Below are positions 1 to 64,000 of a stretch of 64,000 nucleotides of DNA, in pieces. Origin of the DNA: an uncultured Pantoea sp. (GTDB taxonomy: Bacteria; Pseudomonadota; Gammaproteobacteria; Enterobacterales; Enterobacteriaceae); NCBI GenBank assembly GCA_913778495.1, contig CAJYVD010000016.1:62001-126000 (forward strand), read 5' to 3'. The notes beneath the pieces are model-generated. The model worked only from the letters and a program-made list of their open reading frames with translations, was not told the DNA's origin and did not search any database. The position numbers and the translations under genes are program-made. How positions within the stretch are numbered: the first letter of the stretch is position 1; each line of letters begins with the position of its first letter.

Positions 1-916
1 TTGGTGCATCGATCGCTTTAAATGGGCGCCCGCGCGCCGGGCTAAACAGGCCGCTGCGCAGGCGCAGACCGGCCATACGCTGGATGACAAAACGCTGGCC
101 AAAGTGGCCGCGCAGCCGGGCTGGGTAGAAACGACCGCATCGGTGTTCCCGGTGCTGACCGTGGTGCTGATTGTGCGCTCGTTCATCTTTGAGCCTTTCC
201 AGATCCCCTCTGGCTCAATGATGCCCACGCTGCTTATCGGCGACTTTATTCTGGTGGAGAAGTTTGCTTACGGGCTCAAAGATCCCATTACGCAAACCAC
301 GCTGATTCCCACGGGCCACCCGCAGCGCGGTGATGTGGCGGTGTTCAAATACCCGAAAGATCCTAGCGTCGATTACATCAAACGCGTGATCGGTTTGCCG
401 GGTGACAAAGTGGTGTTTGATCCGGCCAGCAAAACGTTGACCATCAATCCGGGCTGCGGCACCGGCAAGTGTGACTCCGCGCTGCCGGTAACCTACACCA
501 ACATTGAACCCAGCGATTTTATTCAGACCTTTAGCGGCTTTGATGGCAACGAGACCGGCAACGGTTTCTTCCAGGTGCCGCAGGGAGAGACCATGCGCGG
601 TGGGTTGCGCCTGGGCACGCGTAAAGAGACGCTGGGCGACGTGACACACAATATATTGCTGGTTAACGAAGCGCAGAGTCAGGCGAACATGTATTATCAG
701 CAGCCCGGTCAGCCGCAATCCACGTGGGTTGTACCGCAAGGACAATACTTCATGATGGGCGATAACCGCGATAACAGCGCGGACAGCCGTTATTGGGGCT
801 TTGTGCCTGAGAAGAATCTGGTTGGAAAAGCCGTCGCTATCTGGATGAGCTTTGAGAAACAGGAAGGTCAGTGGCCTACGGGCGTACGCCTGAGTCGCAT
901 TGGCGGCATTCACTGA
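1..916 (+). CDS. lepB: Signal peptidase I (C-terminal part, 5' end outside window)
   Basis: Inner-membrane serine protease that removes signal peptides from Sec- and Tat-exported proteins. The frame is open from base 2, so the cytoplasmic loop before residue Q37 of the visible part also belongs to the gene, and the N-terminal membrane segment lies outside the window. The second membrane segment (FPVLTVVLIVRSFIFEPF) leads directly into the catalytic serine motif IPSGSMMPTL; the catalytic lysine lies in DYIKRVIGLPGD, and the box MGDNRDNSADSRYWG follows. It heads the lepB-rnc-era-recO-pdxJ-acpS string in the usual enterobacterial order. Identity is certain; only the start is missing. Confidence 0.97.
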   Translation, partial: WCIDRFKWAPARRAKQAAAQAQTGHTLDDKTLAKVAAQPGWVETTASVFPVLTVVLIVRSFIFEPFQIPSGSMMPTLLIGDFILVEKFAYGLKDPITQTTLIPTGHPQRGDVAVFKYPKDPSVDYIKRVIGLPGDKVVFDPASKTLTINPGCGTGKCDSALPVTYTNIEPSDFIQTFSGFDGNETGNGFFQVPQGETMRGGLRLGTRKETLGDVTHNILLVNEAQSQANMYYQQPGQPQSTWVVPQGQYFMMGDNRDNSADSRYWGFVPEKNLVGKAVAIWMSFEKQEGQWPTGVRLSRIGGIH

Positions 917-922
917 CAATAA

Positions 923-1711
<789 letters not shown>

Positions 1712-1758
1712 ATGTTACATCGCAGCGCCCGGTGGGCGCTGATCACGTCAGGACTCGA

Positions 1759-2664
1759 ATGAGCGAACAAGAAACTTATTGCGGCTTTGTCGCGATTGTC
1801 GGTCGACCCAACGTCGGCAAATCCACCTTATTGAACCAGCTGCTGGGACAAAAGGTGTCGATCACGTCACGCAAAGCGCAAACCACCCGTCACCGCATCA
1901 TGGGCATTCACACGGAAGGCGCCTACCAGGCGATCTACGTGGATACTCCCGGGCTACACATGGAAGAAAAACGCGCCATCAACCGCTTGATGAACCGCGC
2001 GGCCAGTAGCTCAATGGGCGATGTTGAGCTGGTGATCTTTGTGGTGGAAGGCACGCGCTGGACGCCGGATGACGAGATGGTGCTGAACAAACTGCGCGCC
2101 GGTAAAGCGCCTGTGGTGTTAGCCATCAATAAAGTGGATAACATTCAGGATAAAAGTATCCTGCTGCCGCATCTGCAATTCCTTAGTCAGCAGATGGACT
2201 TCCTGGATATCGTGCCGATCTCAGCTGAACACGGCAACAACGTTGATACGCTGGCGCAAATTGCCCGTAAACGCCTGCCAAAAGCCGACCACCATTTCCC
2301 GGAAGATTACATCACCGATCGCTCGCAGCGTTTTATGGCGTCTGAGATCATCCGTGAAAAACTGATGCGCTTTCTTGGCGCAGAACTGCCCTATTCCGTT
2401 ACGGTGGAAATTGAGCAGTTTGTGGCCAACGACCGCGGCGGCTACGACATCAATGGTCTGATCCTGGTTGAGCGCGAAGGTCAGAAGAAGATGGTTATCG
2501 GCAATAAAGGCACCAAGATCAAGACCATTGGCATTGAAGCGCGCAAAGACATGGAAGAGATGTTTGAAGCGAAAGTGCATCTTGAGCTGTGGGTGAAGGT
2601 GAAATCTGGCTGGGCAGACGACGAACGTGCGTTACGCAGCCTGGGTTACACAGACGACCTCTGA
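1759..2664 (+). CDS. era: GTPase Era
   Basis: Essential GTPase that binds the 3' end of 16S rRNA and helps mature the 30S subunit. It has 301 residues from the ATG at 1759, the E. coli length; a GTG 27 bases upstream would add nine residues not seen in the family. The G domain shows G1 GRPNVGKST, the G3 motif DTPG and G4 NKVD. The C-terminal KH domain contains the [13 protein letters not shown] loop that contacts RNA. It lies 47 bases after rnc and 4 bases before recO, so it is probably cotranscribed with both. Confidence 0.97.
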
Positions 2665-2668
2665 TTAG

Positions 2669-3397
2669 ATGGAAGGCTGGCAACGCGCCTTTGTGCTTCA
2701 CAGTCGCCCTTACAGCGAAACCAGCCTGCTGCTCGATCTGTTCAGCGAAAGCGAAGGGCGTGTGCGCGTGCTGGCCAAAGGCGCGCGCTCGCGGCGCTCC
2801 CAGCTCAAAGGGGCGCTGCAGCCTTTTACCCCGCTGCTGGTGCGTTGGAGCGGGCGGGGCGATGTCAAAACGCTGCGCAACGCGGAAGCCGTCTCGCTGG
2901 CGCTGCCGCTGAGCGGTATCACGCTCTATTGCGGGCTGTACGTGAACGAGCTGCTGTCGCGCGTGCTTGAGCAACAAATTCCTTTCTCCGATCTCTTCTT
3001 TGATTACCTGCATTGCCTCCAGACGCTGGCAGCCGATAACGGTTCACCCGAACCCGCGCTGCGGCGTTTCGAGCTGGCGCTGCTGGGGCACCTCGGCTAC
3101 GGCGTGGACTTTCTGCACTGTGCCGGAAGCGGCGAAGACATCGCTGACGACATGACTTACAGCTATCGCGAAGAGCGCGGTTTTATCGCCAGTCTCGTCG
3201 TGAATCAGCGTAGCTTTAGCGGTCGCCAGCTGCGTGCGCTGTGGGCGCGAGATTTCCCGGATGCAGACACGCTGCGCGCGGCCAAGCGCTTTACGCGCAT
3301 TGCGCTCAAGCCCTATCTCGGTGGTAAACCGCTGAAAAGCCAGGAGCTGTTTCGCCAGTTTGTGCCCAAGAAGCGACCTGACGCGTCAAGCGGCTAG
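2669..3397 (+). CDS. recO: DNA repair protein RecO
   Basis: Recombination mediator of the RecFOR pathway; it anneals ssDNA and helps load RecA on SSB-coated gaps. It has 242 residues, identical in length to E. coli RecO, and begins [28 protein letters not shown]. The first roughly 80 residues form the OB fold ([27 protein letters not shown]) and the rest is the helical RecO_C domain. The ATG lies 4 bases after the era stop, which suggests translational coupling. The operon then runs into pdxJ after about 70 bases. Confidence 0.96.
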
Positions 3398-3468
3398 CGC
3401 GCGGGTCTCGTTTGTTATATCCAAGCCGCGGTACACTGCATTCACACTGAACATCGTAGAGGATTATC

Positions 3469-4200
3469 ATGGCTGAGTTGCTGTTAGGCGTTAATATCGA
3501 CCACATCGCCACTGTGCGTAATGCACGCGGTACGCATTACCCCGATCCGGTTCAGGCCGCGTTTGTCTCTGAACAGGCTGGCGCAGACGGGATTACCGTG
3601 CATTTACGTGAAGATCGCCGCCACATTACCGATCGCGATGTGCGCATCCTGCGTGACACCATCCAGACGCGCATGAACCTGGAAATGGCCGTGACCGATG
3701 AGATGATCGCCATTGCCTGCGAGATTAAACCGCACTTTGTGTGCCTGGTGCCGGAGAAGCGTCAGGAAGTCACCACCGAAGGCGGACTCGATGTGGCCGG
3801 GCAGCAAGATAAGCTAGATCGCGCGGTGAAGCAGCTCAGCGACGCCGGTATTCTGGTCTCGCTGTTCATTGATGCCGATCGGCGCCAAATTGAAGCGGCG
3901 GTCGCGAGCGGCGCGCCCTACATCGAAATTCATACCGGTGCCTATGCCGAGGCGCCGGAAGGCCCGGCGCGTGAAGCGGAATTGACGCGTATTCGCGATG
4001 CCGCGACCTTTGCCGCCGGCCTGGGGCTTAAGGTCAATGCGGGGCATGGCCTGACGTATCACAACGTGCAGCCCATCGCCGCGCTGCCGGAAATGCATGA
4101 ATTGAATATTGGCCATGCCATTATTGGTCGTGCCCTGTTCAGCGGTCTGGCGGATGCCGTGAAAGAAATGAAGCAGCTGATGCGGGAAGCGCGCCGCTAA
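3469..4200 (+). CDS. pdxJ: Pyridoxine 5'-phosphate synthase
   Basis: Condenses 1-deoxyxylulose 5-phosphate with 3-amino-2-oxopropyl phosphate to give pyridoxine 5'-phosphate, the last ring-forming step of DXP-dependent vitamin B6 synthesis. The 243-residue TIM barrel starts [21 protein letters not shown], the PdxJ N-terminal signature. HLREDRRHI and the phosphate-binding [11 protein letters not shown] and [11 protein letters not shown] segments are intact. A good ribosome site (AGAGGA) precedes the ATG. Its stop overlaps the first base of acpS, the usual pdxJ-acpS coupling. Confidence 0.97.
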
Positions 4201-4580
4201 TGGCCATTTTAGGGCTCGGCAGCGACATCGTCGAAATCGAACGCATCGCGGGCGTGATTGCGCGTTCCGGCGATCGCCTGGCGCGACGGGTATTGAGCGA
4301 GGCTGAATGGCAGCAATATCAGGCGCATCAGCAGCCGGTGCGCTTTTTGGCGAAGCGTTTTGCAGTCAAAGAGGCGGCGGCCAAGGCATTCGGGACCGGC
4401 ATTCGCGGAGGGCTCGCGTTCAACCAGTTCGAAGTTTACAACGATGCGCTGGGAAAACCCGGGCTGCGTTTCTTTGAGCAGGCGGAAGTGATTGCCAGGC
4501 AGCTTGGCGTTAACCACGTTCACGTCACGCTGGCGGACGAACGGCATTATGCGTGCGCCACGGTGATTATTGAGCGCTAA
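4200..4580 (+). CDS. acpS: Holo-[acyl-carrier-protein] synthase
   Basis: Transfers 4'-phosphopantetheine from CoA to apo-acyl carrier protein, which activates fatty acid synthesis. It has 126 residues. The N-terminal [12 protein letters not shown] motif supplies the metal-binding aspartate (D9), and [17 protein letters not shown] contains the second metal ligand, a glutamate. The ATG shares its A with the TAA of pdxJ. The 3' end overlaps the convergent yfhL by four bases, so acpS closes the lepB-rnc operon. Confidence 0.97.
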
Positions 4581-4834
4581 TTAACGCGTGAGTGCAGCGT
4601 GACAAACTTGTCCCACAGCGCATCCCGGCTCTCGGTGTGCTGTGGGTCCGTCACGATGGTGTTATCAATCGGGCAAACTTGCTGGCAAGTAGGCGCGTCA
4701 TAATGGCCGATGCACTCGGTGCAGCGCGCCGCGTCAATTTCATAGATTGCCTCACCCAAGCTTATTGCCTGATTGGGGCACTCCGGCTCGCACATATCGC
4801 AGTTAATGCATTTTGAGGTGATCAGTAACGCCAT
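4577..4834 (-). CDS. yfhL: Ferredoxin-like protein YfhL, two [4Fe-4S] sites
   Basis: Small 85-residue ferredoxin of the 2[4Fe-4S] Alvinella type. The first cluster motif is [15 protein letters not shown] and the second is [18 protein letters not shown], the latter with the longer insert typical of this subfamily. The start is the ATG at 4834 ([13 protein letters not shown]); an upstream in-frame start would add a Pro/Arg stretch absent from the family. The electron-transfer partner is not known from the sequence. It converges on acpS, as in E. coli. It is an Fe-S client in a genome segment whose isc scaffold genes are missing. Confidence 0.93.
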
Positions 4835-4982
4835 CGCGGTCACACGCAGGGGTGGGGGAGGCGCGCACCTTATCATAAAAGGCGCGGCCGCGTCAGGCGG
4901 GTTTCTTGCGCCTAATCAAACCGCGGGCACATTTCCGCCTGTTCACCGCTCCGCCCGTGACGGCGCATCGTTTTCACCCCCG

Positions 4983-5822
4983 TTAAACCAACTTTTTAAC
5001 CAGCGCTTCACTGTGGCGAATATGGCTTGATGCGCGCTCGGGATCGTGCTGCACCAGGGCCATAAAGAGCAGGTCGGTCAGCGCCAGCTGGGCGCTGGTA
5101 GAGGAGATTGCTGCGCTGCGCGTGCTCTGCTCTTCTGCAACCGTATACAGGCAGATGGAGGCAATTTGCTGCAGCGAATTGGGCGTGAAACCGGTAAAAG
5201 CCAGCACATCGACACCCAGCTGCGCCGCTTCCTGCGCGGCCAGATTGATTTCGCGGCGTTCACCGGTGTACGAGAGCGCCAGCAGTACGTCGCCTGGCGC
5301 CATCCCCTGCACGCTGGCCAGCAGGGCATGCATATCCTGCTCTGCCACCGCGTTGATGCCGATCTTCATCAGCTTCCAGGAAAAATCTTTGGCCACCAGA
5401 CCGGACGCGCCGATCCCCACCAGCAAAATACGGTTGGCGTGTTTCAACAGCTGCAGCGTCTCCAGCAGCTTCTCTTCGCTATTGATATCCAGCGTGGCGC
5501 GAATCGCCGATATCTTTTCCGTCAGCAGCTTTTCACCCACCACTTTCAGCGGATCGTCGCTGAGAATATGGTTATGCACGGTAATCGCGTCGCGTTCGGC
5601 CAGCGATTCACTCAAAGCCAATTTAAGCGCCGGAAAGCCTTTGTAGCCCAGCTTTTGCGCGAACTTCACCACGCTTGACTGACTGACGCCCGCTTCTTCC
5701 GCAAGCTTTTGTGAACTCAAATGCCGTGCCCGGTCGGGCTGCGACAGTAAAAAATCGGCCAGCCGTCGCTCATTGAGCGCCAGTCGAGGGTAGAGCTGGC
5801 GAATACGCAGTAAAGAGCTCAT
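4983..5822 (-). CDS. yfhH: RpiR/MurR-family transcriptional regulator YfhH
   Basis: 279-residue regulator with an N-terminal RpiR-type helix-turn-helix (roughly residues 1-77, including SSQKLAEEAGVSQSSVVKFAQKLGYKGFPALK) and a C-terminal SIS domain (roughly residues 125-250; ILLVGIGASGLVAKDFSWKL and LLALSYTGERREI) that binds phosphosugars in this family. The position between yfhL and pgpC matches E. coli yfhH. Ligand and targets are unknown, and no amino-sugar gene such as murQ lies beside it. It is transcribed away from pgpC, so the 200-base gap probably holds divergent promoters. Confidence 0.9.
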   Translation of the reverse strand: MSSLLRIRQLYPRLALNERRLADFLLSQPDRARHLSSQKLAEEAGVSQSSVVKFAQKLGYKGFPALKLALSESLAERDAITVHNHILSDDPLKVVGEKLLTEKISAIRATLDINSEEKLLETLQLLKHANRILLVGIGASGLVAKDFSWKLMKIGINAVAEQDMHALLASVQGMAPGDVLLALSYTGERREINLAAQEAAQLGVDVLAFTGFTPNSLQQIASICLYTVAEEQSTRSAAISSTSAQLALTDLLFMALVQHDPERASSHIRHSEALVKKLV

Positions 5823-6023
5823 GTCCTATCCTTCATTCCCCGTTAGCGTGGAGCATAGTTAAAGGGCGCACTGTCGCGTTAAGGGACAACCGCGTGACAG
5901 AGAGAATAAACTATTCTGCGCTTATTGTAGTCATTGGAATTAAAAATGAGTGGTTTCGACCTCAAGCGCGAAGCTGGCTACACTGTAGGCAAGCCGTAAA
6001 ACGCATTAATTAAGGAGTGGAGT

Positions 6024-8667
<2,644 letters not shown>

Positions 8668-8831
8668 ATAGTTGTCTCGTAATGGCTCACAGGCCTCTGT
8701 CTTTTAAAGGCAGTATTTATGTTGTTTCACTTCCCAGAGCGAGGGGCATTTTGCGCAACAAAGCGGGGCAGGGCAACTCATATAGCAAGTTTTGCGCAAA
8801 ATTCAGTCAAATCCTGTGTCCGATAAATTCT

Positions 8832-8870
8832 GCGCAAACGGTTTCGTAACCGGTGCTGTTTCTCTATAAT
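8832..8870 (+). promoter_or_regulatory. PurR operator and -10 box of purL
   Basis: GCGCAAACGGTTTCGT at 8832-8847 matches the PurR consensus ACGCAAACGTTTTCGT at 14 of 16 positions. A perfect TATAAT at 8865-8870 lies 17 bases downstream, so the operator covers the -35 region. Repression by PurR with guanine or hypoxanthine is expected from the E. coli purL precedent. Two further TTTTGCGCAA-like motifs upstream (about 8751 and 8791) lie in the rest of the 269-base mltF-purL gap and have no clear assignment. Confidence 0.85.
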
Positions 8871-8936
8871 ACTGCCCGTTTTCCCTGTTGCGCCCAAAGA
8901 AGCGTCGCCCGGCGCTTCGAAGACGAGAGATCTTTA

Positions 8937-11900
8937 ATGATGGAAATTCTGCGTGGTTCGCCCGCTCTGTCGGCATTTCGTGTAAACAAACTGCTGACCC
9001 GTTTTCAGGACGCTCACCTGCCAGTGAGTGATATTTACGCCGAGTACGTCCATTTTGCCGATGTCAGCGCACCGCTTAATGCCGATGAACATGCCCGTTT
9101 GCAACGTCTGCTGAAATACGGTCCTTCTCTCGCCGAACACGCGCCACAAGGGCGTCTGTTGCTGGTTACGCCGCGCCCCGGCACGCTTTCACCCTGGTCA
9201 TCTAAAGCCACCGATATCGCCCACAACTGTGGTTTGCCGCAGGTCGTTCGCCTGGAGCGCGGCATCGCGTTTTATGTGCAGGCGCCCGCGTTAACCGACG
9301 CGCAGTGGGCACAGCTGGCCAGCCTGCTGCACGACCGCATGATGGAAACCGTGTTTAGCGACCTCAATGACGCAGAGCAGCTGTTTGCTCAACACCAACC
9401 GCAGCCGCTAAAGAGTGTAGATGTGCTCAACGGCGGCCGCCAGGCGCTGGAGCAGGCCAACACCACGCTGGGGCTGGCGCTGGCAGATGACGAAATTGAC
9501 TATCTGCTTGAGGCCTTTACCCGCCTCGGCCGTAATCCCAACGACATCGAACTTTATATGTTCGCGCAGGCTAACTCTGAGCACTGCCGCCACAAAATTT
9601 TCAACGCCGACTGGATTATTGACGGCGAAAAACAGCCTAAGTCGCTGTTTAAAATGATTAAAAACACCTTTGAGCAGCATCCCGATCACGTATTGTCTGC
9701 CTATAAAGACAATGCCGCGGTGATGGAAGGTTCCGAGGTAGGCCGCTTCTACGCCGACGCGCAGAAGGGCGAATATGCGTTTCATCAGGAAGCCGCACAC
9801 ATCCTGATGAAAGTGGAAACCCACAACCATCCCACCGCGATTTCTCCCTGGCCGGGCGCGGCTACCGGTTCGGGCGGGGAAATCCGTGACGAAGGCGCTA
9901 CCGGGCGCGGTGCGAAACCCAAAGCGGGCCTCGTGGGCTTTTCCGTCTCTAACCTGCGCATTCCGGGCTTTGAACAGCCGTGGGAAGAGGATTTCGGTAA
10001 GCCCGATCGCATCGTCACCGCGCTGGACATCATGACCGACGGCCCGCTGGGCGGCGCGGCTTTTAACAATGAATTTGGCCGTCCCGCCCTGAATGGCTAC
10101 TTCCGCACTTATGAAGCGCGCGTCAATAGCCATAACGGTGAAGAGCTGCGCGGCTACCATAAGCCGATTATGCTGGCGGGCGGCATAGGTAATATCCGCG
10201 CCGATCACGTGCAGAAAGGGGAAATCGTTGTTGGCGCGAAGCTGGTGGTGCTGGGCGGCCCGGCGATGAATATTGGCCTTGGCGGCGGCGCGGCGTCGTC
10301 CATGGCGTCCGGTCAGTCGGATGCCGATCTCGACTTCGCCTCGGTGCAGCGCGACAACCCAGAAATGGAGCGGCGCTGTCAGGAAGTGATCGACCGCTGC
10401 TGGCAGTTGGGCGAAGACAACCCGATTCTGTTTATTCACGATGTGGGCGCGGGCGGCCTCTCTAACGCCATGCCGGAATTAGTGAGCGACGGCGGTCGCG
10501 GCGGTCGCTTTAATCTGCGCGATATCCTCAGCGATGAGCCGGGCATGAGCCCGCTTGAAGTGTGGTGTAATGAATCGCAGGAGCGCTATGTGCTCGCGGT
10601 GGCGCCAGAGAAGCTGGCGCTGTTTGACACGCTGTGTCAGCGCGAGCGTGCCCCCTATGCGGTGATTGGCGAGGCCACGGAAGAGCATCACCTGACACTG
10701 ACCGACAGCCACTTCGGCAACGATCCCATTGATATGCCGCTAGACGTTCTGCTGGGTAAAACGCCGAAAATGACGCGCGACGTGACGCGCCAGCAGGCCA
10801 ACGGCGCGGCGCTTCAGCGCGACGGCATTACCGTGGCCGATGCGGTGCATCGCGTCCTGCATCTGCCTGGCGTAGCTGAGAAAACCTTCCTGATCACCAT
10901 TGGTGACCGTAGCGTGACCGGCATGGTGGCGCGCGATCAGATGGTGGGGCCGTGGCAAATTCCGGTAGCAAACTGCGCGGTGACCACCGCCAGCCTCGAC
11001 AGCTATCACGGTGAAGCCTTTGCCTTGGGCGAACGTGCGCCGGTCGCGCTGCTGGACTTCGCCGCGTCGGGACGTCTGGCCGTGGGGGAAGCGCTGACGA
11101 ACCTGGCGGCCACCGCCATTGGCTCGCTCAAGCGCGTTAAACTCTCCGCAAACTGGATGGCTGCCGCCGGCCATCCAGGCGAAGACGCCGGCTTGTACGA
11201 AGCGGTGAAAGCGGTTGGGGAAGAGTTATGTCCCGCGCTCGGCATCACCATTCCGGTGGGCAAAGACTCCATGTCCATGAAAACCCGCTGGCAGCAGGGT
11301 GACGAGCAGCGCGAGATGACGTCGCCGCTGTCGCTGGTGATCACCGCCTTCGCCCGCGTGGAAGATGTGCGTCAGACGGTGACGCCGCAGCTGCAGGCCG
11401 ATGGCGATAATCTGCTGCTGCTGGTGGATCTCGGCAACGGCGCCAACACGCTAGGCGCGACCGCGCTGTCGCAAGTGTATCGTCAACTGGGTGACAAGCC
11501 AGCTGACGTGCGGGATGCCGCTCAGTTGGCTGGCTTCTTTAACGCCATTCAGGCGCTGGTTACTCAGCAGAAACTGCTCGCCTATCACGACCGCTCCGAC
11601 GGCGGCTTGCTGGTGACGCTGGCAGAGATGGCCTTCGCCGGTCACTGCGGCATTGACGTCGATATCGCGGCGTTGGGCAGCGATGCGCTGGCGGCGCTGT
11701 TTACCGAGGAGCTGGGCGCGGTGCTGCAAATCAACGCGGCCGATCGCGCGCAGGTTGAGCAGATCCTCGCGGAACACGGCCTGCGCGACAACGTGCACGT
11801 GCTAGGACAGGCGCAGCCTGGCGATCGCTTCACGATCCGCGCGGGCGAACAGGCGGTCTATAGCGAAAGCCGTAACACGCTGCGCACGTGGTGGGCTGAA

Positions 11901-12827
11901 ACGACCTGGCAGATGCAACGCCTGCGCGACAACCCGGCTTGCGCCGATCAAGAGCACGCGGTCAAGCAGGATGACAACGATCCGGGCCTGAACGTCACAT
12001 TGAGTTTTGATCCGGCAGAAGACGTGGCGGCACCGATGATTGCAACCGGCGCCCGCCCGCGGGTGGCGGTGCTGCGCGAGCAGGGCGTTAACTCCCACGT
12101 GGAGATGGCGGCCGCCTTCCACCGCGCAGGTTTTACGGCGGTAGATGTGCACATGAGCGATCTGCTGGCGGGGCGCCACGATCTGGATGGGTTTAACGCG
12201 CTGGTCGCGTGTGGCGGCTTCTCCTATGGCGACGTGCTGGGCGCGGGTGAAGGCTGGGCAAAATCGATTCTGTTCAACGATCGGGTGCGCGATACGTTTG
12301 AAGCGTTCTTCCATCGTCCACAGACGCTGGCGCTGGGCGTGTGCAACGGCTGTCAGATGATGTCCAACCTGCGCGAGCTGATCCCAGGCAGTGAACTGTG
12401 GCCGCGCTTTGTGCGTAACCAGTCCGAGCGTTTTGAAGCGCGTTTCAGCCTGGTGGAAGTGACCAACAGCGGTTCACTGCTGCTTGATGGCATGGCCGGT
12501 TCGCGTATGCCGATCGCCGTATCACACGGGGAAGGTTACGTTGAAGTGCGCGATGCCGCTCATCTGGCCGCGCTGGAGACGGCGGGTCTGGTGGCGCTGC
12601 GGTTTGTGGACAACTACGGCGCTGTCACGGAAACCTATCCGGCAAACCCGAACGGGTCACCGAACGGTATCACGGCGGTCACCAATGAAAGCGGCCGCGT
12701 GACCATTATGATGCCGCACCCTGAGCGCGTGTTCCGCACCGTCAGCAACTCCTGGCATCCGGCTGAGTGGGGCGAAGATGGACCGTGGATGCGGATTTTC
12801 CGCAACGCGCGCAAGCAGCTGGGCTGA
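8937..12827 (+). CDS. purL: Phosphoribosylformylglycinamidine synthase
   Basis: Large single-chain FGAM synthase, the fourth step of purine synthesis: it uses ATP and glutamine to convert FGAR to FGAM. It has 1296 residues from the ATG at 8937 ([20 protein letters not shown]), one more than E. coli; the frame extends 84 bases upstream but through the promoter. Domains in order: N-terminal PurS-like, linker, two AIRS-type ATP-binding halves ([53 protein letters not shown]), and a C-terminal class I glutaminase with the nucleophile in [10 protein letters not shown] and the His/Glu end in [10 protein letters not shown]. It is monocistronic, ending in a strong terminator. Confidence 0.98.
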
Positions 12828-12849
12828 TCTCTCCTCTCTTTTGCAATCC

Positions 12850-12876
12850 AAGGCCGCCGCGAGCGGCCTTTTTTTT
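12850..12876 (+). terminator. Rho-independent terminator of purL
   Basis: Stem AAGGCCGC / GCGGCCTT with a five-base loop, followed by a run of T, 22 bases after the purL stop. Confidence 0.9.
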
Positions 12877-12905
12877 ACAATAAATATGAGCAGGGCCGAT
12901 GCGGC

Positions 12906-13020
12906 TGTCGGAAATCAGCGACAGAGCTGGCTTAGTAGTGTTGCTAAATGGCGACATCTAATCCCTTGATTCTTATCAGGGCAGGAAAAGGGCGCGCTGC
13001 GGTGTTGCTCAATAGCGACA
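12906..13020 (+). promoter_or_regulatory. Three GlrR binding sites upstream of glmY
   Basis: Three copies of the GlrR pattern TGTC-N10-GACA stand upstream of the sigma54 promoter: 12906-12923 (perfect), 12939-12956 (TGTT-N10-GACA) and 13003-13020 (TGTT-N10-GACA). Sites two and three share GCTMAATRGC in the spacer. In E. coli and Salmonella phosphorylated GlrR binds three such sites to activate glmY. The regulator genes glrK and glrR lie just downstream. The sites occupy most of the otherwise gene-free stretch between the purL terminator and glmY. Confidence 0.85.
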
Positions 13021-13103
13021 CTTTTTGCCGTGCCCGCCCAATGTTTGTGACGCTTCAGCCCGATGAGCACGGGAAACCGCTGAAAATATAAGATATTTAT
13101 TTT

Positions 13104-13125
13104 TTGGCACGGTTGTTGCTATAAT
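13104..13125 (+). promoter_or_regulatory. Overlapping sigma54 and sigma70 promoters of glmY
   Basis: TTGGCACG at 13104-13111 (-24) and TTGCT at 13116-13120 (-12), with four bases between, is a near-perfect sigma54 promoter. A sigma70-type TATAAT at 13120-13125 shares its first base with the -12 element. Both would start transcription near 13131-13132. The same overlap is known for E. coli glmY. Confidence 0.88.
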
Positions 13126-13130
13126 TAACT

Positions 13131-13346
13131 TGCTGCTCATTCACCTGTTTATGATTGCCCCGTTCTGCGGTTGAGCTCATAAAAATAGAATGACGCACAA
13201 AACGGAGCCTGCCGTCCACACGACCGATAATCGCGTGCTTTGCAACGTTATCAAACACCGGACGTCACGTTGAGTAAGGCTCCACCTCATTCCCCGGTGA
13301 TGCTGCGGCGTTACCTGAACGGCAGGCCTTCTGGCCTGCCGTTTTT
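13131..13346 (+). ncRNA. glmY: Small RNA GlmY
   Basis: No protein-coding frame is needed to explain this interval. The predicted 5' end (TGCTGCTCATTCACC) resembles the E. coli GlmY 5' end (AGTGGCTCATTCACC). The promoter and the three GlrR sites match the glmY arrangement, and the gene sits between purL and glrK as in E. coli. The 3' end is a strong terminator, AACGGCAGGCC TTCT GGCCTGCCGTT plus T run (13319-13346). GlmY titrates RapZ, protecting GlmZ, which activates glmS translation. The 5' end is inferred from promoter geometry; the length (about 216 bases) is longer than the E. coli primary transcript, so the exact ends are uncertain. Confidence 0.82.
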
Positions 13347-13416
13347 GTTTCCTGCTTTCTTACGTACGCAGACTCCGCTAGCATGCCAGCAGCGCATTTT
13401 TTAAGGACGCACGGCT

Positions 13417-14850
13417 GTGATCACATGGCGTTTTTTTCCTCGTTCCCTTCGGCAATTGGTGTTGATGGCGTTTCTGCTGGTGCTGCTGCCGCTGTTGGTC
13501 CTGGCGTGGCAAGCGTGGGAGAGCCTCTCGGCGCTTAGCGACCAGGCCGCTGATACCAACCGCAATACGTTTACCGATGTGCGCCGCAGTGAGGCGATGG
13601 CGCGAACCGCGCTGGAGCTGGAGCGCAGCTATCGGCAATATTGCGTCCTGGACGATCCTTCACTGCTGAAACTCTACCAAACGCAGTGGACGCGCTATGG
13701 CCAGATGCTGGCCAGCCATACCGCCAGCCTGCCCGATCTGCCCGCCTTTATCCCTCTGCAACAGGCACTGCCGCCGCTGCAAAGCGTGCAATGTCAGAAC
13801 GGCGCGCCTTCAACACAGGCGGGCGACGCCCTTGAGCAATTCTCCGCAGCCAATGCGAAAATGGTGCAGGCGACGCGCGAAGCGGTTTTCGCACGCGGCT
13901 TACAGCTGCAACGCGAAATTGCCGAACGCGGTCAATTTTTTGGCTGGCAGGCGCTGATTCTGTTTTTAATTAGCCTTGCGCTGGTACTGCTGTTTACCGG
14001 CATGATCATCGGTCCCGTAAAACGGGTTGAGCGCATGATTAATCGGTTGGGTGAGGGCAAAGCGCTAGGCAGCAGCCAGCGTTTTCGCGGCCCGCGTGAA
14101 ATTCGTTCGCTGGGGCAGCGCATCGTCTGGCTCAGTGAGCGCCTGAGCTGGCTGGAAGCCCAGCGTCACGAATTTTTGCGTCATCTCTCCCACGAGCTGA
14201 AAACGCCGCTTGCCAGCCTGCGCGAAGGCACGGAGCTGTTGGCCGATCAGGTTGCCGGGCCGCTCAATGCCGATCAGAAAGATGTCGTGGCAATACTGGA
14301 CACCAGCAGTCGTCACCTGCAGCGTTTAATTGAACAGCTGCTTGACTACAATCGTCAGCTGGCAGAGGAGCCATTGGCGCTGAGGCCGGTCGCACTGGAG
14401 GAAATAGTGGCCTCGGTGATGGCTATCCATTCGCTTCCTGCCAGCGCGCGCGGCATGAAAACGCATCTCGATCTGCGCGTGCTTCACTGTCTGGCGGAAC
14501 CCACGCTGTTGCAGCGGGTGATCGACAACCTTTATTCGAACGCCGTGAACTACGGCAGTGAATCCGGTAACATTTGGCTGCACAGCCAACAGAAGGGTGG
14601 CGAAGTGTGGATTGAGGTGGCGAATACCGGTACGCCCATTCCACTCGACGAGCAGACGATGATTTTTGAGCCGTTTTACCAGGGCAGCCAGCAGCGGCAG
14701 GGGCCGGTAAAAGGCAGTGGTCTGGGTTTGAGTATCGCCAAAGATTGCCTGCGCCGTATGCAGGGTGACTTACAGCTGGTGGCGCACAAACACGCTGACG
14801 TCTGTTTTCGCATTATTTTACCAGCCGCGCCGGGAACGCCTGACCAATGA
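13417..14850 (+). CDS. glrK: Sensor histidine kinase GlrK (QseE)
   Basis: Inner-membrane kinase of the GlrK/GlrR system that responds to cell-envelope conditions and phosphorylates GlrR. It has 477 residues, starting at a GTG (13417) after TAAGGA. Membrane segments lie at about residues 13-33 (LVLMAFLLVLLPLLVLAWQAW) and 177-200, enclosing a periplasmic sensor region of about 145 residues. Then come HAMP (VKRVERMINRLGEGKALG), the H-box RHLSHELKTPLAS (phosphoacceptor H259), N-box DNLYSNAVNYG and the G-box GSGLGLSIAKDCLRR. The stop overlaps the qseG ATG, so kinase, lipoprotein and regulator form an operon. Confidence 0.95.
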   Translation: MITWRFFPRSLRQLVLMAFLLVLLPLLVLAWQAWESLSALSDQAADTNRNTFTDVRRSEAMARTALELERSYRQYCVLDDPSLLKLYQTQWTRYGQMLASHTASLPDLPAFIPLQQALPPLQSVQCQNGAPSTQAGDALEQFSAANAKMVQATREAVFARGLQLQREIAERGQFFGWQALILFLISLALVLLFTGMIIGPVKRVERMINRLGEGKALGSSQRFRGPREIRSLGQRIVWLSERLSWLEAQRHEFLRHLSHELKTPLASLREGTELLADQVAGPLNADQKDVVAILDTSSRHLQRLIEQLLDYNRQLAEEPLALRPVALEEIVASVMAIHSLPASARGMKTHLDLRVLHCLAEPTLLQRVIDNLYSNAVNYGSESGNIWLHSQQKGGEVWIEVANTGTPIPLDEQTMIFEPFYQGSQQRQGPVKGSGLGLSIAKDCLRRMQGDLQLVAHKHADVCFRIILPAAPGTPDQ

Positions 14851-15515
14851 AACGATTTGCTAGCTGTGTGTTTGGCACCCTGATGATCCTGGGGCTGAGC
14901 GCCTGTCAACTTGCTGCACCGCACTCTCCGTCTCGCGACGGTTCTACCCTCGCCGAGCCAGATGTCCGCCTGGCGGACTATCTGACCGTAGCCTGTGCCA
15001 ACGTCTGGAAAACGGACAGTCCTGCGGCCATGAATAATCCGCTTTACTGGCAGCGCGCCATGGACTGCGGCGAACGGCTCTCGGCGGCGGAAGCGCGAGC
15101 GGAGGCGCGACGCTGGCCGGTGCAAGGCTGGGCGCGCGCGTTTAAGCAGGGCATTTTGCTAGCCAATGGCAATCTGACGCCGCTGGAGCGCCGCCAGATG
15201 TTGACTACGCTGGATAGCTACAGCAGTGACTGGCCCAGCAGCGTACGCCCCTTGCTACAGCTATGGCGCAGTCACCAAAGCGCGTTGCTGGCGCTGAGTG
15301 CGGAGCGAAGCCGCTACGCCGCCCTGCAGCAGTCCAGCGATGCGCAGTTGGATAGCCTGCGCCAGCAGCAAACGCAGCTGCGGCAGTCGCTGGACGACAC
15401 GCAGCGTAAACTCGAACGCCTGACCGATATTGAACGCCAGCTCTCCTCGCGCAAGACGCCAGATAGCAGTGACACATCGCACGGCAATAGCGATGACCAA
15501 CGTGAGGATCCGTAG
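14847..15515 (+). CDS. qseG: Outer-membrane lipoprotein QseG
   Basis: 222-residue lipoprotein with signal peptide MKRFASCVFGTLMILGLSAC (lipobox LSAC). In E. coli QseG interacts with the kinase QseE/GlrK in the periplasm. The C-terminal half contains a coiled coil rich in Gln, Leu and Arg (about residues 150-205, LDSLRQQQTQLRQSLDDTQRKLERL). The tail (SSRKTPDSSDTSHGNSDDQREDP) is hydrophilic and disordered. The ATG overlaps the glrK TGA as ATGA, and glrR starts one base after its stop. Confidence 0.92.
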   Translation: MKRFASCVFGTLMILGLSACQLAAPHSPSRDGSTLAEPDVRLADYLTVACANVWKTDSPAAMNNPLYWQRAMDCGERLSAAEARAEARRWPVQGWARAFKQGILLANGNLTPLERRQMLTTLDSYSSDWPSSVRPLLQLWRSHQSALLALSAERSRYAALQQSSDAQLDSLRQQQTQLRQSLDDTQRKLERLTDIERQLSSRKTPDSSDTSHGNSDDQREDP

Positions 15516-15516
15516 C

Positions 15517-16848
15517 ATGAACCAACGCGCACATTTACTGCTGGTGGACGACGATCCCGGCCTGCTCAAACTCTTGGGCATGCGTCTGAGCAGCGAGGGC
15601 TATCAGGTGACCACCGCCGCCAGCGGGCCTGAAGCGCTTCGCCAGCTGCAAAAAGAGCGCGTGGATCTGGTGATAAGCGATCTGCGCATGGATGAGATGG
15701 ACGGCCTGGCGCTGTTTGCGGAAATTCAGAAGCGCCACACGGGCCTGCCGGTCATCATTCTTACCGCGCACGGATCCATTCCCGAAGCCGTGTCAGCCAC
15801 CCAGCAAGGTGTATTTAGCTTTCTCACGAAACCCGTGGATCGTGACGCGCTTTATAAAGCCATCAACGACGCCTTGGCTCAGCGCGCGCCTGCCAGCGAT
15901 GACCGCTGGCGGGAAGCGATTGTGACCCGCAATCCGCAGATGCTGCGCCTGCTGGAGCAGGCACACATGGTGGCGCAGTCAGACGTAAGCGTATTAATTA
16001 TCGGGCAAAGCGGCACCGGCAAAGAGGTGCTGGCGCAGGCCATTCATGCCGCCAGCCCGCGTGCCGCGCAGCCGTTTATCGCCATCAACTGCGGCGCACT
16101 GCCTGAGCAGCTGCTGGAGTCAGAATTATTTGGCCATGCCAGGGGCGCCTTTACCGGCGCCGTCAGCGCCCGTGAAGGGCTGTTTCAGGCGGCAGAGGGC
16201 GGCACGCTGTTTCTCGACGAAATTGGCGATATGCCGCATGCGCTGCAGGTGAAACTGCTGCGCGTGCTGCAAGAGCGCAAGGTGCGTCCGCTAGGCAGCA
16301 ACCGCGATCTCGACATTAACGTACGCATCCTTTCCGCGACGCACCGCGATTTGCCGAAGGCCATGGAGAAAAAGAGTTTTAGGGAAGATCTTTACTATCG
16401 TCTGAACGTGGTGAATCTTAAACTGCCGGCGCTGCACGAGCGGGCAGAAGACATTCCGCTGCTGGCGAATCACCTGCTGCGCGAGGCGGCGCACCGGCAT
16501 AAGCCGTTTGTGCGCAGCTTCTCGGCTGACGCGATGAAGCGCCTGGTGAGTGCCGCCTGGCCCGGTAACGTGCGGCAGCTGGTGAATGTCATCGAGCAGT
16601 GCGTTGCGCTGACGACGTCGCCGGTGATCGGTGAGGCACTGGTTGAGCAGGCGCTGGCGGGCGAGAACACCGCGCTGCCCACGTTTGTGGAGGCGCGCAA
16701 CCAGTTTGAACTCAACTATCTGCGCAAGTTGCTGCAAATGACCAAGGGAAATGTCACTCACGCCGCACGTCTGGCTGGACGCAACCGCACTGAGTTTTAT
16801 AAGCTGCTGTCGCGCCATGAACTGGACGCCAGCGATTTTAAAGAGTAG
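15517..16848 (+). CDS. glrR: Sigma54-dependent response regulator GlrR (QseF)
   Basis: 443-residue NtrC-type activator. The receiver domain carries the acidic pocket VDDDPG and the phosphoacceptor D55 in VISDLRMDEMDG; the AAA+ domain has Walker A GQSGTGKE, the sigma54-contacting loop GAFTGA, Walker B GGTLFLDEIGD and the R-finger region; a Fis-type helix-turn-helix (GNVTHAARLAGRNRTEFYKLL) ends the protein. The start is the ATG at 15517, two bases after qseG, because the receiver fold begins at once; upstream codons overlap qseG. Its expected target is the glmY promoter about 2.4 kb upstream. Confidence 0.96.
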   Translation: MNQRAHLLLVDDDPGLLKLLGMRLSSEGYQVTTAASGPEALRQLQKERVDLVISDLRMDEMDGLALFAEIQKRHTGLPVIILTAHGSIPEAVSATQQGVFSFLTKPVDRDALYKAINDALAQRAPASDDRWREAIVTRNPQMLRLLEQAHMVAQSDVSVLIIGQSGTGKEVLAQAIHAASPRAAQPFIAINCGALPEQLLESELFGHARGAFTGAVSAREGLFQAAEGGTLFLDEIGDMPHALQVKLLRVLQERKVRPLGSNRDLDINVRILSATHRDLPKAMEKKSFREDLYYRLNVVNLKLPALHERAEDIPLLANHLLREAAHRHKPFVRSFSADAMKRLVSAAWPGNVRQLVNVIEQCVALTTSPVIGEALVEQALAGENTALPTFVEARNQFELNYLRKLLQMTKGNVTHAARLAGRNRTEFYKLLSRHELDASDFKE

Positions 16849-17262
<414 letters not shown>

Positions 17263-17283
17263 GTCGCCTCACCGTCCTGCCCG

Positions 17284-17309
17284 AAAAGCCTGCCTGAGCA
17301 GGCTTTTTT
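17284..17309. terminator. Terminator between glnB and hmp
   Basis: Stem AAAAGCCTGC / GCAGGCTTTT with loop CTGA and T run. The flanking A and T runs make it usable from both sides, and the convergent hmp ends 4 bases away. Confidence 0.85.
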
Positions 17310-17312
17310 CAT

Positions 17313-18497
17313 TTATAGCACCTTGTGCGGACCAAACACTTCGTAGTGAATACGATCGGCTGTCACGCCCGCGTCCAGCAGCTGGCGCGCGATAAACTGC
17401 ATAAACGGCAGCGGGCCGCAGATCCAGAACGTACGCTCCGACTGCGTCAACGCGTCGGTGACAACCGACAGATCCATAAATCCCGCGCGTTGATCGCATC
17501 TCGTATCGTTTCCTTCCGGCGTCCGATACCAAACGTGATGGCTAAATTGCGGCAGTTGCGCGCCCAGCGTTTTAACCTCAGTCGCAAAGGCGTGCTGTGC
17601 GCCTGTTTCCGTCGCGTGTAGCCAGGTCACCGGCCCTGCATGGTGCCGCTGCGCCAGGGACGCGAGCATGGCAAGCAGTGGCGTTTGACCGACGCCGGCG
17701 GAAATGAATGTGACGGGCGTGGTGGGATCCACCTCGAGCGTAAAATCACCCGCCGGTATGGCACACTGCACGACATCGCCCACTTGGGCGCAGGTGTGCA
17801 GCCAGGTTGAGACGCTGCCCTGCAAGTCGCGCTTGACCGCAATGCGATAAGAAATGCCGTTAGGCAGTCGGGTGAGCGAGTATTGACGATGCTGCAGATA
17901 GTCGCTGCCGGCCGGTCGTAGCGTCAGGGTGAGATATTGACCGGGAAGATAATCCGCAACCGGCTTGCCGTCACAGGGCACAAGCTCAAAGCTTTTGATT
18001 ACGCTGCTTTCCTGGCGGATGGTGTGGATACGAAAATCACGCAAACCGCGCCAGCCGCCGGGCTTATCTTCAGCGATCTGGTAGATCGCCGTTTCGCGCT
18101 GAATAAACACTTCCGCCAGCACCGTATAGGCTTTTCCCCAAGCCTCAAGCACATCGTCGCCGGGATTTAGCATCTCTTCCAGGGTAGCAAGCAGCGTCGA
18201 ACCCACAATGGCGTACTGGTCAGGTTGAATATTCAAGCTGGCATGCTTTTGGGCGATCTTTTCAACGGCGGGCAGCAGCGCTGGCAGGTTATCAAGGTTG
18301 CTTGCGTAAGCGGCAATCGCATTGAACAGCGCTTCACGCTGATTGCCGCTGCGCTGGTTATTCATATTGAACACGTTCTTCAGCGCCGGATTTTCCTGCA
18401 GCAGGCGCTGGTAAAAACGCCCAGTGAGTTGCGGTCCAAGTGCGGCAACGGCGGGCAGGCTGGCTTTCACCGTGGCGATAGTCTGAGCATCTAACAT
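17313..18497 (-). CDS. hmp: Flavohemoprotein, nitric oxide dioxygenase
   Basis: Detoxifies NO to nitrate using O2 and NAD(P)H. It has 394 residues in three parts: a globin domain (1-138) with heme ligand H85 (QKHASL) and distal Y29 and Q53; an FAD domain with HRQYSLTR; and a NAD-binding domain with [14 protein letters not shown] and [10 protein letters not shown]. The N-terminus [18 protein letters not shown] is the family start. A 23-base palindrome upstream fits NsrR control. It is divergent from glyA, as in E. coli. Confidence 0.97.
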
Positions 18498-18520
18498 GGC
18501 ATTGTCCTGGGTGTGATTTA

Positions 18521-18543
18521 AACATGTATTTAAAATGCATGTT
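18521..18543. promoter_or_regulatory. NsrR binding site of hmp
   Basis: A 23-base, nearly perfect palindrome with arms AACATGYATTT / AAATRCATGTT, centred about 35 bases upstream of the hmp start. It matches the NsrR pattern of two AANATGCATTT-type half sites. This predicts repression by the NO-sensing Fe-S protein NsrR, as for E. coli hmp. The remainder of the 325-base hmp-glyA gap holds the glyA promoter region. Confidence 0.8.
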
Positions 18544-18693
18544 ATGCCTGTTTGGGTGCGCTGTAAATCGCGTTAAAGCCGCATGAGCGAAAAATACAAG
18601 TTGGTGACCGTGATAAGATTTCTTCGTTTGGTGAAAGGATAAAAGGGGCTTTACAGGTGCGATTGAAAGCGTAAAAAACCCGTTCCAGCGCCC

Positions 18694-18709
18694 TGCCAAT
18701 CGTTTGCGT
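18694..18709 (+). promoter_or_regulatory. PurR operator of glyA
   Basis: TGCCAATCGTTTGCGT; the right half GTTTGCGT is a perfect PurR half site, and the left half is degenerate in the same way as in the E. coli glyA operator. It lies 113 bases before the glyA ATG. MetR sites, known for E. coli glyA, could not be placed with confidence. Confidence 0.7.
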
Positions 18710-18822
18710 AAAAAGAGGGTATTGGCGCTACCGTCACCCAACAAAACCGTTTACACTGTTGCCCTTCGCCCCTAACCGGGGCCAAACTGCTGTTAAAAGT
18801 TAGCTGAGTCAGGAGATGCCGG

Positions 18823-20076
18823 ATGTTAAAGCGTGAAATGAACATTGCCGATTATGATGCCGAGTTGTGGCAGGCGATGGAGCAAGAGAAGGTGCGTCAG
18901 GAAGAGCACATTGAACTGATTGCTTCTGAAAACTACACCAGCCCACGCGTTATGCAGGCGCAAGGTTCACAGCTCACCAATAAATATGCGGAAGGGTATC
19001 CGGGCAAGCGCTATTACGGCGGATGTGAATATGTTGATATTGTCGAGCAGCTGGCGATCGATCGCGCCAAAGCGCTATTCGGCGCTGATTACGCCAACGT
19101 GCAGCCGCACTCTGGCTCGCAGGCCAACTTCGCCGTGTACACCGCGCTGCTGCAGCCTGGCGATACGATCCTTGGCATGAACCTGGCACACGGCGGTCAC
19201 CTGACCCACGGCTCTCCGGTTAACCTGTCTGGCAAGCTGTACAATGTGATCCCTTACGGCATCGATGAAACCGGCAAAATCAACTATGACGAGCTGGCCG
19301 AGTTGGCGAAAGCGCATCAGCCCAAAATGATCGTTGGCGGCTTCTCCGCTTACTCCGGCGTCTGCGACTGGGCCAAAATGCGTGAAATCGCGGATAGCGT
19401 TGGCGCGTATCTGTTTGTGGATATGGCGCACGTCGCCGGACTGATTGCGGCGGATGTTTATCCAACGCCCATTCCGCATGCCCACGTGGTTACCTCGACG
19501 ACCCACAAGACGCTGGCCGGTCCGCGCGGCGGGATCATCCTGGCGAAAAACGGCGATGAAGAGTTTTATAAGAAGTTGAACTCGGCCGTGTTCCCGGGTG
19601 GACAGGGCGGTCCTCTGATGCACGTGATTGCCGGTAAAGCGGTCGCGTTCAAAGAAGCGATGGAGCCTGAGTTCAAAACGTATCAGCAGCAGGTGGCGAA
19701 GAATGCCAAAGCGATGGTCGAGGTGCTGATTGCGCGCGGCTACAACATCGTGTCAGGCGGCACCTACAACCACCTGTTCCTGATTGATCTGGTTGAGAAA
19801 AACCTGACCGGTAAAGAAGCGGATGCCGCATTAGGTCGCGCTAACATCACCGTCAACAAAAACAGCGTGCCTAACGATCCCAAGAGTCCTTTTGTGACCT
19901 CAGGTGTTCGTATCGGTACGCCAGCCGTCACCCGTCGTGGTTTCAAAGAAGGTGACGTGCGTGAACTGGCCGGCTGGATTGCCGACGTGCTGGACAACAT
20001 CAACGACGAAGCCACGATTGAACGCACCAAAAAGAAAGTGCTGGATATCTGCGCACGTCTGCCTGTGTACGCGTAA
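18823..20076 (+). CDS. glyA: Serine hydroxymethyltransferase
   Basis: PLP enzyme that interconverts serine and glycine while charging tetrahydrofolate with a one-carbon unit, the main C1 source for purines and methionine. It has 417 residues, identical in length to E. coli. The PLP lysine lies in [13 protein letters not shown] (K229). Other conserved segments are [28 protein letters not shown] and [20 protein letters not shown] good GGAG ribosome site precedes the ATG, and a strong terminator follows. Confidence 0.98.
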
Positions 20077-20097
20077 TCGCGCTGGTCACGTTGGGTT

Positions 20098-20125
20098 AAA
20101 AAGGATGGCGAAAGCCATCCTTTTT
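20098..20125 (+). terminator. Rho-independent terminator of glyA
   Basis: Stem AAAAAGGATGGC / GCCATCCTTTTT with a GAAA tetraloop, 22 bases after the glyA stop. Confidence 0.92.
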
Positions 20126-20250
20126 CGTTTTCACCGCACCGCGCGATGTTACCTTTACTTCATGCGCTCCGCTTTTATTTTGCCTCCGGCTCTGACAAAG
20201 TTGCGCCTCCACGCTATCCCTTTGTTGTTTGAGCACCTGCGAGAAACACT

Positions 20251-21387
20251 ATGAACATCACATCAGCCCGCTGGCTGGGTCTGAGCTACTTCACCTATTT
20301 TTTTTGCTACGGTATTTATCTGCCTTTTTGGGGAGTATGGCTAAAAGGCGCAGGCCTTGATGCGGGTAAAATTGGCGTGCTATTGGGATGTGGCATGGTA
20401 GCGCGGTTTGTCGGCAGTCTGCTCATTGCTTCGCAGGTGCGCAATCCCTCTCAGCTGATCCTTGCCTTGCGCCTGCTGGCGCTAATGACATGCCTGTTTG
20501 CGCTGGGATTCTGGCTGGGAAGTCAGTGGTTGTGGCTGCTGCTGGTAATGATTGGCTTTAACCTGTTCTTTTCGCCGCTGGTGCCGCTCAGCGACGCGCT
20601 GGCCGCGACCTGGACGCGGCAAATCGGTCTGGCTTATGGTCCGGTAAGGCTGTGGGGATCGCTGGCGTTTGTGATCAGCTCGGCATTAACGGGTCTGCTG
20701 GTGAGCGCCTGGTCAGAACACGCGATTTTGCTGCTGCTCAGTATCGGGGTGCTGGCGATGTTCGCCGGTATGCTGCTACCGCCGCGCACAATGCCGCAGG
20801 GAGAGGCACGGCAGGTTGAACGTGGCGGCTGGGAGGCATGGCGCGATCTGCTGCGGGAAAACGCCGTGTGGCGGTTTATGGTGTGTGTAACCTTATTACA
20901 AGGGGCGCATGCTGCATATTACGGTTTCAGCGCCATCTGGTGGCAGGAATCCGGCTATTCTGCCAGCCTGGTAGGCTATCTCTGGTCGCTAGGCGTCGTG
21001 GCTGAAATCGTGGTTTTCGCGTTCAGTCATCGTATCTTCAGCCGCTGGGGCGCTCGCGATTTACTGCTGCTTTCCGGCGTGTGTGCCGTGATTCGCTGGG
21101 GGCTGCTGGGCGCCACTACAGGACTACCGTGGCTGGTGGTGGCGCAAATTCTTCACTGCGGCAGCTTTACCGTGTGTCATCTGGCTGCGATGCGATTCAT
21201 TGCGGCACGTCAGGGCGCAGATGTGATTCGATTACAATCGCTTTATTCCGCCCTGGCGATGGGCGGCGGTATTGCTGTGATGACGATGATATGCGGCGTG
21301 CTGTTTACGCATCTGCACGGTCATCTGTTCTGGGTCATGGCGCTGGTGGCGCTGCCTGCGCTGTTCCTGCGCCCGCGCGCGGCTTAG
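20251..21387 (+). CDS. hcaT: MFS transporter HcaT-like
   Basis: 378-residue major facilitator of the phenylpropionate porter group (HcaT). About twelve membrane segments; the conserved start WLGLSYFTYFFCYGIYLPFWGVWLKGAGL, the central FNLFFSPLVPLSDALAATW and YGPVRLWGSLAFVISSALTG, and LQGAHAAYYGFSAIWWQESGYSASLVGYLWSLGVVAE all follow E. coli HcaT. The hca dioxygenase genes are not beside it, so the physiological substrate is uncertain. It overlaps the convergent csiE by four bases, as in E. coli. Confidence 0.88.
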   Translation: MNITSARWLGLSYFTYFFCYGIYLPFWGVWLKGAGLDAGKIGVLLGCGMVARFVGSLLIASQVRNPSQLILALRLLALMTCLFALGFWLGSQWLWLLLVMIGFNLFFSPLVPLSDALAATWTRQIGLAYGPVRLWGSLAFVISSALTGLLVSAWSEHAILLLLSIGVLAMFAGMLLPPRTMPQGEARQVERGGWEAWRDLLRENAVWRFMVCVTLLQGAHAAYYGFSAIWWQESGYSASLVGYLWSLGVVAEIVVFAFSHRIFSRWGARDLLLLSGVCAVIRWGLLGATTGLPWLVVAQILHCGSFTVCHLAAMRFIAARQGADVIRLQSLYSALAMGGGIAVMTMICGVLFTHLHGHLFWVMALVALPALFLRPRAA

Positions 21388-22655
21388 GACTCCAGCAGTA
21401 ACCTGATTCGCCGCTGCTGCTGTTCGTTTAACGGCAGCTCAGCGTGGATCAGCGGCGGTGAAAACAGTGGCAGGGCCGTGGCGTAAGGGGTGATCACCAG
21501 CGCCACGTCGCGCGGGGCGCCTTCACGCTGAAAATGCAAAATATCCTGATGAGTAATGTTCACGGGCAGTAGCATCATATCGCGGATCTGCTGCTCCAGC
21601 AGCTGTTCCAGCGCGGCGTCTGCGCCGGTGAGCAGCAGCACCTGTTTTTCCTGAAGCGCGCTCTCTTGCATCAGCCAGGCGCCAAACAGCACGGCGACCA
21701 GGCTCACTTCTTCTGCGCTGAACGTGGTGGAAAACGCCAAGCCAAAAGGTTGGAGGGCGCGCTCGGTGGTGCGCAGCAAACGGGGGTAGAGCTGGGCGAC
21801 ATCCAGCGCCACGCTATTATCAATCCCAATGGCAAAATGGCTGCGGTCCAGCGCCTGCGCCAGATGCGTATAGAGCTGAAGCTTGAGCTGTTGCTGATTT
21901 TTAAAGCGCGTCTGCGCCAGCTGTTCAAAGCGCAGCACCAGCGCATCCACTGCCGCCATTAACCTCTGTGCAGTCGCGTCGGCGAGATGCTGACCGTTTG
22001 GCGCGTGGATCAAACTGAACAACAGCGTCCAGAAATCAGTCTCACTCACGTCCGGGGCGAGGTGACAGCGTTTTTGCCAGTGGTGGATCACGTCATCGGC
22101 GGCGGCACGCTCACTCTTTTCTGCCAGCCAGGCGCGCTGCTGTGCGTTGAACAGCGCGCTCTGACGCTGGCAGAGCGCATATTTCATATAAATTTGCAGA
22201 AAAAGGCGATCGCGGGGGCTAAAGTCTCGGTTCAGCCTTACGCTGCAGTGTTGAATCAGGGCGTGTAAATTGGTTTCATCCCACAGCGCCTTTTCAATTT
22301 TCATAATTTTAAGACGCTGGCGCAGCACCGGGGCAAACTGTTCACAGACAAAAGCCTGCGACACGCGCAGGGCGCGTCGCAACCAGTGCAGCAGGCAAAG
22401 CCGCCGATCCAGTTCCGTGCCATGAATGCGAAAGCTGCCGTCAACCATCTGATGAAGCTCAAGTTGATGGTAACGCTGTATCTCATCGCCGACATCCGCG
22501 ATATCCTGACGGGCTACCGCAGCCTCTACGCCGTTTATCTGGCAGAGCTTTTCCAGCGTTAGCGCTGGCGCGGGCAAAAACAGCAGCAGCAGAAGATGGC
22601 AACGGCGCTGGGCGCGGCTGAAGAGTGGTGCTGTGACAGGCGCAGAACTCATCAT
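21384..22655 (-). CDS. csiE: Stationary-phase protein CsiE, PRD domains
   Basis: 423-residue protein with N-terminal helix-turn-helix-like segment and PTS-regulation-domain-like repeats. The E. coli homologue is induced in stationary phase under RpoS and cAMP-CRP, but its function is not established. Characteristic segments are FAIGIDNSVALDVAQLYPRLLRTT, EEVSLVAVLFGAWLMQESALQEKQVLLLTG and the end LPLFSPPLIHAELPL. I use the ATG at 22655 (MMSSAPVTAPLFSRAQRRCHLLL); 16 more upstream codons are open but unlike the family. Confidence 0.85.
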   Translation of the reverse strand: MMSSAPVTAPLFSRAQRRCHLLLLLFLPAPALTLEKLCQINGVEAAVARQDIADVGDEIQRYHQLELHQMVDGSFRIHGTELDRRLCLLHWLRRALRVSQAFVCEQFAPVLRQRLKIMKIEKALWDETNLHALIQHCSVRLNRDFSPRDRLFLQIYMKYALCQRQSALFNAQQRAWLAEKSERAAADDVIHHWQKRCHLAPDVSETDFWTLLFSLIHAPNGQHLADATAQRLMAAVDALVLRFEQLAQTRFKNQQQLKLQLYTHLAQALDRSHFAIGIDNSVALDVAQLYPRLLRTTERALQPFGLAFSTTFSAEEVSLVAVLFGAWLMQESALQEKQVLLLTGADAALEQLLEQQIRDMMLLPVNITHQDILHFQREGAPRDVALVITPYATALPLFSPPLIHAELPLNEQQQRRIRLLLES

Positions 22656-22790
22656 TAACGTTATCCACAGGTCCGTTTGAGCTAAGAATAGCGAATTTCG
22701 CATGCGCGCCCGCTATTTGTAGCGACTTTTGCTCAGAGCTTCGTGGCAGGTCACAGTTTTACCTGGCACCTGTTATCTTCCCTGTTAAAT

Positions 22791-22805
22791 TGTTACTTTA
22801 TAACA
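22791..22805. promoter_or_regulatory. Possible Zur box before the ZevAB-like pair
   Basis: TGTTACTTTATAACA is an imperfect palindrome; its 13-base core matches the Zur core GTTATAATATAAC at 10 positions. It ends two bases before the ATG of the ZevA-like gene. No ribosome site is visible there, so the mRNA leader may be very short or the start may differ. Zinc control is an inference that suits the genes' predicted role. Confidence 0.4.
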
Positions 22806-22806
22806 C

Positions 22807-23433
22807 ATGAAAATTGCGCTCACTGCTCTTATGCTGGCTATCAGTACCAGCGCCTGGTCACACCCGCACAGCTTTATTGCGATGAAAACTGAATTTATCG
22901 GCGATAACAATCGCCTGACAGGAATGAAAATGGTGTGGACCATGGATGAAATCACCTCGGCAGACTTGTTATACGACGCAGGTCGCGCCAAACCCGGCGA
23001 GGTGGTGTGGAAAAAATTAGCCGCGCAGGTGATGGCCAATGTGCTGGGTCAGCACTATTTCAGCGAAGTTTGGCAGGGCCAGAACCGCATCAAATTTCTC
23101 AACCTACCCAAAGAGTACAATTTGTCGCGCAGCGGCAATAAAGCGGTACTGGAGTTCATTGTGCCCTTTGGCGAACCGCCCAGCTTGAGCCAGCGTACCT
23201 ATCGTATCCAGACCTTCGACCCCAGCTATTTTGTCGACATGTCTTATGAAAATGCGCAGGATCTCACCATGGATGAGACGGTCAAAGCCCACTGTCAAAT
23301 TGCATTACATACCCCCAAGCCCGCGGATTCGCTGAAGCAATATGCGCTGTCGCTGGATAAAGCGGACGCGCCGCCTGAGCAGATGGATCTTGGCCAGCAA
23401 TTTGCCCAAACGGTGACGCTGGCATGTCACTGA
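22807..23433 (+). CDS. Periplasmic DUF1007 protein, ZevA-like
   Basis: 208-residue exported protein: signal peptide MKIALTALMLAISTSAWSHP with cleavage near SAWS-HP, which leaves an N-terminal HPHSF segment able to bind metal. The family is DUF1007, whose Haemophilus member ZevA works with the membrane protein ZevB in zinc uptake. The C-terminus contains a single Cys in KAHCQIALHT and another at the end (LACH). The next gene starts inside its 3' end (ten-base overlap), so both are probably made together. The exact metal is not shown by sequence. Confidence 0.75.
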   Translation: MKIALTALMLAISTSAWSHPHSFIAMKTEFIGDNNRLTGMKMVWTMDEITSADLLYDAGRAKPGEVVWKKLAAQVMANVLGQHYFSEVWQGQNRIKFLNLPKEYNLSRSGNKAVLEFIVPFGEPPSLSQRTYRIQTFDPSYFVDMSYENAQDLTMDETVKAHCQIALHTPKPADSLKQYALSLDKADAPPEQMDLGQQFAQTVTLACH

Positions 23434-24410
23434 AGCGTCTTTCTCATCGTTCCGGACGCTTTTGGCCGTTATGGCTGATGGGCGGACTCATGTTGCTGGC
23501 GGGCTTCACGCTGTGGCAGTTTTGGCCGACCCTATTGCTCCAGAGCGTGATATGGCAAAAAACGCTGAATCGTGAGATGTCGCAGCTGCTGCAGCAGGTC
23601 GCCGCGCAGCCCGACCGCGCGGGGGCGACGCTGCTACTGTTTAGCCTGGCCTACGGGGTGCTGCATGCTTTAGGGCCCGGCCACGGTAAAATGGTGATCA
23701 CCACCTTCTTAGCCACTCACCCGGCAAAACTTAAAACCAGCGTTAAATTGACGCTGCTCGCGGCGCTGCTGCAGGGCGGCGTCGCGATTGCATTGGTTAC
23801 GGTGATGCTGGTGCTGCTGCAAACCTCGTCGCGGCAGCTGCATCTTGGCAGCTACTGGCTGGAGAAAGGCAGCTATTTGCTGGTTATCGCCTTGGGAATA
23901 GGGGTTAGCGGACGTGCGCTGCACGCGCTGCGCCAGCGGTGGCGGATGAAACCCGCATTAACGTTTCATACCTTTCGACCTGCGCATCATCATCATGACG
24001 CGCACTGCGGCTGCGGTCATGCGCATCTCCCCAGCGCCGCGCAAATGGAGCAGGCGGTAAGCGGCAAAACACAGGCGCTGGTGGTGCTCTCCATGGGGTT
24101 ACGTCCCTGTTCTGGCGCTATCATGATGCTTCTTTTTGCCCGCGTGATCGATGTCTACAGATGGGGCGTGGCGTCTGCCGTGGCGATGGCGATGGGCACC
24201 GCGCTGACCGTCACGCTGATCGGGTTGGTGGTGACAAGATGCCGGGCATTTGCTCAGCGCCTGAGCAGGGCGAACGCACCACCGCGCACAGTGCAGTGGG
24301 CCATGCCGCTGCTGGGCCTGCTGGGCGGCGTAATATTAATTATTACTGGCCTCTTGCTCTGGCAGAGCGCCGCCGAAATAGTCGGTGGGATTGCTAGGCC
24401 ATTTCTCTAA
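23424..24410 (+). CDS. NiCoT/RcnA-type metal transporter, ZevB-like
   Basis: 328-residue membrane protein of the RcnA-like nickel/cobalt transporter family. Six or seven hydrophobic segments; the metal-site helix HALGPGHGKMVITTFLATHP and the second motif LSMGLRPCSGAIMMLLFA are typical. A cytoplasmic-type His/Cys loop (HHHHDAHCGCGHAHL, about residue 190) lies between the halves. With the overlapping DUF1007 gene upstream it matches the zevAB arrangement, which argues for zinc, though Ni/Co transport cannot be excluded. Confidence 0.78.
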   Translation: MSLKRLSHRSGRFWPLWLMGGLMLLAGFTLWQFWPTLLLQSVIWQKTLNREMSQLLQQVAAQPDRAGATLLLFSLAYGVLHALGPGHGKMVITTFLATHPAKLKTSVKLTLLAALLQGGVAIALVTVMLVLLQTSSRQLHLGSYWLEKGSYLLVIALGIGVSGRALHALRQRWRMKPALTFHTFRPAHHHHDAHCGCGHAHLPSAAQMEQAVSGKTQALVVLSMGLRPCSGAIMMLLFARVIDVYRWGVASAVAMAMGTALTVTLIGLVVTRCRAFAQRLSRANAPPRTVQWAMPLLGLLGGVILIITGLLLWQSAAEIVGGIARPFL

Positions 24411-24584
24411 ATTTGCAAGCTAAGCGCAGCCGGAAAATGATTATTCTCGCTGCGTTTAACACCTTTCTCGCGAAATAGTTTTTTCTCTCTTCTCCTCGCT
24501 GGTTAAAACACTTTTCTCTGTCTACGCTGAGTATCACTAGTAGGATTTAATCATTGCAATATTTTATTTTATGAGGAGTGAAAC

Positions 24585-25598
24585 ATGCCTGAAACTTGGA
24601 CTACTAATGGCACTAAGGAAATCATTACGGAAACGCATTCAGCGCTGCCGTTAAAACGTATTTCCTGGAGTGCGGTATTTGCTGGCGTTATTGCGGCGCT
24701 TATCGTACATATTTTATTAGGACTGCTGGGCACGGCGATTGGCGCCACGACAATTGATCCTCAGCAGGAGCAAAACCCGCTGCAACACCTTGGCACGGGC
24801 GCATTGATCTGGAGCGGCGTCAGCATGCTGATTGCGATGGCTGTCGGCAGCTACGTTGCCGGACGCCTGGCGCAACGCGAAGGTGCGCTGCACGGTTTGC
24901 TGATGTTTGGCGTCAGCACGGTTATTACACTGTGGCTGGCAATTTCGTTAGCGAGCGGAATTATTGGCGGTGCGTTTAATATTCTGGGAAGCGGCATGAA
25001 CGCGCTGGGTAGCGGTATTTCCGCTGTGGCGCCGTCAGTGACAAATATGGCGAAGGAGAAGCTGCAGGAAAATAATATTAATCTGGATGATTTAAAAGGC
25101 GAATTGGAAACAACGCTGCGTCAAACCGGAAAACCTGAACTGCAGCCGGAAAACTTAAAGCAGGATGCAAATAACGAAGCAAATAACGCGGAAGATCAGG
25201 CGAAAAATACCGCACAGAATCCGCAAAATGCCGATACGGATATTGCCAACTGGATGAAGGGCGTAATTAACCGCCACAGTGATACGCTGCAAGCAGCCGA
25301 CCGCGATGCGTTGAAAAACATTATCAAAGCGCGAACCGGTAAAAGCGACGCTGAGGCAGAACAGATTGTGAATCAGACCGAACAGAGCTATCAAAAAGCG
25401 ATGCAGCAGTACCAGCAGTTGAAGCAGGAAGCGGAGCAGAAAGCCCGTGAAGCTGCCGAGAAAGCGGCAGCCGCCACGGCGAAAGCGAGCTGGTTTGCCT
25501 TCTTCATGCTGTTAATTGAAGCGGTGCTGGCGGCAGTGGTAGGACGGATTGGTCGTCGCACTCAGCCGCGCGAAGTGCTGACGCACGAACGCCACTAA
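24585..25598 (+). CDS. Unknown membrane protein with long charged coiled region
   Basis: Not recognised as a characterised protein. It has 337 residues: three hydrophobic segments near the N-terminus (about residues 26-53, 66-88 and 100-125), a glycine/serine-rich stretch (GSGMNALGSGISAVAPS), a long hydrophilic region rich in Asn, Gln, Lys and Ala (about 155-300) with an Ala/Glu/Lys coiled coil (KQEAEQKAREAAEKAAAATAKA), and a last membrane segment (about 305-325). GAGGAG precedes the ATG. Codon use in the middle is less GC-rich than in neighbours. It shares a terminator with the convergent suhB. A role in envelope or stress response is only a guess. Confidence 0.7.
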   Translation: MPETWTTNGTKEIITETHSALPLKRISWSAVFAGVIAALIVHILLGLLGTAIGATTIDPQQEQNPLQHLGTGALIWSGVSMLIAMAVGSYVAGRLAQREGALHGLLMFGVSTVITLWLAISLASGIIGGAFNILGSGMNALGSGISAVAPSVTNMAKEKLQENNINLDDLKGELETTLRQTGKPELQPENLKQDANNEANNAEDQAKNTAQNPQNADTDIANWMKGVINRHSDTLQAADRDALKNIIKARTGKSDAEAEQIVNQTEQSYQKAMQQYQQLKQEAEQKAREAAEKAAAATAKASWFAFFMLLIEAVLAAVVGRIGRRTQPREVLTHERH

Positions 25599-25619
25599 CC
25601 TGGAAGCAGGCAATAAAAA

Positions 25620-25647
25620 GGCGGCTATATCATTAGCCGCCTTTTTT
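25620..25647. terminator. Bidirectional terminator between membrane protein gene and suhB
   Basis: Stem GGCGGCTA / TAGCCGCC with a six-base loop, A run on the left and T run on the right, so it can serve both convergent genes. Confidence 0.88.
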
Positions 25648-25651
25648 ACGC

Positions 25652-26455
25652 TTAGCGCTTGAGCGCTTCGCTCAGTTCTTCACGCATGGTCGCCAACATC
25701 GCTTTTACCACGCGCGGGTTACCGGCGACAATATTGCCCGACAGCAGGTAGCCATGGTTGCCGGTAAAGTCCGTTACCAGACCGCCCGCTTCACGCACCA
25801 GCAGTTCACCCGCCGCAAAATCCCACGGCTTCAGACCGATCTCAAAGAAACCATCCACGCGACCCGCTGCCACATAGGCCAGATCCAGCGCGGCAGAACC
25901 GGTGCGGCGGAAGTCAGCGCACTGCGTAAACAGTTTGCCCACGATATTGATAAACGGCGTCGCGTGCTGCTTGAGTTTGAACGGGAAGCCGGTCGCCAGC
26001 ACGGTGCCATCGAGATCGCGTGCATTGCTGCCGCGTAAGCGATAGCCATTCAGCTGCGCGCCCTGACCGCGAACCGCGGTGAACAGCTCATTGCGCATCG
26101 GATCGTAAACCACCGCCACTTCGGTGCGACCTTTAATGCGTACGGCGATGGAAACTGAGAAATGGGGCAGGCGTTTAATGAAGTTGGTGGTGCCATCCAG
26201 CGGATCGATTACCCATTGCACGTCCTGATCTTCACCCGCCAGTTCACCGCTTTCTTCGGTGATAATGGTGTGTTGCGGGTAGGATTTACGAATCACTTCG
26301 ATAATCAGACGTTCTGCGTCACGGTCAACATTGGTAACGAAGTCGTTGCTGCCTTTCTGGCTGGCTTCGACGGCGTCCGGGGTTTCATAATTCTTGGCAA
26401 TTAAATTTCCGGCCTTGCGCGCTGCGCGCACGGCGATGTTGAGCATCGGATGCAT
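25652..26455 (-). CDS. suhB: Inositol-1-monophosphatase / Nus factor SuhB
   Basis: 267-residue Mg2+-dependent phosphatase that also takes part in rRNA antitermination complexes in E. coli. The metal-binding motifs are TEESGE and WVIDPLDGTTNFIKRLPHF, and the second signature is KPWDFAAGELLVREAGG. The start MHPMLNIAVRAARKAGN is the family N-terminus. It is divergent from trmJ across 122 bases, the same arrangement as in E. coli. Confidence 0.97.
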   Translation of the reverse strand: MHPMLNIAVRAARKAGNLIAKNYETPDAVEASQKGSNDFVTNVDRDAERLIIEVIRKSYPQHTIITEESGELAGEDQDVQWVIDPLDGTTNFIKRLPHFSVSIAVRIKGRTEVAVVYDPMRNELFTAVRGQGAQLNGYRLRGSNARDLDGTVLATGFPFKLKQHATPFINIVGKLFTQCADFRRTGSAALDLAYVAAGRVDGFFEIGLKPWDFAAGELLVREAGGLVTDFTGNHGYLLSGNIVAGNPRVVKAMLATMREELSEALKR

Positions 26456-26577
26456 CGGTATCTCTCGCTGGATGTTAAAGAACGGTTTAAAACGGCGCGG
26501 AGTATATCAGGGTGTTCAGCAAATGTCCTGCATTTATGTTAGGATGCGCACCATCATTTTTCTGACTGTGCCTGATT

Positions 26578-27321
26578 ATGCTGCAAAATATTCGAATCGT
26601 ACTGGTAGAAACCTCTCACACCGGGAATATGGGCTCGGTGGCGCGCGCCATGAAAACCATGGGGTTGAGCAACCTGTATCTGGTCAATCCGCTGGTAAAA
26701 CCGGACTCGCAGGCCATCTCGCTGGCAGCCGGGGCGAGCGACGTCATTGGTGACGCGCATATCGTTGACACGCTGGATGAAGCGATCGCAGGCTGCAGCC
26801 TGGTGGTGGGCACCAGCGCACGTTCGCGTTCGCTGCCGTGGCCCATGCTGGACGCGCGCGAATGCGGCGTTAAAAGCGTAGAGGAGGGCCAGCAGGCGCC
26901 GGTGGCGCTGGTGTTTGGCCGCGAACGCGTGGGGTTGACCAACGAAGAGCTGCAGAAGTGTCACTATCACGTGGCTATTCAGGCTAACCCGGAATACAGC
27001 TCGCTGAACCTGGCGATGGCGGTGCAAATTATCGCGTATGAAGTCCGCATGGCGTGGCTTGCCGCACAGGACCACTCTACGCCGCAGCCAGAGGTCGAAG
27101 CCACACCGTATCCGCTGGTGGACGACCTGGAGCGCTTCTACCAGCACATCGAGCAAATGATGCTCGACAGCGGGTTTATTCGAGAAGGCACGCCAAGCCA
27201 GGTCATGAGCAAGCTGCGTCGACTGTATACGCGTGCGCGTCCTGAGCGTGACGAGCTCAATATCCTGCGCGGCATGCTCTCCTCTTTCCAGAAACCCAAG
27301 AGCGACAAGCGGGATAGTTGA
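26578..27321 (+). CDS. trmJ: tRNA (cytidine/uridine-2'-O-)-methyltransferase TrmJ
   Basis: SPOUT-fold enzyme that 2'-O-methylates position 32 of tRNAs. It has 247 residues. SAM-binding knot motifs: [21 protein letters not shown] (motif 1 with catalytic Arg), [15 protein letters not shown] (motif 2) and [15 protein letters not shown] (motif 3). The C-terminal helical extension ends [26 protein letters not shown]. Its last eight bases belong to the first of three tandem IscR-like repeats that precede iscR. Confidence 0.96.
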
Positions 27322-27388
27322 GTAAAACACCAGGTTAAATAGTTGAGTATTTTACTTGGTTAAATAGTTGACCAAAATACTCGGGAAT
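27314..27388 (+). promoter_or_regulatory. Three contiguous 25-base IscR-type units upstream of iscR
   Basis: Three 25-base units lie head to tail with no spacer: 27314-27338, 27339-27363 and 27364-27388. Each starts ATAGTTGA. Against the published type 1 IscR consensus (ATASYYGACTRwww...) I count about 18, 20 and 22 matches of 25. The last unit runs into the iscR promoter region (TTGACC then TACTCGGGAATGTC), as in E. coli, where two such sites mediate repression by [2Fe-2S]-IscR. The first overlaps the end of trmJ. Confidence 0.72.
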
Positions 27389-27454
27389 GTCAGACTGGCC
27401 TCCATTCATCAGATAACCCGCCTGTCACGGCGGACGCTTACGAGGTTGTACGCT

Positions 27455-27952
27455 ATGAGACTGACATCCAAAGGACGTTATGCCGTTACCGCTATGCTGG
27501 ACGTTGCGCTGCATTCCCACGAGGGACCGGTGCCGCTCGCTGACATTTCTGAGCGGCAGGGCATTTCGCTCTCTTATCTGGAGCAGCTTTTCTCGCGCCT
27601 GCGTAAGCACGGTCTGGTCGCCAGCGTACGCGGCCCGGGCGGCGGTTATCTGTTAGGTAAAGAAGCCGCGGCTATCGCCGTGGGTGAAGTGATCACTGCC
27701 GTTGATGAATCGGTAGATGCCACCAAATGCCAGGGCAAAGAAGGCTGCCAGGGCGGCGAGCGTTGCCTGACGCACGTCCTGTGGCGTGACCTGAGCGAGC
27801 GCATCAGCGAGTTCCTGAACAACATCACCTTGGCTGAGCTGGTGAATAATCAGGAAATCCTTGACGTGGCCGACCGCCAGAACACCCTCGACAATCGTCG
27901 CTTCCAGCAGCATCGCGTGCAGGAAACTATCAACGTTAATCTGCGAGCCTGA
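27455..27952 (+). CDS. iscR: Fe-S cluster-sensing regulator IscR
   Basis: Rrf2-family regulator of 165 residues from ATG 27455 ([19 protein letters not shown]); 29 further upstream codons are open but lie in the promoter region. The winged helix is intact ([30 protein letters not shown]). The cluster ligands are all present in [16 protein letters not shown] (three Cys and the His). Thus both apo- and [2Fe-2S]-dependent control should be possible. It is followed by iscS, but the rest of the usual isc operon is missing. Confidence 0.96.
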
Positions 27953-28041
27953 TTCACATCCCCACGGCCTTTCCTGTTAACGCGGGCAAGGCCGAATCGT
28001 GCTATAAAGACGTATGATTTTTTATACGGAGCTTTAGCGCA

Positions 28042-29211
28042 ATGAAATTACCGATTTACCTGGATTATGCAGCCACTACCCCTGCAGATCCGCGTGTTGC
28101 CAGCAAGATGATGCAGTTCCTCACATCGGATGGCACCTTCGGTAACCCCGCTTCCCGCTCACACCGTTTTGGCTGGCAGGCTGAAGAAGCCGTTGATGTC
28201 GCACGCAATGACGTCGCGGCGCTGATCAACGCCGATCCGCGTGAAATCATTTTTACCTCCGGTGCCACTGAAGCCGACAACCTGGCGATTAAAGGTGCGG
28301 CGCACAGTCATCAGGCGCGCGGCAAACACATTATAACCAGCCAGACCGAACACAAAGCGGTACTGGACAGCTGCCTACAGCTGGAGCGCGAAGGCTTTAC
28401 GGTCACCTTTTTACAGCCCGGAGCGGATGGCATCGTCACGCCTGAGCAGTTGGACGCCGCGCTGCGTGATGACACGGTGCTGGTGTCGCTCATGCATGTA
28501 AATAATGAAACGGGTGTGGTCCAGGATATCGCCGCGCTGGGCGCACTGTGCCGTGCCCGTGACATCGTTTTCCACGTAGATGCGACCCAGAGCGTCGGCA
28601 AATTACCCATTGACGTTAGCCACTTGCCGGTAGATTTGCTCTCGTTCTCCGCCCATAAACTCTATGGCCCTAAAGGCATTGGCGCGCTGTGGGTACGCCG
28701 TAAACCCAAACTGGACATTGAGGCACAAATGCACGGCGGCGGGCACGAGCGCGGCATGCGTTCCGGTACGCTGCCTGTCCACCAGATTGTGGGCATGGGG
28801 GAGGCTTACCGCCTGGCGCGTGAAGCGATGGAGACGGACGTGTCGCACCTGAGCGCGCTGCGTTTACGGCTGTGGGACGGCATTCGCCAACTCCAGGGCG
28901 TGACGCTCAACGGCTCGCTGGCGCACGGTGCGCCGCATATTCTTAATGTGAGCTTTGCTGACGTCGACGGTGAATCGCTGATCATGGCGCTGAAAGATGT
29001 GGCGCTGTCGTCCGGTTCTGCCTGTACTTCTGCCACCCTTGAACCTTCTTATGTGCTGCGCGCAATGGGCGTTGAACAAACGCTGGCGTACAGTTCGCTG
29101 CGTTTTTCCCTTGGCCGCTTTACCACCGAAGAAGAGATCGATCGTGCCATTGAGGTGGTGACGCACGGCGTAACGCGCCTGCGCACCCTCACGCCAAACG
29201 CACCTCGCTAA
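28042..29211 (+). CDS. iscS: Cysteine desulfurase IscS, C-terminal tail missing
   Basis: PLP enzyme that takes sulfur from cysteine as a persulfide for Fe-S clusters, thionucleosides and thiamine. It has 389 residues versus 404 in E. coli. The PLP lysine is in [32 protein letters not shown] and the flexible persulfide loop [15 protein letters not shown] are intact, so catalysis should work. After RLRTLTP the protein ends in NAPR, where E. coli continues with a tail of roughly 18 residues that takes part in IscU binding. iscU does not follow; pepB starts 63 bases downstream. It may now serve mainly tRNA thiolation and thiamine synthesis. Confidence 0.95.
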
Positions 29212-29274
29212 TCATTTTCCGCCTTGCGCCGACACGGGCGCAGGCCGGACACCCTACGTAAATGGAGCTACGCG

Positions 29275-30561
29275 ATGACAACACAACCCATGATGATTAC
29301 GCTCAGTTCGCAAGCCGCGGATGCGCGTTGGGGAGAAAAGGCCCTGTTGAGCAGCACGGAACAGGGCATGACCATCCACCTTACCGGCAACGATGCGCTG
29401 ATCAGCATTCAGCGCGCCGGACGCAAGCTGGATGCACAAGGTATCCGCCACGTTGCGTTGAGCGGCGACGGCTGGGATATGGAAAAATGCTGGGCATTCT
29501 GGCAGGGCTACCGCAGCCCCAAAGCGCAGCGTCAGGTGGTATGGCCCGCGTTCAGTGAGCAGGATCAGCAGGAATTTGATCGCCGCTTGAAAATCGTTGA
29601 TTGGGTACGCGACACCATTAACCTGCCGGCGGAAGATCTGAGTCCGGAACAGCTGGCGCACAGCGCCATCGATCTGATCGCGGAAGTGGGCGGGGACGCG
29701 GTAAGCTACCGCATCACCAAAGGCGACGATCTGCGCGAGCAGGGCTACGCTGGTCTTCACACCGTTGGGCGCGGCTCGACGCGCGTGCCGGTGCTATTGG
29801 CGCTTGATTTTAATCCCAGCGGCGACGAGAACGCACCGGTTTATGCCTGTCTGGTCGGGAAAGGCATCACGTTCGATACCGGCGGTTACAGCCTGAAGCC
29901 GAGCGCTGGCATGGATTCCATGAAATCGGACATGGGCGGTGCGGCAACGGTCACGGGTGCGCTGGCGCTGGCCATCGCGCGCGGTCTCACTAAACGCGTT
30001 AAGCTGTTCCTGTGCTGCGCAGATAACATGGTGAGCGGCAATGCATTCCGCCTGGGCGATATTATTCGCTACCGCAATGGCAAATCCGTTGAGGTCATGA
30101 ACACCGACGCGGAAGGGCGGCTGGTGTTAGCCGACGGCCTTATTGATGCCAGCGAACAGCAGCCCGAACTGCTGATTGACGCGGCGACCCTGACCGGCGC
30201 GGCGAAAACCGCACTCGGCAACGACTATCACGCGCTGTTTACCTTTGACGATGTGCTGGCGGAATCGCTGCTCGGCAGTGCCACCAGTGAAAATGAAGCC
30301 TTCTGGCGGTTGCCGCTGGCAGAGTTCCACCGTCAGCATTTGCCGTCGAATTTTGCCGATCTCAATAACATTGCCAGCGCGGCGCACACCGCAGGCGCCA
30401 GCAGCGCGGCAGCGTTCCTCTCCTGGTTTGTCAGCAACTATCAGCAAGGCTGGTTGCACATTGACTGCTCGGCGACCTACCGCAAGAGCGCAGTGGATCA
30501 GTGGTCGGCGGGCGCAACCGGACTGGGCGTGCGTACCTTAGCGAATCTGCTGCTGAAATAA
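29275..30561 (+). CDS. pepB: Peptidase B, leucyl aminopeptidase family
   Basis: 428-residue M17 metallo-aminopeptidase of the cytoplasm. The metal and active-site motifs are [31 protein letters not shown] and [17 protein letters not shown]. The start is the ATG at 29275 ([23 protein letters not shown]) after GGAG; the frame is open 51 bases upstream. In E. coli pepB follows iscX at the end of the isc operon, and here it follows iscS directly. Confidence 0.96.
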
Positions 30562-30695
30562 GCACAGCGCCCTGAACGTCGCCGCAGACAGAGAACGCGC
30601 TTATTGCCCGATGCCTTGCGCTCGGGCCTGCGCTGTGGGTTCTGCCTGCTGCGACGGATCGGGCATATTGACGGTTTTTTGAAAAGTGAATCTGC

Positions 30696-31463
30696 ATGAG
30701 TAATCGTCTTGAAGAAGTGTTGAAACTGGCCGCTACCGAGCCCGCGCATCGCCCGGAGTTCTTTCAGCTGCTGCTTGAGGCCGACGTTTGGGTGCCGGGG
30801 GTCAGTGAAAACGCGCAGTTTGATGCTAACTCGCCGGTGGAGCTTCAGCACTGGGAAAAAGAGGGCGGCGGCAGCGTCATTCCGTTCTTTACCTCTGAAG
30901 AGGCAATGGGTGAAGCAATCCAAGAAACCCAGCCCTGGCTGCGCTTGCCCGCCAGAACGCTGTTTGAAATGACGCTGGGCAAGAGCCTGTTTCTCAATCC
31001 AAAACTGCCGGTGGGCAAAGAGTTTTCGCCGGGAGAAATCGCGCATTTGATCGGGGAAGAGGGCAGTGCGCTAAGTCAGCAGACCGTGTTAGAAGGTGGG
31101 CATGCACTGCTGCTTTCTGAGGTGGCAGCGCCGCCCGCCCAGATGGTGGATTCGCTGACTCAGCTGTTTGCCAAATACAAGCAGGTGCGGCGCGCCTGGA
31201 TTGCCAGCCTGCGTGAAGGCGCTGACCAGCCTGCGAATTTTTTGATTGGGATTGAAGCCGAGAGCCACATTGATGAGATTATTCAGGCGGCGGGCAGCGT
31301 GGCGACTGATACGCTCACCGATGACGCGCCGATTGATATCTGCGAAGTGGTGGCCGAAGAAAAAGGCGTCAGCCACTTTTTTATCGCGCACATTACCCCG
31401 TTTTACGAACGCCGCTGGGGCAGTTTTCTGCGCGACTTCAAAGGCAGCCAGCGCATTATTTAA
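30696..31463 (+). CDS. sseB: Enhanced serine sensitivity protein SseB
   Basis: 255-residue SseB-family protein: an N-terminal SseB domain (NRLEEVLKLAATEPAHRPEFFQLLLEADVWVPG to about residue 120) and the C-terminal SseB_C domain (QVRRAWIASLREGADQPANFLIGIE; FYERRWGSFLRDFKGSQRII). Its molecular role is unknown; the E. coli gene is named for a serine-sensitivity phenotype. It keeps the E. coli order pepB-sseB-sseA, with sseA convergent. Confidence 0.93.
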   Translation: MSNRLEEVLKLAATEPAHRPEFFQLLLEADVWVPGVSENAQFDANSPVELQHWEKEGGGSVIPFFTSEEAMGEAIQETQPWLRLPARTLFEMTLGKSLFLNPKLPVGKEFSPGEIAHLIGEEGSALSQQTVLEGGHALLLSEVAAPPAQMVDSLTQLFAKYKQVRRAWIASLREGADQPANFLIGIEAESHIDEIIQAAGSVATDTLTDDAPIDICEVVAEEKGVSHFFIAHITPFYERRWGSFLRDFKGSQRII

Positions 31464-31507
31464 GCCAGGGCGCGCGCATGCGCACCCGCTTTCCGCCTTA
31501 AATATCG

Positions 31508-32350
31508 CTACTTCTCAATGGGCAGATCGTCGCGGCTGCCCCATTCACCCCACGAGCCGTCATACAGGAACAGGTCGCGCTTGCCCAGCGCGGTAAGCGC
31601 CAATAGCACCACCGTTGCCGTCACGCCTGAACCACAGCTCGCCACGACTGGCCGATCGAACGCCAGGCCCGCTTTGGCAAACTGCTCGCGCAGTGCCGGT
31701 TCAGGTTTCAGGGTTCCGTTTTCCACTAGCGTATTCCACGGCACGTTAAGACTGTGTGGAATATGGCCGCGCAGCAGGCCCGGACGCGGCTCATCCACTT
31801 CGCCATTAAAGCGGTTGGCCGCCCGCGCATCGACGATCTGCGCGCTACCCTCGTGGCTGATCAGCAGCACATCGTTGAGACGTTTTACCTGGGTGCTGTC
31901 ATAAGTCGCCTCAAATTCGCCTTCGGGCAGCGTAACCGGGCCGCTTTCTACCGTCAGGCCCGCGGCTTTCCAGCCCTGCAGTCCTCCCGCCAGAATGGAC
32001 ACGTTGGCGCAGCCAAAGGCGCGCAGCATCCACCACGCGCGCGGAGCAGAAAACAGATTCCCTTCGTCGTACACCACCAGATGCTTGTCCTGACACACAC
32101 CCAGTTCGCGCATCGCCACCGCGAAGGTTTCTGCGCGCGGCATCATATGTGGGTAAGGGCTGGTGTGATCGGATAACGCGTCAATATTAAAGAAAGCGGC
32201 GCCTGGCAAGTGCGCGGCCAGATATTCCGCATTCACATCGCGCACCGCTTCCTGGCCTGGCGGCACCATGCGGGCATCCAACACCTGCAGTGTGCCCTCG
32301 TTGTAATGCTCGTTTACCCAATCGGCAGAGACAAATAGCGGAGCTGACAT
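31508..32350 (-). CDS. sseA: 3-mercaptopyruvate sulfurtransferase
   Basis: 280-residue tandem-rhodanese enzyme that transfers sulfur from 3-mercaptopyruvate to thiols or cyanide. The N-terminal rhodanese domain is inactive (LVVYDEGNLFSAPRAWWMLRAFG), and the C-terminal one carries the active-site loop CGSGVTA, the specific mercaptopyruvate signature (thiosulfate enzymes have CRKGVT). The start is MSAPLFVSADWVNEHY, and the N-terminal PRAETFA and GHIPHSLNVPW segments agree with the family. Confidence 0.95.
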   Translation of the reverse strand: MSAPLFVSADWVNEHYNEGTLQVLDARMVPPGQEAVRDVNAEYLAAHLPGAAFFNIDALSDHTSPYPHMMPRAETFAVAMRELGVCQDKHLVVYDEGNLFSAPRAWWMLRAFGCANVSILAGGLQGWKAAGLTVESGPVTLPEGEFEATYDSTQVKRLNDVLLISHEGSAQIVDARAANRFNGEVDEPRPGLLRGHIPHSLNVPWNTLVENGTLKPEPALREQFAKAGLAFDRPVVASCGSGVTATVVLLALTALGKRDLFLYDGSWGEWGSRDDLPIEK

Positions 32351-32650
32351 CGCAACAACCTCGTTGTAATCAGAGAAGGCGTCCAGTGTCAGCGAATGGC
32401 CCGGCTATCTCAAGGGGAGCGTGATAAAAGTGCGCGGCGTGAAAGACATGCATCAGCGACGTAACCGCACCAGGCAGCAGGTCAGGCTATCGTGAACCGC
32501 GGCTATGGGCGGTCAGACGCGATAAAAATCACTTATTTTCAATAATTCCTGCATTCGCTAATAGGCAACGCGCAACGATATCCCTATAATCGGCGCGTTT
32601 TCTTACCGGGAGCGTTCCCGGTTTCTTCAGGATGCTAAATAGAGGTTAAC
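32351..32650 (+). promoter_or_regulatory. Gene-free stretch between sseA and ndk, with the ndk promoter
   Basis: No coding frame of interest is seen. A perfect TATAAT at 32585-32590 is the likely -10 box of ndk, 61 bases before its ATG. In E. coli this junction holds yfhM (alpha-2-macroglobulin) and pbpC (penicillin-binding protein 1C); both are absent here and I see no remnant of either. Confidence 0.6.
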
Positions 32651-33082
32651 ATGGCAATCGAACGTACTTTCTCCATCATCAAACCTAATGCCGTTGCTAA
32701 GAACGTCATCGGTGCTATCTACAACCGTTTCGAAAGCGCAGGCTTCAAAATCGTTGGCGCGAAAATGCTGCACCTGACCAAAGAGCAGGCTGAAGGCTTC
32801 TACGCAGAACACAAAGGCCGTCCTTTCTTCGACGGTCTGGTTGAGTTCATGACTTCTGGTCCCGTTGTGGTGTCTGTTCTGGAAGGCGAAAACGCCGTTC
32901 AGCGTCACCGTGATCTGATGGGTGCCACCAACCCAGACAACGCGCTGGCCGGTACGCTGCGTGCCGATTACGCAGACAGCTTCACCGAGAACGCCACTCA
33001 CGGTTCTGACTCTGCTGAGTCTGCAGCACGCGAAATCGCGTACTTCTTCGCAGAAAACGAAGTCTGCCCGCGCACTCGCTAA
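32651..33082 (+). CDS. ndk: Nucleoside diphosphate kinase
   Basis: 143-residue enzyme that equilibrates nucleoside di- and triphosphates through a phosphohistidine. The signature [20 protein letters not shown] contains the active-site histidine (H117), and the N-terminus [18 protein letters not shown] is standard. AGAGG precedes the ATG. Codon use is strongly biased towards preferred codons, as expected for a highly expressed gene. It stands alone between sseA and rlmN. Confidence 0.98.
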
Positions 33083-33266
33083 GCGCGTTGAGGTCAGCGG
33101 GCACGACGCTTAGCGCTTTTTAGCCTGAGTAAAGTCGTTCCCCTGGCATCGTGCGACAGATGTAGTACAATAATGCGCCCTTGTTGAGCTAGCCTCAGCA
33201 GGGGCGCTGTTTTATTTCATTTCCTAACCAGAGCCGTAACGTGTAACAACGAGGCCAGAGAGCATT

Positions 33267-34436
33267 ATGTCCGAACAGATTGTGACGCCATCGTCCGCTT
33301 CCCCCGTGGTTGTTTCCCCCAAAAGTGAAAAAATTAACCTGCTGGATTTAAACCGTCAGCAGATGCGCGAGTTCTTCGTGGAGATGGGCGAAAAACCGTT
33401 CCGCGCCGATCAGGTCATGAAGTGGATGTATCACTACTGCTGCGATGATTTCGAGCAGATGACCGATATCAACAAAGTGCTGCGCGGCAAATTGATGCAG
33501 CGAGCGGAGATCCGTGCGCCGGAAGTGGCGGAAGAGATGCGATCCAGCGATGGCACCATCAAGTGGGCGATTCGCGTCGGCGATCAACTGGTCGAAACCG
33601 TGTATATCCCGGAAGCCGACCGCGCCACACTGTGTGTGTCCTCGCAGGTTGGCTGCGCGCTGGAGTGTAAATTCTGTTCGACCGCGCAGCAGGGCTTCAA
33701 CCGCAACCTGCGCGTATCAGAAATCATCGGCCAGGTATGGCGCGCGGCAAAAATCATCGGCGCAGCCAAAGTCACGGGCCAGCGTCCCATCACCAATGTG
33801 GTGATGATGGGTATGGGCGAGCCGTTGCTGAACCTCAACAATGTGGTGCCGGCGATGGACATCATGCTGGACGATTTCGGGTTTGGGTTATCAAAACGTC
33901 GCGTTACGCTGTCAACCTCAGGCGTGGTCCCCGCGCTGGATAAGCTGGGTGATATGATTGACGTCGCGTTGGCCATTTCGCTGCATGCACCGAACGACAC
34001 CATCCGCGATGAAATTGTGCCGATCAACAAAAAGTACAACATCGAGGCGTTCCTCGGCGCGGTGAAGCGTTATATCGGCAAGTCCAACGCCAATCAGGGG
34101 CGCGTGACCATCGAGTACGTGATGCTGGACCACGTCAATGACAGCACCGATAACGCGCATGAGTTGGCTGCGCTGCTGAAAGATACGCCGTGCAAAATCA
34201 ACCTGATTCCGTGGAACCCCTTCCCGGGCGCACCCTATGGCCGCAGCTCAAACAGCCGCATCGATCGTTTTTCTAAAGTGCTGATGGATTACGGTTTTAC
34301 CACTATCGTGCGTAAAACCCGCGGTGACGACATTGATGCTGCCTGCGGTCAACTGGCCGGGGACGTGATCGATCGTACCAAGCGCACGCTGCGCAAAAAA
34401 ATGGCAGGTGAAACGATCTCTGTGAAGGCGCTCTGA
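33267..34436 (+). CDS. rlmN: Dual-specificity RNA methyltransferase RlmN
   Basis: Radical SAM enzyme that makes 2-methyladenosine at 23S rRNA A2503 and tRNA A37. It has 389 residues. The [4Fe-4S] motif CALECKFC and the SAM-binding GMGEPLLN are present, and two catalytic cysteines are expected near residue 120 region and at [13 protein letters not shown]. The N-terminal [14 protein letters not shown] domain binds RNA. The start [12 protein letters not shown] has a slightly longer, Ser/Pro-rich N-terminus than E. coli. It depends on an Fe-S cluster that the reduced isc locus cannot assemble alone. Confidence 0.96.
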
Positions 34437-34512
34437 AACCTTTTCTGACTGCATTTTCGCGCTGCGCCTGACGTGTCAGTCTCTCGTGACGTTTAGTCAT
34501 GGAGAGATGAAA

Positions 34513-35241
34513 ATGCATAAGGGATGGTTAACGCTTGCTGCTTTTGTTGTAACCGGTTGTGTCAATCAGCCAGCGCGTCACGGCGCTGCTGATATCCGTT
34601 TGCAGCTGGGCCTGCACTATTTGGCCGCCAAACAGTATGCCGCTGCGCAGCGCAATCTTTTACGCGCGCAGCAGGCTGCGCCGCAGGATTACCGGGTGCC
34701 GCTGGCGCTTGCTCGTTTGTCAGAGGCGCAGCAGAATGGGGCGCAGACGCGGCACCATTACCAGCGTGCGCAACGGCTAGCCCCGCACAATGGGCTGGTG
34801 GCGAACAATTACGGTGCGTTTCTTTGCGGTTTAAGGCAGTATGACGATGCGCATCAACAGTTTAAGCTGGCAGCGCAGTCGCAGGCTTTCGATGCCCGGC
34901 AAGATGCTTTATTGTTTTCGGGCTATTGTTACCTGCAGGCGGGAGAGCATGACGCCGCGCGAACCTCGTTGGGGAGCGCACTCGCGGCTGCTCCCGAGCA
35001 AGGGCAGCTGCTGCTGGCAGAAGTAGAAAAGCAGCTTAAGAAGGGCGAGCTTGCAGCGGCCCAGCTGCTGTTAGAGATTTACCATCAGCATTTGCCCGCG
35101 ACGGCAAACAGCTTGTGGTTACACATACGTTTCGCCGCGCAACAGGGAAACGCTGCTGACGTTACACGTTATGGCGACCGGTTGGCGCGACGTTTTCCGC
35201 AATCGATACAGTACCAGCGTTATTTAGCTAATGAATACTGA
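34513..35241 (+). CDS. pilW: TPR lipoprotein PilW/PilF
   Basis: 242-residue lipoprotein of the type IV pilus stability family. The signal peptide [16 protein letters not shown] ends in a lipobox (VVTGC). About five TPR units follow ([33 protein letters not shown] and so on). I choose ATG 34513 because GGAGA lies seven bases upstream; ATG 34507 abuts the ribosome site. It overlaps rodZ by 11 bases. No other pilus gene is nearby, so it may act in another outer-membrane assembly role. Confidence 0.82.
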
Positions 35242-36265
35242 AGCCACTCAAGAAAAATCCGCAGTACACTCCACAGGTGAACGCCTGCGTCTGGCCCGTG
35301 AACAAATGGGGCTGACGCAGCAAAACGTCGCAGAGCGTTTATGCCTTAAACTCACCACCGTACGTGATATTGAAGAGGATAAATCCCCAGCGGATTTAGC
35401 GTCCACGTTCCTGCGTGGCTATATCCGCTCTTATGCGCGTTTGGTGCATGTGCCAGAGGACGATCTGCTGCCCATGATGGCCAAGCAGGCGCCCGTTCGC
35501 GCGGCCAAAATTGAGCCAATGCAGAGCTTCTCGCTGGGCAAGCGCCGCAAAAAGCGCGATGGCTGGCTGATGATTTTCACCTGGCTGGTGATTTTTGTCG
35601 TGGTTGGGCTGACCGGTGCCTGGTGGTGGCAGAATCACAAGGCGTCACAGGCCGATCTGGTCTCAATGGCCGATCAAAACGGCAGCAGCAACGACAGCGG
35701 CCAGTCTATCCCGCTGGGTGATAACAGCGCGGAAAGCAGCAGCGGCAACGATGCCAGCGCGGCGGGAACGCCCATTGACAATGGCGCAGGCGCGGTTGCG
35801 ACACCGGATTCCAGCAGCACCAACACCAGTGCTTCATCGGCGCAAACGCCGTCCACCTCATCTGCGCCTGCGGCGACCAACGATAACGCGGTAGTTTCAC
35901 CGAGCCAGGCTCCGGTTGATACTCATCCTCCAGCGGCGACCTCACCCGCACCGGCGAACAGCGTTCCGGCCGCCTCTATGCCAACCGCCAATGCGGCGGT
36001 AAGTCAGACGGCCACCGACCCCAATGCGGTAGTGATGCATTTCAAAGCGGATTGCTGGCTTGAAGTCACCGATGCCACCGGTAAAAAGCTGTTCAGTGGT
36101 ATTCAACGCAGCGGTGGCAATCTCAGCTTGTCCGGCACCGCTCCGTATCGTCTGAAAATTGGGGCTCCGGGCGCGGTTGACGTGCAATATCAGAATCAGC
36201 CCGTTGATTTAAGTCGTTTTATCCGTAATAACCAGGTTGCCCGATTGACGCTGGGTGCGCAATAA
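35231..36265 (+). CDS. rodZ: Cytoskeleton protein RodZ
   Basis: 344-residue bitopic membrane protein that couples MreB to the elongasome and maintains rod shape. N-terminal Cro/CI-type helix-turn-helix (about residues 15-80, [32 protein letters not shown]), basic juxtamembrane segment GKRRKKRDG, membrane segment about 114-135 ([19 protein letters not shown]), a Ser/Thr/Ala/Pro-rich periplasmic linker of about 120 residues, and the C-terminal DUF4115 beta domain ([24 protein letters not shown]). The start lies within pilW, and ispG follows after 38 bases. Confidence 0.95.
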
Positions 36266-36303
36266 CGCGCAGCGCGCTTTCCGGGTAATTGTGGAGAGAG
36301 AAT

Positions 36304-37425
36304 ATGCATAACGAAGCACCCATTATCCGTCGCAAATCAACGCGAATTTACGTCGGCAAGGTGCCAGTCGGCGATGGTGCGCCCATTGCCGTTCAGTCAA
36401 TGACCAACACCCGCACCACGGATGTTGAAGCCACAGTGAATCAAATCCGCGCGCTGGAGCGCGTGGGCGTTGATATCGTGCGCGTTTCGGTGCCCACGAT
36501 GGATGCAGCTGAGGCGTTCAAACTGATTAAACAACAGGTCAATGTGCCGCTGGTGGCGGATATTCACTTTGATTACCGTATCGCGCTTAAAGTGGCGGAA
36601 TACGGCGTTGATTGTCTGCGCATCAACCCCGGCAATATCGGCAACAACGAACGCATCCGTCAAGTGGTTGACTGCGCACGCGATCACAACATTCCGATTC
36701 GCATTGGCGTTAACGCCGGTTCGCTGGAAAAAGATCTGCAAGAAAAGTACGGCGAGCCTACGCCGCAGGCGCTGCTGGAATCGGCTATGCGCCATGTTGA
36801 TCATCTCGATCGTCTGAACTTCGATCAATTTAAAGTCAGCGTAAAAGCCTCCGATGTGTTTCTGGCGGTGGAGTCCTATCGACTGCTGGCCAAAGCCATC
36901 GATCAGCCGCTGCATCTCGGTATTACCGAAGCGGGCGGCGCACGAGCGGGCGCGGTGAAGTCGGCTATCGGGTTGGGTCTGTTGCTCGCCGAAGGCATTG
37001 GCGACACGCTGCGTATCTCGCTGGCCGCCGATCCGGTTGAAGAAGTCAAAGTGGGTTATGACATCCTCAAGTCACTGCGTATTCGGTCACGCGGCATTAA
37101 CTTCATCGCGTGCCCAACCTGCTCGCGTCAGGAGTTTGACGTGATCGGTACAGTTAACGCGCTTGAAGAGCGGCTGGAAGACATCATTACGCCAATGGAC
37201 GTCTCCATCATCGGCTGTGTGGTAAACGGGCCGGGCGAAGCGACGGTGTCGACGCTTGGCGTCACCGGCGGCAACAAGAAAAGCGGCTTCTACGAAGATG
37301 GCGTGCGTCAGCGCGATCGTCTCGATAACAATGACATGATTGACCAGCTGGAAGCGCGTATTCGTGCCAAGGCCGCCATGCTGGACGAGAGCCGCCGCAT
37401 CAGCGTGCAGCAGCTGGAAAAATAA
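36304..37425 (+). CDS. ispG: 4-hydroxy-3-methylbut-2-en-1-yl diphosphate synthase
   Basis: [4Fe-4S] enzyme of the MEP isoprenoid pathway that opens the cyclodiphosphate MEcPP to HMBPP. It has 373 residues from ATG 36304 ([20 protein letters not shown]) after GGAGAG. The TIM-barrel part carries [16 protein letters not shown] and LGITEAGG; the cluster cysteines lie in [11 protein letters not shown] and GCVVNGPGE. It is an essential Fe-S client, which makes the loss of iscU and hscBA notable. Confidence 0.97.
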
Positions 37426-37531
37426 GGGAAGGTGCGCGCCAGACGCGCGCCAGATTGTGATTGAACCTGTGCGGTTTCATCCTCATAAGGTATGATGCCG
37501 GACAGGTTTTTTTGTATTAAGAGATTCTAAC

Positions 37532-38806
37532 GTGGCGAAGAATATTCAAGCGATCCGTGGGATGAACGATTATCTGCCAGCGGATACCGCGGTCTGGCAG
37601 CGTATTGAAGGCACCCTCAAACAGGTTCTGGCCAGCTATGGCTACAGTGAAATCCGTCTACCGATCGTTGAGCATACGCCCTTATTCAGCCGCGCTATTG
37701 GTGAAGTGACCGACGTGGTTGAGAAAGAGATGTACACCTTTGAAGACCGCAACGGCGAGAGCCTGACCCTGCGCCCGGAAGGTACTGCGGGCTGCGTGCG
37801 CGCCGGTATCGAGCACGGTCTGCTCTACAATCAGGAGCAGCGTCTGTGGTACGTCGGTCCGATGTTCCGCTATGAGCGTCCGCAAAAAGGCCGCTATCGC
37901 CAGTTCCACCAAATGGGCGTGGAAGTGTTTGGTCTGCAAGGGCCGGACGTGGATGCGGAACTGATTATGATGACGGCACGCTGGTGGAAAGCGCTGGGTA
38001 TCGCCGATCACGTTGAGCTGGAGCTGAACTCCATTGGCTCACTGGCAGCACGCGCCGACTACCGTAATGCGCTGGTTGCCTTCCTTGAGCAGCACAAAGA
38101 CGTGCTGGATGAAGACTGCAAACGCCGCATGTACAGCAATCCGCTGCGCGTGCTCGACAGCAAAAACCCGGATATCCAGGCGCTGCTGAACGATGCGCCA
38201 ACGCTGGGCGAGTTCCTTGACGCAGAATCACGGAAACATTTCAGCGGCCTGTGCGCGCTGCTGGATGATGCCGGAATCAAATACCGTATCAATCAGCGTC
38301 TGGTGCGCGGCCTTGATTACTACAACCGCACTGTCTTTGAATGGGTCACCAGCAGCCTTGGCTCGCAAGGTACCGTATGCGGCGGCGGTCGCTATGATGG
38401 GCTGGTTGAGCAGCTGGGCGGGCGCGCAACGCCAGCGGTTGGCTTCGCCATGGGCCTGGAGCGTTTGGTACTGCTGGTACAGGCGGTCAACCCTGAATTT
38501 GAACCGACGCGCATTGTTGATGTCTATGTTATCGCTTCGGGGCAGGGCGTGCAGTCCGCCGCGATGCAGCTGGCGGAAACATTGCGCGATGCTGACCCAG
38601 CCCTGAAGCTGATGACCAACTTCGGCGGCGGCAATTTCAAGAAGCAGTTTGCTCGTGCAGACAAGTGGGGCGCACGAATCGCGCTGGTGCTGGGCGAAGA
38701 TGAAATGAAAGCGGGCCAAGTGGTAATCAAAGACCTGCGCACTGGCGAACAGCAAACGCTGGCGCAGAGCGAGGCTGCTGTCACGTTGCGCACGCTGCTG
38801 CAGTAA
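37532..38806 (+). CDS. hisS: Histidyl-tRNA synthetase
   Basis: 424-residue class II synthetase, the E. coli length. Motif 1 lies near the N-terminus ([22 protein letters not shown]), motif 2 is [22 protein letters not shown], the histidine-specific motifs are [14 protein letters not shown] and [14 protein letters not shown], and motif 3 is GFAMGLERL. The C-terminal anticodon-binding domain follows from about residue 327. It is the third gene of the probable rodZ-ispG-hisS-yfgM-bamB operon. Confidence 0.98.
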
Positions 38807-38837
38807 GCGCTATAGGCATTTTAAAGAGAGGGATTGC

Positions 38838-39455
38838 GTGGAAGTTTACAGCAACGAGAACGAACAGGTTGACGCGCTGCGTCAGTTTTTCGCCAATAAC
38901 GGTAAAGCGCTGGCGGTTGGCGTGATCATCGGCATTGCCGCGCTGGGCGGCTGGCGTTTCTGGACCAGTCATCAGGAAGGTGCGGATAAGGCTGCTTCTG
39001 CGCAGTATCAGCAGCTCACCACGGCGATGCGTGCAGACCAGCCGCAGACGTTAGATGCGGTAGCAGAATTTGCGCGCGATAATCAAAACACCTACGGTGC
39101 GCTGGCATCGCTGGATCTGGCGAAACAGTACGTGAGCGCGAATCAACTGGATAAAGCGATCGCGCTGCTGCAAAACGGCTTAAAAGACACCAAAGATGCT
39201 AATCTGCAGGCGGTCATCAATTTGCGCCTGGCACGCATCCAACTGCAGCAAAATCAGGCAGATGCTGCGCTCAGCACGTTGAATAACGTGAAGGGCGAAG
39301 GCTGGACGGCGATCATCGCGGACATTCGCGGCGAAGCGCTGTTGAGCAAAGGTGACAAGCAGGGCGCACGCGATGCATGGAGCAAGGGAGCAGAATCGCA
39401 GACGTCTCCCGCGCTGAAGCAGATGCTGCAAATGAAAATGAATAACTTAAGTTAA
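38838..39455 (+). CDS. yfgM: Inner-membrane periplasmic chaperone YfgM
   Basis: 205-residue bitopic protein with a short cytoplasmic N-terminus (MEVYSNENEQVDALRQFFANNGK), a membrane segment at about 24-43 and a TPR-like periplasmic domain (SAQYQQLTTAMRADQPQ to the end). The E. coli protein associates with the SecYEG translocon and PpiD and assists exported proteins. The start is GTG 38838 after GAGAGGG. It sits between hisS and bamB, as in E. coli. Confidence 0.94.
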   Translation: MEVYSNENEQVDALRQFFANNGKALAVGVIIGIAALGGWRFWTSHQEGADKAASAQYQQLTTAMRADQPQTLDAVAEFARDNQNTYGALASLDLAKQYVSANQLDKAIALLQNGLKDTKDANLQAVINLRLARIQLQQNQADAALSTLNNVKGEGWTAIIADIRGEALLSKGDKQGARDAWSKGAESQTSPALKQMLQMKMNNLS

Positions 39456-39474
39456 GCCAGTCAAGAGAGCGCAC

Positions 39475-40656
39475 ATGGAATTACGTAAATACCTGCTGCC
39501 AGGGCTGATTTCGGTCACTCTGCTCAGTGGTTGCTCGCTGTTCAGCGGCGAAGAAGATGTCGTGAAAATGGCCCCGCTGCCTAAAGTGGAAAATCAGTTC
39601 ACTCCGCAAACGGCATGGAGTACGTCGGTGGGTGATGGCGTAGGTGACTTCTACTCTAATCTGCATCCTGCATGGCAAGACGGCACCGTTTACGCCGCCG
39701 ACCGTTTTGGCATCGTTAAAGCGCTCGACGCCAGCAACGGCAAAGAGAAGTGGAAAGTCGACCTCTCGCAAAAAACCGGCTTCTTCTCCAGCAACGTTTC
39801 TGCGCTGCTCTCTGGTGGCATTACCGCTACCGGCGATCGCATTTATATCGGCAGCGAGCGCGGCCAGGTCTTTGCCTTGAACACCAGCGACGGCAGCGTT
39901 GCCTGGCAAACCAAGGTGGCCGGCGAGGCGATGTCTCGTCCGGTGGTCAGCGATGGCCTGGTGCTGGTGCATACCAGCAATGGCATGTTGCAGGGTCTGG
40001 ACCAGACCAGCGGTGCGGTGAAGTGGAGCGTTAACCTTGATATGCCTGCGCTGTCGCTGCGTGGCGAATCTGCCCCCGTGGTCGCCTTTGGCGGCGCCAT
40101 TGTCGGCGGTGATAATGGTCGCGTAAGCGCAGTGATCATGAATCAGGGTCAGATTATTTGGCAACAGCGTATTTCACAGCCCAGCGGGGCGACTGAAATC
40201 GATCGTCTTAACGATGTGGATACCACCCCCGTTGTTGTCAACGGCGTGGTCTACGCGCTGGCTTACAATGGCAATCTGACGGCGCTGGATTTGCGCTCCG
40301 GCCAAATCCTGTGGAAGCGTGAGATTGGCGGCGTAAAAGACATGGTGGTGGATGCAGGCCGCATCTATTTAGTGGATCAGGACGATCGCGTGATCGCCCT
40401 GAACGCAGACGGTGGCGTGGCGATCTGGCGTCAGAGCGATCTGCTGCACCGCAATCTCACCTCGCCGGTGCTGTTCAACGGTTATCTGGTGGTTGGCGAT
40501 AGCGAAGGCTATCTGCACTGGATCAATACCGTGGATGGACGCTTTGTTGCGCAGCAGAAACTGGACAGCGATGGCTTCCAGACCGAGCCTGTGGTGGCCG
40601 GTGACAAACTGCTGATCCAGGCGAAAGGCGGTGAGGTTTACGCCATTACGCGCTAA
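39475..40656 (+). CDS. bamB: Outer membrane assembly lipoprotein BamB
   Basis: 393-residue lipoprotein of the BAM complex that inserts beta-barrel proteins. The signal peptide ends at lipobox LLSGC (residue 20), and an eight-bladed PQQ-like beta-propeller follows with repeated LDASNGKEKW / LNTSDGSVAW / LDLRSGQILW motifs. Length and ends match E. coli BamB. A UUCG-loop terminator follows, closing the rodZ-to-bamB transcription unit. Confidence 0.97.
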   Translation: MELRKYLLPGLISVTLLSGCSLFSGEEDVVKMAPLPKVENQFTPQTAWSTSVGDGVGDFYSNLHPAWQDGTVYAADRFGIVKALDASNGKEKWKVDLSQKTGFFSSNVSALLSGGITATGDRIYIGSERGQVFALNTSDGSVAWQTKVAGEAMSRPVVSDGLVLVHTSNGMLQGLDQTSGAVKWSVNLDMPALSLRGESAPVVAFGGAIVGGDNGRVSAVIMNQGQIIWQQRISQPSGATEIDRLNDVDTTPVVVNGVVYALAYNGNLTALDLRSGQILWKREIGGVKDMVVDAGRIYLVDQDDRVIALNADGGVAIWRQSDLLHRNLTSPVLFNGYLVVGDSEGYLHWINTVDGRFVAQQKLDSDGFQTEPVVAGDKLLIQAKGGEVYAITR

Positions 40657-40693
40657 GGCGCGATTCTGACGGGAAGCAGTATCCCGCAGTATA

Positions 40694-40728
40694 AACGGCT
40701 CCTGATTCGTCAGGGGCCGTTCTGTTTT
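40694..40728 (+). terminator. Terminator of the bamB operon
   Basis: Twelve-base stem AACGGCTCCTGA / TCAGGGGCCGTT with a TTCG tetraloop and a T-rich tail, 37 bases after bamB. Confidence 0.88.
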
Positions 40729-40832
40729 TAATCAGGCGTGGTATTCTTAGCGCCTTCTGCCTGAACCTGACGGTGAATGTCGTTATAATCACGCCATTCG
40801 GGCGATTCATTTTTAAAACTGAGGCAAGTGTT

Positions 40833-42314
40833 ATGGTACCTGTGGTCGCGCTGGTTGGGCGTCCCAATGTGGGAAAATCTACGCTATTTAACCGTTTAAC
40901 CCGCACACGAGATGCGCTGGTAGCGGATTTTCCTGGACTGACTCGCGATCGCAAATATGGTCGCGCCGAAGTGGAAGGGCGCGAATTTATTGTTATCGAT
41001 ACCGGCGGTATTGATGGCACCGAAGACGGTGTTGAAACGCGCATGGCGGAGCAGTCGCTGCTGGCGATTGAAGAAGCCGACGTTGTGCTGTTTATGGTCG
41101 ATGCTCGCGCAGGCATGATGGCCGCCGATCAGCAAATTGCAAAGCATCTCCGCTCTCGTCAAAAAGCAACGTTTCTGGTGGCGAATAAAACCGACGGACT
41201 GGATCCGGATCAGGCGGTAGTGGATTTCTATTCTCTGGGCCTGGGTGAAATTTACGCTATCGCGGCCTCGCACGGTCGTGGCGTAACCAGCCTGCTGGAA
41301 ACGGCGCTGCTGCCGTGGATGGAAAAGGTCGATCCGGTTGAGGTCACCGAAGAAGATGAAAACGAAGCTTACTGGGCAGCTTTAGCGGCAGAAGAAAACG
41401 GTGAGGAAGAGGAAGAAGCCGATTTCGATCCTACAACCTTACCGATTAAGCTGGCGATTGTTGGCCGTCCTAACGTAGGTAAGTCTACGTTGACCAACCG
41501 TATCCTCGGTGAAGATCGCGTGGTCGTTTACGACATGCCGGGCACCACCCGTGACAGTATTTACATTCCGATGGAACGTGACGGTCGCGAGTATGTGTTG
41601 ATCGATACGGCGGGCGTTCGTAAGCGCGGTAAAATTACGGATACGGTAGAGAAATTCTCAGTCATTAAAACGTTGCAGGCGATCGAAGATGCTAACGTCG
41701 TCATGCTGGTGATTGACGCCCGTGCCGGCATTTCCGATCAGGATCTGTCGCTGCTGGGCTTTATTCTCAACAGTGGGCGCTCCCTGGTTATCGTCGTAAA
41801 TAAATGGGATGGCCTGTCGCAGGAAGTACGTGACGAAGTCAAAGAGACGCTGGATTTCCGCCTGGGCTTTATTGATTTCGCACGCGTGCACTTTATTTCT
41901 GCGTTGCACGGCAGCGGCGTAGGCAACCTGTTTGAGTCCGTTACGGAAGCCTACGACTGCTCGACAAAACGTGTCAATACCTCGCTCCTGACGCGCATCA
42001 TGAATATGGCGGCGGAAGACCATCAGCCACCGCTGGTGCGCGGTCGTCGCGTTAAACTGAAATATGCCCATGCGGGCGGTTACAACCCACCGATTGTGGT
42101 GATCCACGGTAACCAGGTTAAAGACCTGCCGGATTCCTACAAACGTTATTTGATGAACTATTTCCGCCGTTCACTTAACGTGATGGGAACGCCTATCCGC
42201 ATTCAGTTTAAAGAGGGTGAAAACCCTTACGAAGGCAAACGCAATCTGCTGACACCGACGCAACAGCGCAAGCGTAAGCGTTTGATGGCGCATATGAAGA
42301 AGAATAAGCGTTAA
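40833..42314 (+). CDS. der: GTPase Der (EngA)
   Basis: Essential ribosome-assembly GTPase with two tandem G domains, 493 residues. G domain 1: [19 protein letters not shown] and NKTDG; G domain 2: [21 protein letters not shown] and NKWDG; between them an acidic linker ([14 protein letters not shown]). The C-terminal KH-like domain ends in a Lys/Arg-rich tail ([17 protein letters not shown]). The start is ATG 40833 ([15 protein letters not shown]) because 20 upstream codons do not belong to the family. Confidence 0.97.
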
Positions 42315-42320
42315 TTGATC

Positions 42321-42346
42321 GAGGGCCAGGTGGCCCTCTTTTTTTT
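42321..42346 (+). terminator. Terminator of der
   Basis: Stem GAGGGCCA / TGGCCCTC with a two-base loop and eight or more T, six bases after der. Confidence 0.88.
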
Positions 42347-42385
42347 GCCCTAAGATTGCGTTTATTTGCATAGTCGGGTGAAAGT

Positions 42386-42607
42386 ATGCGCGCAACCTGT
42401 GAAAAATGTTACCAACCCCTGGCCCCTGGCGAGATCGATCTTATCTGCACCGGGTGCGGTGTTCGTTATCGCTACCAGCCTGTCTGCCCCGACTGCCATC
42501 AGCCCCTTGAGCAACTCAAAAGTTGCGGCGCGACCGACTATTTTTGCCATCATGGTCACGGCTTAATTTCCAGACGTCGTCTCACTTACAAGATTTTTCC
42601 TGTCTGA
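42386..42607 (+). CDS. yfgJ: Zinc-ribbon protein YfgJ
   Basis: 73-residue protein made almost entirely of zinc-ribbon cysteine pairs: CEKC, CTGCGVRY, CPDCHQPL and a final C-x6-FCHHGHG segment, giving two probable zinc sites. It corresponds to E. coli YfgJ in sequence and in position after der. Function unknown. A GGTGAAAG sequence lies before the ATG. Confidence 0.88.
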   Translation: MRATCEKCYQPLAPGEIDLICTGCGVRYRYQPVCPDCHQPLEQLKSCGATDYFCHHGHGLISRRRLTYKIFPV

Positions 42608-42934
42608 CGTCTGGCCACTTTACCCATGCAACACATGAAGATCCCAACGCTGCGAACCGTAACGGCGTAGTAATTTGTAGCGAAAATGCTATTGCTTCGT
42701 AACAAGTCCGTTTAAACCTTCACGGGATAACGTACCAGGTGGTACAATTTTGCCGCGTCATGACGGGGCCGCCCCCGTGCGGGCTGTCTCCGGTGCACAT
42801 CATGCATTTCATGAACGCGGGTCCGCTTTAATTAGAATAAAACAACGCTGTTTCTTTTACCTGCAACGTGACTGGCGATAAGCCGGGTCGCGTAGCGGGC
42901 TGGAGTGGCTTTGTTTATCAGGAGAGTAAGTGTT

Positions 42935-45376
42935 ATGGCTGAAACATCATCTCGATCCGGTAAAGGGTTGAGAATATGGTCCGTGCTGCTCGGGCTGGTG
43001 CTACTGGCAACCGGCCTGTTCTTTGCGGTTGGCGGGGGACAACTCGCGACGCTTGGCGGCAGTTGGTATTTTCTGGTGGCAGGCATCGTTACGGTGCTGT
43101 CGGCCATTCAGTTTTTCCGTGCGAAATCTTCCGCGGTTGTCCTGTTCCTGCTGGTGTTTGTCGGAACGTTAATCTGGGCCGTCATTGACGCCGGACTGCA
43201 ATTCTGGCCTCTGGTTTCCCGCCTGATGGTGCCTGCGGGCCTGATGATTCTGGCGTTCATCACCTGGCCTGCACTGCGCAAGCGCGAAAACAAGCCTTCG
43301 CTGGCAAAAGTGTCGTATGCCTTTTCTGCCGTGATTGCCGTGGGCATGGTCGCGACCTTAGTTCAGATGTTTCAGCCCCATCCTACCGTTGCCTCAACCG
43401 GTCAGGAACTGCCGCTGATTCCGGTAGATAAGTCAAAGCAACAGCAAAACTGGGATCACTACGGCAATACCGCAGGGGGAAGCCGCTTTGTTGCGCTGGA
43501 CCAGATTACACGCGATAACGTCAAAGATCTGCAGGTCGCCTGGACGTACCGCACGGGTGACATTCCAGAAAGCCCCACCGGTAACGGTGCGGAAGATCAG
43601 GAAACCCCGCTGCAGGTCGGTAATACGCTTTATCTCTGCACGCCGCACAATAATGTCATCGCCGTCGAAGCAGACAGCGGCAAGCAGATCTGGAAACGTG
43701 AAATTAATGCGCAGGCAGAAGTCTGGCCACGCTGCCGCGGTCTGGCCTATTTTGACGCGACTAAGCCGCTCAACCAGCCGACTCAGCCGGGCTCAACGCC
43801 GGTGCCGGGCGCCACGCTGGCGGCCGGGGACACCTGTCAGCGCCGTATTCTGATGAACACCATCGATGCGCGCCTGATTGCCATTAATGCTGATAACGGC
43901 GAGTTCTGTGAGGACTTTGGTAACCACGGCATCGTGGATCTCAAAAAGGGCCTGGGCGATGCACCCGATCCGCTTTATCAGCTCACCTCTGCCCCCACGA
44001 TTGCCGGTACCACCGTTGTCGTAGGCGGGCGCGTGGCTGACAACGTTAAAACAGATATGCCTGGCGGCGTATTACGCGGTTTTGACGTGATCACCGGCCA
44101 GATGCGTTGGGCCTTTGACCCGGGTAATACCGATCCGAATGCTATTCTGATGCCGGGCAAGGACTATACGCGCAGTACGCCAAACTCATGGGCGCCGATG
44201 TCCTACGATCCGGCCATGAACACCGTGTTTATTCCGATGGGCAGCTCATCGGTTGACCTGTGGGGCGCAAACCGCAACGCACTCGATCATAAATACGGTG
44301 CCTCCGTACTGGCACTCGATGCAACAACCGGTAAAGAGAAGTGGGTTTATCAGACCGTGCATAACGATCTGTGGGACTTCGACCTGCCGATGCAGCCAAG
44401 CCTGATCGACTTCCCGATGAAAGACGGCAGCACTAAACCTGCCGTCGTCATTGGGGGTAAAACCGGCATGATCTTTGTGCTGGACCGCCTGACCGGTAAG
44501 CCGCTCACAAAGGTCGAAGAACTGCCGATGCCGCAGGGTGATATCCCGAATGAGCAATATACGAAAACCCAGCCGCATTCGACCGGCATGCCGATGATTG
44601 GTAATCAGACGCTGAAAGAGTCGGATATGTGGGGTGCCACGCCGTTCGATCAGTTGGCCTGCCGTATTGCCTTTAAGTCAATGCGCTACAACGGCCTGTT
44701 TACCGTACCAGGGACCGATAAGTCGCTGAGCTTCCCGGGTTCGCTGGGCGGGATGAACTGGGGCAGCATGTCCACCGATCCAAATAATAACCTGTTGTTT
44801 GTAAACGACATGCGTTTAGGATTGTGGGTACAGATGATTCCGGTTGATACCAGCAAGGTTTCCCGTGGCAGCAACGGCGGTGAAGCTATTAACACCGGTA
44901 TGGGTGCTGTTCCGCTGAAAGGCACGCCGTATGCCGTGAATAAAAACCGCTTTATGTCACCGCTGGGCATTCCTTGTCAGGCACCGCCGTTTGGTACCCT
45001 GTCTGCCATTGATATGAAAACCCAGAAAATCGTCTGGCAGGTGCCGGTTGGCACGGTAGAGGATACCGGCCCGTTTGGCATCAAAATGCGCGCGAAAATG
45101 CCGATTGGTATGCCAACGCTGGGCGGTACGCTGGCGACACAAGGTGGACTGGTATTTATTGCCGGTACGCAGGATTACTATCTGCGCGCGTTTGACAGCG
45201 CCACGGGTAAAGAAGTGTGGAAAGCCCGCCTGCCTGTTGGCAGTCAGGGTGGCCCGATGAGCTATGTCTCGCCGAAAACCGGTAAGCAGTACATCGTAAT
45301 TTCAGCAGGCGGCGCACGTCAGTCGCCTGACCGCGGTGATTATGTGATTGCTTATGCGCTGCCAGACAGCAAGTAA
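42935..45376 (+). CDS. Membrane-bound PQQ-dependent dehydrogenase, glucose/quinate/shikimate type
   Basis: 813-residue quinoprotein. Five hydrophobic segments lie in the first 150 residues, and an eight-bladed PQQ propeller faces the periplasm (WDHYGNTAGGSRFVALDQITRDNVKDLQVAWTYRTGD; LYLCTPHNNVIAVEADSGKQIW; VHNDLWDFDLPMQPSLIDF). It oxidises an aldose or a quinate-like substrate and passes electrons to ubiquinone, acidifying the medium. It resembles E. coli Gcd throughout but is diverged, so glucose is probable and not proven. The start is ATG 42935 after GGAGAG. The der-xseA interval lacks this gene in E. coli. No pqq synthesis gene is in the window. Confidence 0.9.
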   Translation: MAETSSRSGKGLRIWSVLLGLVLLATGLFFAVGGGQLATLGGSWYFLVAGIVTVLSAIQFFRAKSSAVVLFLLVFVGTLIWAVIDAGLQFWPLVSRLMVPAGLMILAFITWPALRKRENKPSLAKVSYAFSAVIAVGMVATLVQMFQPHPTVASTGQELPLIPVDKSKQQQNWDHYGNTAGGSRFVALDQITRDNVKDLQVAWTYRTGDIPESPTGNGAEDQETPLQVGNTLYLCTPHNNVIAVEADSGKQIWKREINAQAEVWPRCRGLAYFDATKPLNQPTQPGSTPVPGATLAAGDTCQRRILMNTIDARLIAINADNGEFCEDFGNHGIVDLKKGLGDAPDPLYQLTSAPTIAGTTVVVGGRVADNVKTDMPGGVLRGFDVITGQMRWAFDPGNTDPNAILMPGKDYTRSTPNSWAPMSYDPAMNTVFIPMGSSSVDLWGANRNALDHKYGASVLALDATTGKEKWVYQTVHNDLWDFDLPMQPSLIDFPMKDGSTKPAVVIGGKTGMIFVLDRLTGKPLTKVEELPMPQGDIPNEQYTKTQPHSTGMPMIGNQTLKESDMWGATPFDQLACRIAFKSMRYNGLFTVPGTDKSLSFPGSLGGMNWGSMSTDPNNNLLFVNDMRLGLWVQMIPVDTSKVSRGSNGGEAINTGMGAVPLKGTPYAVNKNRFMSPLGIPCQAPPFGTLSAIDMKTQKIVWQVPVGTVEDTGPFGIKMRAKMPIGMPTLGGTLATQGGLVFIAGTQDYYLRAFDSATGKEVWKARLPVGSQGGPMSYVSPKTGKQYIVISAGGARQSPDRGDYVIAYALPDSK

Positions 45377-45391
45377 GCGGTAATAAAACAC

Positions 45392-45416
45392 AAGGGCCGT
45401 AAAGGCCCTTTTTTAC
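45392..45416 (+). terminator. Terminator of the PQQ dehydrogenase gene
   Basis: Stem AAGGGCC / GGCCCTT, five-base loop, followed by T run, 15 bases after the stop. Confidence 0.85.
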
Positions 45417-45501
45417 GTCTGGCGAATAACCCCTCCGGATGAATTGTCCGGGATAGTGCGATGGATGCCAGGACAGAAACGGCTTTCTGAGAAGGCCGCT
45501 T

Positions 45502-45834
45502 TTACTTGCCTTCGCGCAGCAACGACTTGAGTTCTGGCGGGGCCAACTGTTCAGGCACCAGTATGACCACCGTTCCCGACTGCCGCTGTGTTGCATATTG
45601 AATCTGGATGCGAAAGTAGCATTGATCCCCGCGTCCCACCTCTGCAGCTTTTTCCTCGGGCTTGCCCAGGGGCATCGCCTGTTCCAGCACCTGACAGACG
45701 CGTGCTTTTTCAGGAGGAGGCAGTTCGCCCAGGGGGAATCGACGCTCACTCCGTAAGCCCGGAATAAAAGCAAAACCGCCTTCATGTGTTACCACAATGG
45801 TTGCGTCATCGGTGAGCTCGGGGAGTTGACTCAT
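45502..45834 (-). CDS. Protealysin inhibitor, emfourin-like
   Basis: 110-residue cytoplasmic protein from ATG 45834 (MSQLPELTDDATIVVTHEGGFAFIPGL). The sequence DATIVVTHEGGFAFIPGL..RRFPLGELPPPEKARV and its place directly after a protealysin gene match the emfourin (M4in) family, slow tight-binding inhibitors of M4 peptidases known from Serratia. The ATG overlaps the protealysin stop as ATGA, which implies linked translation of protease and inhibitor. A weak hairpin with CGGC / GCCG arms follows the gene (about 45479-45498). Confidence 0.82.
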   Translation of the reverse strand: MSQLPELTDDATIVVTHEGGFAFIPGLRSERRFPLGELPPPEKARVCQVLEQAMPLGKPEEKAAEVGRGDQCYFRIQIQYATQRQSGTVVILVPEQLAPPELKSLLREGK

Positions 45835-46844
45835 AACACGCCTACCTCTTTCCACGCCTGTTCAATTGCACCTGCCACCTTCGTGTCAAAGCGCTTTTTG
45901 CCATGCTGCACGGTTAACTGTGCAAAGGCGTTGAAGTCAGCATCCTGCCGTAAGTCTTTATCGCACAACGTGTCATACCAGGCCTGACCCGCCTGTTCCC
46001 AGGCAAATCCGCCCAGGGCTTTTGCGGCCAGATAAAAGGCCCGATTGGGAATACCGGAGTTCAGGTGCACGCCACCGTTATCCTCACGCGTTTTGATATA
46101 GTCCTTCATGTGGCCCGGCTGCGGATCTTTCCCCAGCATCGGGTCGTCATAAGCGGTGCCGGGGTGCGACATCGATCGTAAACCTTTGCCATTGATGCCT
46201 TTTGCCAGCAAGCCTTCACCAATAATCCAGTCGGCCTTATCGGCCGTCTGCTTCAGGCTGAACTGTTTCACCAGGGAGCCGAAGACGTCAGACATGGACT
46301 CATTCAGCGCGCCAGCCTGTTCAAAGTAGATCAAACCGGCTTCAGTTTCTGTGACGCCGTGCGACAACTCGTGTGCCACAACATCAATCGCGATGGTGAA
46401 ACGGTTAAAGATTTCACCATCACCATCGCCGAACACCATCTGCTGACCGTTCCAGAACGCGTTTTGGTACTTCTCACCGTAGTGAACGGTGCCCGCTAAT
46501 TTCAGTCCGTGATTATCCAGTGAATTTCGCTTATAGATTTGCCAGAAAAAGTCGTGTGTGATGCCCAGATAGTTCCAGGCTTCATCGGCAGCAACGTCGC
46601 CATTTGAAGACTGGCCTTCTTTGCGCACCAGGGTTCCCGGCAACGTTTCCTTATTTTTGGCATCATAGATTTCACGCTCAATCTTCCCGGCCTGCGTGGT
46701 TTTCGGCGCCGCCGTCTTTTGCCAGTGCTCCGCCATCAGGTGCTGAACGTGGGTGAGGGTACGGCGCGCCTGCTCCTGCTGATGACCGGAACCGTGGGCG
46801 ATAATCTTACGGAGAATATGGGGAGGGATAACGCTGAAAGCCAT
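45831..46844 (-). CDS. Protealysin-like M4 metallopeptidase
   Basis: 337-residue thermolysin-family zinc protease. It has no signal peptide; the short N-terminal propeptide carries the PPxxL-type motif (VIPPHILRKIIAHG) characteristic of protealysins, with about 50 residues before the mature domain. Zinc ligands are in HELSH (residues 158-162) and the downstream Glu in ALNESMSDVFG (E182); the catalytic His region is HLNSGIPNRAFYLAA. In Serratia, protealysin cleaves actin and promotes host-cell entry. It is cotranscribed with the emfourin gene and divergent in neither direction: xseA lies upstream on the same strand. Confidence 0.93.
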   Translation of the reverse strand: MAFSVIPPHILRKIIAHGSGHQQEQARRTLTHVQHLMAEHWQKTAAPKTTQAGKIEREIYDAKNKETLPGTLVRKEGQSSNGDVAADEAWNYLGITHDFFWQIYKRNSLDNHGLKLAGTVHYGEKYQNAFWNGQQMVFGDGDGEIFNRFTIAIDVVAHELSHGVTETEAGLIYFEQAGALNESMSDVFGSLVKQFSLKQTADKADWIIGEGLLAKGINGKGLRSMSHPGTAYDDPMLGKDPQPGHMKDYIKTREDNGGVHLNSGIPNRAFYLAAKALGGFAWEQAGQAWYDTLCDKDLRQDADFNAFAQLTVQHGKKRFDTKVAGAIEQAWKEVGVL

Positions 46845-46884
46845 TGTTAACTCCTTGGCACGAGGGATGTACCAGGAAGTATAG

Positions 46885-48258
46885 TTAAGAAATGCTTTTC
46901 TTTCGTTTCGGTTTTTCGGGAATAAGCTGCGTGACCTGACTTTCTACCCAACCATCATCGAGACGGGTACGCAGTAAATCGCCTGTGCTCACCTGCCGCG
47001 TTTTCTTCACCACCTGGCCAGCGTTGTCGGTCGTAACGCTAAACCCACGCGCCAGCGTGGCTAAAGGACTGACGCCTTCCAGTTGGGCCGCCAGCTGACC
47101 GAAGCGGTTTTTGTCACGGTTAAGCAATTTTTCCATGCTTTGTTGCAGACGATAGTGCCAGCTTTGTAGGCTTTTTTGCGCCAGATACAGCCGCTGCTGT
47201 GGCTGCTGCTGCGCCAGGCGCTGTGACAGGCGGTCCTGCTGGCGAGTGGCATGGCGAAGCCGCTGTTCCATCGCCTCGCCCAACCGCTGCTGCAGGCGAA
47301 ACAGTGCGGTTTGCTGGCGGGCCAGACGCAGTTGAGGATGCTGCTGCTGCAGGCGATGATCCAGACGGCTGAATACCCGCTGCTGGCGCGCCAGATAATA
47401 ATCCATTGCCATCTCCAGCCGCTGTTGCTGTGACTGCAGCTGGCGCAGGAGTTCAAGTTGATTACGGCTGACAATCTCTGCCGCGGCGGAAGGCGTTGGC
47501 GCGCGCAGGTCAGCAACAAAATCGGCAATGGTGACGTCGGTTTCATGGCCAACCGCGCTGACTACGGGAATGCGACTGGCAAAAATCGCACGCGCAACGC
47601 GCTCGTCATTAAAACTCCACAGATCTTCCAGCGAACCGCCGCCGCGCCCCACGATCAGTACGTCGCAATCGGCACGTTGGTTCGCAAGCTCAATTGCGCG
47701 CACGATAGCGGCAGGCGCATCTGCGCCCTGAACGGCAGTGGGATAAATCACAACGGGCAGTGAGGGATCGCGACGATGCAGCACGCGCAGAACATCGTGC
47801 AGGGCTGCGCCCGTGGCAGAGGTGACCACGCCAACCTGCTTTGCCGGCTGTGGTAAGGGCTTCTTGTGTTCGGGTTCGAACAAGCCCTCCTGCGCCAGCC
47901 TGGCTTTCAGTTGCTCAAACTGCTGCTGCAGCAGGCCTTCACCGGCGGGATGCATACTTTCAATAATCAGCTGATAATCGCCGCGCGGTTCATAAAGTGT
48001 GATATTTGCGCGAACCAGGACCTGCTGGCCATGCTGAGGCCGGAAGGTCACACGACGGTTACTGTTGCGAAACATGGCGCAGCGGACCTGGGCGCCATCA
48101 TCTTTCAGGGTAAAGTACCAGTGACCCGAAGCGGGCTGGGTGAAATTGGAGATCTCGGCGCTGAGCCAAACCAGGCCCATCTCATTCTCCAGCAGCTGAC
48201 GCACTGTCGTATTGAGACGGCTGACGGTAAAAATATTGGCGTTTGGCGGCAGCGACAT
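46885..48258 (-). CDS. xseA: Exodeoxyribonuclease VII large subunit
   Basis: Large subunit of the ssDNA-specific exonuclease VII. I use ATG 48258 ([16 protein letters not shown]), giving 457 residues against 456 in E. coli; a TTG seven codons upstream is the alternative. N-terminal OB fold ([36 protein letters not shown]), catalytic core with [35 protein letters not shown] and [14 protein letters not shown], a long Gln/Leu-rich coiled coil (about 270-390), and a basic C-terminus. It is divergent from guaB. Confidence 0.95.
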
Positions 48259-48350
48259 GTGACGAAGATCAAATTCCAAATCAGTAGGTTAATCAGTCGA
48301 TACTACATTGCTGATTGCGCGGATCAAGACTTTTTCTCAAAAAATAGTGG

Positions 48351-48376
48351 AGGCAATCGATTACGGCCTGTATAAT
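48351..48376 (+). promoter_or_regulatory. PurR-like operator and -10 box of guaBA
   Basis: AGGCAATCGATTACGG at 48351-48366 resembles the PurR site of the E. coli guaBA promoter, and TATAAT at 48371-48376 follows four bases later. The guaB ATG is 50 bases downstream. The operator would sit over the promoter spacer. Confidence 0.7.
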
Positions 48377-48426
48377 GCCGCGGCAATATTTTATCTATTC
48401 TCACGCACCCGAGGTGGAGTATTGCC

Positions 48427-49893
48427 ATGTTAAGAATCGCTAAAGAAGCACTCACTTTTGACGACGTCCTGCTCGTTCCTGCACACTCCACCGTCCTGCC
48501 GAATACGGCCGATCTCAGCACTCAGCTGACCAAAAACATTCGTCTGAACATTCCCATGCTTTCTGCTGCAATGGATACCGTGACCGAAGCGGGTCTGGCT
48601 ATTGCGCTGGCGCAAGAGGGCGGTCTGGGCTTCATTCACAAAAATATGTCGATTGATCGCCAGGCAGATGAAGTGCGTAAGGTTAAAAAGCATGAAAGCG
48701 GCGTTGTCACCGAACCGCAGACCGTGTTGCCCACCACCACGCTGGCGGAAGTGCAAGAACTGACCGAACGCAACGGTTTTGCCGGTTACCCGGTCGTAAA
48801 CGCGGGTAACGAGCTGGTGGGTATTATCACCGGTCGCGATGTGCGCTTCGTCACCGATCTTACCCAGCCCGTGACGGCCGTGATGACGCCAAAAGAGCGT
48901 CTGGTGACGGTGAAAGAGGGTGAAGCCCGTGATGTCGTCCTGCAAAAAATGCACGAAAAACGCGTCGAGAAAGCGCTGGTCGTGGATGACAGCTTCCATC
49001 TGCTGGGCATGATCACCGTTAAAGACTTCCAGAAAGCCGAACGTAAACCTAACGCCTGTAAAGATGCGCAGGGTCGTCTGCGCGTCGGTGCGGCTGTAGG
49101 CGCCGGTGCGGGCAACGAAGAGCGCGTAGATGCGCTGGTTGCTGCCGGTGTGGACGTCCTGCTGATTGACTCGTCGCATGGCCATTCAGAAGGCGTACTG
49201 CAGCGTATCCGTGAAACCCGCGCTAAGTATCCTGACCTTGAAATTGTCGGCGGCAACGTTGCAACAGGTGCGGGCGCGCTGGCCCTGGTTGAAGCGGGCG
49301 TGAGCGCAGTTAAAGTCGGTATCGGCCCGGGCTCCATCTGTACTACGCGTATCGTTACCGGTGTGGGTGTCCCTCAGATCACTGCCGTTTCAGATGCCGT
49401 GGCCGCGCTGGAAGGCACCGGCATTCCGGTTATCGCAGACGGCGGTATTCGTTTCTCTGGGGATATCGCGAAGGCGATTGCCGCGGGCGCGTCCTGCGTC
49501 ATGGTGGGATCGATGCTGGCAGGGACCGAAGAATCGCCGGGTGAAATCGAACTTTATCAGGGCCGCTCTTTTAAATCCTACCGTGGAATGGGCTCGCTGG
49601 GTGCCATGTCCAAAGGTTCATCGGATCGTTACTTCCAGACCGATAACGCTGCTGACAAGCTGGTGCCAGAAGGGATTGAAGGCCGCGTGGCTTATAAAGG
49701 CCGCCTGAAAGAGATCGTGCATCAGCAAATGGGCGGCCTGCGTTCCTGCATGGGCCTGACCGGCTGCCAGACCATTGATGATCTGCGTACCAAAGCCGAA
49801 TTCGTGCGCATCAGCGGCGCGGGCATCAATGAAAGCCACGTGCACGACGTGACCATCACCAAAGAGTCACCGAACTACCGCATGGGTTCATAA
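48427..49893 (+). CDS. guaB: Inosine-5'-monophosphate dehydrogenase
   Basis: Oxidises IMP to XMP with NAD, the committed step to GMP. It has 488 residues. The TIM barrel begins [24 protein letters not shown]; two CBS repeats interrupt it (about residues 95-205); the catalytic cysteine lies in [17 protein letters not shown] and the flap in GMGSLGAMS. The C-terminus has the conserved [13 protein letters not shown]. guaA follows after 69 bases in the same operon. Confidence 0.98.
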
Positions 49894-49908
49894 CCCCGTA
49901 AGATTTCC

Positions 49909-49932
49909 CGCCCGGCAACAGCCGGGCGCTTT
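49909..49932 (+). other. Hairpin between guaB and guaA
   Basis: Eight-base perfect stem CGCCCGGC / GCCGGGCG with an AACA loop and a weak following T tract. It may act as a partial terminator or stabilise the guaB 3' end within the guaBA mRNA. Confidence 0.6.
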
Positions 49933-49962
49933 ACTTTAAGTCACCGTTCTGGAAACCCCTCA

Positions 49963-51543
49963 ATGACGACGGAAAATATCCATAAGCACCGCATTCTGAT
50001 TCTCGATTTTGGTTCTCAATATACGCAGCTGGTTGCGCGCCGCGTACGTGAGCTTGGCGTGTACTGTGAACTCTGGGCCTGGGATGTCACCGAAGAGCAG
50101 ATTCGCCAGTTTAATCCCAGCGGCATCATTCTGTCTGGCGGCCCGGAAAGCACAACTGAGCATGGCAGTCCGCGCGCGCCTGACTATGTGTTCGCAGCTG
50201 GCGTGCCAGTTCTGGGTGTGTGTTATGGCATGCAGACCATGGCGATGCAGCTGGGCGGCAAGGTGGAAGGATCCAACGAGCGTGAGTTTGGCTATGCGCA
50301 GGTTGAAGTCAACACGGCAAGCGCCCTGATTCGCGATATCGAAGACGCTATCAGCGCAGCCGGTAAACCGTTGCTGGACGTCTGGATGAGTCACGGTGAC
50401 AAAGTGACCGCTATCCCTGCTGACTTTGTGACCGTTGCCAGTACAGAAACCTGTCCATTTGCCATCATGGCGAACGAAGAGAAACGCTTCTACGGCGTGC
50501 AGTTCCATCCCGAAGTGACGCATACGCGTCAGGGGCTGCGCATGCTGGAACGTTTTGTTATCGATATTTGTGAATGTGAAGCGCTCTGGACACCGGCAAA
50601 AATCATCGAAGATGCCGTCGAGCGCCTGCGTGTGCAGGTCGGCAACGACAAAGTGATTCTGGGCTTATCTGGCGGTGTGGATTCGTCAGTGACTGCCATG
50701 CTACTGCATCGCGCCATCGGTAAAAACCTGACCTGCGTATTCGTCGATAACGGCCTGCTGCGTCTGAACGAGGCCGAGCAGGTGCTGGACATGTTCGGTG
50801 ACCATTTTGGTCTGAACATTGTGCACGTTGACGGTGAAGCACGCTTCCTGGATGCCCTGGCCGGGGAAAACGATCCGGAAGCGAAGCGTAAAATCATCGG
50901 CCGCGTCTTTGTTGAAGTCTTTGACGAGCAGGCACTGCGACTGGAAGACGTGAAGTGGCTGGCGCAGGGTACCATCTACCCTGATGTGATCGAATCGGCT
51001 GCCTCTGCTACCGGTAAAGCGCACGTGATCAAGTCGCACCACAACGTCGGCGGCCTGCCGAAAGAGATGAAAATGGGGCTGGTCGAGCCGCTGCGCGAGC
51101 TGTTTAAAGACGAAGTACGCAAGATCGGTCTGGAGTTGGGCCTGCCTTACGATATGCTCTATCGTCATCCGTTCCCGGGGCCAGGCCTTGGCGTGCGCGT
51201 GCTGGGTGAAGTGAAGAAAGAGTACTGTGACTTGTTGCGTCGTGCGGATGCCATCTTTATTGAAGAGCTGCATAAAGCCGATCTCTACAACAAAGTCAGC
51301 CAGGCCTTTACCGTGTTCCTGCCTGTACGTTCTGTTGGCGTCATGGGCGATGGCCGCAAGTATGACTGGGTCGTTTCACTGCGCGCGGTAGAGACCATCG
51401 ACTTCATGACCGCCCACTGGGCGCACCTGCCGTACGACTTCCTGGGCCGCGTGTCCAACCGCATCATCAACGAAGTTAACGGTATTTCCCGGGTGGTTTA
51501 TGATATCTCCGGCAAGCCACCGGCGACGATTGAGTGGGAATAA
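49963..51543 (+). CDS. guaA: GMP synthase (glutamine-hydrolysing)
   Basis: Aminates XMP to GMP. It has 526 residues: an N-terminal class I glutaminase with nucleophile in [10 protein letters not shown] and the His/Glu pair in FHPEVTHT, an ATP-pyrophosphatase domain with the P-loop [15 protein letters not shown], and the C-terminal dimerisation domain ending PPATIEWE. Starts [31 protein letters not shown] strong terminator follows. The 3' end of guaA is a known integration site for genomic islands in several bacteria, and an accessory block begins just downstream. Confidence 0.98.
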
Positions 51544-51574
51544 TTTAGCCCCCGTTTACTGAAGACATCATCAA

Positions 51575-51605
51575 AAAAGCCCGCTGCGATGCGGGCTTTT
51601 TATTT
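51575..51605 (+). terminator. Terminator of guaBA
   Basis: Stem AAAAGCCCGC / GCGGGCTTTT with a six-base loop and T run, about 30 bases after guaA. Confidence 0.9.
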
Positions 51606-51732
51606 CGTCTGTGATTAAGAAGTAAACTGATGCATCAATACCAACAAAGGCACTTACACTGCCGGCATCATATCGGATGAAAACAATAATCCGTTTGAGC
51701 TACAGGCTGCACAAATGCTTGTCATGCGTCAG

Positions 51733-52464
51733 TTACATGATGCCAGCAACAGATTTTGCCAGTTGTGCTTCTAATACAGGCTTAGCTTCTTCAAATTTCA
51801 GGTTTACTTTGTTTGCATTTGATACCACACGCGTCTGGTATTTCATGCGATTGCCTTGTTCGCTGCTGGTCTGGAGTTTGATTCCGGATGTACCCTGGCG
51901 CAATGCTGAAATATTGTCAGTCGTGACTGCTGATTTATTGCGCTCCGAAATTTGTAAATCAGTCACCATGGTAAAGTTTACATCTTCCACCAGTGCGTCG
52001 GCAGCTAATCCGGCCAGGCCTGCGGCCAGACCTATGCCAAGTACGGCACCGCCCGAGTTGCCATTGTAAGCCGAGATACCGGCACCTAAAGCTGCGCCTG
52101 TTGCTGCGCCTTCATAGCCACTTGTCAGAAATCCCTGAGACTGACGCAAATCCATTTTCTCTGCTTTTAAAATGTTTGCCTGAATCCAGTAGTATGCGCT
52201 GTCTGGGCTGGAAGTAATGCTGTAGCCCTTGGCACGCAGATCTTGTGATAAAAGCGTCTGCAAGTCGCTCATATCCTTGTCTGATGTGTTGCGGACTTGT
52301 ATCCAGACGGTTTTTTCACTGGCGGGCTCCAACCACACGGTCTGGCTCATTTGTGTTTTTACTTCAAGATTACGTTTTTTGATTGCGGTGCTCATCGCAC
52401 CACATCCCGTAAGCATCAAACACGAAGCGGCAACAGCGGCGACCAGAAGAGAGCGGTTTTTCAT
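51733..52464 (-). CDS. traT: TraT-family outer-membrane lipoprotein
   Basis: 243-residue homologue of the F-plasmid surface-exclusion and serum-resistance protein TraT. The signal peptide ends at lipobox LTGC ([21 protein letters not shown]), and the sequence follows TraT nearly without gaps: [51 protein letters not shown], a Gly/Ala-rich membrane-like segment, [28 protein letters not shown] and [33 protein letters not shown] precedes the ATG. No other transfer gene is nearby, so it stands alone on the chromosome and probably serves surface protection. Confidence 0.93.
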
Positions 52465-52874
52465 TTGAGTTCCTTGTTAAACGAAAAAATGAGGAAGAAA
52501 TCCCCCGAAGTTTTTAGCCAAAACGTACCCCCGCAAAGATGATCCTCTCTGTCAGAAATACGTGCGAGTTATCGGCAGGGGGCAAAAAATAATTAATTTT
52601 TATTTATGATTCGATTCAGGTAATCAAGGCGTTATCGGCTTTTCAGAAGCAACGATGTTTACTTTCGATTAACGAGGGCAGTAAGGGAAATGTTACGTGC
52701 AGAACAAGGTGACGACTACAGACAAGCTGGATGAATGTTCAGATTGAGCATAGTCATTAAAATGCAGGTGCCTGCTTACCGCAGCCATAAAAACCAGTCA
52801 GCAAAAGTGACTGGTTTTATGACTCCGCCAGGGTTCTGGCGGAGATCGGTCTTCACGGATCAAGACGCGTTTTT
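52465..52874. other. Gene-free stretch between traT and the esterase, with two hairpins
   Basis: AT-rich upstream region of traT without a credible coding frame. Near the esterase end are two inverted repeats: AAAACCAGTCA / TGACTGGTTTT at 52790-52818 (terminator-like in both directions) and CTCCGCCA / TGGCGGAG at 52823-52844. The second lies 31 bases beyond the esterase stop on the minus strand, so one or both probably end the esterase transcript. Confidence 0.6.
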
Positions 52875-53894
52875 TTATTTCAGATGCGCCTTAAGTTCCG
52901 CAGATGCCTGGCTAATCGCCGTGCGCACCGTAGGCTCTTTACTTAATGCATTCAGTAAACCGAAGTCGTGGATCATGCCATTGTAGCGGGTCACCGTTAC
53001 CGGCACACCGGCGGCATCCAGCTTGCGACCAAAGGCTTCACCTTCATCGCGCAGCACGTCGAGTTCGGCAGTCTGGATCAGCGTAGGCGGCAAACCGGCC
53101 AGTTGCGCCTCAGTGGCACGCAGCGGAGAAGCCAGAATGTTATTCCGATCTTTATCTGACGTGGTGTAGTTATCCCAGAACCACTTCATCATGTTTCGCG
53201 TCAGGAAATAGCCATTGGCGAATTGCTGATAAGACGCATCATCAAAATGAGCATCGGTAACAGGCCACAGCATCACATCGTAACGAATCGCCGGGGTTTT
53301 ATTTTGTTTGGCCTGCAGCGCGACGGCGGCCACCATGTTGCCTCCCACGCTGTTACCGACCAACGCCAGGCGCTTACCGTCAACGCCAATTTCCGCACCG
53401 TGCTCGGCTACCCACTTAGTTGCTTCATAAGCCTGAGTAATCGCGACCGGGTAATGGGCTTCGGGTGAGGGCTCATAGTTGACAAACACCGCCGCCGCGC
53501 CAGATTCGTTCACAAGGTCTCGCACCAGACGTTCGTGCGTTGGGAAGTCACCCAGTACCCAGCCGCCACCGTGGAAGAACATGAATACCGGGAGCACGCC
53601 GGTTGCGTGTTGGGGTTTAACAATCGTCAGTTTGAGTGGTTTGCCCAATGCTGTGATGGTTTTTTCAGAAATCTGTGCGGGCGGCAGCGCGGCGCCTTGC
53701 TGCGCGCCGGTGAGCACTGCGCGTGCTTCTTTCGGCGTTAAGGTCTCGATGGGCTTGCCGCCGCCGCTGTTGAGAGCTTTAAGAAAGGCGGCGACGCCAA
53801 CGGTAGGTTCAGGCGCATTCTCTACAGGGCTGGCCCATGCTGATGTGATCTGGCTGGCTAACAATAAAGCACCTGCGGTGAGTTTCACGTTCAT
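52875..53894 (-). CDS. Exported alpha/beta-hydrolase (HSL-type esterase)
   Basis: 339-residue esterase of the hormone-sensitive-lipase family. Signal peptide MNVKLTAGALLLASQITSAWA. The oxyanion motif is HGGGW, the nucleophile lies in GNSVGG (in place of the usual GDSAGG), the acid in ELDVLRDEGE and the histidine in GMIHDFGLL. AAGGAAA precedes the ATG. Two near-identical palindromes upstream suggest control by a repressor that is not encoded beside it. Substrate unknown; small acyl esters are typical. Confidence 0.88.
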   Translation of the reverse strand: MNVKLTAGALLLASQITSAWASPVENAPEPTVGVAAFLKALNSGGGKPIETLTPKEARAVLTGAQQGAALPPAQISEKTITALGKPLKLTIVKPQHATGVLPVFMFFHGGGWVLGDFPTHERLVRDLVNESGAAAVFVNYEPSPEAHYPVAITQAYEATKWVAEHGAEIGVDGKRLALVGNSVGGNMVAAVALQAKQNKTPAIRYDVMLWPVTDAHFDDASYQQFANGYFLTRNMMKWFWDNYTTSDKDRNNILASPLRATEAQLAGLPPTLIQTAELDVLRDEGEAFGRKLDAAGVPVTVTRYNGMIHDFGLLNALSKEPTVRTAISQASAELKAHLK

Positions 53895-53916
53895 TTTGAT
53901 TTCCTTGTTTTTGCGA

Positions 53917-53995
53917 TTAAGTAGCGTGCTATTTAGTTTGGCTAAGATGACAGGTGTTTCTTGAATTGTAAACTATTAAATAGTGCGCTATTTAA
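53917..53995. promoter_or_regulatory. Two palindromic operators upstream of the esterase gene
   Basis: TTAAATAGTGCGCTATTTAA at 53976-53995 is a 20-base palindrome with one mismatched pair. A second copy with the same pattern (TTAAGTAGCGTGCTATTTAG) lies at 53917-53936, 59 bases away and 23 bases before the esterase ATG. The form suggests a TetR- or MarR-type repressor. No regulator gene lies in the 360-base gap up to 54255; the only frame there (53961-54200) looks spurious. Confidence 0.65.
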
Positions 53996-54254
53996 ATTTC
54001 ATAACTGGAGCGAGCGTATTGCTGATGGCGAAAAGGCGCCGGAAGCGGCGTGGCGTCTGTATGGGATGGCATTTTTTTTACGATTTACCCACGGGTTAAT
54101 CGATTTCGTGCCAGTTGTTTTTTTGAGCGCTACACTCATCTCTGAACCGCAACTCTGTCAGCGTGTAAAACAGCCTGCATGTGTCCATTTCATGGCATGA
54201 TAGCGACGGGCAATCAGGCTTTTTGATGACTCAAACTCAAGGACTGAATTAACT

Positions 54255-56225
54255 ATGTTTAAGCGTCTTCTCTCTTCTTTGCGCAATAAAGACCAACCCG
54301 CTGATGCCGCACCAGACGAGCCCGCTCAGGAACGGGAGATGATTGTGGCTTACGATGCTCATGGGCAGGAAATGCACATTGAACACAACGAATGGCGTGA
54401 GAAGGTCTTTCTGCCCGATCTGGAAAAGAATTGGGATGATGCAGACGCGTTGTACAACGCGATTTTGATGGGGTTGAAAGACGGATTTGGGTCCGATCTG
54501 GTTGCGGCAGCGGAGCGCCTGGTGGACATTGACCGTAATCCTGAACGAAGTCATACCCTTCACGGCATTGTACTGATGGAAACCGGCCACCTGGATGCGG
54601 CAGAACAAACCCTGCGAGAGGGAATGGATAAATCTGGCGCGACAGGAACCTTACTCACCAATCTGGCAAAAGTGTTTGCCGAGCGCGGTGAGGACAAACG
54701 GGCAGATGAGACGCTCTGGCAGGCTATTCAAACCGATCCGAACCTGGATAACGGCTTACTCTGGTGGGTGAGCATTCAGCGCGAGCGCGGAGGCGAGAAC
54801 GCTTACATTGAGGGATTGCGCAGCGTTGCCGCGATGCCGGGAAGCTGGCGGGCACAGCTCTGGATGGCCCGTTTTTATCTGGAGCATAACGAAACCGACA
54901 AGGCTCGTGCGCTTTATGAAGAGGTGCTGTCGGGCGGACGCTACGATGCTGAGGCGCTGTATATGATCTCTGGCGACCTGGGGAAAAATGGTCAGATTCC
55001 GCTTCTGATTGCCCTCGTGGCACCCCATTACGATATTCAAAAGCACGATCCCAAGGCCGGGATAAATTTACTGCAGGCTTATCTTGAGCAAGGGCAGACG
55101 GATCAGGGACTCACGCTTCTTAACCAGCTGTATGCACTCAATTTTGCCCCGATCAAGCAGCATCTTGATTATTACAGACAAGCGTTTGAAGAGAAACGTT
55201 GCCAAACGGAACCCGTTCAGCAGCTGGTGCCTGATGATGTGAAAATCACAACGTTATCCGTTACGCAGCCCATTTGGCATTACGGCTTATGCAAAGCCGA
55301 CTGGCTGTTTAACCAAAAACCCGAAGAGACAGCGAAGATCGGTTTCTTTGCGTTATCAAAAATACCGGATGGCACCGCAGCCCAGGGCATACAGCGTGAA
55401 GATGAGCTTGGCCGACTGTCGCGTGCAATTCCGCTCTATCTGGCTAAAGCCGTACATTACTGGAGTGATTATGCAGCGTGCACCTATCTTCTGATGGCGG
55501 AGGGCCACGGTCCTGTTCTTACTGGCGAACCGATGGTGGGTGAGGATATTTATGCGATCCTGCCGCCTGACATGAAGTATGTGGTGACGGGAGAAATTGG
55601 CTGCACTGGCGAGGGCGAACAGCGACGTTGGCAGATTGCGTTGTCGCTGTGGAACTGTACCACGCGCAGTAAACAGTTGACCGAAGCTGAAGAGGCAACG
55701 GATGCCGGGTTAGGCAACGTGATGCAGAAGTTGGAGCAAAAATTACTGATGCAGGCCGGCCTGACGCGCGAACACCCCCTGGATGCCTTTTATCAACGTC
55801 CTCCGGCTGACGCGTTGCCTGTCTATCTGACCGGGCTGGGGCAATCGTTAATGCTGACGTTGCTGGCTAACCAACAGGTTCCGTATTCGGAGGTCTGGAA
55901 TGAGCGCGCCATGTTGGACTGGCCGCTGAATATTGTCCGTCACTGGCCATCCCTGACTGCCGCTAAAATCATGTATCTTTCCGGGTTGGGCAAAGCTTTC
56001 GATTATCACTCCGAGGCACTGCCGGGCTACCAAACATCCAGTCTGGAATTGCTGAGAATGGAGAGCATTCAAAGCAGCGTGATTGCAGGACTCGCGCCGC
56101 TGATGTGGAAAATATTTGGCATCGAAGGTGAGATAAACTCACGCAGCCAACCTGTCGCGCCGGAGGCGCAGCAGCGCTATGACGCGTGGTTGCAGCGTGT
56201 AGCGGAAAAGGCGACAACAGGCTAG
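54255..56225 (+). CDS. Large TPR-like protein of unknown function
   Basis: 656 residues, not recognised as a characterised protein. The N-terminus (MFKRLLSSLRNKDQPADAAPDEPAQ) is basic then acidic, with no signal peptide, so it is probably cytoplasmic. TPR-like helical repeats fill about residues 60-300 (LVDIDRNPERSHTLHGIVLMETGHLDAAEQTLREGM; AKVFAERGEDKRADETLWQAIQTDP; ARFYLEHNETDKARALYEEVLSGG). The second half (about 340-640) is a mixed domain that starts WHYGLCKADWLFNQKPEETAKIGFFALS and includes LLMAEGHGPVLTGEPMVGEDIYAILPPDMKYVVTGEIG. It is likely monocistronic. Host-specific or accessory role possible. Confidence 0.72.
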   Translation: MFKRLLSSLRNKDQPADAAPDEPAQEREMIVAYDAHGQEMHIEHNEWREKVFLPDLEKNWDDADALYNAILMGLKDGFGSDLVAAAERLVDIDRNPERSHTLHGIVLMETGHLDAAEQTLREGMDKSGATGTLLTNLAKVFAERGEDKRADETLWQAIQTDPNLDNGLLWWVSIQRERGGENAYIEGLRSVAAMPGSWRAQLWMARFYLEHNETDKARALYEEVLSGGRYDAEALYMISGDLGKNGQIPLLIALVAPHYDIQKHDPKAGINLLQAYLEQGQTDQGLTLLNQLYALNFAPIKQHLDYYRQAFEEKRCQTEPVQQLVPDDVKITTLSVTQPIWHYGLCKADWLFNQKPEETAKIGFFALSKIPDGTAAQGIQREDELGRLSRAIPLYLAKAVHYWSDYAACTYLLMAEGHGPVLTGEPMVGEDIYAILPPDMKYVVTGEIGCTGEGEQRRWQIALSLWNCTTRSKQLTEAEEATDAGLGNVMQKLEQKLLMQAGLTREHPLDAFYQRPPADALPVYLTGLGQSLMLTLLANQQVPYSEVWNERAMLDWPLNIVRHWPSLTAAKIMYLSGLGKAFDYHSEALPGYQTSSLELLRMESIQSSVIAGLAPLMWKIFGIEGEINSRSQPVAPEAQQRYDAWLQRVAEKATTG

Positions 56226-56677
56226 TTTTCAGACGACGAGTTCAGGATAACCTATGCTGTCGTTGAAATCGCCAGGCATGAAAAGCATGTGGAATCTCTT
56301 ATCCGCCTTATGCGTTTTTATCCTGCCTGACGTGAAGGCTGCTCGCGCATTCGGGATGGACAGCACCGCCTTCTGTCCTGACGGCAGGGCAAAGCCAGGT
56401 GCGGCCGAGGCGGCTGTCCGCTGTGCATGCCCGAGAAGCATTCCTGCTTGCGTCCTGAACCTGAGCCGGATCTCGCTCAGGCTGGCTGATTCTGTTTAGC
56501 CCGCCTTTCAGCGCGGGAGGTGATGGTCACGGCGGCCTTTCATTACGGCTGGCGCTAAGCCCGCAGCCGCTCACCAGGATGAACCAATATCGGGATGACA
56601 TCGCAGCATAGTTAGTGAATACAAACTTTCTATTTCATTGCAAAATCATCCCTTATCTCTTACCTACAGGAACCGCG
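56226..56677. other. 452-base gene-free stretch with small hairpins
   Basis: I see no convincing gene; short frames on both strands (for example 56254-56499 plus and 56229-56441 minus) lack ribosome sites and family resemblance. Two inverted repeats are present: CCTGAGC / GCTCAGG at 56460-56481 and CCCGC / GCGGG at 56500-56517. The stretch 56330-56580 is compositionally odd and could be a decayed element. The 3' part holds the leader of the DUF3750 gene. Confidence 0.45.
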
Positions 56678-57469
56678 ATGCTGACCCTGAAAATCTTCAG
56701 TCTCTGTTTTCTCACCGTGATTTTACTGTCGTTAGCGGCAAGCCTGGCACAGGCGACGCGCGGGGGCGATGCCACCGGTCAGGGCGGTTGGGCAACTGCC
56801 CGAAGGGATTCGGCCGGTGTCGCGCCCGATCCACAGGCCAACGCCAGTCAGGCCATCGTTCAGGTCTATGCCGCACCGACATACGGCTGGAAAGGCGCTA
56901 TCGCGGTGCATCCGTGGATTATCTTTAAACGTGCTGGTGAAAGCCGCTATACACGTTACGAAGTCATTAGCTGGGGGAGCGGCGATAAGGTGAGACGTAA
57001 TTCATCGTTGCCTGACGGCTACTGGTATGGGGCAAAACCGCGGCTGTTGGTCGAGCATCGTGGCCCGGATGCGCAAAAACTGATCCCGCAGATTGAAGCC
57101 GCCATAAAATCCTACCCCTGGCCCACGACCTATCATGCCTGGCCCGGGCCAAACAGTAATACTTTTATGGCGCACATTGGTCGCAATGTGCCGGATCTCA
57201 AGCTTGATCTGCCTGCCAACGCCCTGGGAAAAGACTACCGGCCATTATGGCGCCCCGTGGGCTTGCCGCCGTCAGGTCGTGGGGTTCAGGTATCAATACT
57301 TGGCGTCGTGGGCATGACGCTGGGGGCGGAAGAAGGGGTTGAAGTGAATCTTTTGGGACTGAGCGTGGGGATAGGCTTTGCGCCGTTTCGGCTGAGACTG
57401 CCTTTTATTGGCGGTTTAGGAAACAATAATCTGCAGGAAAATAAAATCCGACAGCCGTTTGATGGATGA
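56678..57469 (+). CDS. Exported DUF3750-family protein
   Basis: 263 residues from ATG 56678 (CAGGA seven bases upstream); an open frame extends 63 bases upstream without support. Signal peptide MLTLKIFSLCFLTVILLSLAASLAQA. The conserved family segments are VQVYAAPTYGWKGAIAVHPWIIFKRAGESRYTRYEVISWG, YGAKPRLLVEHRGPDAQKLIPQIEAAIKSYPWPTTYHAWPGPNSNTFMAHIGRNVP and LGVVGMTLGAEEGVEVNLLGLSVGI. The motif with WPGPNSNTF may be an active site (Cys/His/Asn positions suggest an enzyme), but no function is known. Confidence 0.85.
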   Translation: MLTLKIFSLCFLTVILLSLAASLAQATRGGDATGQGGWATARRDSAGVAPDPQANASQAIVQVYAAPTYGWKGAIAVHPWIIFKRAGESRYTRYEVISWGSGDKVRRNSSLPDGYWYGAKPRLLVEHRGPDAQKLIPQIEAAIKSYPWPTTYHAWPGPNSNTFMAHIGRNVPDLKLDLPANALGKDYRPLWRPVGLPPSGRGVQVSILGVVGMTLGAEEGVEVNLLGLSVGIGFAPFRLRLPFIGGLGNNNLQENKIRQPFDG

Positions 57470-57491
57470 CGCGGCAGGCGGAACAGGTTAT

Positions 57492-57525
57492 CCGAAGGTT
57501 GGGCGGCCGCGTAACCCAACTTCGG
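57492..57525. other. Strong inverted repeat after the DUF3750 gene
   Basis: CCGAAGGTTGGG at 57492-57503 pairs with CCCAACTTCGG at 57515-57525, leaving one bulged G and an 11-base loop. It lies between two convergent genes and lacks a clear T run, so it may be a factor-dependent or bidirectional transcription end. Confidence 0.55.
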
Positions 57526-57568
57526 ATTGTCTTGATCGTGGCGGTCCGCCTGAGTCACATCACCCATT

Positions 57569-57748
57569 TTAACAAACGCCAAAATCGCCATCTTCATGGT
57601 AGAGATTTACGCTGTCCGCGTTAACTTCGATTTCTTTTTGAGTAGCATCGTCCACGCGAGCGCACCACAGCGTTTCCCCTTCGGCACGTAGCACCACCAT
57701 TTTGGGGCCGCCCGTTTTCGATTGAACCAGGTCATCAGTTTTAAACAT
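57569..57748 (-). CDS. Small YodC-like protein (DUF2158)
   Basis: 59-residue protein read from the ATG at 57748: MFKTDDLVQSKTGGPKMVV... to DGDFGVC. The N-terminus matches the YodC/DUF2158 family (F-x4-V-x-L/S-KTGGPKMVV), small SH3-like proteins often found near phage or accessory genes. A strong AAAGGAGGA ribosome site lies just upstream of the ATG. Function unknown. Confidence 0.78.
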   Translation of the reverse strand: MFKTDDLVQSKTGGPKMVVLRAEGETLWCARVDDATQKEIEVNADSVNLYHEDGDFGVC

Positions 57749-57893
57749 ACTTCCTCCTTTGTTGACATTGATTTTAGCCCGTCACGTCAGACTGACAATT
57801 TTTTGCGTAACCTTTTCCATTTTAGCCGCAACCTGTTTTACCTGCTGCCCGACAACCTCCATGCTGATCATCTACCGCATTAAGGATAAGTGA

Positions 57894-57909
57894 GTTGTCA
57901 GTTGACAAC
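57894..57909. promoter_or_regulatory. Inverted repeat before the HicA-like/HTH gene pair
   Basis: GTTGTC-AGTT-GACAAC, a perfect six-base inverted repeat, ends 28 bases before the first gene of the pair. Its position suits an operator for the helix-turn-helix protein encoded second, in an autoregulated unit. Further single GACAAC copies occur at 57851 and within the first gene (about 58160). Confidence 0.5.
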
Positions 57910-57937
57910 CCATTAAAAACAAGGAATGATAGGCACC

Positions 57938-58207
57938 ATGGTGGTCAGAAAGCGACATCCCAGCATAGAGATTGAAGCCGCATTATGTTACGCAGAGTTC
58001 CATGGATGGCTGGTGGTTGCTAAAGGCCATCACGCATGGGGCAAAATGTACTGCCCGGCAAATCTGTCGGCGTGCCGCTGTGGTGAATACTGTCTGACCT
58101 GTATCTGGCGCACCCCGAAAAGCGCGCAAAACCATGCCAAAGCGCTACGGCGCGTGGTAGACAACTGTATGGCCACCCGTGAGTGGAAAAAGAGGGAAGG
58201 ATTATGA
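57938..58207 (+). CDS. Small Cys/His-rich protein, HicA-like pattern; possible toxin
   Basis: 89 residues, not recognised as a characterised protein, though similar proteins seem familiar as unnamed partners of HTH genes. It starts VRKRHPSIEIEAALCYAEFHGWLVVAKGHHAWGKMYCP. The pattern helix, GW, beta strand, G-H-H recalls HicA toxins (GW...GSH). Then comes a cysteine array, C-x6-C-x-C-x3-C-x2-C (YCPANLSACRCGEYCLTC), that could bind zinc, and a C-terminal helix with HAKALRRVV. ATG 57938 is preferred over 57926, which abuts the AAGGA ribosome site. Its stop overlaps the next gene's ATG (ATGA). Toxin function is an inference. Confidence 0.68.
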   Translation: MVVRKRHPSIEIEAALCYAEFHGWLVVAKGHHAWGKMYCPANLSACRCGEYCLTCIWRTPKSAQNHAKALRRVVDNCMATREWKKREGL

Positions 58208-58707
58208 CGGACTATCATTTCACCCTGCGGTTTGAACTGCCTGAATCAGCCAAATCCATTGACGCATTACTGGAAAAACTGGCGGAGGCAGGATGCGACG
58301 ACGCGCTGGTCGGTGCCGGTATGGCAGGTAAGCTGGCACTGGAGTTTACGCGCAAAGCAGATTCGGCGAGCCACGCACTCGGCAGTGCGATAGAGGATGT
58401 GCAGTCTGCCATTCCGGGCGCTGTCATGGTTGAAGCCGCACCTGACTTTGTCGGCCTAACTGATGTCGCCGATCTTATCGGCGTATCCCGTCAGAACATG
58501 CGTAAACTGATGGTCACGCACAGCAAACAGTTTCCGCTGCCGGTTCACGATGGCAAAACAGCCATCTGGCATTTAGCCGATGTGCTGGAGTGGCTGGCAC
58601 AGCGTAATCACTACCAACTGCCTGCGGTCACCTGTGAGCTGGCACAGGTGACGCGTCGGCTTAACGTGATGGGATCCCTGCAGCGCTACGGTTATCAACA
58701 TTCGTGA
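58204..58707 (+). CDS. Helix-turn-helix protein, possible antitoxin/autorepressor
   Basis: 167 residues from ATG 58204 (GGAAGGATT upstream). The N-terminal half (about 1-80) has an alternating strand-helix pattern (YHFTLRFELP, SIDALLEKLAEAGCDDALVG, KLALEFTRKADSASHALGSAIEDVQSAIPGAVMVEAAP), and the middle is a MerR/AlpA-like helix-turn-helix (LTDVADLIGVSRQNMRKLMV) followed by WHLADVLEWL. It is coupled to the HicA-like gene by a four-base overlap, and the inverted repeat upstream may be its operator. It ends exactly where the convergent mgtE ends. The pair looks like a toxin-antitoxin unit, unproven. Confidence 0.75.
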   Translation: MTDYHFTLRFELPESAKSIDALLEKLAEAGCDDALVGAGMAGKLALEFTRKADSASHALGSAIEDVQSAIPGAVMVEAAPDFVGLTDVADLIGVSRQNMRKLMVTHSKQFPLPVHDGKTAIWHLADVLEWLAQRNHYQLPAVTCELAQVTRRLNVMGSLQRYGYQHS

Positions 58708-60141
58708 TCAGTGCGGTATCAGAAAGAGTGTCGCCAGGCCCAGAAAAATAAAGAAACCACCCGTATCGGTGATGGCGGTAATCAAGACGCTTGAGCCCAC
58801 GGCGGGATCGCGTTTCATTTTCGTCATGACCAGCGGCACCATGACGCCCATAACCGCAGCCAGCAGGAGATTCAGCACCATCGCCAGCATCATGACGCCG
58901 CCCAGCGCCATGTTATCGTACATGAGCCATGTCACTCCGCCCATAATCGCGCCCCAGAACAAGCCGTTAATCAACGCGACGCCGAGTTCACGCATAAACA
59001 GGAACGAAAAGTTGCCCGGCTCAACCTGATGCAGGGCCAGGGCGCGAACAATCATGGTGATGGTCTGATTACCGGTGTTCCCACCAATCCCGGCAATAAT
59101 CGGCATGAGCGTAGCAAGGGCGACAATCTGCGAGATAGTGCCTTCAAACAAACCAATGACGCGCGAGGCAATAAATGCCGTACACAAATTGATTGCCAGC
59201 CATGCCCAGCGGTTGCGCACGGATTTGCGCACCGGCGCGAAAACATCTTCTTCCTGGCTGATCCCGCCCATTTTTCGGATATTGCTTTCGTTCTCTTTGT
59301 TAACCAGATCAACAACATCTTCAATGGTTATGCGACCGATGAGTTTACCCTGTGCGTCGGTGACCGCCGCTGAGATCAGGTTGTAACGTTCAAAGGCACT
59401 GGCTGCATCTTCGGCTTTATCATCAAGCTGAAACGTGGTGGGATGCGAATTCATCACGTCGCTGACCATGGTCTTGGGTTTGTTCAGCAGGATATCGGTT
59501 AACAGCAGTTCGCCCAGCAGCTGGTTGTTTTCATTGGTGATAAAGATTTTGTCTGTACCGTCCGGCATGCTTTTGCCTTTACGCAAAAAGCGCTGCACTG
59601 TGGCTAAGGTCACATCCTCGCGCACCGTGAGGATATTGAAGTCCATAATCCGACCCACACGATCCCGGTCAAACTGCATTACGCTCAGGATGCGGGCGCG
59701 CAGATTGGGCTCAAGCGAGGTCAGCAGGCGTCCGGTGAGGTCGCGTGGCAGGTAACGTACCAGCCAGGCCTGATCGTCTATGTCCAGGGGTTCCATAGCC
59801 TGCAGGATGGCGCGATCGCTCATCGCTTCGGTCAGGCTGTCCCAGACGGTTTCAGAGGCTTCAACCAGCACATGACCGCGTTTTTCACCCGGTACCAGGC
59901 TCCAGAGTGCCAGACGCGCTTCTTCAGGCAAGGCTTCAAGAATATCGGCAAGGTCAGCGGCATGAAGTTGGTTGATGTCTTGCTGAAGAATTTCATGATT
60001 TAACGCATTTTCACGTTGCTGCTCAGCGGTGAGATGGCTGGCTTTATCCAGCAATTCATCCACCAGATCGTGCTCATTGAGCAGCAGCGTCAGAATACGA
60101 TGACGAATTTCACTTAAACGTTGAGTGTGTGAGGCCGACAC
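58708..60141 (-). CDS. mgtE: Magnesium transporter MgtE
   Basis: 477-residue Mg2+ channel. The cytoplasmic N-domain (helical, ADLADILEALPEEARLALWSLV) is followed by two CBS repeats (about residues 145-260, GELLLTDILLNKPKTMVSDVMNSHP; GRITIEDVVDLVNKENE), a plug helix and five membrane segments beginning RNRWAWLAINLCTAFIASRVIGLFEG, with the pore motif GIGGNTGNQT. E. coli K-12 has no mgtE; Pantoea, Erwinia and Serratia relatives do. No Mg2+ riboswitch is visible in the short leader. Confidence 0.95.
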   Translation of the reverse strand: MSASHTQRLSEIRHRILTLLLNEHDLVDELLDKASHLTAEQQRENALNHEILQQDINQLHAADLADILEALPEEARLALWSLVPGEKRGHVLVEASETVWDSLTEAMSDRAILQAMEPLDIDDQAWLVRYLPRDLTGRLLTSLEPNLRARILSVMQFDRDRVGRIMDFNILTVREDVTLATVQRFLRKGKSMPDGTDKIFITNENNQLLGELLLTDILLNKPKTMVSDVMNSHPTTFQLDDKAEDAASAFERYNLISAAVTDAQGKLIGRITIEDVVDLVNKENESNIRKMGGISQEEDVFAPVRKSVRNRWAWLAINLCTAFIASRVIGLFEGTISQIVALATLMPIIAGIGGNTGNQTITMIVRALALHQVEPGNFSFLFMRELGVALINGLFWGAIMGGVTWLMYDNMALGGVMMLAMVLNLLLAAVMGVMVPLVMTKMKRDPAVGSSVLITAITDTGGFFIFLGLATLFLIPH

Positions 60142-60265
60142 ATTGCATCCCTATAGTCTGAAAGCACCTGCACGAAGTGTAGCGTTTTGACCGAAAAAGG
60201 GATGTAAAAAATGGCGCTGATGCGGGGGATCGCGCGTCGATTAATCAGGTTATGACATCTTAGGA

Positions 60266-60451
60266 TTAACGGCTGTCAGAAAGCGTGGTGATCGCCGGAG
60301 GAGAGTCGGTTTGTTTTTGCTGATGATGCTCGAAAGCCGCGGGCAGGATAAAGACGAGGCGACTAAACAGAATGATAAAACTGATGAGTAAAACAATCCG
60401 CGTCATGCTGACGCTTTTTTTACGTCTTCGTGGAGAAAGGGCGCTGTTCAC
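60266..60451 (-). CDS. yfgG: Small membrane protein YfgG
   Basis: 61-residue protein with a basic N-terminus (RRRKKSVSMTR) and one membrane helix (IVLLISFIILFSRLVFILPA), then HHQQKQT. SMTRIVLLISFI and HHQ match E. coli YfgG, and the location near ppx fits. The start is GTG 60451 (AGGAA nine bases upstream); ATG 60406 inside would leave only the helix. In E. coli YfgG is linked to tolerance of nickel and cobalt. Confidence 0.85.
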   Translation of the reverse strand: MNSALSPRRRKKSVSMTRIVLLISFIILFSRLVFILPAAFEHHQQKQTDSPPAITTLSDSR

Positions 60452-60549
60452 GCAGTGTAATTCCTGTAAAAACCCAAGACGGGCGACAGCAATATTTAGT
60501 CACAGTCGCCCGCTGAAATCAACCGCTGTTTAAAAAAAATACAACAATG

Positions 60550-61149
60550 TTAATAACTGGCTTTCTGCGCCAGGAGCGTCGCAAACCGGCAGTTTATCCG
60601 GTTGCCATTTTCATCTTTGCGATGTAACTGACCCCAGTTTTCGTTGTACTTCACAATGTGCCAGTTGCGATAGTAATGACTTAACTCGCCGGATTTAAAG
60701 GCAAAAGTGAAGTCAGACGGACAGGGTGCATCCTCGGTATTCATGGCGGCAACAATCAGGTTGAAGCCATTTTTCACGGTGCAGGCCTGCATATCGGCAA
60801 TAAGCTGGGGGATCGTTTCCGGCTTTAAAAACATCATCACCACCGTAGAGAGCGCCAGCTGGTAGGCGCCGTTGAAACGCACCTGGTTTAAATCCTGCTG
60901 CGCCGTATGAATGCCAGTCAGCCCTTCGGCGGTAATAATCTGATTCAGGCGTGACAGGCTTGCCGGATTATGGTCCCAGGCCGTCACGTCGAAGCCATGT
61001 TGATTCAGAAACAGCGTGTTGCGCCCGCTTCCGCATCCCAGGTCAAGCGCTTTGCCGGGCGTCAGCTTAGGCAAGGCGTCGACCACTTCAGAATGGGTGG
61101 GCGTTAAGCCGTAGGTATCGGCAAAATAATGTTCAGTTCGTAATGTCAT
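60550..61149 (-). CDS. tehB: Tellurite methyltransferase TehB-like
   Basis: 199-residue SAM-dependent methyltransferase. Motif I is LDLGCGSGRNTLFLNQHGFDVTAWDHN, and the downstream FAFKSGELSHYYRNWHIVKYNENWGQLHRKDENGNRI follows E. coli TehB. ATG 61149 aligns exactly with the TehB N-terminus (MTLRTEHYF versus MIIRDENYF); ATG 61155 and a further upstream start are alternatives. It lies where E. coli carries yfgF, between yfgG and ppx. tehA is not beside it. Confidence 0.85.
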   Translation of the reverse strand: MTLRTEHYFADTYGLTPTHSEVVDALPKLTPGKALDLGCGSGRNTLFLNQHGFDVTAWDHNPASLSRLNQIITAEGLTGIHTAQQDLNQVRFNGAYQLALSTVVMMFLKPETIPQLIADMQACTVKNGFNLIVAAMNTEDAPCPSDFTFAFKSGELSHYYRNWHIVKYNENWGQLHRKDENGNRINCRFATLLAQKASY

Positions 61150-61190
61150 CGTCATCGGTTCGGTGATGCGGGCAGTCAGTGCCCGCACAA

Positions 61191-62714
61191 TCAGGCTTCT
61201 GCGAGAATCAGTTTCCAGCCGGTGACTTCATCCCAGTAGGTTTGCTCACGCTCCAGGTCGAGTTGCACCAGGTTATTCTGACTGAAATAGCCTGCCGGAA
61301 AAGTGAGCGTCCAGTGACCGTCATCGCAGGTGAGTTTTAACGCGTCCGGGCGAGTCGTGGCCTGGCGCTGGTTATTCAGCAAGGTCCCCAGACGAAGCAG
61401 GAAGATAAGGGGCAAAAACTGCTTCTTCTTAAACAGCGTCACGCGCGGCAGCTCATCTACCTTCACCGCTTTACGGTGAAATCTGACCAGTGCCGCCAGC
61501 AGCATTTGCTGATCCTGATTGAAGCCTGGCAGATTGGTGTTCTGCAGGATATAGGCTGAATGGCGCTGTAAACCACTGTGATTAATGGTCAGCCCCACCT
61601 CATGCAACATGGCTGCCCATTTCAGTAGCGCAGCCAGCTGCGGATTCGCCAGTTTGGGATTTTGATCGCGCCACTGCAGATAAAGCTGTTCCGTCGTCTC
61701 CAGGACGCGTCGGGCCTGATCGCTGTCGATGGCGTAGTGATTCGCCAGGCTCTGAGCCGTACGGCTGCGAATATCACGATGGCGGAAACGGCCTTCCATT
61801 TCGTACAGCACACCTTCACGAAGTGCGCCATCACTCAGCGTCAGTTCACGGATAGCCAGCGCGTCAAAGACGCCGCAGAGAATGGCCAGGCCCGGAACGA
61901 ACACGCTTTTACGCTCCTCAGACAGGCCCGGCAGGCTCAGCGCAGCAAAGGACTTGTGCTTAATGACTTCGTCATACAGTTTCGTCAGGCGCTCAGGGGT
62001 AATCAGCTTCTCTTTCTCACCCATCGCCAGCAGCACCTCACAGGCGGCTTTGATGGTGCCAGACGCGCCCAACGCATATTGCCAGCCGTGCAGACGGTAC
62101 TGCCAGGCCAGCGTTTCCAGCTTCTGCGTGGCGGCCAGGCGGGCGCGACGAAAGTTCTCAACGCTGATTTCACCGCCGGGAAAATAAAGCTGGGCAAAAC
62201 TCACGCAGCCCATGCGACGGCTTTCTACCAGCTGCGGCTCAAAATCTTCACCGATCACTAATTCCGTTGAACCGCCACCGATGTCGATGACCAGCTTACG
62301 GCCTTTTTCCGGCTGCGTATGTTCAACGCCCATAAAAATCAGGCGCGCTTCTTCGTGACCGGAAATCACCTCAATCGGGTAAGGAATCACGTCAGCCGCG
62401 CGCTGCAAAAAGGTTTCGGCATTCACCGCCTGCCGTAACGTATGTGTGCCCACAATCGTCACGTTGCTGGCGTTAAAGCCCTGCAGACGTTCAGCAAACA
62501 GCGCCAGGCAGTTCAGCCCACGTTCCATTGCCTCTTCGCTCAGGTAATTTTTGGCATCCAGCCCATCGGCCAGATGTACCCGTTGCTTAAGACGCCCCAG
62601 GACCTGCAAAGCGCCATCCACCACGCGGGCAATTACCATGTGGAAACTGTTGGAGCCAAGGTCAATTGCCGCAAACTCTTGTGGTTTCGGCGTACTTTTT
62701 TGGGATATAGGCAT
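61191..62714 (-). CDS. ppx: Exopolyphosphatase
   Basis: 507-residue enzyme of the ASKHA fold that removes terminal phosphates from polyphosphate and also acts on pppGpp. ATP-cone phosphate-binding motifs: [20 protein letters not shown] and [16 protein letters not shown]-terminal HD-like domain ([22 protein letters not shown]) follows. The ATG lies 5 bases after the ppk stop, the usual ppk-ppx operon. Confidence 0.96.
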
Positions 62715-62719
62715 AGGCG

Positions 62720-64000
62720 TTATTCAGGTTGTTCCAGCTTCTTAATGTAATCGTAAATGGCCATCTGCGACCGTACTTTACGACGATTACCGCGCTGAAC
62801 GTATTGGTTAGTCAGCTCTTTATCCACAACACGTGCTTTAACGGTGTCGCTAAGCTGAATAGCAATAATGTCCAGGATGCGCTGCTTTATCTGTGGATCA
62901 AGGATCGCCACGGCCACTTCGATGCGATAATCAATGTTACGCGTCATCCAGTCCGCGGACGAGAGAAACACTTTCTTATCACCACCGTTTTCAAAAATGT
63001 ATACGCGGTCGTGTTCCAGGAAGCGGTCAACAATACTAATCACACGAATGTTTTCACTGATCCCGGGCAAGTCTGGAATCAATGAGCACATTCCGCGCAC
63101 CAGTAAATTAACATTTACGCCAACGCTGGATGCGGTATAAAGCCTGTCCACCAGCCCTTTGTCCACCAGGTTGTTAATTTTCAGCGTAATCCCACTCGGG
63201 CGTTTTTGCTGCGCGTTGGCGATTTCGTTATCGATCAAATCATACAACATGCGACGCGAGTTTTGCGGAGAAACCATTAAGTGGTCAAAGGTCACTGGGC
63301 GATAGGGATTTTCAATAAAGTTGAAGACCCGGCGCACTTCATTGGTGATACGCGCATCGGCGGTTAACAGGGAATAGTCCGTGTAAAGACGAGCCGTTTT
63401 TTCATTGAAGTTACCCGTACCGATGTGGGCGTAGCGCACGATCTCCTCGCCTTCCCGGCGGGAAATCAAAAACAGCTTGGCGTGAATCTTCAGCCCGGGC
63501 GCGGAGAAAATAACGTGTACACCGGCTTCGGTCAGGCGTTTTGCCCAGTAAATATTGGCTTCTTCGTCGAAACGGGCCTGCAGCTCGACTACAACGGTCA
63601 CTTTTTTCCCGTTATAAGCGGCATGAATCATCGCATCCATAATGCGCGAATGCTTGGCGACGCGGTAAATATTGATTTTGATCGCCAGCACGCTCGGGTC
63701 GAATGACGCCTGACGTAGCAGTTCAAGAACATGCTCGAAGGTGTGGTACGGATAGTAAAGCAGCACGTCGCGATTACGAATGGCATCGAAACCGTTACGG
63801 AAACCGTCAAAGCCAATATGGCGGATTTGCGGCATCGGCCGGTTAACCAGGTTGTTTTTCCCGACGTTAGGGAAGCCGATAAAATCTTTAAAGTTGTGGT
63901 AGCGCCCCCCCGCCAACACGGAGTCGTAATTTGAAATCGACAGCTTGTCGCACAGCAGCGCCACCATCGAATCCGGCATGTCGCGCTGATAAACAAAACG
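62720..64000 (-). CDS. ppk: Polyphosphate kinase (C-terminal 426 residues; 5' end outside window)
   Basis: Makes polyphosphate from ATP. The frame stays open to the window edge ([20 protein letters not shown]), so the gene is cut by the end of the window and lacks about the first 260 residues of the usual 690. Visible are [15 protein letters not shown], the catalytic histidine segment [16 protein letters not shown] (autophosphorylated His) and [23 protein letters not shown], then the C-terminal domain ending YIKKLEQPE. ppx follows at once. Confidence 0.97.

Follow-up and report, generated by a model that had tools for sequence, protein, structure and literature searches.

An isc locus reduced to iscR and iscS

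The window, a 64-kb stretch of a Pantoea contig (C16:62001-126000), carries iscR and iscS between the outer neighbours trmJ and pepB, with a short junction in place of the six genes that would follow iscS. The features are as follows.

26578..27321, + strand: trmJ, outer neighbour, tRNA Cm32/Um32 methyltransferase (NF011694, 487 bits, cut-off 280)
27364..27388, + strand: candidate IscR type-1 site ATAGTTGACCAAAATACTCGGGAAT in the iscR promoter, with 3 mismatches to the consensus
27455..27952, + strand: iscR, [2Fe-2S] regulator of Fe-S biogenesis (NF008110, 331.7 bits, cut-off 275)
28042..29211, + strand: iscS, 389-aa cysteine desulfurase (NCBIfam and alignment to E. coli IscS)
29212..29274, no strand: junction of 63 bases in the place of iscU-iscA-hscB-hscA-fdx-iscX, no remnant found
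29275..30561, + strand: pepB, outer neighbour, ATG at 29275 (NF003450, 757.6 bits, cut-off 437)
33267..34436, + strand: rlmN, remaining radical-SAM Fe-S client (NF008396, 790 bits, cut-off 633)
36322..37425, + strand: ispG, remaining essential 4Fe-4S client (TIGR00612, 414.6 bits, cut-off 280.25)

The original prediction had read this arrangement as a clean deletion with intact surroundings, and most of its particulars held. The end of iscS at 29211, the start of pepB at 29275 and the 63 bases between them were confirmed, as were the outer neighbours TrmJ, PepB, SseB and SseA by NCBIfam profiles, and the clients rlmN and ispG, said to remain in the window, both matched above cut-off. No tblastn match to E. 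coli IscU, IscA, HscB, HscA, Fdx or IscX turned up anywhere in the window at E ≤ 1e-4, and the gap between iscS and pepB, claimed to be free of any remnant, indeed contained none at E ≤ 0.01. IscR retains all the cluster ligands ascribed to it (C92, C98, C104 and H107). The type-1 candidate was the window's only match to the consensus, and no match arose in 100 shuffles.

As far as sequence can show, the deletion is real, since the junction lies away from the contig ends and the order trmJ-iscR-iscS-pepB without isc genes is common to five other Pantoea assemblies (L001-L005), one of which (L003) is a complete chromosome. Misassembly of the iscS-pepB junction was rejected on the same grounds. 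Comparison with relatives showed that the reduced order recurs in Pantoea and that IscU loss recurs in the family.

Gene content of the Pantoea bin

The bin to which the window belongs is 93.29% complete with 2.43% contamination, and it appears to combine portions of two Pantoea species. Because it is incomplete and mixed, absence from this genome alone is weak evidence, and the case rests on the 61 genus and 198 family genomes described below. PF01592 gave no match in the bin, for IscU or for NifU, and the E. coli control gave a match. A whole-bin search for HscB, Fdx, IscX and CyaY came back empty, and the best match to HscA was a 44% Hsp70 under the HscA cut-off, which we read as DnaK. With ErpA as the query, two A-type proteins came up, which we read as ErpA itself and, at the suf locus, SufA; IscA itself was sought in the window.

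The sufABCDSE operon is complete: its six genes follow one another at L117 2893-8466, and every one scores above its NCBIfam cut-off. ErpA, NfuA and CsdE are also present, as are the thiolation proteins TusA (80%), ThiI (82%) and MnmA (86%). The genome-wide search for iscU, hscA, fdx and suf thus returned a complete suf operon and no isc scaffold or chaperone gene, which lends sequence-level support to the claim that another system (Suf) must supply clusters.

A second iscS was found in the bin on contig C18, in a trmJ-iscR-iscS-pepB locus that again lacks the isc genes and groups with genome G146. In our reading this locus belongs to a contaminating second Pantoea and does not represent an operon that has moved. 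A relocated isc operon beside a second iscS was therefore rejected, because the C18 iscS sits in another copy of the reduced locus.

Loss of ISC across the genus and the family

The loss of ISC is genus-wide and recurrent in the family, and CyaY is missing as well. True IscU was found in none of the 61 Pantoea genomes, six of which have a match in a frame of 280-319 aa that is read as NifU; CyaY was found in none of the 61 either. In the wider family, IscU is missing in 69 of 198 genomes, counting the NifU-only G141 among the 69, and 22 of these are genomes of 3 Mb or more. CyaY occurs in 0 of the 69, whereas 119 of the 129 other family genomes have it, and HscA over cut-off was found in none of the 69. 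A SufB match was obtained in 68 of the 69 IscU-less genomes; the G172 match was weak. IscS is kept in 61 of the 69, all with a SufB match.

ISC-partner surfaces of IscS have decayed

IscS had been described as intact in the original prediction. This stood for the catalytic residues C328, K206 and H104, which are kept along with the TusA site, but not for the tail, which is missing, or for the ISC-partner sites, which have changed. The protein has 389 residues against 404, its alignment to E. coli IscS ends at residue 385, and the conserved last 19 residues are gone with 4 others in their place, so that, by sequence, the IscU-docking tail (376-404) is missing. Its substitutions are F89S, K101Q, R112L, R223K, R225D, E309D, D346Q and E347T. 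It scores just below the TIGR02006 cut-off (640.9 against 643.2 bits) and over that of NF010611 (660.9 against 548).

We compared 85 IscS sequences, 43 from IscU-less and 42 from IscU-bearing genomes. They comprise 44 of 80 initial loci (the 36 more distant ones were left out), the window, L116, E. coli L081 and 38 further loci (29 IscU-less, 9 IscU-bearing). Thirty of the 69 IscU-less genomes, including G000, gave IscS loci; G113, among the 22 of at least 3 Mb, is missing from the set as its iscS place was not listed. Partner sites were taken from the structures and mutants in the available parts of PMC2854127, PMC3750173 and PMC13343975. A recent report describes an ACP-IscS contact via R112 and R116, with ACP aiding ISC and not SUF.

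All 42 IscU-bearing sequences have 404 residues and the conserved tail, and the tail is lost or scrambled in all 43 IscU-less ones. R112 is replaced in 40 of the 43, being kept in L107, L118 and L119, and changes are also found at K101 (36 of 43), F89 (28; the mutants of 2010 tie this residue to ThiI), E309 (23), R225 (19), R223 (16) and E347 (14). Some ISC sites hold, with 0 changes at A327, 1 each at E311 and L313, 2 at G310 and 3 at G234. At the TusA site, W45, E49 and R55 are changed in none of the 43 and D52 in one, and C328, K206 and H104, like A327, are changed in none.

IscU-less IscS is more divergent overall (distance ratio to neighbours over the whole protein 0.85, against 0.36 in IscU-bearing rows), which means that general relaxation accounts for some of the decay. 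The changes could then reflect a general speed-up of a less constrained protein instead of interface-specific decay, and this would fit both the 108 of 209 plus-invariant sites that are changed in at least one of the 43 sequences and the strong changes at E285, D346, K95 and K101, which are not binding sites in the published mutant tables as far as these were available. We consider it unlikely, because ten ISC sites selected from the three partner-site papers show more change than the remaining plus-invariant sites (p 2e-5), than charged or polar sites elsewhere (p 3e-4) and than TusA sites (p 0.006), and the full published footprint of ISC, with shared sites counted in, likewise stands far above the rest (p 1e-5), all of these p-values being too small because the rows are related. 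The ten-site list omitted A327, G234, R340 and other shared sites, which mostly hold; the whole-footprint test contains them. Moreover, the TusA site is held although it too lies on the surface. As far as the alignment can tell, then, the ISC-partner surfaces of IscS have decayed in the IscU-less sequences, and the TusA site and active site have held.

Repeated changes of ISC state

For want of a usable match to trmJ or pepB, 19 of the 85 rows (14 IscU-less, 5 IscU-bearing) are not in the tree; the R112-keeping L107, L118 and L119 are among these 14. The fewest changes of ISC state on the tree are 6, below the 9 losses needed without regain. This count would favour one or a few ancestral losses followed by regain through transfer in Tatumella, Mixta and some Erwinia, as would the placement of Tatumella within the Pantoea group (99/95). 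Such a history nevertheless appears improbable. IscU, IscA, HscA and Fdx of the six sampled Erwiniaceae-type ISC-keeping rows form one clade (100/99) that is sister to the E. coli group, as under vertical descent. The iscS-pepB junctions also differ, ranging from 29 to 792 bases (excluding L123, with a weak pepB match), and an iscX-like remnant (E ≤ 0.01) is found in 8 of 34 gaps. Independent-contrast sign tests had only 4 well-supported pairs, too few to reach significance.

Remodelling of IscS upon ISC loss may have been repeated and in part adaptive, and R112, the ACP/ferredoxin contact, may have been one of the earliest residues to go. All 29 IscU-less tree rows have R112 replaced, through 13 substitutions or more. 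It is also replaced in L111, L112, L103 and L105, the four IscU-less sequences nearest to E. coli IscS. An IscS that binds ACP without IscU would waste desulfurase or ACP, which could select for a thiolation-dedicated enzyme. However, none of the sequences that keep R112 is in the tree, and L118, which ranks fifth among the IscU-less in closeness to E. coli IscS, has lost the tail and kept R112; both points make this adaptive reading less likely, and we regard it as rather doubtful.

Fur boxes upstream of sufA

A switch in which housekeeping Suf is freed from Fur was considered and rejected. For their best Fur-box match in the 250 bases upstream of sufA, 21 IscU-less genomes were compared with 21 IscU-bearing ones. 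The match was weaker in the IscU-less set (p 1e-4), and the difference was also seen within 120 bases (p 7e-4), both p values ignoring the relatedness of the genomes. It was gone when the upstream range was 450 bases (p 0.43), because of a distal Fur box near -370 to -440, which scores at least 15 of 19 in 16 of the 21 IscU-less and 7 of the 21 IscU-bearing genomes and has 1 mismatch in the bin. The proximal Fur box near -60 to -75 of sufA is kept only as a lead.

A probable SUF-only lineage that retains IscS

We think it very likely that these genomes represent a SUF-only lineage in which IscS has been kept for tRNA and cofactor thiolation and its ISC-partner surfaces have decayed. The six isc genes downstream of iscS would have been lost together with cyaY, which in E. 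coli is located elsewhere on the chromosome than isc. SufABCDSE, with the carriers ErpA and NfuA, would then make and deliver Fe-S clusters; as the genome has neither ISC nor a scaffold with a NifU_N domain, we infer that Suf makes all of the cell's clusters and supplies all Fe-S clients. IscS would no longer be part of cluster assembly and would be retained because it is the sulfur donor for 2-thiouridine (TusA-MnmA) and 4-thiouridine (ThiI) in tRNA, and it probably serves other thio-cofactors as well. Once the ISC partners were gone, decay would have set in at the IscU-docking tail, at the arginine patch for ferredoxin and CyaY and at R112, the contact for ACP, with the TusA site and active site held. 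IscR, also kept, probably still senses cluster supply via its own [2Fe-2S] site and would control iscRS in the reduced system. The ISC sites that hold, the loss of F89 and the three sequences in which R112 is kept count against this reading.

Alternatively, IscS may still feed Fe-S assembly by passing persulfide to Suf, CsdE or another acceptor. This would agree with the presence of a SufB match in every one of the 61 IscU-less genomes that keep IscS, and in M. tuberculosis a lone iscS and SUF are both said to aid Fe-S enzyme activities in the available text of PMC10848736. We hold it to be distinctly improbable, given that the IscU, Fdx, CyaY and ACP surfaces decay with the TusA site held, that SufS and SufE are present and that tRNA thiolation alone explains retention. 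Finally, the chance that the isc genes exist and are missing from a misassembled or incomplete draft bin of seemingly two species is practically negligible, with the junction mid-contig, the same order in both bin loci and five other assemblies, and no true IscU in the genus.

Under the SUF-only reading, the absence of ISC from about a third of the sampled family genomes amounts to a deletion experiment that nature has run several times. With it, residues of IscS that serve ISC (the tail, R112, R223, R225, perhaps K101 and F89) become easier to tell apart from those needed for thiolation, and the replacement of R112 fits the recently reported ACP contact via R112/R116. The role of CyaY becomes testable, given its absence from all 69 IscU-less genomes. 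Fur activation in E. coli is reported to need IscU (PMC11001641), and IscU-less lineages could show how Fur obtains its cofactor without it.

Relation to known systems

Enterobacteria are the textbook case in which ISC serves housekeeping and SUF serves stress. The Pantoea locus occupies the chromosomal place of the E. coli isc operon and shares with it the orthologous iscR and iscS, the ligands of IscR, a candidate type-1 site and the outer neighbours trmJ, pepB, sseB and sseA. Unlike E. coli, Pantoea has no genes from iscU to iscX, its IscS tail and partner residues have decayed and no cyaY was found. Frataxin reportedly co-occurs with ISC genes (Huynen et al. 2001), and here too CyaY tracks the ISC machinery; what differs is that the co-loss falls within one bacterial family, with CyaY in 0 of 69 IscU-less genomes.

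That either ISC or SUF is lost is already known as a trend. Mutual exclusion of ISC and SUF is stated for Gammaproteobacteria in PMC10631705, the source reportedly being Garcia et al. 2022, and E. coli and related enterobacteria are presented as having both systems in PMC11559095. The portions of this literature that were searched describe neither a remnant iscRS nor surface decay of IscS, and we found no earlier description of recurrent ISC loss with IscS surface decay in the literature searched.

A lone iscS beside SUF is already known elsewhere. In M. tuberculosis, ISC is reduced to iscS beside a complete SUF system (PMC10848736), as in Pantoea, in an unrelated lineage; the other isc genes are not around iscS, and partner-surface decay is not treated in the text available. 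The mealybug symbiont Moranella endobia has a complete suf and iscS and no iscU or iscA of its own (PMC3620526, as far as available). There the absence is part of the shrinking of a genome within a nested symbiosis, in which the partner, Tremblaya, carries iscU, whereas in the Pantoea family IscU has been lost in genomes of 3 Mb or more.

Reduced isc locus in the window

In E. coli, iscU, iscA, hscB, hscA, fdx and iscX occupy the gap between iscS and pepB, whereas the window lacks all six there. The locus reads as follows (NCBIfam assignments):

26578-27321, trmJ
27455-27952, iscR
28042-29211, iscS
29275-30561, pepB

The original prediction of an iscR-iscS-pepB arrangement with a 63-base gap and no isc remnant was borne out by coordinates, NCBIfam and tblastn. 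At E <= 1e-4, tblastn matched none of the six genes anywhere in the window, and a remnant search of the junction was negative at E <= 0.01. The junction is internal to its contig, away from the contig end: the bin has 41 contigs, and the window spans 62001-126000 of C16. IscR retains its ligands, and the sole candidate type-1 IscR site in the window lies upstream of iscR. The Fe-S clients RlmN and IspG are still encoded in the window, also as predicted.

Three other features of the window were recorded. At 32350-32651, sseA is directly followed by ndk, and yfhM and pbpC, which come after sseA in E. coli, are missing there. At 22807-24410, a DUF1007 protein precedes a NicO nickel/cobalt permease, the frames overlapping by 10 bases. 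A 337-aa protein at 24585-25598 is membrane-protein-like by eye and had no Pfam match at 1e-4 and no NCBIfam match at 1e-15.

Fe-S and thiolation genes of the whole bin

Suf or relocated isc genes had been proposed as the source of clusters. The search of the whole bin found sufABCDSE as a complete run, every gene above its cut-off, and no IscU-type scaffold, HscB, Fdx, IscX or CyaY (bacterial frataxin). The best HscA-like protein, an Hsp70 at 44% and under the HscA cut-off, is read as DnaK. Of the two A-type proteins matched by an ErpA query, one is ErpA and the other lies at the suf locus. NfuA and CsdE are encoded, as are the thiolation partners TusA, ThiI and MnmA. Our main reading is of a SUF-only lineage that keeps IscS for tRNA/cofactor thiolation.

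The closest IscS sequences are from Pantoea (a Pantoea MAG at 86%, P. anthophila at 81%, P. agglomerans at 79%), and a TrmJ+PepB tree groups the window with the Pantoea MAG and Tatumella (99/95), adjoining the remaining Pantoea. A further trmJ-iscR-iscS-pepB-sseB set lies on a second contig of the bin (C18, 2460-7339 of the fetched locus), its TrmJ+PepB near-identical to those of genome G146; the bin thus seems to mix two Pantoea species. Since isc genes are absent from both loci, the conclusion of ISC loss is independent of this mixture.

At the suf locus, IscU-less genomes appear to have a weaker proximal Fur box, and a distal one is present in both groups. The bin's own suf locus (L117) has a near-consensus Fur-box-like site with 1 mismatch at 2522-2540, ~370 bases upstream of sufA and directly before a divergent 134-aa frame that had no NCBIfam match at 1e-20. 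According to PMC11001641, E. coli Fur requires IscU for its cluster; IscU-less organisms with a Fur-box-like site thus offer a natural test of that need.

Distribution in the genus and family

True IscU and CyaY were each found in 0/61 genus genomes. IscU-domain matches in six (G208, G209, G227, G228, G237 and G245) fall in frames of 280-319 aa, which we read as NifU; short IscU is absent from all six.

The family sample comprised 198 genomes, drawn evenly, one with an IscS identical to that of E. coli. IscU was present in 129 (G141 additionally has a NifU-length match only), CyaY in 119, HscA above cut-off in 107 and a SufB match in 150, 148 of them above cut-off. IscU and SufB occurred together in 82 genomes, IscU only in 47, SufB only in 68 (including a weak fragment in G172 and a frame with stops in G102) and neither in one, of 0.2 Mb. 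CyaY was found in 0/69 IscU-less versus 119/129 remaining genomes (Fisher p 6e-43, kinship ignored). Ten IscU-bearing genomes lack it: nine of <= 1 Mb and G022 (5.4 Mb), which has IscU and HscA and is the sole exception above 1 Mb to the CyaY-IscU pairing. HscA above cut-off likewise occurred in 0/69 IscU-less genomes and was missing from 22/129 IscU-bearing ones (20 of <= 1 Mb, one of 1.4 Mb and G028, 49% complete). IscS (E <= 1e-60) was retained in 61/69 IscU-less genomes.

Junctions in relatives and number of losses

There are 22 IscU-less genomes of >= 3 Mb, G054 and G107 being <90% complete, and we inspected the loci of 21 (20 fetched plus our own). The iscS-pepB junction holds up across these relatives: the same reduced order recurs in 20/21, with pepB 29 to 789 bases after iscS; in the other (G069), neither an isc gene nor pepB adjoins iscS. 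Erwinia-type and Lonsdalea gaps span 133 to 792 bases.

Loss from a full operon is supported by iscX-like remnants in 8/34 searched gaps (E <= 0.01). The clearest, at 8874-8770 of L111, covers 61 residues at 44% (E 3.5e-9); L097, L100, L102, L106 and L107 have 23-25-residue remnants near the iscX end (E 1e-4 to 8e-4). These six adjoin pepB and are decaying. L017 and L105 have weaker ones (E 0.005 and 0.007). Remnants of other isc genes were found in none of the 34 gaps.

The TrmJ+PepB tree held 66 rows (29 IscU-less, 37 IscU-bearing; 19/85 dropped). It requires a minimum of 6 ISC state changes (bootstrap range 6-7), 4 of them forced by well-supported branches; without regain there are 9 losses, or 7 once weak forks are collapsed. 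ISC may have been transferred inside Erwiniaceae. A tree of IscU+IscA+HscA+Fdx places the Erwiniaceae-type rows that retain ISC in a single clade, with the E. coli group as its sister; because this fits vertical descent, repeated loss is favoured over regain.

Decay of partner sites in IscS

Excerpts of PMC2854127 place IscU docking on E. coli IscS at alpha-8 (309-316), E347 and the C-terminal helix, deletion of 376-404 abolishing binding, and TusA at W45, E49, D52, R55 and R237, with R220 at the edge. There, CyaY/IscX binding is sensitive to changes at R116, R220, R223, R225/E227, G234, R237/M239, A327 and R340. Ferredoxin binding is lost on R220/R223/R225 changes and weaker on R112/R116 changes (excerpts of PMC3750173). 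R112 and R116 are also ACP contacts, ACP aiding ISC, not SUF (excerpts of PMC13343975).

We aligned 43 IscU-less with 42 IscU-bearing IscS rows (31 from Enterobacterales and kin, 11 from other gammaproteobacteria). Each of the 42 controls has 404 aa; IscU-less rows are 381-406 aa (two of 404 aa) with altered tails, W401 being retained in 1/43. Among 209 control-invariant sites, 101 are unchanged throughout the 43 rows, and the catalytic C328, K206 and H104 never change. Changes per site (/43) are highest, within 1-375, at R112 (40), K101 (36), F89 (28), E285 (26), D346 (24), E309 (23), K95 (21) and R225 (19); TusA sites change rarely (W45, E49 and R55 0, D52 1, R220 2, R237 3). R223 (16 changed) and R225 matter mainly for ISC partners. 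Of the sites common to thiolation and ISC partners, R220, R237, M239 and A327 are almost always retained, R340 is kept in 37/43 and R116 in only 20/43. The window's IscS carries F89S, K101Q, R112L, R223K, R225D, E309D, D346Q and E347T and keeps R116 and R220. F89 is weakly linked to ThiI by 2010 mutants; its loss in 28/43 rows does not match a strict thiolation role.

Ten ISC sites taken from the cited papers and invariant in controls (R112, R223, R225, 309-313, 315, 347) show more changes than the remaining 188 control-invariant sites (p 2e-5), 66 other polar sites (p 3e-4) and TusA sites (p 0.006), and the full ISC footprint, including shared and held sites such as A327 and G234, averages 9.7 versus 2.5 changes (p 1e-5), all among related rows. 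General relaxation contributes, because the whole IscS is more divergent in IscU-less rows (E. coli distance ratio 0.85 versus 0.36).

On the tree, IscU-less rows require at least 13 substitutions of R112 and controls 0; 4/4 supported independent pairs point the same way, too few for a test. R112 is replaced in all four of the IscU-less proteins nearest E. coli over residues 1-375 (L111 89%, L112 87%, L103 86%, L105 85%), and L111 retains F89, R223, R225, E309 and E347. L118 (85%) has lost its tail and retains R112, K101 and R116; L107 and L119 retain R112 as well, and all three lie outside the tree. On these alignments, R112 is therefore often, though not always, replaced early.

Comparison with known systems

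Among the literature matches listed, with most subscription journals outside the search, there was no description of ISC loss in Pantoea/Erwinia or of IscS partner-site decay, which hints faintly that both may be new. In the excerpts of each source, E. coli and related enterobacteria are presented with both systems (PMC11559095), ISC and SUF are mutually exclusive in Gammaproteobacteria (PMC10631705), and a lone iscS accompanies SUF in M. tuberculosis (PMC10848736) and in a mealybug symbiont (PMC3620526).
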